The position numbers were made by a program, and so were the translations under genes. A stretch of DNA of 64,000 nt. Source: Sipunculus nudus (Eukaryota > Annelida > Sipuncula > Golfingiida > Sipunculidae). The notes beneath the pieces are model-generated. The model was not told the origin of the DNA. It did no database searches and saw only the letters and a program-made list of their open reading frames with translations. Every line of letters begins with the position of its first letter. Within the stretch, counting starts at the first letter, position 1. The stretch spans positions 79,034,124 through 79,098,123 of the forward strand of contig CM049308.1 of assembly GCA_026874595.1 (NCBI GenBank), read 5' to 3'. Below, piece after piece: positions 1 through 64,000 of the stretch.

Positions 1-2639
1 ACATGACACTGTTTTTTTTACACTTCTCAACAGTCATTGTTCTTCAATGATCAGGAAGGTCACTCCAATGTAGTAATATTTTATATTGACTATTGTCACC
101 CTTATACTTCTTTCATTTCTCCAGTACAAAATATAAGGGACACATAATTCAATAGGTCACTGAAAATAAAACATCTAACACATATTTAATATATTTTTTG
201 TTTTTCATGTTTAGTATTTTAACGAGATTGGAATCGTTTCAGTAGCCCAGACTGGAAAAAAATATCGAACAAAGATTAAATGTCATCCCACGTCTCAGAA
301 TAAATAGGGTATAATATGATTCGGATATGAAATAATTTGTTGGTTTTGATGTGATCCAATCATAGAAGCGAATAAATCTTTCTGATGGAGGACCCCCCCC
401 CCCCCCGGTTACCTGTGTTAACAAGGACGTCTATAATCCAGTTGTGTGATGTTATCTTGGTGTATAAATGGCGGCAAATCACCAACGGAGACCAAGAGAA
501 AGAGACATTTGGTAAATGAGGTATTATTATTATAAATAATTATGATATAGTATAAACCAAGTGCATGCATTCTCGAACTTTGTGCCTGTAATTTGTGTAT
601 ATATTACAAACTATACAAAGATAATAAGATACGAACTAAATACAAAGCAACAATCATGAGTGCTATTTTCAAGAAAAATAATGATTCTCAGTATTACCTA
701 AGCAACATAAGCAGACATTGTCCGCTGTCACAAAGTTCACAGACCTGCTATCTAGAGACATCACTTTGTAGCACCTTGTAGGCATTCATATACAGGCTTC
801 CTAAATATTATTTATCCATGTCGATTAAGCAAGAGATTTTTTTTATTATTATTAATGCTGTACCCCGAGCTTTTGGCTATTTTGTATGGTTCTTGGTTGC
901 ACATGCCCTCAAGTATGTGAGTAGTCTTGTACTGTTAACCCTGACAGGTCTTTATTTTTGACGGTGTATTGACTTCTGTCCAGCCATCCGTAGCATGCTG
1001 CTTATACATATTATTCACATGGTCTGACTTTTTCATTTCTTCCTTGTGAGGTAAACGTAGGCTGCACTTATTAATTGTATATAGGTTTTGTGGATTTTAC
1101 TGGTCTTGCTTGAGGCAAACTGGACAGCCTGTCAGCTTTAGTTGGCAAAAAACTGTCTTCTGAAAGATGTGTGTGGAGCTCACCCCTTAGTGATGCGGGA
1201 CATTTCAGTGTCGTAGTGGGTCGTGCTGTGATGTCAAGGGAAACCAAATACTTCATAAACTTTTGCAAACGTTGCCAAAACTGAAACATTGACATTTACT
1301 TGCCTATTAACAGCATACTTTTACTAGATAGTGTGTGCATGAACTGACCCACTCCTGTGAACGTGAGAGGGGATATTGTCTTGACTTCTGATGGTGGAGT
1401 GTTAATTGAAGCATAGCCAACAGTGGAGGGCCATTTTTTCGATGTCTGTGGTAAGGCTTAATGCATGTGCTGCTTTAAAACTCAACAAAACCTAAATTTA
1501 TGCAGCTCAGTATTTGATAATACATGACTTCTGTATGAACTGTACCTGTATGTATTTCTTATCTGTATTTCTAAAGTTCAGCTGCAAACAGCTGATTCAG
1601 CGCATAGAAATGAAGATAATTTTGCGCTCATAAATAAATGACATTATTATTATTATTATCATTATTATTATTATACAGCTTACTGAGTGTTTCTGAGTGG
1701 TACACCAGATAATATCTACAGGTTGGACATAAGTTTCTCTTTTTATTCGCCCAGAGTATCAAGTATAGTTCCATATAGGAGTTTATGTAAGGATCCATAA
1801 AAGTAACGGAAGTAGATTTTTTATTCTTTGGGATAACAGTGGCTTGTTTAATTTTACAGGCTGTAAATGTATGTTTTGTCTACCTTCATTGTGCGATGAC
1901 TCTGAGGATACGGGCTTATGTAATCCAGTAAAATGAGCTTTCTATAGAAGACTGATGCCACTCAAATTTCATTTGATGTAATTAGTGTAAATAAACGTAT
2001 TGTTAAGCCTTTTCGGCTCTCCTCTTGATGAAACCATGCTGGTGTGAAAGTCAGTCCTCTTGACATTCCCCCTAACCTTGATATAATTTAAAGAACCTAA
2101 AGTCCGATCTTATTTCAGTGTTTGACTGGAATATGACCGTGACACCTGGATACAAACATCTTTACTCGGGTAATGCTACATTACAACCTCATGCATGTTG
2201 TGGTAGGCATAGAGGAACATGAAACCCGCCGCTTACCAAGATTCAGGGTTAAACTCTAAAACTTAAAGCCTACCGGAAGATGGTATTTAAGCAAATAAGC
2301 ACTAGTGCTTATAAGAACTTCACTTATGCATTCTCGAATGAAGAAATCTTATTTAGTTTCATGTTTAAGAACCAAAACCATCCTTCTTTTATTCGCCTAC
2401 TTTAGCCGTAGAATTTATTTTATTTCTGGCTTATTTTGTGTGCATATTAATGAACGCTAGGTAATTCCTGATAAGAAAGGTTCTTATAATCCCTCTGTGA
2501 CAGATGCAGGACTTTGTTGACCAACAGTTTGTAAGTAAACACGGATGTGTAGTTAAAGGTTTTTTTTTGCATATGTGAAGCATTTGAAGCGTCACCATTT
2601 GCAAAAAGCCATTTGTAAAACTCTGGTTCGTCTGACTTA
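1..2639. other. No gene recognised
   Basis: AT-rich sequence with a C run at about 398-411 and an ATT triplet tract at about 1642-1674. Frames here are short and lack splice or family support. Confidence 0.6.
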
Positions 2640-3575
2640 CCACCAGATGTCTCTATTGTGACGTCTTTGTGATGTCGCTATTGTCTAAACAGGTCTCCAA
2701 ACATAGAAAGCTTTCTGTGTATGAGCGTTTTCGGGGCTCATTGGCATAATTAGCTCAGAGTTAAGCTTAAGAGCCGTGGCGGTTAGGTGGATTAGGCTTG
2801 CAAGTTGAAATGGTATTGTTTTAAATAAATAAACATAGGCCAATCATTATCAAATTAATTTAACTGGCGGTATACCCCTTAATTCGACATGCGACCTGTG
2901 ACATCGAGGTTTTAGTGTGTATGCGAAATGGCATTAATACTCCCATGATGATGAGCGGATTCGAGGTACTCGGAGAAATAAACCTGCCAGGGTTAGATAA
3001 GGACGTGGGGATGTGATACGAAGGTACTCAGAGGCCAGTGCCCAGGCGAAAACTATCTGCGGAGCGAGTTTGGTGGCAAGCTTTACTTTTTTTTTACCAC
3101 AGTCAAATCATCAAATTATCGTGGGATGGAACATTTCAAACTAAATGAAAGGGGAGTTGTTAGATTACATTTCTCTAATCAACGAAGGAAATGAGTCTGT
3201 AATATGAAGTATATATGGCGAGAGTATCGTATTGTGGGATGATTCTGGGTTTTGGACTGAGAGGATCAAGGTTGCCCTTTGTAGCGGTCACTGACCATCG
3301 CCTCAGAAACCAGTTTTTTTTTTTTTTTTTTTGTATAAACTCTGTGCTTACAACTGAATCTTGATTTTGCTCTAATCAAATAATCATACAATGACGCAAT
3401 ATTGTATCATAACAATCACAAATTTACACAACACCTCAAAATGTGACATAGATCGCCTTCCATTTGGACCTCCCATTTTAAAATGTGACTCGCTAAATTT
3501 TTGGCCTGAGCGTCCCGAGCTCCTTAGTTTTTCCTCCCTGTTGAAAGCCCTTTAATGTTAAATGTAGATATTAGA
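2640..3575. repeat. Dispersed repeat, copy 1
   Basis: It shares with 59090-59830, in the same order: TTGTGACGTCTTTGTGA, TCACTGACC, TAATCAAATAATC and GGCCTGAGCGTCCCG. Spacing differs between the copies, and copy 1 has gained a poly-T tract (3314-3332). I see no coding or TIR signature. Confidence 0.6.
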
Positions 3576-5220
3576 AATTTCAGCACTTGCAAGAATGCTT
3601 TTCTCATACTCATGTCTAAAGAGCCATGCCCATTTAATATTCGTGAATTGAGCGGCAGGTCGCCATAATATTGTAAGGCGATAGGCCAGAGGTGGTCAGG
3701 ATGTATGACGTAGGCATGGGTATATATGTTGAGGGCTCCAGGAGAGGAAGCACAATCTACCAGGTCAGCTATCCAAGAAGTGGCGTCTAGTAGTTTGACG
3801 GTCCAGTTGATTGTCGGTGAGTGTCAAAGTCGATCAGCTGGAGGAAAGTTTCCCGGTGTATCAAGAGTCATAGTCTGAGGGCAGCCAGCCAGTTTAGCTC
3901 ACAAACAGACCTGTTTAAACAGTTATGCTTACTGAATGGACTCGTAAAAAGCTGATAATCATCAGCCGTTGTAAATCCAAGGCACAAACCAGAGGACTAA
4001 ACATTCGCTGATCTTTTTCGTGTTACCGAGCATTGAATCGAGTTGTGTATGTTCGTGCACGGATACTGGAATTATCAAGGGAGGTTGCCATTGGCGGCTG
4101 TACGCCTTACGGACATTTTCATCGTGATACGATAGTGGAGGCTATAAGCCTATCAGTCTGCGTTTTGGTGAGGCGATTTCGAAAGATAAAGTCTGTGGTG
4201 AACCATTTATTTGTCCGGCGGGGAGAAACGTCAGTGTAAACCGTACTAAGTATAAGGACACAGTGCAACATTCCTAGGCAGTCACGTGCGCGACGGTCAT
4301 GTGACCAGTGGCTTTGGTGTTCAGAGAACGTTCCGTGATTTGTGCATATGTCAAGGTACCGGATTAGGATCAAACAGGACTCTTGTGTTGTGTGCATATT
4401 TAGGACTCAGTGAAAAAAATGTCCGACCAAGTAGAATATCATCACCAGAGAATACTTTATATTATTATATTTTAATTGTTCACGTAACACACGTGTATTT
4501 GTGAGCTTTAGCCATCTTAGTTACCCGTTACAAGAACCTAGGACTTGTTAGGACATTACCTATACCGAAGGGCACCGTAGGGGGTCGTGAATGACACAAA
4601 TGGTCGTGCGAGGTCAACGCTCTGTTTGAAATGTTCAAAACGAACGGGACAGAACGTGGCCATTGACACAGAAATGTGGACCTCGTAGCACCCCGGGTCG
4701 ACCAAGCGTTAAAGCTATTTAGTAATATTAGGGCCGCCTTTATTCCAGGGTTCACCTATGATCCAGTCATGGTGTATGAATCCTGACACATTTGTACTCT
4801 AGCACACAACAAATTTTGATGAGAATCATGGCCGAGGTATATGTAGTGTCCGACCAGTTTTTAATTTTAATTAGAGAGTGTAATAAGGTGCTCATTAATA
4901 ACTAGGAACGTGTTACTGAAGGTAAGGTTTTCTTACAAAATTCGTCGAGTTCATAAACTTGTGAAATTGGAAATCCACGAAATTAGTTTAAAGTGTGGAT
5001 TTTAATAAATCTGGGGAATATAATACATGTACCATACCGAAACACAACTCCGGCTGCTAAACTAGCCCATATTATACCACTACAGCCTGAATTTAAAAAA
5101 TAGTTTCGAACACCTATTAAACTTTATGTATATTCTCTCGTAACAAACTCCGAAAGTTTTGTGAAGCAAACACGTGTTTAACTTTATACCTACAGAATAT
5201 TTTAGATTTAAGTACATCGG
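3576..5220. other. No gene proven; possible 5' exon region near 3720-3810
   Basis: GGTATATATG at about 3719-3728 is followed within 100 bases by a donor-like CGGTGAGTG at 3814-3822 on the plus strand. That could be a TATA box and non-coding first exon, but no downstream coding exon is recognised. The short frames at 4033-4504 have no support. Confidence 0.4.
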
Positions 5221-5226
5221 TTTATT
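5221..5226 (-). terminator. Poly(A) signal of glycine-rich gene B
   Basis: AATAAA on the minus strand about 65 bases beyond the TAA stop. Confidence 0.6.
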
Positions 5227-5290
5227 TAAGTGCACTTTAATCTTTCTTCACACTTATATCTTCGGGCCCACGCACGTCTTTAGGGCTCTA

Positions 5291-7247
5291 TTATTTTGAT
5301 GGTGGATCCTGCCATTGTACGACAACCACACCGTCGGCGCCGTTTCCATCGTAACCGCGTCCCCAGGTATACCCATGGCCTCCTTTACCCACAGTGACAG
5401 TGATGGCCTGTTCAGGTACGACCTTAAGGTTCTTCCTGCAGAAGCCGCCGCCCCCTCCGGCCCGTCCGCCCGCCCGGCTTCCCCCGCCCCCGCCGTACTT
5501 GCCTCCATTTCGTCCTTGCGGTTTGGATCCCCCAGGACCGGAAGTTCCAAGTGGCATACCTTCAAAGATTGACGCACACGAGGTGGCAGCACTGGAGCCT
5601 CCTGCGCCACAGAACGGGAATGTAGACGATCCGGGATGGAGATCTGATGGTTTTGAAGTCTGTCCAGCTGCCCCTCCTCCAGCTGAACAGACTCCTCCTG
5701 ATCCCCCGTTCCCACCTTTTCTCGTACATCCACGACCGCCTGCTCCTCCTAGTTTTAATAATAAATATGATAAAACAGATCATTCGCGAAGAAAAATCGC
5801 ATGGGGAATAAGATTGGCCCAGAGAATATGCTGGGATAAATTATTCATTATCTATACAACTGAAAGGGAAAAGGGGAATATAGACGATTAATTATCTGAA
5901 TAGCAGAGAAAAGAACTAGTAACTCATGGTTTATGATGCTCAATTAAAGTTAGCGCATTTCAAACCTATAAGTTCATGCAGGATTCGTGGGTTTCCTATG
6001 ACATTTTACCGGAATCTGTCTTCGTGCAAAGCATCAACTTCCTAGAAATAATCTGTGTTATGCTGATAGCTGTGCATGGTCTGTCATTCTCAAAATTAAA
6101 AGTAAAAAAAAGTATGTGTAAACATATACCGACTGTAGCTGGCGCTACCAGCTCTATATAACGATTGTAATGTTTCAAGACCAGTTAATGAAAGAATAAT
6201 CATAACAATTCAATCACCCACTCCCGAAAAGTTCAGCCCTTAATTTAATTATCTGTACCAAACTTAATATGAGGCAAAATTGCCTAATTTATGATTTCTA
6301 AAAGTAGATACATGGAAAGCGAATTCAAGCCAAGAGCTCTCTAGGTCTAGCGGAAATGGAAATTTTCCATTTAAATTTCATCCGAACTCTGACTGCATTT
6401 AAAGTCAATACTTTTACGGTCAGGCTCTCGCGGTTACTATTTGTGTTCGCATCACACTGAAATTATTACAAAAGGGCAAGTAAATTCCCCTACCATTTAG
6501 AGTTTGTAGGTGTCATTTTGTATGTTTCTCAAGCAAGATCTTTTACAGAAGTAATAAGGACACTTAGGTTGATGCAACCTTTTTTTAGGTTGACAAAGCG
6601 GACCTATCAGCAAGTCAAGCACTGGTACTGTCGTAAGCACTATAGTCGAACAGTTTCAGTGTCACCGCAGGAAAATAGCAGATGTTCCGTTAAATGGTCG
6701 ATTTTGCAATAAGCACCGAGGGAATAGTAACATATTCGGATAACTAATCAAATTGAATAAACTCGAGATAAACTTCAAAACAACGGTTTTAAAGAAAATT
6801 CATCTTTACCCCTTTTTACAGTAAGGGCCAAGAAAACAGACCAACTAGCATTGAAACGGAAGGACAGAAGTAGTTGGAGAATAGGAAAACTTACCCTTTT
6901 TATTTCCATACCCTGCCTGCCCACCGCGTGCAGTCATGTATTTTCCGAATTTGGAAAATCCCCCGTTGGCCCCTCTAGACGTGGAGTTTGACCCGTCCTT
7001 GCCACCGCCTCCGCCACCGATAACGATGACGTTCAGACTTCTGACGCCAGGGGGCACGATGAAGACACCGTCGCTTTCATAAAACTTCTTACGAAATGTG
7101 GGCTTTCCAGTAGTGTTAAATCGGTTTGGTGGTGATGTATACGCAAAGGCTACAAACAGGATACACTTATCTTTATTTTGTTTTACTTAAAATCCCGCAT
7201 ATTTCGAATTAAAACCTTTACCTGCGATTCTTACTTATATCAATAAC

Positions 7248-7301
<54 letters not shown>

Positions 7302-7777
7302 AGAAGCTAATATATAACATGCCTAATGAATATGAGAAGATTTTGTAAATTAATTAGTACTAAACTGGTGTTGAGGAAATATCACAGCACTGTCACAGTG
7401 TACAAGCAATCTTTATCCACCCGAATTTTGTACATGAAGCATTCCCTACTCCATTGATTTTCCTTAAAAATTGTTGTCTTTTAGAATAGAGATAAGAGAA
7501 AACACACCAGAAAATAACTGTAAAACCCTTAAACCATGAGATAACCACACTGTGCGTGGATATAAAATGTCTTACTTGTAGTAGTCTCGGGATATTTGGG
7601 TGATGGCGTGTTCCTCCCAAAGTTATAAAAGACAAATGCGATTTTTTGTAGCAAAGCTTCCGTCAACTGCTGTCGTTGCCTTAACTCGTCCAGCTGAGTC
7701 TGAACCCGGGGATCCACGGGGAGTTGACCCAGTGTCAGTCCCACTGCTGCCACCAAGACCAACAAACGCAACATCAT
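5291..7777 (-). CDS. Secreted glycine-rich protein, paralog B (3 coding exons, ~304 aa)
   Basis: Coding exons are 7777-7576, 7149-6895 and 5748-5291. They join to 915 nt in frame, ending in TAA, with both introns in phase 1 exactly as in gene A. The signal peptide core is LLVLVAAVGLTLG, starting at the first of two ATGs. A Gln/Leu-rich amphipathic helix follows (about residues 22-53), then a Thr/Pro hinge. Exon 2 has FIVPPGVRSLNVIVIGG, a six-Gly run and KDG. Exon 3 repeats the A pattern: five Cys, PSDLHPGSST, MPLGTSGPGG, the YGGGGGSRAGGRAGGGGG block and GADGVVVVQW. Exon 3 is much more alike between A and B than exon 1. It lies about 6.5 kb downstream of A on the same strand and is almost certainly a tandem duplicate. 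Its function is unknown; an extracellular structural or adhesive role is inferred from the signal peptide and composition. Confidence 0.88.
7251..7299. repeat. (TA)n microsatellite in intron 1 of gene B
   Basis: An uninterrupted TA tract of 49 bases between coding exons 1 and 2 of the glycine-rich gene B. Confidence 0.95.
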
Positions 7778-7885
7778 TACTCACTCCGCTTAGAGGAAAC
7801 CTAAAATAATTAAATTTTATCTACATTTGGACATGTATCAGAATAAAAGTCGGTTCGTCAATGTTTTCAGTTAGTACGGTGGCTG

Positions 7886-7893
7886 ATTTATAC
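7886..7893 (-). promoter_or_regulatory. TATA-like box of glycine-rich gene B
   Basis: GTATAAAT on the minus strand about 110 bases upstream of the ATG, giving a 5' UTR of roughly 80 bases. An acceptor-like TTATTTTAG lies 29 bases before the ATG, so a 5' UTR intron like that of gene A is also possible. Confidence 0.45.
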
Positions 7894-8039
7894 CATGGCT
7901 GATTTAGGACACAGAAAAAAAAATTTAGGAAGCAAAAAAAATATATATATATCTCGAAAAACATGACATGCTTTTACAAGGGACATGTAATGCTCGGAGT
8001 AAAATAACTGATATGTTGAAGTTTTATGTTAAACTTTGC

Positions 8040-8260
8040 ATTTTACCGGGCCCGTGGTCTCGACGGTACACAAGACTCCTAAGAGCACAGATCGCGAGTT
8101 CGAGAACCGGTATCACCAGAGGAACCGTGAGATTGTGAGTCGACCAAAACCAGGCCGCCCTGAAGCTCTGCAGTTGTTCTGCAGCTGTTCATACATCTCC
8201 TCATCCTCAACTATTGAATTTTGAAGAAATAAACTACAGATAAAATCTAATTGCGTATAA
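8040..8260 (+). mobile_element. Possible tRNA-derived SINE (second type)
   Basis: GTGGTCTCGACGG followed about 40 bases later by GCGAGTTCGAGAACCG has the spacing of pol III A and B boxes. A Pro/Ser-free unique body and an A-rich end with AATAAA follow. I see no second copy in the window. Confidence 0.4.
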
Positions 8261-9419
8261 AAAAATTTAAAGAGTTTAATTTATTCTTTTATGGCATAGT
8301 ATTGAGTATATAGTTCGATTTCAACACCGTTTTCTTACATACATTATCTGAAAGTACGCCACGATAAGGGGAAATAAAACTGACGTATGTTTGCCTATTT
8401 TAAAGCTAGATCCTATTCTGATATATTTTTCAAGAATGGTTGAAAGGTATATCAGGCAATTTGACACACCCAGTAGGAATCCTACACCTTTACAAACACG
8501 CGCACACGCGCACTGTTATGATATTTATTTCTTCTCAATAATTATGTACGAGGGAAATTACTTGTACTTTGAGATAACTAACCAACTATATATAAATATT
8601 GTAACCTGTCACAATAGAAAATCATCACTTACCTTACTTATACTTAGGTTTAAACAAAAACTGTTGTGGGATGATGCTAACCGCTGGGCCGGAGTAAATG
8701 TACAAAATGTTAAGAGTGCTGAATAACACATTTACATGAGAAGAAAGATTCGTGGCAGTAAGCTGATGAATAAAGATGAGAGTTGCATTTCAGGCACTCA
8801 GATGATACGGACCATATAATCAACAACGCGTTATATGGAGTAGATTACAAAGAACTGAGCACAAAGAGCAAGAATTAACGACCACATTAACTTATGTGGA
8901 TGTAAAAAGGGATAAAGGGATATCCACAACAGGATATGGTGAACCGGTACATTAGATATGGCAAAGACATCTATAAATCTATTTGAAATACTTTTAATTA
9001 AGACATACGGTCATAAATGAAGGTATTATCAATGGTATTACTGCTACATATTTGTGCTGATTTTACATGTTCGGAAGTGCAGTCGCATAATGACACAAGC
9101 ACATTAAAGTCGGCAAAATAGTTTGCCAGACTTCTTAAGCTGCCAGGTTTAATTCTTATTTAAGGTTCAACAGATATTTTTATCGATAATTTTAGTGCGG
9201 AATGTCTTGGTCCCTCTGTTCATACTAAGAGACCTGTCTTATTTTCATGGGGCTGTCATTACGTTAAAATCGGTATGTATTTTTTTTCTTTGCGTTGCCA
9301 GATTCTTTTTTAGGCGAGCCAGACATGTCTGTGGACGACCATTGAATGACAATGATTGTTAAAAAGTTAAAGTTGAAGGTTTTAAGTCCCCTTCCCAATA
9401 ACAGGATCGGAAGACACCA

Positions 9420-9590
9420 TATTTTAGGTCGCTGGGGCCCGCCTTACGCAGATGGCACTTAATCCGGTACCCATTTTAATGTCGGGTGGACATAAGCACA
9501 TTTGTGGCTGAGACCTTGCCTTAGGGTCTTGGCAAAGAAGTGAGAAGCTACGGGATACGAACCCATGACCCCATGGGCATAGGGGTGGGG
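9420..9590 (-). mobile_element. Possible tRNA-derived SINE fragment
   Basis: On the minus strand the B-box-like GGGTTCGTATCCC lies near 9555-9567, followed by a body ending near 9420. It directly abuts a G run and the GATC-centred palindrome at 9627-9678. Confidence 0.4.
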
Positions 9591-9626
9591 GGAGGGGGCC
9601 GGAGGGGGGGGGGGGGCTCTTTTCAT

Positions 9627-9678
9627 GCTCTCTCTCTCTCTCTCTCTCTCGATCGAGAGAGAGAGAGAGAGAGAGAGC
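9627..9678. repeat. Perfect 52-bp palindrome of (CT)n-CGATCG-(AG)n
   Basis: Every base from 9627 to 9678 pairs with its mirror position around the centre between 9652 and 9653, with no spacer. A 13-base G run (9604-9616) lies just upstream. Confidence 0.9.
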
Positions 9679-9719
9679 GAACGAGTAGCGGTCTATATGC
9701 GAGTAGGGAGTTATGCGCT

Positions 9720-11488
9720 CTTTTGTTCTTTTTTGTTTATTTTCCAAATCCAAAGTTCACGTAGAGCCAGATAAGGAAAGGGGGTATACAATGAAATAAT
9801 AAAATAAAAACAATTAAGTGTACAACGGAACACTATTGCTCTATTCCGTGAAGATATGGTTCACATTTCATCAACTTCATGGTTCGATCACAAGTAAGTT
9901 CTTGAGCAAAGGCGGCCCCTAGTACCAGGCTCTCGTGATAAGATAAAGAAAGGACGTCCCAGGACGGTATATAATCCTTTAAATTCAAATATATTATAAA
10001 GATCCAGCTGTTATCTCCGAAATGTAATTAATCGTTTCTTTGGTGTAACCCTTACCTCCAGCCCCACCCTCCCACACATAATTTCATCAAAATCAGTTCA
10101 TAACACCCGCTGAATAAAGTTGCTAACAACCAAACCAAATAGCCGATGAATATTGATTTATGCAAATCTCTGCACATTTGGTTATCATATCATTTCACAC
10201 ACCAGGCTTTTTCACTTTTCTTTTCCTAATTAAATACACAAAGAATTGTAACATATTGTCAAGAGGTTACATTAGGAATTATGTTATTATTGCATATTAC
10301 TGTATTGTATCACATCTTTTGTATTTTTGTACAGTATTCAATTACGTCTTTTCATGGATGTAACAGGACAGGAATTTATAAAGGGCTATGCCATGTTTTC
10401 CAATCCTAATGGATAAATATTCAATAAAATACTGTTTATACCAAACCAAATAACCAACCAAACGCGATGAAAAGATTATACCACGCCACCTGGCCAAGGA
10501 ATATTAATTAAATTGGTAAAAAGAGTCATTAAGAGAGTCACTTACCTTAAGATTTATATACATACGGAGGTTCAGCCTGATACGCGCCGCAATTTGGCGT
10601 GAGATCTTCCTTGGGTAACTGATCAAGAACTTTAGGTCTCTGGGCCAACACCCATAGCTGTGGTTCCACATGAATGCACATCAGATTTGCTATGTCTTAA
10701 AGCACGCCATACATCTATTACTGATGGTATAACAGATAATCTTCCCAAGACAATGAAGAAATCCAGTTCATATAAAATAGCGTTTTATGACATACATTCA
10801 AAAGGTCTTTGAAAAGGACTGCCAGCAGACGAAAATTATTTACCTGATATGATGTTTTTTTTCCCTGTAGGAACCTTAACAATAACACGTATATTAATAT
10901 TACAGAAAGCCTTGTACCTGTATATTCAGGTAGAAGTGAAGGAGTGCGTGTGAAATGGCGAGTTCAAGTAGCACTAAGTACACCAGTATACCAGATGTAA
11001 CGATTTTTTTAGACCCTTCACAGTTTTCAGTCTCTCCCATTTAGGGAAGTGATACACTGCCTTATTCAGATACATGATGCATTTTTGTAATTTCTAGAAG
11101 GAGCAGCAAAATTAAGTGCGACTGTATTTTAGTCATGGTATATTAGATCAGACCGAGGGACTCCTTTTAGTAGAAGTCACGCCTAGTTTGTCGTATATGC
11201 AAGGAACTAGTCACAGCAGATTCTATTACATAAGCATATTAGTAACTGATAAGACAGCAAAAAACTAAAGTAATATTTGGGAACTTCTCATATGTACTTA
11301 TATATTCATTGTACCAAGTTACCTGATTTTATATATATATATAAAGTATTGTTTTCAGAGTCGATGATGACTCTCTTGGTTAAATATTTCTTCTCAGGTG
11401 TCCAAAAAAAGTTGTTAAACGGAAAACAACAATTTGCCTTTGCAAGGAAATGACAGAAGCTGAAAGTTACGGAAGGTACCATTACCAC
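9720..11488. other. No gene recognised
   Basis: AT-rich sequence with no repeat family, convincing frame or splice-linked exon that I can see. The stretches 7900-8040, 8260-9420 and 11744-12235 are likewise featureless. Confidence 0.55.
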
Positions 11489-11743
11489 GGGGCCAGGATG
11501 GCTGAGTGGTAAAACGCTCGGTCCTCTCCTCTGGTAATCCGGGTTCGATTCCCGGCGTGGCTATGAGAGTGGTTTGTAGTGGTCCATCCAAGGTCAGTGC
11601 ATGATTTTCTCCGGGTCCTCCTGTTTCCTTTCACCCTTACCAACGACTACCGAGCGCCAACAACCGAGCCACAGAGAGTGTCTCGTATTAGTTATTTTAA
11701 CAAGTTGTACAATCCATGTCAAATAAATAAAGTTGATAAAAAA
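11489..11743 (+). mobile_element. tRNA-derived SINE, complete-looking copy
   Basis: The head has a pol III A box (TGGCTGAGTGG) and a B box (GGGTTCGATTCCC) with tRNA spacing. The lower acceptor stem does not pair fully, so this is not a functional tRNA. A central segment, TTTCTCCGGGTCCTCCTG, resembles conserved SINE core domains; it recalls the MetaSINE core, from memory. The tail carries AATAAATAAA followed by a short A run. Confidence 0.7.
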
Positions 11744-12235
11744 CAGAGGGTGAAAGATGTGTGGTACTATTTACCTGGCGACAAAGAGGGGCACATCATG
11801 AAATGAAAACACTAAGAATATTCGGCAAAACGACCATATATGGAAGGTTATTGTTCTGGGGGTTTTAATTCTAAGCTTCTTGCTGTAAACAATACTTTTA
11901 TTGCAAACATGCAATGAGGATAAGAAAACAGGGTAAAACCCTAAATGAATTCTTCACCTCAAATTAAATGTACAAAACTTTATACAATATACCACCAAGT
12001 TGTACATATAAAGAAAAAGTGAAAATAAAAATTAAGATGAAGACAACTGTTTCAATACAAGCACGAACAAGTCAGATCTGAAATGTGACTTGTATAACTT
12101 TTACAGTTACAGTAATATGGTCATTAGAGTGTGTTATTTATATAATGATGTTCACTTTGCACAATATGTGACAGAGATACAAACTATTTGACAGAGATAT
12201 TCAATTGTATCTGACCAGAAACAAAATATAATTAT

Positions 12236-13850
12236 TATCCCCTCGTAAACCGTCCTGACTTATCAATGAATTCTTGAACAATTAAAAAAAATTACAGTTT
12301 TCTGCATAAGACAAGTTCACATTACTGTTTTACATAGTATTTACATTTCCATTTTCAATCGGTATCTTTGTCAAGATGTCATCCCTCCAATTAGAATAGA
12401 GTGGACATCTAATTAGAAAATGGTTTTGCGTTTCTTCAACACGGCCACATGAACAATAAGGATTACTTTCACAGTGGTTAATGAACAAATGATATTTCAA
12501 ACAGCTACAATCGAGCCGCATGCGTGTATGGAAGATTTGTGCTGCTCGACTCCCACTGCACTGGCTTAAATATAAGGGTGGCTTTGGTAAATTTCCTTCT
12601 AATTTTCTCCGAAAACTAGCGATTGACGGACATCCTCTCGTGGATTGATATATGTGTTCCGTAAACCGATAGAAGATATTAAAAATGGATTCTTTCTCAA
12701 AGAAGTACGAAATACAGGCGGAAGCAAGTCGTTTTTGTTTCTGTTTATCTGTTTTATTCTGTCGTATCTGTTTTAATATCCCACTTCTTCAGGAATTAAC
12801 TGACTCAGGTAAGATTGAACCAAGCCATTGATCATCTTATACAGTAAAATTATTTTCACAAGCATATTCAAGTACAGGCCGTATGAAAGATTTATACAAG
12901 GTTTCCAATACAGTTCTGTTTAGTTTATACATCAATGATCTTAATACATTTATTCTCGTTCCTGCTTTATCACATATATTGGAGATATGGTCTTTAAAGT
13001 TTCTCTGTTCACTTAATATTAAACCCAAATGATTATGCCCCGATACATAATTTACCGATTGACCATACATGCATAATGAACTATTTGTATTTTTCTTTGT
13101 GCTGAAAGTAATAGCCTCTGTTTTGTTTGAGTTACATTTAACAAACCATTGCTCAGCCCATTTTCCTAAACAAAAGAAAACAGAATTAACATTAATTGCC
13201 ATATCCTCTGGATTGTTTCCTACAATGAATAATGAAGCATCGTCAGCAAACAGCCAGATATTGGTTTGAACACAATCTGCAATATCGTTAACATAAACTA
13301 AAAAAAAGTGAAGGCCCAAAAATGGAGCCCTGCTGTACTCCTGCTGGTATACATGCAAATATGATGAAGAGTTTCCAATAATAACCACCATTTGCTTTCT
13401 TTGTGACAAGTAATCAGATAACCAACGGAGTAAGGAACCTTGAATGCCCATAATATATAATTTATGTAGCAGGCCATCATGCCAGACTCTGTCAAAAGCA
13501 TTTGAGGTATCTAGGGAAACAAATATAGTGTCCTTTTTCCAGGTCCATAGCTCGAGAGATCTTATTATATATTTCACATAATTGATTAGTACATGAATCA
13601 TGTGGCATTTACCCCGAGTGTACATTAGTAAATTTATTAGATTTGCATAAAAAATTAAAGATATACTTAAATACACACCATTCAAATATTTTCCTTGAAG
13701 AATTATGTTGTGGGACAGGCCTGTAATTGCACATATCCTGATTATCTTTTTTACAACATTCGCCTGCTTCCATATACAAGGAAATGTTTCGCACGTAAGT
13801 GACCAATTAAAAATGAACGTTAAATATTTAGTGATCGAATTCTTCACTTA
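12236..13850 (-). mobile_element. Decayed non-LTR retrotransposon (LINE), 3' part of ORF2
   Basis: Reading along the minus strand, conserved reverse-transcriptase blocks appear in order: NYRPV in one frame near 13720, then LDTSNAFDRVWHDGLL, FLVYVNDI, the catalytic FADDASLF and YLGL-like HLGLIL in another. A Cys/His segment resembling the end of LINE ORF2 follows (CSCGRVEETQNHFLIRCPLY at about 12440-12380). The C-terminal FIDKSGRF comes just before a stop near 12236. Blocks fall in different frames, so several frameshifts have occurred. The order resembles jockey- or CR1-like elements. No 5' part (endonuclease, ORF1) is recognisable, which suggests 5' truncation. Confidence 0.85.
12837..13847 (-). 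pseudogene. Reverse transcriptase pseudogene within the LINE
   Basis: This is an open frame of 336 codons with the LDTSNAFD and FADD motifs. The usual GVPQGS box is scrambled in this frame and the N-terminal NYRP block lies in another, so it cannot be functional as it stands. It most likely broke through small indels after insertion. Confidence 0.75.
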
Positions 13851-14278
13851 AGCAATCCACTGGGAATAGCACACATGTAATATAGGTCGATAGGAGGTAT
13901 TCTGACGACTCGGTATGGGCTCTCCTTGAGGTTAAACTGCCCCTAATAGTAGTAATACTAGATTTTTTTAGGTTTTTCTAAACCATGGAATAATCTATAT
14001 TCGATTTTTTTTTTCATATTCCACGTATTACAAGTCGGAAGTATTGAAATACCCCCCCCCCAAGCCTTTGTATTCTTTAGGCTACCCAGAGACGCTGATT
14101 TTCCTGGATATACAGACGAGATGAAACGTGTGCTCACGATAAAGTTACTTTATTTTATTTTCTATTACAAGTAATTCTTTACCCGGTTTTCTTGCTGCTT
14201 TCATTTATGCTTGCTATTTAAAAACTTATAGTGTATCGATTTAAATATTACTGTCACGATACGATAAAATCTTTCATG

Positions 14279-14284
14279 TTTATT
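14279..14284 (-). terminator. Poly(A) signal of glycine-rich gene A
   Basis: AATAAA on the minus strand about 35 bases beyond the TGA stop, giving a very short 3' UTR. Gene B also has its AATAAA close to the stop. Confidence 0.6.
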
Positions 14285-14319
14285 TTTTTAAAATATTTAA
14301 AAAATATCAGAATATTACG

Positions 14320-15879
14320 TCACTCAAAAGGTCCCTCCGGGTTGATCTTGCCTCCCCACGCCACCACAACTACACCGTCGCCGCCATTACCAAGATGGCC
14401 ATTTCCCCACGTGAGACCGTGACCTCCTTTACCCACCACGACAGGGATAGTCTCTCCTGGTGTTACTTTGACAGTTTTCCTGCAGTAGCCGCCGCCCCCT
14501 CCGGCCCGCCCGCCCGCCCGGCTTCCCCCACCTCCGCCGTACTTGGCTCCATTCCGTCCGTCGGCCGCCATCCCTCCGGGGCCGGATGTTCCCAGAGGCA
14601 TTGATTTAAATTCTTCCCCACACAAGGTGGCAGCACTGGAGCCCCCTGTACCACAGAACGGGAGTGTGGATGATCCGGGGTGGAGATCTGACGGTTTTGA
14701 CGTCTGTCCTGCTGCTCCGCCGCCGGCAGAACATCCGCTGCCTTTTCCACCATAACCGCCAGCTTTGGTGCATCCCCAGCCACCTTTACCTCCTGAAAAC
14801 AGACACAAGAATATTTATGCAGATGTAAATATAATTTATAATCATTTGTGCACGTTCCTTTAAGTAACTAGATTGTGAATTTATCACATAAGATTTCTCA
14901 CACATCCCTAAGTGTTTCTAGTGCCTTCCATATTATATTTTACTGACAGAAACTTTGATTTGATACAACTTATGTCCACATAGTCTAAATCAAAAACACG
15001 AGGCTATATATAGGAAGTGGGATATATATAAACGTGGACACGACGATATTTAACACCCTTCCTCTGCAATGTCTTAATAGACGTTCAGGTCTTGTTTATA
15101 TCTTTTTCAAGAGACAACTTGAAACTGTGTTTACACACGTATATTCTGAATGTTACCCAATTTTAACGTATGACCACAATTATGTTCAAAACGCCGCAAG
15201 AGCACAAGAAATAACGTTTCGCTCACCGTAGTTATTACCGTAGGCGCCTTTACCGCCGGCTGACCACACCGTTTTTCCAAAGGAGGAAGCCCCGCCATTA
15301 ACACCAGCGGATGAGGGGCTGTTATCTTTGCCGCCGCCACCCCCTCCAATAGCGATCACGTCAACCTCCGTAACTCCAGCCGGTACGGTAAAGGTCCCGC
15401 TTTTCTCAAACTTCCTCTGACCAAACGCTGGAGTGGGGATTGTCGGGGGTGCTTCTGTTGAGACTGTAACAAGTCAAACTTGTAATAATATTGTATATAT
15501 TTTTTTAAATGATGATCGAATACCGGCTACCACAATACTGCATGTACGAAAATTGAGTGACCACGAATGATTAAAGAAAGAAGCGCAACAGTGCACCTTT
15601 CAAATTGTATGTAGTTTATTTTGTTATATACATTTAAAGGAGTATATAGGGTATCTTTTTTATATTTTCCATTAAAATATATGAGGATATATTAAAATCA
15701 CAAATGTTGCTCTCACCTAGTCCAAATGAAGAAAACAGAGCACTGATTCTGCTGATGAGAAGCTCCACTTTGTCTTGTCTCTCCTTGACCATGACCAGCT
15801 GGGCTTTAACTTCTGGGTCAATGGCTGCCTGGGCCAGTCCCAGCACCGCTAAGAACAGCACGGCCTTCATACTTCGCAT
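14320..15879 (-). CDS. Secreted glycine-rich protein, paralog A (3 coding exons, ~290 aa)
   Basis: Coding exons are 15879-15717, 15463-15227 and 14792-14320. The joined length is 873 nt, in frame to a TGA, and both introns are phase 1. Residues 1-18 form a signal peptide (core AVLFLAVLGLAQA). Residues about 20-51 form an amphipathic helix rich in Lys/Glu/Leu, possibly a coiled coil. A short Pro/Thr stretch follows. Exon 2 holds a strand-like motif, FTVPAGVTEVDVIAIGG, running into a Gly run and GGKD. Exon 3 is glycine-rich with five Cys, the motifs PSDLHPGSST and MPLGTSGPGG, a YGGGGGSRAGGRAGGGGG block and the ending GDGVVVVAW. The FTVPAGV...VVVVxW frame is like the glycine-rich domain of phage and bacterial surface proteins (I recall Pfam Gly_rich_2), where glycine strands can form polyglycine-II bundles. 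The receptor kinase ALK also has a glycine-rich domain of that type. A structural or adhesive extracellular role is inference. An ATG three codons downstream is an alternative start. Confidence 0.88.
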
Positions 15880-16265
15880 TTTATCTAAAAAGATAACAAA
15901 CTTACTAAAAATTTTGGTCTAAAATTCATTGCATTTAACCATATAGCTCTACAGCATGTAGTTTTATCAATTTCAAGACCTGGCAAATAATACGCAGACA
16001 ATTTAATTTAAATCTTCTTTTCACAATTATATACTTAACATTCCCATAGGCTTGTAACCCAAATATACATTATATATATATATATTTATATATATTACTT
16101 CCCAGAAAAATGTTAGAAATAAAAAAAACTGACAAATTAAAATAAAATTTCTTAAATATGTATTGACTTGTAAACTTCATACAGGTGCATAGTAAAACAA
16201 GAGCTATAACTTACCGAAGTCCACCACAACACACTACACGCTCGGTTCCTTGAAAAGGTCTGTCG
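15880..16265 (-). other. 5' UTR exon and intron of glycine-rich gene A
   Basis: A strong donor (CTTCG then GTAAGT) ends a candidate non-coding first exon at about 16265-16215. A matching acceptor (TTATCTTTTTAG) opens the coding exon five bases before the ATG, at 15884. The intron would be about 330 bases. The first exon contains no ATG on the minus strand. Confidence 0.55.
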
Positions 16266-16290
16266 GAGCTAGAGAGTGCGCTCGTTGTGT

Positions 16291-16297
16291 CTTTATG
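16291..16297 (-). promoter_or_regulatory. TATA-like box of glycine-rich gene A
   Basis: CATAAAG on the minus strand, about 30 bases upstream of the proposed start of the non-coding first exon. Confidence 0.35.
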
Positions 16298-17156
16298 GTA
16301 GGTGTGTCTCGGTGTTAGAGTCAGTATGGTAATCTCTAATGTACTCTTAATATACTGACAACATATCATATTACTGACTACATATTTATACAAGCTACCC
16401 TGATGCATACTTAAAGATTAAAAATGATCCCACAGTAAATAGAGTGTCCTTTGGCAAGATAGTCTTGAAGTCTGATTAATCTATGTCATATCCTTGAATT
16501 CTTTACTTTAGGATATAAACAAGGTAGCTTTAAGCCGACATATATCAAGTGTTCGGTTGGTTATATTGGAGCGGGCCACTGGACATACCTTGAACATCTA
16601 GGGTCATTTTATTGATGGAGACAGGACCGACAAAAGTAGCAAAGCTGAACAAGACCCGCCTATGTATATGGCCAGACCAGGCTGTCCTTGCTTTAATAAA
16701 GTCAACAAATACGGCTGACTGTCCAAACACTATATGACAAACAGTAAGTCCCCCTTTTGTAGGTCAAGGTAACTGGTCACATGAAAAACAAACACATTTG
16801 GTAGTTGCTAAGCCCTGCCAGGGCGTTAGTATTTTTGTTTGCTACTAAAAATGCGTAAATAATACGTGATCCCATGTACCGATACACGTAGCTCCACATT
16901 TGCTCTAAGAGTGGCAGTACCAACACTAAGCGTTGCAAGACGTGAGAGAACGTTTGATTTCTCTGTCAGAGGCAACAGTTAAGTCCTATCCATTAAATGA
17001 ACTGGGCCAGTCTAGTAGTTGCTTAAAAACAAAATGGCTACTGATGAAGGGAAAGAATTCATCTATAAGGTGAAAATAAGAGTCCAAAAAGAGTTCAAAA
17101 TCGGAGATATCAGTATACTAATTAAATGCAGGCTACTATAATACTTTTCATATATT

Positions 17157-17566
17157 TTTTTGTTGTTCGAGGTAACATCCTCCATTTTTAAATGCTTACT
17201 TAACTAAGTTATATGTATATCTGCAGAATTCCATTCCGTTTTCGGAATATGTGACAGGGCAGTGTCACACGCTTTCCATCATATTTTATCCTGGTGTCAA
17301 CCAGGCCCGGTGACTACTGCACCGCTCACCCTGGTTGTGTAAGCGTCCCCATTGCTGGGTCATAACACTGAGGAACCCAAAAAAGGCGCACTCGTTGATG
17401 AATGAACCACAGCCATTGGGCACAGCCTTTACATCAAGCCTGCAGAACGCTCACTCTGCGTGAGGGCCGACCATGAAAAAACTCACCGCCTCGGCTGAGA
17501 TTCGAACTCATTATCTTCCGGATCTGGGTTCTGTGCATTAGCCCTGAGCCAAATCAGCCGGTTCTG
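17157..17566 (-). mobile_element. tRNA-derived SINE, family 1, copy 1
   Basis: The minus strand begins with a tRNA-like head: A box TGGCTCAGGGC and B box GAGTTCGAATCTC. A body of about 330 bases follows, with the blocks GAGTGCGCCTTTT, GGTTCCTCA, GCCTGGTT and CGGAATGGAATT. The same blocks in the same order recur at 36952-37243, 46147-46500 and 50693-50985. This is the longest and least eroded of the four. Confidence 0.8.
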
Positions 17567-19320
17567 CTATAATATTTATAATTTTGACAGGAAATTTCAC
17601 ATTTAATGCTCAAAACCATATCTTCTAACACAACAAGCGTTAAACCATGTTTAAAAGGATTTTAAATCATGTTATGTACACCTTCAGTTCGTTCAGTTAA
17701 CTTGTTGGATATACAGAAATGAATGTTTCAAAATTAATTGCAAATTTCACTAAAAGTTTGAAATGTTAATTTTCTTCCTGTTTTTAATCTTATATAGGAA
17801 TAGGTATACTGCTAAATAAGATACTTTTAAGTTTTTTTTTTTTTTTTCGATTTAACCGCCTCAATTTGTTAGTGCTAACCGAATACTTGTAAACCCTAAG
17901 CAAAAACATATACTGCCGGTCTATTAGTTAAACGTGATAGTCATGAGCTATAATAATCGCGGCGGGTACTAAAATATTTCCACTTATGACAATTAACCTT
18001 GAGTTCCTCAAGCCTAGGTCATACATGCAGTCGCGGATCTCGACTCGGATCATCACGGATTGGTCTCTAAAGACCATCCCTGGTGATCCGTTAATCAACC
18101 CTAGTGAACCGTACAGAACCGTTGAGAGTCCGTGGCTTTGTCTGTCGTTATCCGCCATGATCCCTGCTGACTGTTCTTTGATCCGTCAAACTCCATGGAA
18201 ATTTTGAAATGTTCAAAACTTCCTTATATAGTGCTGGCACGGATGAGCCAGTCCGTAAATAGCCGCGGCGTTACCGCCATTGGCCGTAACGCCACCGTGA
18301 TTGTCCGTGCATGTCCCTACTACTTCCGGACATACGTACGTCGTTGATCGGGGTCTTCCCTGATAGCGCCAGATCGGCCCTCTGACATTATGGCCAGATT
18401 ACTGGCTTGCCGGAGTGCCTGGACATCTGAGGATCGCATTATAAGGCCGGATGAGGATGCAAATATTTTCGTCATTTTTGACAACGCCTCATTGCTTACA
18501 AGTATCGTGTCACTTCAAATAAACCCACTAGACCTTTTAATATGTTTCTTATCTCTCAAAAGACACCTACCATGAGCGTGAAATGTTCCGTTATAACCCA
18601 ATATATCCGCATATTGTTCTGCATGTATGAGATATTTCTGCCTGCGGTCTGCCTGCTGACTGTATGCGGAGAGACGGTTATAACGCGTGGCGTGGACTTG
18701 GAGGGCGGTTCTAAATTTGGCTTGTGTCTAACTGCATTAATGCATAAAAATGCATAAAAAGCTTCAGAGTAAACTGGAGAACTTCAAACCCTTGTCGGAA
18801 AAAATTGTGTAAAATCAAATAGTGTGTTTATGACAAGGAAACTTTAAGTAATCTAAGGGAGATATAGTACTTATTCAAATGACCAAGAAATTCAGCTAAA
18901 TATTATGTTTAAGTATGTAAACAAGATTCACTTTTAAAACTTTGCAACCCTTGCGCTTGAAACTGTCTCAGAATCTGAAACAATGAACTGCGTGACCTTT
19001 GCTCGCTGAGCCAACACGGCCCGTTACCACTGGTTACACAGGCGGCTGCCGGCCAGCTGTGGCTGGGGGAAAACCCAGAGCAGACATCGTTCCCCGTGTA
19101 TCACCGTTTATTAGGATAATACATATTCTTCTAATCAATATTTGAAGTGGACAAACACTGTCTAAGTGGTATGTTATATGCGCATGTGATAAGAATATCT
19201 TTATTTCTTAATGAATACAAAATTTTCAGGCGAAATATTAGTATTTAATAATGAGTGTCATGTGGAATGTCTCCAGTTTCCTCAAATCATCTTCTAGGGC
19301 TTTCGCACAGCGTAGCGTAG
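17567..19320. other. No gene; patch of GATCCG/TCCGT-rich sequence at 17990-18440
   Basis: The patch is GC-richer than its surroundings and repeats GGATCA, GATCCG and TCCGT words in both orientations. It resembles the interiors of the TIR elements at 19324 and 26473, but I could not find terminal repeats. A poly-T tract lies at about 17831-17847. The flank 16298-17156 holds nothing recognisable. Confidence 0.45.
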
Positions 19321-19323
19321 TAA

Positions 19324-20844
19324 AGCCGGGTGCTCACTACCCGATTTTATCAAGCGACATTGTCGGGCGATATTTTGGGCAGATTTTCTCAAAATCGGCT
19401 GAAAATCGGCTCGGTTTAGTCGGCCGATTTTCAGGGTCACATTTACCGACGCGCGTGTTCCCACCTCTCGATTATCGCCGAAGAAGTCTCATTTTGGCGA
19501 TCTGATATACTGAGCTTTCTAGGAGAAAAACCAAAAGGAAATATTTGTTCGCTTTGTGGCTTATCCAAAGAAATATGATGTGTCGGAAGAGTGACTAGTG
19601 GGTGAAACCTTGGCTTGAGAGAAGAGAGGAACCAGGGACATTTAAACAATACACTGTATGCGAACTGAGACAGAAGGTTTAACCGTCCTTCATCAATTTA
19701 AAGATTTTCTCCGCATATCTCAGGGGCGGGTCCAGTATTTAGGAAAAGAGGGATCCAACCCAGGAGTACTAATAATAAAACCTAAAGAAAGGTCCCCGGG
19801 TCCGGAAAATGTCCGAAAGAATTGGTCTTAAAACGATTGCGGCGGGTGATCTGTAGGATTTGGTAAAACAAAACATCCAGCATCAGGATACTACATTCAG
19901 AAGGGCTATTTCATTAGAAAGGAACTCTAATTTAGAAAATGGCTGTGTGATTTCTAGGATTTCCTCTTTCTAGAAATACAATGATGCTGTATATATTTTT
20001 TCATCCTGTGTAAACCAGCCAACACTTTATCATCCTTTTTCATTTGACTTCTACACAAAACAAACGCCAACAGCAGCAGATATTTTGCGTGATTAGGTTT
20101 TAATTTTTATTATTAATTCCCGTAGACATGTGATGATCAGTTATATATATATGGCGACTCTGTTATCTGTCAGATTAAATATTTTAAAACTAATTAAAGT
20201 ACAGCATCGCCAAAAAAATGCCACTGACTCCGTGAAAAAAAAAGTGTACCAGAGACCATGTGCTTTTGCTTATTGGATTACCTGTAAACATAAGGAATTG
20301 CTGCGTGCGCTGGACTGGATATTGCATCAGTTATCGGCTATTCATTCATGTCTTCTCTCATTTCCTGCATGTAACGTTCAGTCTTATGTTTACAGAAATG
20401 TTGGCACATTGTAATTATATGAATGGACAATCCTTTACAATGATGATTAAATTGCACGTCTTTTAGGAATACATCAAATTTTAATCTTTACCAAAATCGG
20501 TCTTTAATTCTTTTTAAAATACAGAAATATGTCATTATACAATATACACTAATGATGACTTACAGTGACAACTTCCAGAACATGTATTCTGACCATATAC
20601 TAATATAAAAATCTGCCGACTTTGTCGCAAACATTGGCTCACTACACGATTTCGCTAAACGCCCGATAAAATCGGCCGATTTTCTTTGACAGTGCCAGAC
20701 TCTAGGCGACGGCGATTTTTCACACCGACGCCGACAAAATCGCGTCGCTTGGGGTGTCACACTTCACGACAATGTACCCCCGTCGGTACATAGTCGGCCG
20801 ATCCTATGAATCGGCCGATAAAATCGGTTAGTGAGCCGCCGGCT
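19324..20844. mobile_element. Non-autonomous DNA transposon with TIRs and TAA target duplication
   Basis: The left end (19324-19351) and the reverse complement of the right end match at 25 of 28 positions, sharing GCTCACTA and CCGATTTTATC. TAA flanks both ends (19321-19323 and 20845-20847), as expected for TWA duplications of PIF/Harbinger elements. Subterminal regions repeat ATCGGCCGATTTT in both orientations. The 1.5-kb interior has no transposase frame. Confidence 0.8.
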
Positions 20845-20847
20845 TAA

Positions 20848-23800
20848 GAGAGGACGGGTGCTAGGGCCAGCTTGTGTCACGACTCAGTAGGGGGCCCTAA
20901 CGGAGTCGTGTTTGTCACGGCTACTTCCCTGGCTGTTCGTGCAGCGCCGGAGTACGGACAGGCCGGTCCGCGAGAGGACTGAGATACGACAAAAAGTGCT
21001 TGGCCGATTGTGAGAATCCACAGCTGTTCCATGAAAGTCCCTTCTCAGACCGCCCCAACCCATAGAAATTCGTGCTCGCTCCGCCATTATCAGTATATCG
21101 TCCGTGGCTGACCGTAGAATTCCATCCATTCTCTGATCTTGCCGCAGTGAACCGTTTCACAGTCGTGCTTACGCCCTCACAAGTCGTGTGAATCTGTAAT
21201 GAAAGCACGGTCGCCGTACTCACACCGTGAGAAGCTTCCCTGATATCATATGGCTGCGATAGAAAAAAATGCGCGTTTCCTACAGATGGTCCTTGAACAG
21301 TCGGTCTCTGACAGTCAGTCGACCTAGGCATTCGCACGCCAAAGTGACTTAACCAAGTGCCGCACAAGACGAGACGGTAGGTTGGTTGGTAGGTCTGATA
21401 TCTTACAGCATCTCGAATAGCATATGTAAAGCTTCCGACCTTACAAAAAGTACTAGCTATATATGGGCTACAAAGAACTGCTATACTGCGAACTGCATCG
21501 GCAAAAGAGTTTTAAGTCCATTCTAAATTATACTGGCGGGACACTCCCACGTAATGCAAGTAATCGGCACGTAACTGTAATGTACTGACTACTGTAACTT
21601 AATTGAAACACTTCAATAACTACAACGAAGAGCAAAGAAGCTAAATGTACGTGGCGCATGGGCAGATCAGCTCAAGGAAGTGGGTTTGCCCTCAAATCAG
21701 CAATTACACATCGATTCTTACTCCGATTAAACAATACCTGATCAAGACTTTGATTTTACCCCAATAAATAGTGCCCTGGAGCTCTCAGTTTCTCTCTTTG
21801 AGGCTATATATTCACTTCACAATTAACTAGCCATGCCATTGACTTCCGAAATTTGTGTTCCTACACGCATATTTAAAAGGCTTCTTGACTTGTTGTCTAC
21901 AGGACACGTCGTGTGCACGCATTGTTCAAACGCCACCTAGACTTTTCTCCACACGCGAGATCTCGTCTATATATGAAGGGGATAAACCTCTTGCCAATCA
22001 ATGTGCGCACAGCACTATTTCAAGTCGAAAGCGAGCCATAACGCCTGGCAATTGAAAATGACAATAAGTAAGGTAATGGAGCGAGTATAGAGTAATCTTC
22101 GACAACATCCATTCCAAATATAGCCGACAAAAGGTATTTGTCCGGAAACATATTTTGTGTATTGATAAACCTTCGGTTCTCCTTTGAGGTGTAATATATG
22201 AGACGCGGTATTGTAAATATAAACAGAAACTTATGCCTATGCTTCCATGGATAGTTTGCGTGAAACAACTGCTAATTGTTGAAGACGTAAATGCACGATG
22301 CTAGTGCAGCGGTACTTGCTGTGGTCTTTTTAACATTATGCAAACGGATTACCTACATGAATTGTGGGATTAACCATTACTGCATGCTGAAATCAGACAT
22401 GAGTCCCATTTACTGATCATCAAAGTGAGGCGTTGACCGGGTCAAATGTCAGGTCAGACATCCTTAAGTCCGTGACGGTTGGCATGGATTATTCATTGTG
22501 CATAATAGACCTTATCCATGCGCGGAGGTTGCACCTGGACTGAAGACCAATTCGTCCACGGCGAATCTCGTCAACATGTAATGTCGTTCTAGACTACCAT
22601 TTCGTCATCAAATGCAGACAAAAAATACAAAATTCAAAATACCGAATACACACATCCCTCTGCCTCGACAGAACCCTTGATAATACAACCCCTTGTTCAT
22701 GGTATTTAAATATTCATCAGCGTACTTGCAGAAATCGTGTTACGTGTAATCATGATGCCGAGTTTCTATACCCGGTGTAAAACACTAAATGACTTCATAA
22801 CGACATATTTGAATAAATAAAATGTTTTATAGAAAAAATCAGCTATCAACCAATTTATGTGAAATAGTTCCGCTGGGCTGCATGAAACGTTTACCTCATA
22901 TAACAACTTTTTTCTTTTTTTTACATTTTGGAATAACAAATCAAGAGAGCCAACGATGGGTCACTTTTTGCATGACTGCGCCATCTGGGGAATGAAAAGG
23001 AAACTACCAGTTTAAGGATAGTTGTTTATTGAACAATATAATGAATATCGCAGATTAAGTCAATTATGAAGTCTGGTTGTCTTGATGAGTTGATATTTTC
23101 TAACTTTTAACTTCATGTCAAACTTGATTTCAGAAACTAATTGCTTGACATGCTCCCATCGTATCCTTTCCCATGAGCATGCGCATTAAACGTAATGCTC
23201 GTGTACCGGTTAAATGAGAAGGCTTCACGGGTTATGCGAACAGGAACCCGCATAGTCATCGAAGGTAAGGTAGCTCTTTACTATTAGGTATTGAAATACG
23301 TCTAAATATACACATTGTCGTTTGTCGATTTATGTGATCCGAACACTCAGTGTCTATCGTCTGGATATGTTATATAAAAGGAAAAGACATGGTTTCCTAA
23401 CTAAATAATACTCCTTTATCATGTAGCATGGTGAATTCCATGACAATTGAAAGGATGCGAATTAATTTGTTCAAAGACAATGATTATATGATTATATTTT
23501 GCTTACCCGTATTTCTCAATAATTATCATGAACGTATATTCAGTCTATGAAATGATTTACAGATACATCCGATGTGAATGTAGATTATACATGAATAGGC
23601 TACGGCACGAGCACCAACCCCCACCCTACCCCATCCCCTGCCCCCATTTGGATCCAGGTAGCGCGGCGGAGCACAGAATATTTGCAGTTCGATAACATTG
23701 TTATCAATCAACATGATTTTTATACCAGAGAAATGTGTTCAATCGTTAAATTTGTTACAATTTTTTTTTTTAATTTTGCTGAAAACTGCTCCTAATTTGA

Positions 23801-24396
23801 AAATAAAATCATCTCATTGCTCCCAAAATGCAGATCTAATCAACTGAGGTTATTCATTGTTTTCGTTTGCATTGTCCTTTTTTTCCTTTTCTTGAATATG
23901 AGTATTTTGGAACACAATATTTTCCACAATATTGGAGGGGGTGTTCCCCATCATGTCCCATGTTCCTTAGCCTAGTACATATCATAATGTTATGACTTTA
24001 TAAGCTAGCTCATGACAATCGGCTGCACCAACATATTTTCATAAGAGATGTACGAAGCAGATATTAAAGTCTCCTTCAAACCCATTAGGTGTCGCTACAA
24101 AACAGGCTATGCTTCAATAGATTTTTTTTAACCTGCCGTCCTTTATTCTAGATAATGATCCACTTCGTATGATATACTTCGTATTTTCATATTTTAATCT
24201 AGTATGCAATGAAAACCTTTGTCTAAAATTTATAAAAACAATATGTAAATTTTATTAATGGGCACCAATCAACGCGTCTATAAAAACAACGTACAGAAGG
24301 ACAATGGTACACAAAGATAGATATGCACACACATACACACACTAAAGCAGAAACAGACACGTGCATTCAGCTGTTCACTGAACGTTATAGCATTCA
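20848..24396. other. No gene recognised
   Basis: The longest frame (minus, 21367-20921) lies in GC-richer sequence beside the TIR element and shows no domain or signal peptide. The rest is AT-rich single-copy-looking DNA, as is 24491-25600. Confidence 0.55.
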
Positions 24397-24490
24397 GTTT
24401 AATAACAACAGGTAATATTGGTATTTGATTTAATAACAACAGGTAATTTGGGTATTCGATTTAATAACAACTGTCAATTTTTGTATTAAA
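24397..24490. repeat. Short tandem repeat, ~33-bp unit, three copies
   Basis: The unit TTTAATAACAAC followed by AGGTAAT and TTTGGTATT-like sequence repeats three times with increasing divergence. Confidence 0.85.
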
Positions 24491-25603
24491 AAATTATTAA
24501 AAACTATTGACTCGAATATCCGGAACACCTATGAAGGCATTATTATCAAAGTGATTCAGGAACTGTAACTTGAAACTTTATGTTTCGAAGATTGTTTGAC
24601 AAAACCTGACATAAAGCGCCATCTGGTGATATTCTCGCTAAGTAAAGTGGACATGCTTTCGATATTTGTTTATGCCCATGATCAGGTATCTGCTCTTTGT
24701 TCCAATGAGCACTGTTAAATCTCCGAACCTGTTCTGAAATCACTCCATTTCCGTCTGTTGATCTGCTTCATGTAACCTGACATGGATAGATGAAACTCAT
24801 TGCTATTAAGTGATATTAAAATACCAGCAATAACAATTAGCAGATGCTAATACTTTGATTATCTGTATATAGTATATATGTGGTCAAATAAGAAAAATAG
24901 TACCCATCGAGCTCTGACGATAAAATTACATTGACACTGTTGTTCTTATTTTTGGCAATTACGTGTATACAAAGACAAGTGACGTTCGACATTGAGATGG
25001 TATAATATTCTATTTAAATGTTTACTTCTATACTTTTCCGCTGTTTGAACCCTTCTTGGTTGGGTCACACGATTAATTACCTCAGCTTTATTCTTTTAGC
25101 AGAATTTTGAATTTACCTGTACGTGGTTCCTTATTTAAATCACGTCAGATTCTTTAGGTATATCACAATTGTGATTGGCCCCATTATTTCTACCAACCTG
25201 TCATAAAAAAAACTTTCTCTTTTTAATTTCATTAATTATAAATTTCTTTACGGGGTATGGTTTGGGGTTCATCTATATAGTTACCCTTGTTCTTACTTTT
25301 TTCAAAGCATAGTACACTTTGAAATAAAAAGTCATTTGGACAAAAAAAAAAGACATAAAGAGATGCGCGGCATAAAAGAGATGCAACGAACTTTGATTAA
25401 CAACTGTCATATATCGCAAACAAAGACTTTCGCCTGACTAGTGCCTGACTATTTGGACAAAATAAAGTGTTTTGGTCATTTTTCAAAGCCTATTTTCGAA
25501 ACCCTTCACTATAGGATAATTATCAAGTGTTGCTTTAAATGATGCCAGCAGAATACGTAAGCCTGTGTAAGGCTCTTTAGTCCGCTGTGAGCCTTGGGTA
25601 AAG

Positions 25604-25788
25604 TAACCTTTGACCTTGTCTCTAACCTTTGACCCTGTGGTTAATGGACCAGCGTGCCCTGGCTGTGTGTGCCAGAGCTGAGTATTCCACCAGTTACAGG
25701 ACAATGACCCTTAGCTTGCTCTGGTATGCGGTCGCATGCTGTAACATGTGATGGACCAGACGGGGGCGTGTCACGAAGACTATATATA
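25604..25788 (+). promoter_or_regulatory. Candidate promoter: two DR1-like sites and a TATA box
   Basis: TAACCTTTGACCT (25604-25616) and TAACCTTTGACCC (25623-25635) are each, on the minus strand, direct repeats of AGGTCA-type half sites spaced by one base, the DR1 form bound by RXR/HNF4-type receptors. About 150 bases later come GGGGGCGTG and CTATATATAG (25779-25788). I identify no gene on either side. Confidence 0.3.
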
Positions 25789-25904
25789 GTTTTTGTTGTC
25801 AGGCAGGCACTGCAGGAGTCCAGTGACTTTAACTTAGCTGTCGTAAACAAGCACAGCTGGTCAACCGAATGAACACACTCACACATGGTAAAACACACCG
25901 CTTA

Positions 25905-25908
25905 CATT

Positions 25909-25957
<49 letters not shown>

Positions 25958-26229
25958 TAGAATGAGGTTGCTCTCACAAGACAATATCGTTCATACATTT
26001 ATGTCCGGCCATCTATCTCTAAAACTATATATGCCCCACTCGCATATAGACCACTACTTGCTCGCTCGCTCAAGAGAGAGAGAGAGAGAGAGAGAGAGGG
26101 AAAGAGAGAGGGAGGGGGAGTTTCTTTAACAAGAACATCCGTGAACATCCTAAATAATTCGGTCATCTATCTTTAAAACTGTATTTTTACCACTCGCATA
26201 TAGACAACTACTGGCCCAAGACAGAGAGC

Positions 26230-26263
<34 letters not shown>

Positions 26264-26442
26264 GAGGTGGGTTGGGGGGGGGGGGGGGGTTAACGTTTCT
26301 CTTACAATAACATATTAATATAAGTGAACTTCTTAAAATCTGGTCAACTTTTTCTTAAACTATATATGCCCCACTCGCATATACACAATTATACTCTCTC
26401 AAGAGAGAGAGAGAGGGAGAGAGAGAGAAAGAGAGAGATATG
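25905..26442. repeat. Minisatellite: three to four ~150-165 bp units, each with a GA tract
   Basis: Each unit runs from a (GA)n tract through a TTTCTC/ACAA segment and a TCTTTAAAACTATAT segment to CCACTCGCATATAGACNACTA, then the next (GA)n tract. GA tracts start near 25911, 26070, 26220 and 26399. The units have diverged, and one has gained a G run at 26274-26289. Confidence 0.8.
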
Positions 26443-26472
26443 GGAGACGTGCATGGGATCCCTTTGCCCGTA

Positions 26473-27076
26473 AAGCCTGTATCTCACTGGGCTGCGACAG
26501 CTTTGCGACATATTGCGAATTCATTCGCAAGAGAGTCTCAAAAGTGTCTTAAAACATTCGCAGCGGTTCTCAATTTCCTCGCGTGATTCGCAAAGTGTCG
26601 CCAACTTGTCGCACAAATTTTGAACATGTTCAAAAAGTTCGCAAAATAATCGCAGAGGCGTCGCTTGTGTCTCAAACCCGTCTCAAACATGTCTCGAAAT
26701 ATTCTCAAGTCAGTTTTTGCGAGTCAGGAATTGCGAGAACTGCGAGACAACTTTGAGAGGGGTTTGCGACGTATGCACCTAGATTGCGAATATTTGGAGA
26801 TAAAAATGAGAATCTGACATTCTGGTCGCGAATGGTCGTGCGAATATTTCACAAATATCGTGCGAATATCTTGTGAATATCGCACGACATTCGCACGACG
26901 GGTATACGAACTCCAGCCGAATTTAGGGCCAAACACTCGTACGATGTTCGCAAACATGTCGTAAATACGATTCAGTGTGATTGCAAGTGAAAATTGTCGC
27001 TAATTCGCGTATTTTCTCGCAATTATCGTGTCTCGAACTAGTCGAAAGCTGTCGCAGCCCAGTGAGATACTACCTT
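26473..27076. mobile_element. 604-bp TIR element (MITE) rich in TTCGCA/TGCGAA words
   Basis: The left end, AAGCCTG then TATCTCACTGGGCTGCGACA, matches the inverted right end over about 35 bases with a few differences. A TA dinucleotide flanks both ends. The interior is packed with short inverted words such as GCGACA, TTCGCA and AATATTCGCACGA. It has no coding frame. Confidence 0.75.
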
Positions 27077-27889
27077 TAGCCTCATGTGACTATCAAATTG
27101 GTGAATGCATAACGTCTGTAGATAAATTTTAACCAGCTTCTCCAACTCACACATGACATCATGCAACAGATCGACACATGAGAAATCCATCATATGTAAA
27201 GTATATTCTGTTTATTTCAGCCCGAGGGCATCGTGTATACAAGTTGAGAATAAAAACAATATAAATATACATCTCTATTTACATATATGTACATACCAGT
27301 ATCATAAATAGTAAACATATTGTACATGGCACCCCAATAACCCCCCCTCCCTCCGCCCTCAAACTAACAAAGGAACAACTTTTCTCTCTTAGAGAAACAA
27401 CAACACTGACCTCTTGATAATTAATATTAAATTATGATCGTTCTGCAATGAAATTTGCGTTCATTTTTATCGTTTAAATAGTGATTATTGAAATGTTAAA
27501 GAAAAAATAATTAATTATTGAGTAATTAATTGAAAAGTAAAAATATGTTATCAAATTAAAATGAACTAGTCAAAATTAATAGTTATAAAATTGAGAATAA
27601 ATCTTTATGGTACCATGATCTTAACATGTGCATAGATGGATACATTTTTTATTCAGACTAGATATTGTAAAATGCAAAGCATTTGAACGTGAGCATTAAA
27701 CTCCTATGCTTTATATCACAATAGAGCGAGCGGGTATGCAGGACCAATATATAGTACAGAATGAACAATGCATTTAAGAGTTGATCGGAATGCATATAAT
27801 ACAGCTTATATAATAATAAACAGAGGGAAAAGCTCACGTATCTAATTTTTTGTGTACTAGATGACAAAACTGTTTACTCTAATGTGTGT

Positions 27890-27971
27890 GTGTATTTACA
27901 TATATATAAATTATGTGTGTGAGACATACATATATATATGTATATATATATATATGTGTATGTGTAATAAA

Positions 27972-28003
<32 letters not shown>

Positions 28004-28075
28004 CATTTAAACATAAATATTTAATCTATATATGTGCATGTATATATACATACAATATATATTTATACAAATAAA
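27890..28075. repeat. TA/TATG-rich microsatellite block
   Basis: Alternating TA, TATG and TGTG runs with two longer TA tracts (27938-27955, 27977-28001), just downstream of the VWA gene's proposed poly(A) signal. Confidence 0.85.
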
Positions 28076-28204
28076 TTTGTCATGTAATACTGGAATTAAG
28101 CATTTCTTTGTATAGCACCACTTAAGCACGCAACATTACACACACATCATGATATTCTCTAAACATCTGTTCGTGAGTTAGTTAAGTAAGCTTTTTACAT
28201 ATTT

Positions 28205-28210
28205 TTTATT
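28205..28210 (-). terminator. Candidate poly(A) signal of the VWA gene
   Basis: AATAAA on the minus strand about 380 bases beyond the proposed TGA stop. Two other AATAAA copies are possible: 28572-28577, just after the stop, and 29011-29016. The last would serve a transcript that reads through the exon-9 donor and stops at TAG 29055-29057. Confidence 0.45.
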
Positions 28211-28587
28211 TGGCAGTAATGGGTATGAGACATTCATCCATTCATCAACATAAATTATCAACATTCCTTACATTCCTCAGTAACATCATACATATATCCA
28301 GTAAAACAAGTTGTGATGAGACCAATGCGTTTTGAGGAACATCGTTTTCCTCTGATGGTGCTGCCAATAAGTCGACAACAGCGTTCATTGCGCATGTCCG
28401 GAAGCATTCATGCAGCCTCACGTGACCGTTGTGCGTCTCACTTCATCTGGTATCAGCCGAAAGTTGTACTTTGTGACGTTAGAATATTGCGTTGTGATAC
28501 CGGAAGTAGAAGAATTTCTGAGCTCTGTTCAATTCACCACTGGCCCCTGAGATTCCCTGTATATATATTTTTTTATTGCGAAGACAC

Positions 28588-31500
28588 TCAGATCAGACCT
28601 GCAAATATGAAAAAGCAATTTTAGAATTAATCATAAAAGTCCTATGACTTATTTTTAAGTTTATTTAATATAACAACATACGCGGAGCAACCGCATATGT
28701 AAAGCATAAGCTTCAATTAAAGGATCACATAACTCATTATGCAATTTACCAGTATAATTATATCATACAAGATTAAAGTATAGTATAGTATAGTATAGTA
28801 TAGTATAGTTTAGTACAGTACATTACAGTACAGTACAGTCTAGTATAGTATAGTATAATATAGTATAGAATAGTATAGAATAGTATAGTATATTAAGAAA
28901 AAGAAAAATGTGTAATAGTGAAAAGGTAAAAATAAACATGCATACTAAAGTGTTATATTTTTTACTTTTCAGGAGAAAAGGATAAAGACTGTGTTGTTTT
29001 GGGTCTGGCGTTTATTATAAAACCTATATTTAGGACAGGATTTAATAAAGTTGACTACTCACCTAAGCAGGAATAGTTGACCTTGACAGCGAGATCTCTG
29101 ACGAGACCTTGGAGTTCGGCGTATGATCGGATGTTCATCACGTGTTCGTCTGTGCGGGGACTAGCGATCGCTTCAACCTCCTTCTCAGACACCCGGTCTC
29201 CAACAGAAACCACAAAAAGTTCAATGTTTTTGTCCAGTTTAGCTTTTCTTGCCTCCATTAAAGTTTCTTTCAAGTTTTCGGAGTCGTCGTCGACGATGAC
29301 GACGCCAATTCTCTTGGCTTCCGGTCGGGACCCGTGGCATGGCTTGAAGCTCATGGTGCGCATGTAGTGTAACGTCATCGCGATGTTTGGACGTCGATAT
29401 TCCAAAGCGGACAATCTTTTGTCGATGTCTGAAGGGTCATCGAAATCGTCCAATCTGAATCCTGGAAGCTCATGACAGTCTTTTGGGACCATGCCGACCC
29501 TCACGCGGTCGCTGGCTATGTCCAGGTTTTTGGTAAGTGAGCGGATAAACCTCAGTGCCATGTTTGTGTTGTCGGGACTTGCTGAGCCGGGCATTGCGAA
29601 TACAACGTCTGCTGGTCTACGTAAACCGCACCCTGTGAAATAACGATACTATGATTAGACTGAGTACACATCGGCACAGCACGAAGTAGAATAGGAAGAA
29701 TAACAAGAAGAAATAAATCTATATTATCTTTATCACAGCTTCTTTATCAAGATGTTTTCGGGTTATCTGTTTGAACTATCATTCTCTATACACATGTCTG
29801 AATGCAGCCAAAGGATATGGTTCATTTATTCGTATCATGTCTATACAAGCTAAAACATGGTGCCATTAGTGGCCTCTAAGGGTAAGTTCTTAGCGCTCAG
29901 ACCCCATAACTTTCAATTAAGCTATTCTAAAACTGAAAAAAAACTCTTTATTTGTTCTAAGTATTGAAAGCACCTAAATGTTCTCTAACAGATCCAAAAT
30001 TTTGTCTAAATGTAATTCAATGCCCTAATCCACATGTACAGGATGCAACCACGTGTCCCGACTTTCTGCCAAATACCTTCCTACCATGAGACGGGATGGT
30101 AAGGAAAGTGTAAGCAAACCTTCCTGACACAATGTTACGTACACCTAATATTGTGTAATATAAAACGACTCTTCAGTTCTAGTTTACCTTGATCGCCGGG
30201 CATGATGTGCCCTCTCTCCTTAATCTCGTACAGGGGCTTGTTGAGCTGGGCTCCCGCCATTTCATTGCTTTCGTGGATGAAAGGACGACGCTTGATGTTT
30301 CGGACGCTCTGTCGTGGCGTAGTGGTGGGAACTGTTGTTGGTGTTGTTGGTGTGGTCTGAGTTGTTGGTGTGGTCTTGACTGTTGTTGGCACAAAAGTTG
30401 GTGTGGTTGTGACAGTTGTTGGCAATGTCGTCGTAATTAGATCTGTGGCAACAAGAGAATTTTTGTAAAACAGACCTCCTTTAAGCAGTATAATTAAATA
30501 TATATCCTCAGAACTGGTGATATTTGACCAAATAAAGTCAAGCATACAAAAAAAAGAGTCGCGGGAGACTACAACTTGACAATTTATTAGTTCGCGTGTA
30601 GACGTGGTAACTGAATGACTGTATGTTTCCATAAGTTGGCTTCAAACCTACTTCATATGCCTTTCACTATAAAGTAACAAAGCATTCCTTTTACAATATC
30701 AGAAAATAAGCTTTTCTTAAGTGAAACAGTATTGGCTATATATATCTTGTGCATACCGTGGTTGGTTTAAGTTTTACAAACTAAAGCCACATTATGCTAA
30801 ACATATGTTCCGTGTTATCGAGCAGACGACAGCTATGAAATAATAGACGACACGAGCAGATGACAAATGACAACCATAACCATCAGACGAATGAAGCTTA
30901 CTTTCGCAGGCCTTAACGGCTAGTATAGTCCGGAGGGTCTTCAGTGCCGAGAAGTCATTTACTGTAAACATGTACCGGTCGTCTGGGTCCGACGCAATCT
31001 GACGAAGTTCTCTTTCGATCACCCTTTTGCCGACGCCAATTGCAAACATGTGGATGCCGGCCTGGTGCGCTTTGCTGGCCTCACGAGAGGTCGCCACTGG
31101 GTCATCGCTGGCGCCATCCGTGATCACAATACCTAAAATCACATGGTCTTTAAAGTAAGAAAACATTTTTAGACCTGTCCAGTAAATTCCTATATAAAAC
31201 ACTATTGTTTCAAATATATATTCGTTGTAATGTTTCTTGCATGGCAGACCTTTTCGCGCCTATAAGCTATGCCATTTCGTACGTATATTAACCAAGAGGA
31301 TGGAGTTACAGAACAAAAGCTATGTGTAAGATGTGTAGCTTTGCCATGGACCACATATCTTTAATTTTAAATTAATTTTATTATTTTTTTACATAAACGT
31401 TTGTCAAAACAACGGATTAGTGGGAAACAGCTACGAGTAATTCCATGGTTATTCAGAAGATAACGAGGTTTGCTGGCCTGATTAATGTATTGGCTGTAAT

Positions 31501-33691
31501 AAGAAACACCTCAATCGTTACTTTGCAGGAAGTGGCTTGGATTATAAAGAGGCTCAGGACACTTCAAAATCTCTATTTTAAGAACAGGAAGTTTTGTTAT
31601 TGAGATATTGAGAACGCATAACTTATAGAAGACTAAGTGCATAATATATATCTATATGTAACACTGTTGAGTGACATCCTGTTACTGTGATCATTCATAT
31701 TACGGAGTATGGCACGTAGACGCTATCAGCCGGGCACGGCAATCACTAATGTCAAGTTGTACTTATACATAACTATGCAATGATAAAGCATGGCCGACTG
31801 CTATCAGTCTGAAACACCTCACAGAAAAGCTATAGGGTCGTTAATCACGGCTTCTCACATCAGACAGTCAATATCCTTTTTTTAATATTGTTGTAATAGG
31901 TCAGAGTTTAGGTGTACCCTGTTTTAATCGCTTTTTCCGCGACTTTTCCACGATACCGTGTGTTAGATTGGCCTATATAATCGTTTCTTTCAGGCGTGGC
32001 TTGCTGAACAAAGTTATAGAACTCCAATATACCAGAGAAACCAATTTGGAACTTATATAAGTAAGCTAAATTACAGAAAATTCACTGATTAGGCGAGGTT
32101 ATCAAAATGAATATCTCATGAATATTAACTTTTTCAAGGCATAGGTTCCTCTAAATTAGTACTTCTTATTTTCTGAGAGATGTCTACTGTCAAGCGGTCC
32201 ATTTTCTATTCACGAATATAATTTCTACATATGCTTCCCGCCAACATTTGTATTTACTTACCGATATGAGGCACGTGGTCCCTGGCCCCGCGTGCAGGAT
32301 GGAAGCTGTGACGCCTCATGATGTGCAGGGCCCGTGCCGTGTTCGTCCCGCCGGTTATCTGCTCAATACCACGGATGGCGTTGATAAGGTTCGTCTTGTC
32401 GTAGTAGTGGTTTAGATTAAAGTTCACCTTAGGGTAGGACCCAAAAGTGATTGCCCCCACCCTGGTGCGCGTTGAGTTTATCTGGAAAGCTGCCGTCACG
32501 TCGCTGACGAAATCCAGCATCCTGGCAAAGTCCTCCTGCCAAATACTGGAGCTGGAATCCAAAATGAAGACCACATCCGCGGGTTTTCCTCCACAACCTG
32601 TAATATGTTATCCTGTATGTGAGGCATTCAGCGGGTTACACCCTACCCTTCCTCAAGCTACTTCCCCTTTTATCACTAAGACATATCCAGAGCACTACAG
32701 ACTATATATATGCGGCTTTTGCCGTTTGCGTTCAAATATTATTACAGTCCTGGAACTTGGATTCAATCTACAAGAATTTTCTGGTTCATTTTTTATCAAT
32801 ATTTTGTTTTTACCATATATATAGAAATTCTATATTGCAAACGACTTTTATGTTCTATAGAATGTGATATAAAGGTACCTGTAATGCAATAATCATTGCC
32901 GTTTTATATATTACTAAACACATCACAGTATATATAGCAAGCTATTCGAAACGTACCCGTTTTAAGTTCTGTCAAAGTAATATGCAAACTGTGAAATCAT
33001 ATTTTTGACCTTTCAGCCTCATTGACAAAGGCAAAAGTCGAGGATAACTCACGAAACAGAAGAAAAAAATCGTTAGTCTATCCTTAAATGAATTTAGTAC
33101 TGCATGGAGAGGGTGTGTGGAATTCCGGAGTATTGAGACATTTTTCTTGTTGACAAGATCAGTCTGAAATAAGCCGACGATGTTAAATGAAATTGCCCCT
33201 GTCTACTTCAAGAGGATTTTTGAAGAGTTAACTTGTTTATGCGGGTAAGGGATCGGAACAGCTAATCTACTTCGTCGGCAGCATCTGTTCAGAAACTTTT
33301 AGTGCCATATCGGTCTTATTTTCGCAAGTATGAGAACGTACTGTAAAAAGTGTGGTTTACTAATTGAATATAGGCGGGGTGTATACAAGCGGCATAGCGC
33401 AGGGGGAAGAGCATGGGTGGAATGCGGCTTGGTGGGTATGGCAAAACCATGTGTAGCTTGTATCAGCTAAACAGTGTCATACCATTGAAAACATAATCCC
33501 ATATGGATAGATAATGCTCTACAACTAAGCTATTATCTGTTTCAAAGCAGCATTATTGCCCTCGCCACACATCAAATGTCCAACAGACAAGTAGTATCAG
33601 TAATATAATTCTTCAAAGAGCTTACTTAATATTGATCATGTAATCAGGAGATATTTCTGTCAAACGTATGCAAACAGGCCCGGTGTGTGTG

Positions 33692-33740
<49 letters not shown>

Positions 33741-36700
33741 GAATGAAAATTAATTCATACAGAAAACTATAATTCTGTACGTGTATGTCAAGTATATCAA
33801 CGTCAAGGAAAGTGTGTCAAGAAAATCGTGACATCACCAGTTATACGTACCAAGCACTGGTTTTGGTTTGAATGCCTCAGGAGATACCGATGGTACATCA
33901 TTAGACAGTGATGGAGTAGTCGTAATCGTGTCTGCAATAAAATATGAAAATAGAAGATTGATCGCTTGTATGTCATGTCTTATGTATAGGGTATAATCCT
34001 TGTTCTACTGCTTTAAAAGTATAAACTTATGCATAATTAACTTACCGAGATGGTTCGTATATGTACCCTCTTTTTCATCGACAAACAAACCTTCTGTTAG
34101 TATATCATCAGAGAGTATCTGAGATAACGATCTATATAATTACTAATTACTAATATATGTCACTCGCCACGGCTGAATGAGGCTCGTGTGCGTCACAGTA
34201 TTTCTTTAACCTTCTCCGTCTCCGCCCAGAACGTGACAGTACTATTCATGTGACACACTCTTAATTGTTCAATTGATGATATTATATGTTCAGCATATAC
34301 ACCACAACTAGTTTAAATGGAAAGCAACTCCTAAACCCGAGACCAATGATAATAAGCAGGCATAGAATTTACGTATTGTCCTGCATCGTGCCAATATTAA
34401 AAATTATAGATTTTTTTAAATACTGGAATTCAGATTTAAGTACACATTTTTTTATTAATTTTTCACAATGCTAATACCTGCATATGCAAGCATAATGAAT
34501 TTTCATTATTTTTATTACAGATATGAATATTTCATTAGTGTTGAGTGTAATTGAATAAACTTACCAGGGCATAGAGCCTTTATCAAAATTTCATGTATTG
34601 TGTGAAGTTTTTCGAAGTTATCGACGTTGAACAAACGTTCGCCGACAGAAGCAATGGCCTTCAGTTCGTGCTGGTCTACGTCATCTCCCACGCCGATGAC
34701 GTAGATAGGAATGTTATCCGCGTGAATGTCACGTGCCACCTGGAGTGTGAAATAATTCTCGCTAGAGGCGCCATCTGTGATCAGAATCACCATTTTCCGG
34801 CTATGTGGTCTAGGGGACAAATCCAGCATCCTTTTGCACTTGTCCAAAGCCAGGTCTGTCCGCGTGCTGCCGTGCGACTGCTCAATTTTATTGATGGCGT
34901 GAGTGACTCCAGACTGGTGCCGATGATCGTTCAAGCCGATCACGGTTTGAGCGTCGTCTCCGAACGTGACCACGCCCACTTGAGCGGTCGCTATACTGAC
35001 ATCCATCTCCTTGACAATCCGCCGCACGAATTTGAGCATTCTTTTAAAATCGGGACCCCATATGCTTGTTGAAGAATCCAGGGCAAATACCACATCGGTT
35101 GGAGTTTTGAAGCAATCTTGCTCTGCGGGAGAAATAGAAAGAATCAGCATTGCCATTTGTTCAATTATAAGGGGTGATATATTTGACATAACAGTCTTGA
35201 TAATTATATTTGTTAATATTTTACCGGGTGGGATGGAATGCATGTATAACAGCCAATGCTTTAGGAAGCTAATATGGTATATAGATTTCGATATGATGAA
35301 GACCGTGTATATGATGGAAATTTTGAATGCACCTCAGGGACTTAACCCATTACCAAAAAACTAATATGACTTTTTGGATCATGATATGCCTCTATAAAAC
35401 TTGGATACACAAAGCTGCACATATATAACGCCTCTTTCTCATATAAGGTTATCTTTACTCTCATTTAATTCAGAGAAAACTGTGCAATACACCACGGATT
35501 GTGCTAAATTTCTTTTTACAGGTTAATAATATATTACTTGCAAAGCATGTATAATCGTCGGGTCGAACAGCAGCGGTCTTCTAACGCAATCTGGTGAAAT
35601 AACGATGGGACCTCAGAGGTTCGCTCCATTATCCTAACAACAGGCTATAAATGGGGCATTGTATTTTATTTCTTCATACACACAAACCAGCGTAATTTTA
35701 CACGCTGTTTATAGACTTTATTTCTCATTGGATACTTTATGGCTGCTATAATGTATGTTTTACTACGGTAGGATAAAGCCATTCAGAGTTCAGAATTTAG
35801 TACCGTGACGGATAATAAATAACTGTAACCGATTCGCTAAATTGGATAAACAAGTGTCGACAGGCTCAGTTACCGGCAGAGAATAAATGCATTAAACAGA
35901 CGACAATTGAACAGATTGGCAGTGAATAAGAGCCATTTTATGCTTAGCAATTTTCTGTGTACATGTGACATAGCATAATCATTAAACTTGTTAAGATAAC
36001 AAACATTCGTTCTCGTTTCACATATGAACAGACATTCATTCCACTTACTAAATATATTTAATCCTCTCTGGGTGGACAGATGTCTGTTGTACAATGTTTG
36101 TACATTTCCACTGACACCTATTTTTTTCCAAAGGATATGTTTAAGCAGAAATCGCCTGGGAAATACATCATGCGTAAGGTATAGGAATTTTGCGTATTGC
36201 GCTTGTCGGACCAAGCACCGCTGTACACCCTACGTAGCCCAATACCCAAAAACCCCAAATGAGGGAGACAGGGGGCAGCGAATCACATTCATCAAAACTC
36301 AAAATCCCTACCCACGCAGATGTGAGAAGGAGAAGGTTGCTGAACTCATTCATCAATAGAACAGCTAGGATACGCCTTAGGTGACCCCTTTCTGTATACT
36401 CAGCGAACTATTCCTCCAGTACAGAACATCAGGCTGGCAATATTGGCATACTTCGGTATACATGGGGTCTGGGTCCGTGCGTTTCTTTATGTCGTATGTC
36501 ATGCGTCATTTACGCTGAATCGTCAGCACTGTCAACATGTTCGTTTTGTACTTTCGTTTTTCATGTCGTTCTGCGCTTAACAATAGCCCGTGAAATAACC
36601 CAAGCTGGCCCCTAAATCAGACACTTTTCTACCATCCGGTGTCAATTGCAGCATTTGAAGTATGCAGCAATGCGTGTAAGACTGTGAAAAGGTTTGCATG

Positions 36701-39700
36701 CGTTTGTGTAAGAATGTAAAAAGCTTAGGCTTCATATAACACAAACAGTTGTGCGCATATGTCTGTCCACCATAGAAGACACATATGCAAACAAAACCCC
36801 ATTTATTATGCGAGTTCCAAAAAGAGTAAGCAAACGTAATAATGGGTGTGCGCAAGTGTTTTCATAATGCTGTAAGGCTTTTTGTCGTACTTGCATGTGT
36901 AGAGAACAGTTAGGAATAATATATGTATATATATGGATAGATATTTTTTTTTTGTTTGAGGTAAGCAACTCAATTTTTTAATGCTAGCTTAACTAAGTAT
37001 ATGTACTTCTGCAGAATTCCATTCCGGTTTCGGAATAAGTAATAAGGCAATATCCAACGCTTCCTCTTATAATATAATATCCTGGTGTAAACCAGGTCCG
37101 GTGACTACTGCACCTGCAGGCCCTGGGTGTGAATGAAACACGGCCGTTTGGCACGGCCTTCCCATTTCGCTCACCCTGGATAGGGGCCGCCCGTGGGGCT
37201 TTGAGTCCTGTGCTCTACCCCTAACTCACAGGAGCCGGTTGGATAGATATACTTTCTTGGACAGATATAGACATACATAGACAAGCGTCTGTGTGTTATT
37301 TGTATTGTTTAATATTCCCACGAAAATTCAGTACAGAGCAGGGAACTTCCTTTTTGATGTTCCTTGTGAACATATTTATTTTTGTTTAAATGAACTCATA
37401 AAACAAAAGAATGACGTTGCCATGGGGTGCACGAGCGCGTCTGGGGAAGGTATTTACCAGCGGGAACCAGCAAGTTTCGGAATATTGCAAGACTGGCGCC
37501 AGTAGGAGTTTACCCTCAGCAACGTATGTCATGTTTAAAACAAATTGGATTATAAGAAGGTGCAAACATCTTCATTGACCTAACATCCTACTGCAAAACA
37601 AAATACCAAAACAAAGCCAGTTTCTGAAATGGGGGGCCCTGATCGTAACCAAATCTGGTAAATGAGGAAACCAGATATAAACCCAAGCTCGAAACGCAAT
37701 GTAAAGTCGGCCAATTACCGTGACACAGCACCGATTCTGCAGACTATATGTAACCTGAAATAATGTTTCCACATGTTGACTACCAAACAATCCCAAATCG
37801 TGTCACTGGAAAATGTTTCGGTATTTGCATTAAAGCTTATTGTTGAATTGTTTTTCTGCTTGTTCTGTACTTCAAGCCGTGGTCGAGGGTATGGCTGCAT
37901 TGTATGAAAAAAGGATGCACGTTTTAAATATAACAAATTTGAGCAGCAGATGTGGGCCCTCTGTAGCTTCTTTAAGCAAAATGAAATGTGTTGTTAATAA
38001 TTGAGAAAGTAACTTATATTTGACAGCAGTATGCTCTAATGTCTGGTATAACCAATATGAACTATCTCTGAGAAAAAAAAGTATACGGGAGGACTCTAAA
38101 CGCCGCATCCCCGACATCGCGTCCTTGTACAGACTGAACATGTAAGAACATATATATTCGTACATACCCGTTTATAATTTGCTGTAGGACCCATGGTACA
38201 TGCATTTATTTGCATATTCCTGTATATTTGGTACTACAACTGTATAGAAAAATTAGCCTCAGCTGTCTGTATTAACCGCCTGTCCCGTTAACTAAGTGAT
38301 GGATATGCTAAGGATCAGTTCATCAGTCCTCTTGTGTCGTAAACATCTTAAGCAATAACTCATGGATAAAGAATTCAAATCAGTCGCGGTATGCGACAAT
38401 AACAGAGATAACATCTCGACTTTTTATTACCAGCGTACCCTTTGAACGACTCTTATGCCGCTTGTTTAACGACTATCACTCACAGTGTGACGTCTTTTAC
38501 TGATAGGTGTAACGTCTTAATGAATATTTCACAGATCATTCCAACTTTTTCATGAAAACATCCAAATGCCTTGTTTGTAAGATAATATATATCTCTGTCT
38601 TTTTAAAACTTTGATTCATTGCCTGGATCATACAAGTATATATGCTTTGCACTTGACTAGAGACGTTTTATGTTATTTTCGTGTTTCAAAGCTGGCACTT
38701 ACAGACATTTACGTTCTACAACTCTGTTGAGGGCCTTTGATTGCGGTTCCCTCAGCAACATTAAAAGTAACCACGATTCTAACTTTAGAAATTATATATT
38801 TGTAAGATTTTAAATTAAAGTGGATGTCTGTTTGTAGGGCTGTCAGGCAATCAGTACACGTGTATATGGTATGTGAAGCCTTTATGTAAAAAAATGACAC
38901 ATGGCACTTATCCAGTTTTTACTCCCAAGACTAAACACCCAGGTCACAAAGTCAAAGCGCTAACCGTTAACCCGGACAACTCATATTTGCAAACTGAATA
39001 TACCTCGGTCAATATTAGTCACTCAGCCTTTGAGAGCTCGTGCAAGTCTGTTAATGCGCACTCTGAGACAGATGGCGAAAATATGTTTTTATGATTGATC
39101 CCTTTATGACTGAGACGGGCACATTGGCTGCCAAGCATGCGACAGTCCAAGAATGCCAGCGCAACAGAGATATTGCCCAGCATTCCTCGTAGCCACCTGA
39201 GGGGTTATCTGTCAGGTTAATGTATCCCGAGTTACATGGAAGAGCGACAAGCAAAATGTGCAATATGTTTCCTACAGGTACACATCAGGTATTAGATGTT
39301 TGGCTTACCTTGCTGCTCTTGTCGGTCCAATGCAGTAAATTACAGTTTGTTTTTGCCAAAAAATCTTGGTGCTCTGTATATCCATGGCCTCATAAATTAC
39401 TTAGCCTATCAATAAACAGTGTTGTCAAGTGTTTCGGTCTTTGCAAAAACAAATATATAATAGTAGTGTTTACTTTGTTTAATTAAAGGGTTGGCCCATG
39501 GCATGTTGATAACACTGTCTGCATGTTGCATTAGGAGGGTGTTTACCCGCGATATGAATGATAAATTATTTACTAAACTTCTGATATATCAGGTTTTCTA
39601 TATACATGGGCTTTGGGATACCCCATTAATAGCCTGTGCGATTCGACCCGACGATCTCCAACACTTTACTTGTATTCCTGTTGATTATATGCTTTGCAAG

Positions 39701-40242
39701 TGATATATTATTACACCGTGAAGAAAAGAAATTTAACACCGTGGTGTACTGCACATTTATCTCTGAATAAAACTACTTATACTAGCGTGAATATGAAAAC
39801 ACCTACCTGAACTTGCTTGAGATACCTGAAATGATAGAAAATAATTACAGGATGCGTATTGTAATTAATGGGTAAGTATACACACGTGCAAAAATGGATG
39901 CTGGTAAAAAATGAGAACAGTAGAAGAGAGAAAATGAGAGAGAGAGAGCAAAAAATAATATAAGTATACTTAAGTACATAAATTATAAAATAAGTGTACA
40001 AATCTTATTTCGTACTATAGCATGTATCTGTGTGTGGAATAATAGACAAGGCATTAGGTATTCTCTTCATACATCAGTTGATAATAAGCCGTCTAACAGT
40101 AAAACGTGTGTTATCTTTATTTTTTACACACATTTATACATTTACACAAGTATAGGCTGAAATAAAGACAAACGTTTGAACTCACCATGCTTGCCAATGC
40201 CACAAGGCAGCACACCATGTATCCCGTATGTAACCTCATCAT
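28588..40242 (-). CDS. Secreted protein with three VWA domains and Thr/Pro-rich linkers (10 coding exons, ~721 aa)
   Basis: Coding exons in transcription order are 40242-40186, 39825-39807, 35122-34565, 34093-34046, 33931-33851, 32597-32262, 31132-30902, 30442-30188, 29632-29063 and 28598-28588. All have GT/AG borders, and the total of 2166 nt stays open to a TGA. Exons 1-2 encode a signal peptide (core MVCCLVALASMVSQA). VWA1 (about residues 30-208) has the MIDAS motif in DVVFALDSSTSIW, Thr in STRTD and ITDGAS. VWA2 (about 257-442, split over two exons) has DVVFILDSSSSIW, GGTNTA and ITDGAS. VWA3 (about 531-718) lacks the MIDAS Asp. Cysteines sit at both ends of each domain. Linkers at about 228-255 and 444-500 are Thr/Pro-rich and probably O-glycosylated. 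VWA domains of this kind mediate metal-dependent protein binding in extracellular matrix; molluscan shell and byssal matrix proteins use them, but I cannot name the ortholog. Apart from phase-0 intron 1, all introns are phase 1. The last exon is the weakest part. Confidence 0.9.
28777..28892. repeat. (TATAG)n pentanucleotide microsatellite with TACAG variants
   Basis: About 23 pentamers of TATAG, the middle ones changed to TACAG and the right ones to TATAGAA. It lies between the last two exons of the VWA gene. Confidence 0.9.
33695..33735. repeat. (GA)n microsatellite in VWA gene intron 5
   Basis: A (GA)20-type tract between the Thr-rich exon at 33851-33931 and the VWA2 exon at 32262-32597. 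Confidence 0.95.
35123..39806 (-). other. Intron 2 of the VWA gene (4.7 kb)
   Basis: It holds SINE family 1 copy 2 at 36952-37243 and otherwise AT-rich sequence. I found no further phase-1-compatible exon. The other introns are 360 bp (39826-40185), 471 (34094-34564), 114 (33932-34045), 1253 (32598-33850), 1129 (31133-32261), 459 (30443-30901), 555 (29633-30187) and 464 (28599-29062). Confidence 0.7.
36952..37243 (-). mobile_element. SINE family 1, copy 2, in VWA gene intron 2
   Basis: It shares the 3' blocks of copy 1 (GCAGAATTCCATTCCG, CCGGTGACTACTGCACC, CACGGCC on the plus strand) and an eroded tRNA head near 37200-37243. The middle carries a deletion. It sits in the 4.7-kb intron between the microexon and the VWA1 exon, in the same orientation as the gene. 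Confidence 0.75.
39807..39825 (-). other. 19-nt microexon of the VWA gene
   Basis: The 19 bases lie between a pyrimidine-containing acceptor ending in TTTCAG and a strong donor, GTAGGT. Translated after exon 1 (phase 0), they give VSQASS plus one base, which completes Glu with the next exon. This converts the phase-0 end of exon 1 into the phase-1 start that the VWA1 exon needs, and it supplies a plausible signal-peptidase site (VSQA/SS). Without it the frame breaks, which is the main reason for including it. Confidence 0.8.
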
Positions 40243-40390
40243 TGGTAAAGTCTGCAATCACTGATATATTTAAAGAAGTTAGTAAGTTCCAGATCTGCAG
40301 GTATCCGCCGCTCCTAAGTAAAACATAAAACGATGGGTCTGCTCTCTTAGATACACTCTAGTAGGACTGAAACACTCACGGGAGAACGGG

Positions 40391-40404
40391 AGCTTAAATA
40401 CTCC
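40391..40404 (-). promoter_or_regulatory. TATA-like box of the VWA gene
   Basis: On the minus strand the sequence reads GAGTATTTAAGCT, a TATA-type element about 150 bases upstream of the first ATG. A start site some 30 bases downstream (near 40365) would leave a 5' UTR of about 120 bases with no need for another intron. This is inferred from sequence only. Confidence 0.5.
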
Positions 40405-40868
40405 TCGGCCGCCGATTGGTGGGTCTGGTAACCACTTACGTGGGAGTTGTAGTATGAATGGCTGGCCATGCATAATGAGGCCCTGCTACGATATATTTCA
40501 TCACGACTTCCCGGGCTGTAGCGTTGGTGGGCACTTTCTTGTGGATATTTCTAGAACACGCTCGCTCTCCGGATCATCACAGAGTATATGATTAGTGCTG
40601 TAACAGCTGTGAAAGCATCAGTTACTGGAAACGTTTGGCCTTCCAGACATAGCTGTCTACTGTCTCATTACACTCTCATCCCGTAGAATCTACAGGTACT
40701 AATATATACCTGACGATATATATATACAGGTGTGTATCTGTGTGTGAATGGCATATCTATATACTCAGTATTAATCATTGGTTCACTGCATTATCACTGG
40801 GTGTTTGTTTGAATGGGTTGTTTCGAACACGTTTATTAATGTGTGTACATGCAGATAACCAGAGTTAA

Positions 40869-41105
40869 AAAATACAAAAAGGGAAACAAAAAGACAGAAG
40901 GAGCGGTGAAAGTATTTAAAAAATGATAGAAAGGAGGAGGGAGGGGGAAACAGACCGGCAGGCAGATATAGGAGAGGAAATACATATAAAGAAACAGAGA
41001 GACAGAGGGAGGGGAGAAAATACATAGAGGACAGGGGAGAAACTATAAAGAAAAAAAGAGACAAACAGAATTTATAGACAGGCACCTGGACAGATACACA
41101 GAAAC
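40869..41105 (+). repeat. Purine-rich strand-asymmetric tract
   Basis: Over about 235 bases the plus strand is overwhelmingly A and G (AGGGAAAC, GAGGGAGGGGG, AAAGAAAAAAAGAG), with scattered C and T. It is not a simple-period repeat. Confidence 0.7.
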
Positions 41106-42019
41106 AGATCGGCAAGGAATTCATGGTATATGAGCACACTTCAGACTATAACCATGACTTTACAGACCCAGCTTAAGGCAATGATTGCCGAGTCTATTAA
41201 ACCTGACCACAAGCGTAAGGAGCATTCTCCTCCGTGTTACATGTCTTGACCTGTAAACATTGGGATGATTCCTCGGTTGACATCGAGTTTATATATTGCT
41301 GTCACCTGCATGGGTGTCTGTCTGAATGTCTTTATGACGATGTGGGTGCTCGCAGTCGTGGGTCTTGGTAAATAGTTCCTGATCCGCTGAACTTACCTGT
41401 GTAAGGAATGACAATTCGACAATAGCCATAGTGCCCACCTGTATCAACTAAACAGGCAGTTCATATATTACCTTGCTTTGAATTCCCGATTGTCCACGGT
41501 ACACGATTACCTATATATAGAGTAGAATCTTAAGATTTGGTTGAGTATATAAAACACCTTAAATACCTAAAATGTTCATCCCATTGACAGATATTAGATC
41601 GAACTTCAATGATGTTCTTTCAAATCGGCGTTTGTCTTTTTTATACACTATTACGTATTGCCATTGTCAAGATTGCATAACGTTTAATAATTCTCTTGGT
41701 TAAACAAAGATACGATACATCGGTATAAATACAACGTCAGGCGAGAAACATGATTCAATTAATTAAGTACATGGACATTTTCGTTTGAAAAAATATTGAA
41801 AACATAACGTATGACTGCAAACAAACCATATTTTTATACATCTTTTGATAAGTATAACAAAAACAGTTCAAATATATATTCTTTAATTGCAACAGGAATA
41901 CACTCATTAAAGTAATTAAAAATTTAAACTGGATAATTACTATACCATTACAAAAACCATGGTAAACCAAACACTAGAATTACCCGAATGTGCCACTATA
42001 GATGGTATATGTGTCTGTG

Positions 42020-42150
42020 TGAGTGTGTGTGTGAGAAAGAGTCAGAGAGACGGAGAGAGAGAGACAGACAGACAGAGAGAGATGGGGAGAGAGACAGAGT
42101 GTGTGTCGTAGACAGAGAGAGAAAGAGAGTTATAGACAGAGAGACAGAAA
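42020..42150. repeat. GT / GA / GACA compound microsatellite
   Basis: GTGT runs followed by GAGA and GACAGACA runs over about 130 bases. The Arg/Glu-rich frame across it is a by-product. Confidence 0.9.
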
Positions 42151-42199
42151 GACACACTGGTTGGTGCTATGAAAGAAAGGCATACATAGGCAAAGGTGT

Positions 42200-45100
42200 A
42201 TATGGGAGAGCTATAGAAATGGACATGATCACTCTTTGAGAGTAATTAATGAAGTTTTTCATATTGAATCAATATGTCAGCTACAACATACAATTTCTGA
42301 GTCATGGTCATATCATGTGAAACTAAAAAAAAACTCTGTATGTGGCTGACCTTGGCGGAACAGAACGCTTCTGTCAGTCACGAGTACGCGCAACATACCA
42401 GCGATCTCGGCGTTGGCCATCACATATGTACGTGAAGAGGGCCGCATACAGACCGGCTTTGTTTTATGTATACTTTTAGTTTGTTTTTCTTCCTTGTGGC
42501 GGCGTTCCTGAGGCATGTTGCACCCCCGCAGGAGACCGCTCGCTTATCTCTTTCATATATTCAGTAATTGTCCACTTGTGCGAGTCAGACGTGCCAAAGA
42601 GGTTTGCGCTGCATTCCTCCACATATAGTTGTTATTTGTATTCAGAGGTTATGTACGGTAACTCAAGGTTATTAATACAAAATTTAAGATTGTCGTCAGG
42701 GTTGAGGACCGCCATAAAGTGGGAAAGTATATTTCGTGGATCCGAAACGAATTGAGGGTTCGTGTTTGAATGATAATAAGTGACTGTTAACTGTCATAGG
42801 TGTAAGAGAATATTAATAATCTGATATAATAATATATGATTAATAACTAGATGCCATTAAATTGTTTAAATATTGTTATGTATTACTTTATAACTTTGTA
42901 TCATATAATAAATATTAAAATTTGAATATTGAAACATATTATTTTATACCTATGTATTATGTATTAAATGTTAAAATTTAAATACCTCTATAACTTGCGA
43001 GTTATAGGAATGTGTCTTTGCGTATGTGTGTGAAATAATATATGCACCCTCCTGTCTTGAAAATTTGCATGCACACGTTTATAGATGTACTTTCGATCGA
43101 ATATTATCTTGACTAATGTCGGATCAGCATTATGGTGTGATCTGATAGCAAAGTAACATCATCAGTACCCTCCATGCAGTGCATGACTTGCATATGATAA
43201 AAACGATATTAAACAGGATTACAGGGGGTAAACTAGTACTATATTGGCTATATCTGCATTATCAGCGACTCATTTGTGGTGAGTTACGGACTGACGTGTG
43301 CTGGCTGCAGTAAAGCCACCAGCGGAGAGATTTCTTTCTACTTTCTTCGATTTATGCGGCAGAGGGGGCCATAACGAGACTCCCTGAGGGTGTCTTCACG
43401 GCCTATCTTATATCATTATTATTGCCGTCTGCTGCAGGTTTCCCGCCACGCACGCTCTCGGAAGATCGTTTTTGGAATGTTTACTGTAGTGAAAGGAAAT
43501 AGCAGACGGTGTAGGCGGCGGGGGTTTGGAGTTGGTTATGTTTATTTATATATACACATCCAAGGGCGATATGTGCACTAGTAATGCGACAGACTCTAGC
43601 CTACCACAAAACACGCTTCGACGGCAAAACCATTCACACAAATACGTCAAAGTAACAAGCGCTTTCACAGAATTTTATTGCACAAAACATGAGAGATACG
43701 GAGAACCATTTGTCATTCTGTGTCCTAATAGTAGGGGGAAGGAAACAGAGGTGTCTGTGTGTGTATGTTGGTGGTGGAAAACTCCATTTTGTGAGCATGA
43801 AATTTAGAATCAAATGTCTTCTTTTCAGCTATATGATGCATACTTAGAGGCAGAGGAAGTCTATGTAATATTTGAACCGAGTTACGCATAAAAAATATAA
43901 AATGATAAGTTAAATATACATTGTAGCACATTTCTTACGTCCTTCAAATAATTTGTTAAAAAAATCGTAAACTGGCATTTGATTGAAATGGCTGCGAGTT
44001 ACATCATACGCAGGATGTACGCCCCTCCACCATCTGATATCTAAATTCAGCATTCATCCTTATATCAGGCAGCGATTATACCGGGTCATGGTTAATGCGG
44101 CAGCTTACTGTACCGGCTCGCGTTCTTAGCACACTCAGAAATAATTTTTACTGATGATGACTGCGGCTGGAATAAAATATGGTAAAGGTTAAGTTTATAG
44201 CTTCTTATCAACATCAGTTTTTGTCGACTTTTATACTTTTCCGCAATTGCCTCTTGGGCCAGTTCTTTCTTGTGGGTTTTCTGGGTTCTCTAAGGAGCAT
44301 ACGCTCTAACATGCCATAATAGCCGCTATAAAGTTAGTCCAGCTCACGACCAGTAGCCATTGACTCTTCGGTTAAGAGGGTGAACCTTTGCCACATGCCC
44401 TGCACGAAGAACGGTCGGAACCGGACTCGAATTGTCGACCTCACGATTAAAGGCCTACCGGCCGGGGGGGGGGGGGTGTAATGACACAGAGAAAATTAAT
44501 GTCTTTCGGAAAAAAGATCCTAAAATTTTAGAAACATTAATATCTGCGTGGACTGTATTTATGTCTCTTGTGCCCTTAGCAGATAGTTAAAGTTGATGTT
44601 AATATGTCAGCTAACAAAATAAATGTGATGCATCCATAGTATTGCCCAATAGGACCATATTCAGGACGCCTGATATGTTTGTATTTATTATACAACTATA
44701 ATTAGTGTCATTACGCAACCATGGTCACCGCATGACTCCCCATGGTCCTCTGGCCCCTGAGTCTGAATAATATAAATTAAATGCCTTTTATAAATTTTAT
44801 AGTCATTGATTTTCGTGGACATTCACTGCTCTGGATCTAGTTAATAACGTAATTATCAAATGTATTACGGATTCTCTTAGCACATGACATGTTATGCTAA
44901 CCCTGCCATTCTGGCAGTCAATAAGGTATCAAATGTCTTTACGGATTAGGGTAGCCCATAAAATACCGGGCAAAGTTAACTATACTCGCGAACTCAATAA
45001 TATTAAGTATCAAATAAGTGGCCTAACAGACTCCCATCGCATACAAGATGCCACACGAACCAATACTGATAATCATCTGTACCACGTCACTCGGATCATG

Positions 45101-46146
45101 CGCAGTGAGTGATATGTAAGGTATCAAGTGTACACGAGCTGGATCCATATCAATGGAACAAAAACGCTTCATGCCCCAAGCAAACATTCCTTGTGTCTGA
45201 AGAGTGACTGTATCGTCTGCTCTACCGAGATGCAAAATTACCCAATATCATACAAGAAGACAGTGTTTAGTGACTCGGTGATAGTTCTGTAAATATTCGG
45301 CCCGCTTGTTTGGTTTGCGTACACTATGCCTGGCATTTGAAAAGCATATTCCGAATAGTTTACATGACATTCTGGCTGATAGGTTTTAACAAAGAACACC
45401 GCTGCTTGGATCAAATGTCTCAGCGTTGGAGAGTGAACTATTTATTTCACATCAGTTTGTGATACAGCATAGTCATCAATTCCAGTAACTCTGTGATGTA
45501 TGTTTTTAAGGTCAGAACATTGACCTCAATTGGTGGTCAATGTATATAATGTTAAATAATGTTGAAGTTAAATAGAGGGCATTGGTAGATAAATTATAAG
45601 AAAGGGTTCTAGATTTCAAATTGTCTTTTCTACATGGTTTGGAATAGTTCAGATCTTAAACAGCAGTCATTTGAAGTTTTTGGCCATGACCTCACTTGAC
45701 GTTGAAGGTGTTTTGAAATTGCGTCAAAAGAAAATATAGAAAATTATACTACTTATATGTAGAAAAATTATCGCTACATGCATTATTATACAAGGTTCTA
45801 AGTTTCCAGTTTATTTATGTAAACGTGACATTGAACATACCATTCCACGTCTATTCTTATGACCCTCCTTGTAATGTTTTTCTGCTTTCCATCAATTTAC
45901 CACACCGGTATAATAACAGGCAAGTGACTTATTTAATGGACGAATGGACCACAATATCATATCCTTGCTCGTTTACTTCACAAATGAATGGGTGATTGTT
46001 TGTCCAAAGCAAGTTTCTGGTGGGGTTGCTATGTGTTCAAAGATCATAAGCTCATACAATAAAGAGTACAGTAGAAAAATGTTATTTTAGACAAAAAGTG
46101 CACATGAACAAGATTTTGCGTTAATTATATCACGTGGATGCACAAG
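42200..46146. other. No gene recognised
   Basis: AT-rich sequence with only the possible SINE fragment and G run near 44460. 41106-42019 likewise holds nothing I can support. Confidence 0.55.
44270..44460 (-). mobile_element. Possible tRNA-derived SINE fragment
   Basis: The minus strand shows AATTCGAGTCCGG, a B-box-like sequence, downstream of a run of G at the plus-strand right edge. The A box is not clear. This rests on a single motif. Confidence 0.3.
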
Positions 46147-46500
46147 CAGAGAACCCAAGGCCTGGAGCTCTCAACCAAGGCGGTTAGATTTTTCACGGTC
46201 GGCCCACACAGAAGGTGAGCGCTCTGTAGGCTTTATGGGAAGGCCATGCCCAACGGTCATGCTTCAATTACAAATGAGTGCGCCTTTGGGGGGTTCCTCA
46301 TTGGTATTACCAAACAATAAGGACGATTACACATCCAGGGCGCACAGTTGCAGTGGTCAGCGGCCTGGTTAAGACCAGGATATAAAATGAGAGGAAGCAT
46401 GTGCTGGTGCCCTGTCACGGAGTCTTACACCGGAATGGAATTTTGCTGATGTACATACTTAATTAAGCTAGCATTAATTAAGGGGTCGCCTCCAACGAAG
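46147..46500 (+). mobile_element. SINE family 1, copy 3
   Basis: Plus-strand copy with the family blocks in order: CACGGTCGGCCC, GAGTGCGCCTTT, GGTTCCTCA, GCCTGGTTAAGACCAGGA and CCGGAATGGAATTTTGC. The tRNA-like head is decayed. Confidence 0.75.
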
Positions 46501-47413
46501 TAAAAATAAAATTGTCACATGGTTGCAAACTTGCAATATGTTTCCGTAACACCAAGAGTAATTCTGATTTGAACATGGCAAACTGAATCCGGAAATAAAT
46601 GACACTGATATAAATACTGATGTATATGCTTACAAATTTTAGTTTATTCTTGCATATCCAACCTTGCATTAATCACGTTCTTTTTTTTTTCAAAATGCCT
46701 AGTTCTTTTCCTTTCACGTTCGAATGGAGAACAAACTAACTTTGAACAATCTTTGAATTGTCTTATATTTTATATCTTGGTGAGCCTTATATATGGTACT
46801 TTCCACTGCAATGCAAGGGCTGAAAAAGCCAAATGATACATGATAACATTAATGCCAGATGGCCAATTTATATTAAGAAAGAACATTTGCCCTTGAATCC
46901 CAAAGTAGGGATCGAGATACCAACAAATGAATTTTAAGAGCTGAGCTCTCATGGGGTGAAAAGTATCTTGAGCTAGTTATCATATGACGCTCAGTGGGAG
47001 CTCCGCAGTGAATGATTAGGTCTGCAATAATTGGCCAAGGGATCATTATCGCCACAGGTATTAAATGCTAATAACTGGACTGACCTTCCAAAAGGTTATT
47101 GCTGTAACACACCGAAAGATGCAAAGGAATCCCACGTGCTGGATATAATGAGATGAAATTCATGTTGAACTTTCCCTGAACTAAAGCGCAAGCCATGCAT
47201 GTCTCATTGATGTATGTTCTTATGTTATTATCCGAACTAAGCTGTCTAATAAACTGGTCGATACTTTTCCTGCCCATATGTAACCCGCATTCCGCTGAAG
47301 CTTTCCATTAATCGAACAATACTAAAAAAAACAACATAAAATACCTATTTTTTTACACAGCTGTCGTAAACATTAGCTTTCGTTCAAGGTAGTATAAATC
47401 TAAATACACTCTT

Positions 47414-47639
47414 TATTCAAAACGTCTTATAAATTGACTCGGATTTATTCCTATTAAGCGTCCGTCCAATGCAATAAAAACTATAGAACGGCACTCAATA
47501 ATGGTTATGCCTCCGCGAAAGGAAAACAACCTCCGTGGATCCGCCCTCTTATCCCGATCCTCACACAGCTTTAGTGGGTCTTTCTTGGCCCATGTCCCGT
47601 CCTTCAACAACGTTTCGTTGAAATTGGTAGTTTTTGCTG
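47414..47639 (-). CDS. Weak candidate terminal exon of an unidentified gene
   Basis: An acceptor-like TTTTTCACAG precedes a 75-codon frame (phase 1) containing TWAKKDPLKLCEDRDKRADP and ending QFIRRFE. The TAA stop overlaps an AATAAA signal. This is the layout of a last exon with a minimal 3' UTR. I do not recognise the protein and find no certain upstream exon. An open stretch on the same strand at about 48973-48780 (containing RNFGCKMTCIGKVWGD) might belong to it. Chance is a real alternative. Confidence 0.25.
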
Positions 47640-49072
47640 TGAAAAACTGACAAGGATGAAAACAAAACCTCCTCTGAGCAGGCAATTATTACTCTACGTT
47701 TATTTTCAATACATTATTGAGGAAAGTGAACAGTGAAACCACTCTTATTGAATGGACCATTTATACAATCTATATATATACAACTTCCTTATGAAACAGA
47801 ACACACCAGCACGCACGCACGCACGGACTTAAACACAAACTCTTGTATGACTCTATATATTTTGGCTTAAACAATCTGCTGAGTCATGTTAACAGAGCAA
47901 AGGAAATATCATAAGATAATTATAAGTTATGTATTATGCGGCGACAGTCTTTTTGTGAATATATGTAGGACAGCAGATGACATCGGTATCTATTGTTCCA
48001 TTGAAATATCATAAATATCCGGAAGTTTTCACATGCGGCCGCCTTACTCTATACACCGATTAACACCGGTCGACAGAACCGGAAGATTAAATGAATAAAG
48101 TTAAGCATTAAAGAGTATAAACAAACATATATACAGTCAATCACGCAGCAGAGCGAGGAGCGAGCACCTCTTTAATTCCGACTCGTGACGTCCCTTTATG
48201 GCACTTTGCATTACGTTACCCGTCTATCCCACCTGAACGTATACAATACTGCGTCATAAGTATGATGATTTACCGGAACCTATATGTCACCTGCATGTCA
48301 CGGACGATGAATATATGTATACCTATTACTATATGCTGGATGACAAACTTGGATGGAATGATTGCAATATATTGTCCCCTCTTTACTCTTGGATACGCCC
48401 TTCCTACGTGGCTGGTCGTGTCTGCCCTTGGCTAAAATGACCGCTCACGGACATCACACTTGATTGACTGCTGTAAAACTCAAAGGTCTTTGTGATATAT
48501 GATTTATAAGTATAATGAGCAAAGTAATTAATTATATAATATAATCAAATGATAACCAACTGGTCTTTTAATGTTGTATTCATTTTGTTGTGGACAGTTC
48601 TATAAAATAATGATTATCAAATTATCTGGCTAACGTTAAACATGTCTCTCGTATATAATTTAGTTTCGCCTTTACTTGTAATCTTTCATTACATTTTAAT
48701 ACATGTTTAGGTCTTATTAGTTTTCTGAAGAAAGAAAGAGAACAAATTTAATGTATATATGAATTTCAGCGTACATGGTGAAAAAATTGTTATATCGCCC
48801 CAAACTTTGCCGATACACGTCATCTTGCAACCAAAGTTTCTTCGCAGATAGATTCTTGCATGGAGGGTGCCCTCGGAATATTTTAGTCGCATTCCACCGC
48901 CCCTGTCAAACCCTGACAGTTTATTTCCCATATACTCAAAACCGCTCATGGGGGCTGCCCTTTTGCGTATACACTAAAACCCATGTGTCACAGGTATAGC
49001 TTTTCAAAATTAAGGTTATACCGGTCGCTAGTGAACTATAAGTTTGAATTCTATAGGTGAATATATATATAT

Positions 49073-49079
49073 ATATCTG

Positions 49080-49135
<56 letters not shown>

Positions 49136-49142
49136 CAGATAT
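49073..49142. repeat. Perfect 70-bp palindrome: (TA)n flanked by ATATCTGAATTA arms
   Basis: TATCTGAATTA on the left and TAATTCAGATA on the right flank an uninterrupted TA tract, and all positions pair symmetrically. Unlike a plain TA microsatellite, the flanking non-TA bases are also inverted. Confidence 0.9.
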
Positions 49143-49829
49143 ATGTTATATATTAATTGCATAACCACTAATGGGAGAAAGGGGAGCTTATGTGCTTTTC
49201 GGTCAAGACAAAGCTTTAAAATATGAGTAAACATTTCTTTAGAACGTCGCGGTAGGTAATTCAAAATTACATACATAAGGTATGTTTTCGTACGAAATTA
49301 TTACAGCTTGCTGAAATGTGTGGCATGTTACACCATGCATGATATCATAATGATATCGTGTAAGTCACGCTTTTCTTAGCACCCGACACATAAACATATT
49401 GTGTATAACGTTTTTGCACAATTAATGAGCGCCAGGCTTGCAAAACGAATCAAGTGCTCGCACGCTTTGATTAATGCATGGCATTACAAGCCAAAGCCTT
49501 GTTCCGCACACCCTTCACGGAATTTGGTGGTGTACTCAGAAAGGGGGCAAGTATATACCAGTCATATCAGCCTATCCTTTAAAAAAATGTCCCACATTCA
49601 CGACAAGAAAACGCACGCTTCCTCTGGAGTTACGCTTTTATTTTTTTTTATGTTTCTTCAGGTGTGTTTTTTCCACCAAACACAGCGTAGTGGGATCTGG
49701 TACGCTCATTTCTATTGTGGTTCATATGGAGTTCAAATAGCTTAGCATATTAACTCAACATCAAAGTCGTGTAACGGGTAATGATCCATAGAGTTATAAC
49801 ATTCTTCGGATATCTGTAAGACTCTAAGA

Positions 49830-49832
<3 letters not shown>

Positions 49833-49877
<45 letters not shown>
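49833..49877. repeat. (CT)n microsatellite
   Basis: An uninterrupted CT tract followed by CACACACGCACACA. Confidence 0.95.
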
Positions 49878-49881
<4 letters not shown>

Positions 49882-50053
49882 CACACACGCACACATATAT
49901 TTTAAGTTCTATATCGATATTTTTGTCAAAAGTTTTGGTTGGGCCTTCTTCGGTGCCTCCAGGTCCAAAACCATCGATTAGTTTTCCCTTTTTTTCTTCT
50001 GCAATGATTTGAAGGATTCACTTTTGATTTGCACCTGCTATTTATCGCTCAGT

Positions 50054-50079
50054 GGGGGGGGGGGGGGGGGGGGGGGGGG
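50054..50079. repeat. Run of 26 G
   Basis: A pure G homopolymer on the plus strand. It would support G-quadruplex structure and is also a place where read length errors are likely. Confidence 0.95.
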
Positions 50080-50256
50080 CTTTGGGCTTGCAAACATCTA
50101 GTTATTTCTTTCAAGTAATCTGTAGGTAAATTTTCATCATAGCATCCTACAGGAGGAAACGTTTAGGAGATAAACCCCGACACAATATTTTGACTGTTTT
50201 CGATTATCGATCCGAGAACCGAATCGACAGGCAATTATTGATAATCGGACTTCTTC

Positions 50257-50258
<2 letters not shown>

Positions 50259-50308
<50 letters not shown>
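50259..50308. repeat. (AT)n microsatellite
   Basis: A pure AT tract of 50 bases. Confidence 0.95.
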
Positions 50309-50311
<3 letters not shown>

Positions 50312-50692
50312 TGAACTTTTAGTTATTCAAGATACATATTACAAGGAGCGACAAATTTCTGGTACATGCACGGAGGATTTAACGGCGACTTATCCTGAAC
50401 AATTTTGTATAAATGTACCGAGTCTTTTACCCACCGCAATATCTTCAAAAATGTGTGGTTTTAAACCTTTATGGTAACCTAGACACCTGTGATTTTATTT
50501 GACTATTTTCAACTTAATAGTTACAGAGCTTTATGGCCTTATAAACGAAAACATTTTATATTCATTTCAAAACTTTGAAAAAGCATATATAAACGATTGT
50601 TCTGCTCAACTCTCGGAAAGCCGCCTGTTAACGATTTGTTTCTGATTTTCGTAAATATTGCTATGATATTGTTACGTTTTCTTTTCCGGTTT

Positions 50693-50985
50693 TTGCATAA
50701 TCCCATTCCGGTTAGGACTTCGTGACAGGGCGGAAACACTATAAATTAACTGATTATCCTGGGGTCAACTAGGCTCAGCGTACCGCACCTGCGGTTTCTG
50801 GGTGTGTAACGTACAGGAATCCCGAAAGGCGCACTCGTAAGTGAGTGAAATACGAGTTTGGTGTAATGCCTCTCCATCAAACTTGCAGAACGCTTCCTGG
50901 GGGCTGCTCGACTGTATACGACTGACTTTGAACACGATCTCCCGGCTTTGGGCCCAGTGCTGTATATCCCTGGACCAGGTAAACC
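50693..50985 (-). mobile_element. SINE family 1, copy 4
   Basis: Plus-strand reading shows CCCATTCCGG, CCTGGGGTCAACTAGG, CCGCACCTGCGG, AGGCGCACTCGTAAGTGAGTG and CTTGCAGAACGC, all matching the reverse of copy 1. The 3' end is truncated near 50693. Confidence 0.7.
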
Positions 50986-53900
50986 TATTAAAGTACCTTA
51001 AAACGATTGGCGTATTATCGTTCGTGATTGCCCTGTTCCAGTGTGGAAGGAGTCCGCCATCCGTGAAGCGCAATGTCAGCGGAACCACCATGTGTATAAA
51101 TGTAACAATATAAGCAAATATAGACTTTTTTTAATGCGTAACAGCTATTCTGCTCTGTTCACTCTTTGAATTCTCTAATAACGGACTCCGCCTATCAGAG
51201 GAATTTCAAGCAACTTTGAACGAGCAATTAGTTTTAAAGTACAGTTAGAATACTAGTATACACTGTTGGCAGTATTTTTCCAACTAACCATATATCTTGG
51301 CCAAATATGTTTACCATATACATTATCCGTACAACCAGTAAACTTAAGATTAATGGTTATCGATAGGAAACTATAGATATCCATTTATAATACCCTGAAT
51401 GTTGCTTGATTTGTCATAAAATATTAATCCAATCAGCTCTGTTTATGCGTTGATTCACATAAATCCATACTGATATAGTCATTCAAAGCATGTATACGTT
51501 TACAGTGTGTGCAGGCGACATCATGTTGCATTTTGTTTGGACATATTGTTCAAGGACCATGAAATCCCTTTAATACATGTACACTTAAAACGTAGGGGTG
51601 TCGAATCTCCCAATTATGATCCCCAAACGGGGAGTCGGAGGGTGGAAATGGCTATGATTGTCATAACACAGCACTGAACTGCCCCAGGCGAGTGCATGCT
51701 GACCATCCGTGAAATATCAGGCCTTGAGCAGCTCCCTGGCAGCGGGACAGCCAGCTTGGACAAGGGCGTACGCTGACCACGCGTGAGCCGGGCCGGATGC
51801 GGGATATATCTATAGGTTTCTTCAAAGACCGAGTGATCGCAATGGAACCGAGCGAAAAGGGGTGATGTTTACTTTCTTTGAAATAAAGCCAAGGTCAGAA
51901 ATAATATCATGTTGCCGAAAAATTCCGGTTTTGTTTTTGTAAATCAGTAAGATTTATAATCGTGTTTTCCATTCGAAGGACTTACTAAAGCCTATCCGCA
52001 AAATATTTGACCCAAACATTGATGTAAAAATACATGTCTAATTTCATGAAAATCCCAGATGCAAACATTCATATGTATCATCCTTAATTAGGTCAGTTTG
52101 TGGCACAAAGGAGTCAAAGTAACCATGTAATAAAAAAAAAAGAAAAAAGTTATGGGAACTAGCGAAACAACAGGAGAAAAAAAATGTTGCGATTTATTGG
52201 CCTGCTCCAGTTTCTCACGGTTCACAAATATGCGATGTATCTGATGCCTAAAAGAGATATCTGCAACGAGACCTGGGCCAAAGCAGCTGCATGCCTCTGA
52301 CTCATATCATCTAATTACTCAAATATGTCCTTTCCCGATGCGCCTTACGTAAAGGGTATTGTTTTCCTGCCTTCGTGGGGAATGGCACAAGGACACCCGT
52401 ACACTATTGTTATATCTGTACTGTTTGCAGCATACTTGTATAGCCATAAAATGTTTACTCATGTTAAGCTTGCAATGATTAATACGGCAGAGTCAGGCGT
52501 CATTGCATGACTGACATAGACGCGTTACATACATGCATGCAGCAGGAACATCTTTTGGCAAACCGCCTGACGGACTGCCAGTTGTATTTGACATAGACAC
52601 AAGCACGCAGACACACTCTGATTGCTTTATTAAAAGCTACTTGATCTGGACTTGACGAACCTATTAAAATAATGTGTGTATAATGAACATATTGTTTTCA
52701 CAAATACTCTTTTGCATTCCCAATCATGACGTCCATGCATGACGACAACTAAAAAACCAAAAAAGGATCTCAGCACGAACAAAGAATTACAGGGAGGATG
52801 GTGTTGTACAGGGACTGTTTATCCCAAAGGCGAGATAAATTCCTCCAAGGAGGTTATGTTTTCATTCATGTTTGTCTATATTTCTTCTGTTTGTTGGTTG
52901 GTTGGTTTGTCTATATGCGCAGGATTACGCGAACCGTTGTATACGAAAATGTGGGTAGATGGAGGACATTGGCTGGAAAGTCCCCATAAATTATTGTGCT
53001 GATCCGGACAATGAGGAGGATTCAGTGAGATTGTTTTGGTTTGGAACTGTGGAAATATGCCTTACTGTGTGTCACTCTAGTTTGTGTGGATACCATGCAT
53101 GCCGCAGGATCAGCTTTTAATAACAAGGAGGATATTTTTCAACAACTGTTACAATTTTATAACCATTAAGGAACGCTAACCAAACATACCTCCTATTTTA
53201 CCTCCACCGAGGGAGAGAAAGTTCCTCTGCGTGCATGCACAGGTGGAACCTAATTGGAACCGCTTTGAACTGGAGACAGTGCTGACCGGTGATGGGTTTG
53301 TGAACCTTAAGTCACACACATATCTCTTAACTGACACACATTTATTATGCTTATACTTACCACACACCAAACCCTGCATGACCAAAGTCCTGGCAATATT
53401 CCGGATTTGGCGGAAGTGGCGGAGGTATGCGATCTCTGAGTGCTGTATATTTTTTGTAAATTCTGCATATGTTACATAGGCGATTCGAAAGCTTCTTGTA
53501 ATGCACATACGTTTGAATGCAGGCTAGCTATATATGACAGTCCTTGCTTGCTTGCACAGGGAATTCATGACAAGAAACTTACAAAGCATTATCAGACCAT
53601 AATATTTACAATTAAACATGCCTGCTGTTTGAATGATCTGAGAGACGTTTGCCCTTGGTTTCCACAGGCAAAGCCACAGCTCTTGTCCTGTTCATGGACA
53701 ACTTACAATGTCGCCTACATGTCACAGCACTCAGCTTAGGTCAACCCGGTCCAAAATGAGACCGATATGCACTGCTCATTATGCGCAAAGAGTCACAGAA
53801 AGAGAAATGAACATATCATATATTCATATATTTAACACATCCCTGGCCTATTATAGAAAATCATTGTGAGTACAGTTTTATCAGGACATCTATGAAATGA

Positions 53901-54029
53901 TATTTACCTGTGATATTTTCTATCATGTCTTAACTAACATTTCTATTTCATTTTTATGCGTATCGCACTCTACAACAACTAAGGGAAAAAGATATGATCA
54001 CGCACATACACATGCACACACGCAAGCAA

Positions 54030-54074
<45 letters not shown>

Positions 54075-57000
54075 AGTTGTATACATCAAGTCAGACAAAC
54101 AATCCTTTACAATGGATGATGTTTGGGTCTGTAGATCGATTCTGCAGGACTTATGCCAATGGGAGACAGACAATTAGCTTTAAACGACCCCCTAGACTGT
54201 CGTGTGGTAAGGAGATAACGAGGTGCACGATCCTAATGACATCCCTAAAGAAACAAGAACGGCCTTGGGAGGTTATGAGGCACAAAACTTAACCTAACTA
54301 TACTTGTACATATAAACGGCTGTGCATCAGGCGGGATGCCTGCAGTGGTACATTCTTAAAAAAAATTGTTCTCAAAAAGTAAAAAATGTAATGATCTGTT
54401 CCTTATGATTAAAACATACCTGACATTTTGCCGTGTACCTGGACGACATGCTAACTGGGAGACAGAACGTGAGCTTCTAAATGTAAAACTATAGGTAAGG
54501 ATCCGCAGTAAGAATTTAAACACAAACCCATTGCCCAGAGCAGTTCAGACAGGATCCCCGGCCCGTCGAAGGCACAAAAGACAGTCTCTGCCATGGAGAC
54601 TGCCGCGGTTAGTTTTAATAACTATTTGTGCAATACATGGAAAATAAATAAGTTTATTAATTTGAGGAATGACTGAATAATAGGGCAGGCCCCCCCCCCC
54701 CCCACCTCATAAAACCAGGGTTTATTATTAATACTAGTTTTCTAAATTTGCAGTTAATTTTCCACACATCTTTTGCAAAACCGTATTCCGTCAGCTGTGT
54801 AGACAAAATATCCACAAAAGAAGATAAGATAATGTTTAGAAGCAGCTTATTAGTTTGAAACTGCTATTTATAAAACAGTTTGTGCAAAACGACTCATGTT
54901 CCAAATATACACATGCTACACCCAATCCCCCCTGAAAATCGAGTGTCTCAAATATAGTTCAGGGGAAAAAAATCAGAACATATCAGCTAGTCAGCGATAA
55001 ACCGCAGACAAATTCACGGTAACGACAAAATTCGTCAAAACAACTTATTTTTCTGTCGTTTAAGTGAAATTCGCAGGCCAGAAGGGTGCAAAAGACTCAG
55101 AACCCAGACAACTCAAACCGCAGTCAGTATGTGTGTATAACCCGCACCACCCATGGTTGTAACCAAGGACAAATCAACTGGGAGTCAAGGGGTTTATTTA
55201 TGTAAGGAACGTCCCTCATTCTTAGGAAATGATTATTTCTAGATAAAAAAAAAATGACTGGCGCCACCTGTGCAAGTGGTAAAGTGCACTGAGAATGTTC
55301 GAGAATTATAATGCACGGATTCAGTCTAAATAACTTTTGCCTTTCATTTGTATTATACAAGACCTTTTATACTGTGAATAATGTTATCATGGTTGTTGTC
55401 GGTGTTACTGTGATCCTTGATGTGTATGTGTCTGTTTATTTAAACGGAGCCACAAAACTAAACAGCAGACAGATATACTTATTAAGACGTACGTATCCCA
55501 AACGGATTGAAAAAATACTAAAAAAATCAGAATAAACAATCAAAGTACTCAATATAAAGATATATCCCGTAGTTCGAATTGTTTCTTTGTAAAAATACAT
55601 AATATCACCATAAAATATAATAACATTCAGTGAAATACTGGATCTAGATAATTGAGGAAATCCTTAAATCCTTTTTATTTTTTCTAAAACTATAAATATT
55701 ACTTATACTAAATAGAACATGCACATATATGCCCGGCTGGAATTCATATATTTCCTTCTGTTTACCGCTTGTGGTTGTATGAGTGGAAACCGCTTATTAT
55801 ATAAATCTTATCTGGTCATGCTCCGTAAACCACAGCTTCCTCCTGTCACGTGACTGACGACAGCGCGTGCTCATCTTAACGACCACCACTTCAAATGTGG
55901 TAAGACCATAAGGTCTTCAAAGATGGTGACAGCCCATGAACACTGTTTGTTTTCTTTGCTTGTTTGTTGGTGTCGTAAGTATACTGAAAAAAAAACTTAA
56001 CCATCGAGGACAGGTTTAGACTGGCAGCTGATGGATTGCACTGTCCATTGTTTACGTACAAGACAGAGAAAAAACCATGGGGTTGTTTGCAAAATATATT
56101 TTTCTTTGTACTTTTCATCTAATACATTGTATTTTGACACAATTTTGCATCTTCAATATGAATTTTAAACGTTTTAGAGAATAATCTCCGGCCTATCCCC
56201 TGTGTAGTACACAGATCTCAAACTGAAATCTTTATAAACTGTTAAACCCCACAATTGGCAAACGTTAACAATTAAGGCTAAGAAAGCAATCTCTTTCAGT
56301 CCGGTACGATAACTTTTCGCCCTGCTAGCTATCTCTCTCTAACAAACATTGAACGTTTTGACTCTCTTGTCACTGCAATTATTGAGAGACTTTTCCAGAA
56401 ACGAACGTGATTACACCGTTTCCGAGGATCTGAATACCTTTATATTGTTCGAGTAAAGTTAACAAAGGAAGCCCATTGTCAAACTTCTAGCACTCTGCAC
56501 ATGTAGAATAAAAAATCGAGATATCAAGCATGACAGTGTTTAAAGCTTTGTACAGTAGTGAATACGTGTATATATATAACCATATTTGAACGGAAAATCG
56601 AAATCCCTACAGCAAGAATTAGGATAATCTCTGTGGATTATAAACGTAACTTTAGTGTTCTTTCCGAAGATTTTTTTCACTCTCGATCGGTAAAATGTCA
56701 CAATAAGCGCAACACATTATTCATTTTACGTATGGAAGGTCTGTACAGTGCATAATCAGGTATAAAACCAGGTACACGTGTCTGTGATGTATTCAACATA
56801 GTGTTTTCGATTATTTTTTTTACGCAGGTGTGGCCCGTGCAACCATGTGGCGGCAGTTCCGGCAGTTGCTTGTTATGATTAACGAGGTAGTCTCTCCATT
56901 CTTATGTTTCATGGTTCTGGGTACAGACAAGCGCTAAAACACCAAAGACCGCCATAGTCTTTAATCATACTTTAAGTCGATTTCCTGTTGCTGGTTCAGC

Positions 57001-58284
57001 GGCTGAGTAAGTCGATTAGCAGTATGTGATTCAGCCGAGAGCAGCACCATTCACACTGGCATGCTCTGTGGATGTGTCCCCTGTTGCAAGATATACGTTT
57101 TTTCTGACTTCAGACTATATTCTGTACACATGCCCACGACGTGTGCCACTGACCTTCAGTGCGAGTCATTTCTCTCACCAGTTTCCCGTTCAAAGCTCAA
57201 TAATCACCGAGGAATAGGGATATTTAGACCAGAAATGCTTCACTCTCGCTCACACACCTGTTTCAGCGATATTTCTTATTTGGTTCATACAATATCCGTT
57301 ATGACAAGATAAAGACTTCCACCGACCCCACCCATACCGGAAAATCGTCCTAAATATTATACCATAGTATACCTGAATCTTGTGGTTTGAAATATTTACC
57401 AATATACAGGATGAACAAGGAGTAGTCTTCATTAGGTTGGCAATTCCTGAAGACCATAAAAAATCTTCAGAATTACTCGGAGGTGTAATAGCCCAGAGAC
57501 ACTCTGGTCTTGAGAAGTCCTCTAGTTCCGCTAGCTTATAAAAGAGCTTTTGATTTAGGCGAAAGACCCAGTACCAAAGACTGTTAAAGGTATATATCAT
57601 TTTCCGCCTGTCTGCCATGAAAATTAAAACACCATGAGCAATCGCTGGCTTCAGATGAAGTAAAATTGTGAGATAAATTGATAATGAACGTCTCATTTAC
57701 CTCCTTTTTCTTTTATGAAAAGTTATTAACTTTAAAATAAAAATCGCCAAAGAAACCAGACCTATATATGGCCCTTAGACGGGTGTTAATAAAGACATGT
57801 AAGATGTCCATGTGACCTACAATAGTTTGACACTTCATCAACTCCACTTTTTATAACCCTGACACACATGTCGACACGAGCAACTTTATACTGTAAGACA
57901 TACTTCTACCCGGCTCTAAACAACAAAACCTTCACAAACACGACTAGAACTCGATGTTTTTTGTGAAACACATCTGCCCGACCCGACAGATAATCAATCT
58001 ATCCTAACAGAGGTTTTCGAGGAATAACATTACAAGAGCTTATGTTATGTTATATTGAGTCAGTCGGTTTCTCATATACAATCTTTTGAACGGCTTGTCC
58101 TTAACTTCCGTTTTTGGTGTATAATTAACCAGGGTGGGCCTCGAGTAAAAATCAGATGTACAAGTTTGAGTATTCCGGGGCAACCAGATGTGTTGCATTA
58201 AATTTAATACGACCTCAAGTTGGTTATGACATGATTGATGGTGTCACGGAGAACGTATGTCACTGAACACATATTTCTTTGAAA
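50986..58284. other. Gene-poor stretch
   Basis: It contains the TA tract at 54033-54072, a C run at about 54690-54703 and many short unsupported frames. A GC-richer patch at 51600-51860 has no identifiable content. No domain, signal peptide or splice-linked exon set was found. Confidence 0.5.
54033..54072. repeat. (TA)n microsatellite
   Basis: A pure TA tract preceded by CACACA-rich sequence. Confidence 0.95.
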
Positions 58285-58850
58285 TTTTACATCCGCGTGG
58301 AAGTGGCATCGCTGTAGACCGTGCGTTTGTTTAATGGCCTCCCCTACATTGCTTCCTCTGGCAATGTGGCGCATTTTTCAGCAAATTTAACGAGTCAACC
58401 GCAACCTCCCGCCCCTCCCCTCAACCTTTTATCCGGGGGGGGGGGGGGTGGTGGTGGTGTAATTATCCACTCTGCTATTCAGTTAATATTTATATTTTCG
58501 AAATGAAATATATTAATAATTAGAATTATTATGAAATATTACAAATCTAAACCTGGTAAGAAGTAACCTATATATACGGGAAGCATAATACCTAAATCCG
58601 CATGGAAGTGGCATCGCTATAGACCGTGCGTTTGTTTAATGGCCTCCCCTACATTGTTTCCTCTGGAAATGTGTCGCATTTTTCAGAAAATTTAACGAGT
58701 CGACCGCAACCGCCCGCCCCTCCCCTAAACCGTTTATCGGATCGGGGGGGGGGGGGTGTTATTAGAATTTTTATGAAATATTATAAAACTAAACCTGGTA
58801 AGAAGTAACCTATATATATATACGGGAAGCATAATACCTTAATCCGCATC
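58285..58850. repeat. Tandem duplication of a ~300-bp unit
   Basis: Unit 1 (about 58285-58596) and unit 2 (about 58597-58842) share GGAAGTGGCATCGCT, GACCGTGCGTTTGTTTAATG, GCCTCCCCTACATTG, a GGGG run and CTAAACCTGGTAAGAAGTAA. A partial third start (AATCCGCAT) follows. The duplicated short frames are by-products, not genes. Confidence 0.85.
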
Positions 58851-59089
58851 AACATGTTTTTCTGGGATAATTTTTCATACGTGTAAAGCAGTGTAAACCT
58901 TTCTTGTCCAAAGGTTGCAGGAGCTATTCCGCCGACTACCTGCGTAAAAAGTAATGCCTTACCTTGTTTTGATTTTGTATGAGACAATCAAAAATATGAC
59001 AAAACAGATTACAGCGTTTACGAATTATTCCTTGTCTGAGAACTGATAATAAAAAAGCTAGACAAACTTATGACGTCAGTCAATTGAAG

Positions 59090-59830
59090 GTGACGCGCGA
59101 CCGAACATTGTGACGTCTTTGTGACGTCACTGTTGTCTAACGAACACAAAACGCAGCCATAGACACTGAAAGTGTACCATGGAGGAATGTACTGTCCAGC
59201 AGTGTCGATAAGACGCCAACCACGGTATTTCAGCATAAATAAGGCAAAAGAGTCGCAAAGTAAATTCGTTTTACATGACATAGAACTACTTTACACAAAA
59301 TTCAACGCATTTTAACGGACTACATTGGCTCCTTTTCACCACTTGTGTATTTCCGCTGTCAGTGTACATGGTTATGCCGCGCGGTGCATTATTAAGTCAG
59401 ATTTTGACTCCAACAATCCCCAGACAGCAGTGTCGTACTCTTGAGAGTCCGAGTCTGCGCAGTGTGTGGCCAAACAGAAGAGATTCGTTTTGAGTAGAAA
59501 CGACCTCTGGCGGAAGGGTGTGATTGGCTTAGAGCAGCGGTGTTTTAATAGAGCGGGGTACCAGTCTAGCTTTATGACCGAAAGGGTCAAAGTTTTGCGT
59601 TGTCGCAGTCACTGACCGTCGCCGGCTACCTCAAAGAAACAAGTCAGATGAGTATACATTGCGGAGACAACGAACCCTTCCATTTCACTATAATCAAATA
59701 ATCCTATGATTTTACATAACCATAAAACCATATAAAATTGGACGCATGTCATCTCCACTTTGGGACTCGCCAACATTGGGGCCTGAGCGTCCCGGACTTT
59801 CAAATATTCTTACCAATGAATGCCCTGCGC
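59090..59830. repeat. Dispersed repeat, copy 2
   Basis: Second copy of the element at 2640-3575 with the same ordered blocks and no poly-T tract. Confidence 0.6.
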
Positions 59831-61628
59831 AAGTATCGTATGGTTCATAAGGGGAGGCCAATCCCCAGTTGAATCAGTGCAAAGATATCACTATGCATGG
59901 TTAGATTTATGTTTACTGGCAATGAAGCTTATCTGAAGTAGATTTCTATATACAGGAAAGGGTTAGCGATGTCGGGAATTTTTTTTTCTAGCATCAGAAG
60001 GAACCTTTGATTTATGGTATGGGTCTTCCCGTTCTCCCGAATTAGAACAATGGACATCCAATGCCTCAAATGTTAAGTTATGCAAACTTTAAGGGGCCCA
60101 ATAACCTTCCTGACCTGTATAAACTAAAGGTAATCCCTTGGACCTTTTATAAAAATAGGCCGGAAAACGTGGATATCACCGCACGCAGGCTGCTTGTTTT
60201 GTTTATATCAACGTGTTTGCAACATGTGGGGGCCCGCCAAAATAAACAAAACAAATTCAACAAGGGCATCTGGCAGCAAGTCAGATAAGCCAGAGCTTTG
60301 CAAATGGCGTTTTTCAACAAGTGACCTTTCTACCTTCGCATATATGCAACCCACCACCTTAGGTTACATGTTTTTCTCGTTTGTCAACATTGCTGTATCA
60401 ACATGTTGTTGATTAACAAGTTCATACATCCTTCACGAAGGCGTTATAAGAACTTTTCACAACATAGATTACCCTTAGATCATTACAATAAACACATAGG
60501 AAACCAGAAATCACATAAATTCATTTTCAAAAGGTAGGTGTCAGAATCTGCACCTTTAATTGTAGTCTGCACACGGCAAATTGTCCTGTGTACACATCAT
60601 ATGTATATTCGTACGTGTGTGACAATATTTTTTGTCCTCTGTTTTTGTAGAGTGCACTACACATATAAGTATTAGTATTAGTTTAGAATTTATAGAAAAG
60701 GTAAAATTAATTTTTATAGAAGTTCTAATTAAGCTTTACTATCTATATTTTTCGACAATAGGCTAGGGATGTATTAAAGGAGATACAAATATTTTTATCA
60801 TGCCGCTGGCTGAGGGCTGTACGGAACGTGTAAATATTAATTCAAAGTCACTATCAACTGAATGTGAACGCAAAAACGGTACTTTTAAAAGGTTTGCTTC
60901 TTATTGTTGCTGACAACATTACATGTTACTTATATAAGGTAGCAAGCTTGTTACCCAACAGGGGATTTTATTGCTCAGAGCGCGACATAAAAATAATTTT
61001 AGGCAACCACCGGCCAAAGGTCGCTCAGATGAGTCCTTTATATGATTATAGCTGCTTTACTGTGGCGTGACTATGACTGTCAGCATCTACCATCCCAGCT
61101 GGCCCGCCATCTTCTTTGTTTACATCGGCTGTCAAGGCCAGTGCTGTCGTCATCGGCATATTTCGGTCAACGTTCTGTCCTAGCAGACAGATAGCGGATG
61201 TTGTCCCGTCGTTACCAGTATAAAGTACCTCTGGCATGGGTAATGAAGCATCTATTTATATACTCTGGAATCATGCTTTTAGATAAAGAAAGGTGTTAGT
61301 CATCAACTAGGGACGCAGAAACGGAAGTACATTGCTTATATATTGCCTTACAATGAATCACGCACACATACACACACATACCCATAGATCAATGGCGTGC
61401 CCATATATATGGAACCCCACTCATCCCGTTTTGAGAATAAGATGAACTTTGATTTAACTTATGAGAACTTGTATCGAATGTATGGTTTGAAAAAAACAAG
61501 CAGTTCGATATCGAATTTGAACAGATATAATACTCTGAAACTTCTACGGGAGACCGGAGAAAGAGTGAAACGTGCCCCTTCCAGGTGTGAGATCAGTCCT
61601 TCGATTTTTTTGTTTGTTTGGATGTATC

Positions 61629-61692
<64 letters not shown>

Positions 61693-62922
61693 ATACACTT
61701 CATATTAAATTCACGCAGAGACTACTTCCCCTCCCTGTCCTGCATAAAGCAGACAAAATAAAGAGCTGCATGGACCCCAAATGATTGTGAATGAAAGAAA
61801 TTATTGACTTGTACAGTTGAAGAATAAAGGGTATTACAAAAACCACTGCAAATGGCAACTTTCCATATGTTTATTGGCAAATCAACGTCAATTAAGCTTA
61901 AACATGTGACCTTGCTACACGCAAACTTGCTATTCAATTATGTGCCCCAGGCATATTGCATGTATAACGGTAAACTGTAATGATTCGTTTTATAATACAT
62001 TTAACGTTATAAAGACTTCCTCCCTGCTAATTATATAACTTTATAAATGGTTAACTGGCAACGCGTCGGATGACACAACAGCTTCAAGATTGTGTCAAAT
62101 GCCGTATCTTCTTAAACGGGATGTTTTGGTGATGGCTGCCAGTGTGAATAGTTCGCGATATCACACGCGGTGTGTGATTAGAAGAAACATGAATGGTCAT
62201 GAACATGGTGAAATATCTCACAGAGACGTTGATTTCACACGGTAACATAATTTCCTGAGTTTGACCTCACGAAATTTGTTGTCACACGATTTACGTTTAA
62301 CCTGGACTTCAACCTGACCTTGGATCTTTTGAAAAGCAATACTTTAATAAATATGGATTTGTGCTTATACTTTCGAACATAAATAATTGATGGAATGTCA
62401 ATGAAATAAAAGATTAATTAAAGCTTAATGAATAAAATTTTCGTTAGTGGATCTTTCCAAAAGCTGTCTATATACAATGAAACCTTTATAATTAGATCAT
62501 GCTCCCGTGCATGGGACTAGAAAATGTGGTCTTAATTTACCAGTGGTCTTGTTAGATAGGTCAATTATATAACCAGTGTGAATGCTTTCAGCTCACTAAA
62601 GGGAGGTCTTAATAGAAAAAGGTCTTCCTATACATGCAGGTTGTTACAGGTGCCCTTTTTATTGTGTGCAGCGGTCTTGCATGTGTTTCTTTTGTTGTGC
62701 GCAGGGGTGCTCCATGCGTTGTTGACATATGATTCGTGTCCTGCGCTTAGCTCGTGTTGTGGCGGCCTCGCCTGGCCGGATGATGCAGGCTCGGTATAAT
62801 ATGCATTGGTTAAACCCTAGATACACAGCGTTCTTTGTTCTAGTATGTTCTTTGAACGTGTGTACTGTGTTAGATTCTTTAGATTGTTCGAGAAATTGAA
62901 AATTCTCGGATTGAGGTGAAAT
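59831..62922. other. No gene recognised
   Basis: AT-rich sequence interrupted by the TA tract at 61635-61688. Frames are short and unsupported. The right edge, 63421-64000, also shows nothing beyond a TATTTAAG at about 63493. Confidence 0.5.
61635..61688. repeat. (TA)n microsatellite
   Basis: A pure TA tract of about 54 bases. Confidence 0.95.
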
Positions 62923-63420
62923 GTTATATAAAGAGGCTGTGTTTTAAAGCCGAGAGAGAGGTGAGAGAATATTCCAGCGGACACAGAAGCGTGTATGTCA
63001 GTTTGTGGGACCTATTCCGATAAGTGCGGCAATTATAGATTTTCTTCAGATTTTCTTCTGGATTTGTGACGAATCTTATTTGGTCTTTAGTTTACTTTCG
63101 GGATTGTTACAAGAGCTTAACATTGGACTGTTATTCTCCGAGAGAATTTGTGTGAACTTTTCGTCCGGCTTATACATTTTAAAGGACTTATCGCTGTGAC
63201 AGTGGTGGTATCCAGGTACTGTGTTTATTTTACTGTGTGATTGTACTGATTTGTTGTTATACTGCTGTTATACTGTGTAATTGTATTAATTTTGTGTATT
63301 GTAATGTTAGGGTTGTTTTAGGAATAAATTATAGTTATTTGTTAACAAAAAAACACTGACTTCTTTATTCATTCCCCTAGATATTTCGCTACCTTGTGTT
63401 ACAGAATCTGATTTTTTTAT
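62923..63420 (+). promoter_or_regulatory. TATA box, short unit and AATAAA: possible LTR or small transcription unit
   Basis: TTATATAAAG at 62923-62932 is followed by GC-richer sequence, then GGAATAAAT at 63321-63329 and a TGTTACA at 63399-63406. Another TGTTACAGG lies at 62643. Promoter and poly(A) signal within 400 bases is the layout of an LTR, but there is no clear primer site or target duplication. A 64-codon frame inside is not convincing. Confidence 0.3.
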
Positions 63421-64000
63421 CTCCTTGACAAAATTTATGTTCATCACGCATACGTGATCTGTTGATATTAGGTTCCGTAACAAGGTGCATGGTATTTAAG
63501 ACGGGCTCCACTGTTTTACGTTAAATACTAGAATACCTGGTAGGAATATTGATCATTTGGCTGAGTTCGGGACAATGAGTCAGCTATGTGGGCTTTGTCG
63601 AAATAATCAAATAAAAAAAGCTTCAACAGGTACCTCCCATTCAAGATAATGAGGGATTGAACTCTTTGATTATATATACATTATTATCAAATATGATTTT
63701 CTAGTGGACAGATTTATCCCGAACACTGAGTGTTGGGCGTGCCTGACTGGTGTCGCTAGTGTGGTAAGACAGGTATATTGACCCAAAGAACCGCAGTTCA
63801 ATGCGCTATATAGGGAAAAGCAAGAGATCGGCACCTTTGACCTCGTCATATGAAACAGAGTCTGCTATGAAAGCTGTTTTTCTGGATGACAGTGGAGATC
63901 GTGACGTAGAGATCTGTAATCCTCATATTTGTCATTACCGTGAGTAATATATGTCCTGGTAATCACAATTTTGTTACTTTTGTTAATAAATGAATTAAAA

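Follow-up and report, generated by a model that had tools for sequence, protein, structure and literature searches.

Clustered, spliced genes of Sipunculus nudus predicted to encode secreted proteins with a domain related to phage fibre tips

Introduction

Does the glycine-rich domain encoded by two spliced genes of Sipunculus nudus share more with phage tail fibres than its glycine, and what might such proteins do in an animal? The question arises from a window of 64,000 nucleotides (assembly GCA_026874595.1, contig CM049308.1, positions 79,034,124 to 79,098,123 of the forward strand), in which two genes, here called A and B, lie on the reverse strand. An original prediction, made from the sequence letters alone, had described them as a tandem pair of secreted animal proteins built on a phage-adhesin-like polyglycine domain.

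Gene structure and genomic cluster

Both genes were modelled with three exons, and all four introns are GT-AG and in phase 1, in agreement with the spliced structure first proposed; transcripts did not enter these predicted models, and the signal peptides are assignments by eye. In gene A (304 aa), exon 1 (7777-7576, reverse strand) encodes the signal peptide and an amphipathic heptad helix, exon 2 (7149-6895) a linker, the opening strands FIVPPGV..LNVIVI and the first glycine run, and exon 3 (5748-5291) the glycine-rich loops, a Cys-containing loop (Cys loop), the closing strands GADGVVVVQW and the stop codon. Gene B (290 aa) is arranged alike, with the signal peptide and helix in exon 1 (15879-15717, reverse strand), a linker, the opening strands FTVPAGVTEVDVIAI, GGGGGG and an SSFG block in exon 2 (15463-15227), and the glycine-rich loops, the Cys loop, a TPG strand pair, the closing GGDGVVVVAW and the stop codon in exon 3 (14792-14320). 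The series originally described, namely a signal peptide, a helix, F-(T/I)VPxGV...VIxIGGGGGG, glycine runs and GxDGVVVVxW, was found in both proteins, and the reading frames stop just past the closing strand, with no kinase or membrane part. The two domains are 68% identical, and their five cysteines align (A: 160, 173, 199, 210 and 256; B: 141, 154, 180, 191 and 237).

The supposed pair turned out to belong to a single cluster of five or more copies in the 1.43-Gb genome (153 contigs), which point in both directions (C−, D+, E+, A−, B−); one member, D, is broken. Such genome copy counts are lower bounds. The cluster lies on the same contig as the window, and the exon 3 matches cover approximately 52 kb. 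A search with exon 3 of B gave at least six matching places, of which two are fragments of D, and a search with exon 2 at least five. Copy E ends about 30 bases ahead of the window start, and exon 1 of copy C lies about 10 kb from its exon 2. Copy D probably represents either a pseudogene or a fault of the assembly, because its exon 3 falls in two overlapping frames (positions 3778-4156 of stretch L205) and its exon 1 was not found in the nearby stretches read. The five cysteines, predicted to be conserved in each copy, are kept in all four copies with an intact exon 3. Prophage or bacterial contamination was ruled out, since the genes have introns and sit clustered on a 98-Mb contig. Genome size and introns both suit the animal source assumed in the original prediction.

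A, B, C and E share one a/d register in the helix (V/I-L-V/L-Q-V/T-I/L-I-F/L-F/Y), and their heptad contrast was reached by 85, 57, 40 and 15 of 5000 shuffles, respectively.

Several other features were observed in the window. Between A and B, a reverse transcriptase stretch (12837-13847, reverse strand; RVT_1, 45.4 bits) is perhaps a decayed LINE, and the adjacent frame 12330-12788 had no Pfam match. A tRNA-like element at about 11490-11566 (forward strand), with words resembling an A-box and a B-box by eye, is perhaps a tRNA-derived SINE; ARAGORN made no call there. Three coding stretches on the reverse strand (29055-29648, 30792-31259 and 34515-35333) matched VWA in Pfam at 76.3, 51.8 and 129.4 bits and are probably exons of secreted VWA genes. 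A Thr/Pro-rich stretch at 30135-30641 (reverse strand) had a sub-threshold match to New_glue (18.5 bits against a cut-off of 31).

Relationship to phage and bacterial domains

Gly_rich_2 (PF21722) was the sole Pfam family listed for A and B at E ≤ 1, and no C1q profile matched either protein at this threshold. With 24.3 bits as the curated cut-off, the original expectation of a Gly_rich_2 match held for B (26.2 bits over the whole protein) and failed for A (20.2 bits); scored singly, exon 2 of B reached 25.1 bits and its exon 3 reached 21.6 bits. PHROG 863, annotated as tail fiber assembly, matched B at 3e-8 and A at 9.1e-8, with its best stretch in A (residues 86-122) encoded by exon 2. It met the exons of B in order, exon 2 at profile positions 400-435 and then exon 3 at 426-489, the latter with an E-value of 4.2e-5. 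Exon 2 of B matched 12 PHROG families at E ≤ 1 (best 2e-8). None of the five control sequences scanned of the eight made (two reversed, three shuffled) matched Pfam or PHROGs.

Other searches were unproductive. A six-frame genome search with PF21722 returned nothing at E ≤ 0.001, and even B was missed. NCBIfam listed no family for A or B, tblastn of the B domain found nothing useful in 50,697 phage records, and a comparison of this domain with viral contigs yielded 32 pattern stretches, none of them confirmed. PDB sequence searches with B, with the profile A1 described below and with the bacterial or phage domain L007 gave no match, and a search with A2 gave one poor match (E 0.49).

The opening motif, used as a DNA pattern, retrieved at least 120 viral stretches and 77 stretches in prokaryote genomes of many phyla; the layout counts below describe these fetched stretches and are no estimate of natural frequency. 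Under a strict regular expression, the block order was the same as in A and B in seven of the 197 and different in 42, and one block was missing in 148. In the majority layout among the classifiable domains, a TPG strand pair closely follows the opening, and the SSFG block stands further on. In the minority layout, to which A and B belong, SSFG comes first and the strand pair stands immediately ahead of the closing strand; the glycine bundle lies between strands 2 and 3. A looser rule picked out 22 rows, of which ten were kept as the profile A1 and 12 were dropped, namely L046 and L053 (duplicates of L025) and ten others on reading. One of these ten was L008 of the strict seven, in which the first SSFG is a chance string and the usual layout follows. 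Two retained A1 rows, L065 and L069, are near-identical, and L031 carries the minority layout yet escaped the looser rule.

Aligned with A1 by hhalign, the domain of A and B scored 146 (probability 99.6%) over columns 2-211, and its opening strands, glycine-rich part and closing strands were collinear with the phage and bacterial domains from end to end. All 17 controls scored 21.6 or less: 13.9 for the reversed alignment, at most 17.8 for eight column shuffles and at most 21.6 for eight shuffles that kept the shared glycines. Six random sets of ten other-layout domains scored 65-89 with 30 to 110 columns aligned. In single comparisons with all 197 domains, the 12 rows marked for the layout ranked 1-3, 5-11, 20 and 68. 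The exon 3 part alone still scored 77.6 against A1 (97.8%). With the opening removed, 97 of the 197 exceeded the best reversed control; exon 3 alone shows no layout preference, because only three of the best 12 were marked rows.

Chance or composition as the cause of the likeness was ruled out by the reversed, shuffled and glycine-kept controls. The relationship of the A and B domain to phage fibre tips, beyond glycine composition, is therefore well supported at the level of sequence. The phage-adhesin link first suggested is borne out by the PHROG 863 matches and the A1 alignment, and it has a solved counterpart in the fibre of cyanophage Pam3.

Selection and probable gene conversion

Copies A, B, C and E are under purifying constraint, with exon 3 dN/dS of 0.12-0.33 in all six pairs. 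Every pair showed less synonymous change in exon 3 than in exon 2 (e.g., 0.22 vs. 1.7 for B-E), and the exon 2 values were at least 1.5 or beyond the range of correction throughout. The likeliest reading of this pattern is that the copies are old duplicates whose third exon has been homogenised by gene conversion.

Among four regions of exon 3, the Cys loop had the lowest pN in five of the six pairs; the exception was B-E, in which the second glycine region had a pN of zero. Compared with the strand part, pN in the loop was 0.01 vs. 0.18 (B-C), 0.01 vs. 0.17 (C-E), 0.02 vs. 0.03 (B-E) and 0.11-0.12 vs. 0.19-0.22 in the pairs with A. Five of the six pairs also showed less synonymous change in the loop than in the strand part, so conversion accounts for part of this conservation. 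Even so, pN/pS remained lower in the loop in five pairs and was about equal in A-C. This conservation leans towards one fixed target or a packing role rather than a diversifying role.

One alternative is a structural protein of the matrix or mucus, in which the glycine bundle provides stiffness and packing (in shell, byssus or mucus) and no specific ligand is bound. VWA domains often occur in matrix proteins, and the VWA-domain coding stretches lie approximately 13 kb away; together with a Cys loop that is conserved and not diversified, they fit such a protein. However, A and B contain about 23-24% glycine with no simple repeat, and their strands are collinear with those of the phage and bacterial relatives. 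Moreover, two Cepaea shell proteins described in the available part of PMC7894901 exceed 50% glycine and are rich in tyrosine. We consider the structural explanation rather improbable and place a binding protein of fixed specificity ahead of it.

Predicted structure and function

Exon 3 of B modelled alone gave no confident fold, and the likely fold was approached through a modelled bacterial relative, L185. The best solved matches of this model were the cyanophage Pam3 fibre and the Bxb1 tail tip, and it resembled TNF and C1q jelly rolls more weakly. By way of L185, the domain of A and B can be read as a probable TNF-like sandwich into which a glycine-rich part is inserted. Of the polyglycine domain in the original prediction, the glycine-rich part stands, and the bare bundle gives way to an insertion in a sandwich; we infer the geometry of both in the animal protein itself. 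The fold matches of the L185 model in BFVD also included A0A3G5AF42 of Satyrvirus (E 9.4e-6). Satyrvirus is a giant virus, and it may mark a path by which such domains could have reached eukaryotes.

We think it somewhat probable that the product of each gene is secreted, has the build of a short phage tail fibre, forms a trimer and binds one fixed ligand. The helical stalk of exon 1 would join three chains, a step suggested by the heptads only, and would carry a TNF-like beta-sandwich with opening strands from exon 2 and closing strands from exon 3. The sandwich would in turn carry the glycine-rich bundle, which may hold the Cys loop towards the tip. With three tips, the trimer could then bind one fixed ligand at high avidity, whether a glycan, a mucin, a matrix component or a microbial surface, and the odd count of conserved cysteines would permit a disulfide between chains. 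As product class, an adhesive or binder that is secreted, trimeric and fixed in its specificity is the most likely, and we infer its secretion, trimerisation, binding and site of action. As to origin, we tentatively raise the possibility that an animal lineage took over an entire fibre tip of phage type and minority layout, perhaps through bacteria or a giant virus. It would now work as a trimeric lectin or adhesive that is secreted, with gene conversion keeping the tip alike across copies.

These results link animal proteins to a receptor-binding module of viruses through sequence, beyond fold alone. If trimerisation and binding hold true, phages and animals would have in common a stiff glycine-rich tip that displays a binding loop, a design that could serve in adhesion, mucus or immunity and as a protein scaffold.

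Comparison with known systems

The likeness of A and B to Gly_rich_2 and PHROG 863 extends over the opening strands, the glycine runs and the later part, matched in order. They differ in being spliced and in that A falls under the Pfam cut-off. The Cys loop has no evident counterpart in the eight phage and bacterial rows of alignment A3.

According to the portion of PMC9608196 available, Pam3 gp24 resembles C. elegans ALK (2.6 Å over 125 atoms), and the combination of a TNF-like and a glycine-rich fold thus has a precedent in animals. The original description of such a domain as little described in animals fits the openly accessible papers listed, among which no title or abstract describes it in such animal proteins, but not the fold, of which ALK is a reported animal structural relative. 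The available part of PMC7894901 treats other glycine-rich proteins. Animal orthologues of A and B may already bear an automatic domain label. Against one human ALK sequence, hhalign gave a probability of 19% and a score of 28.9 over one 23-column stretch, with reversed controls at 22.0 and 23.8; this is a weak test, because the phage and bacterial profile A1 also misses ALK (0.8%). Within that limit, derivation of A and B from ALK has no clear sequence support. Pfam has a model for ALK (PF12810), and ALK is absent among the 50 VIA matches listed. Judged by eye, the strand pair of human ALK closely follows the opening, which is not the case in A and B; these also lack the membrane helix and kinase of the ALK/LTK receptor architecture. 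Since the layout differs from that of ALK (by eye) and no clear sequence link was found, multiple entries of the TNF-like glycine-rich domain into animals are now testable.

Bivalve C1q type II proteins, in the accessible sections of PMC6835236, have a signal peptide, a coiled coil and a C-terminal jelly roll. In the eastern oyster they comprise 262 genes (55% of C1q genes), and the family grew by tandem duplication (PMC6835236). A and B, predicted to be secreted, would share the coiled coil followed by a jelly-roll head and the tandem duplicates, and the fold list of the L185 model includes C1q and TNF heads; an immune lectin recognising microbes through such a head on a coiled-coil stalk is thus an alternative. 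Nevertheless, A and B lack a C1q profile match and have the glycine-rich insertion, and only five copies, a lower bound, were found. In addition, the six largest oyster C1q clusters are under positive selection (PMC6835236, same sections), whereas the Cys loop is what changes least here. We regard the immune lectin as unlikely.

The proposed secreted fibre-like binder has a solved counterpart in Pam3 gp24 (PDB 7YFW, 7YPX). In the available text of PMC9608196, gp24 is a trimer with TNF-like and glycine-rich domains whose helical stalk supplies most of the trimer contact; the loops of its glycine-rich domain are proposed to function in host recognition, and the fibre requires a chaperone for good folding. 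So far as that text describes it, gp24 has the same order as the predicted fold of A and B, namely a helical stalk, a TNF-like sandwich and a glycine-rich tip, and the animal proteins differ from it by a signal peptide, introns, five cysteines and a conserved Cys loop.
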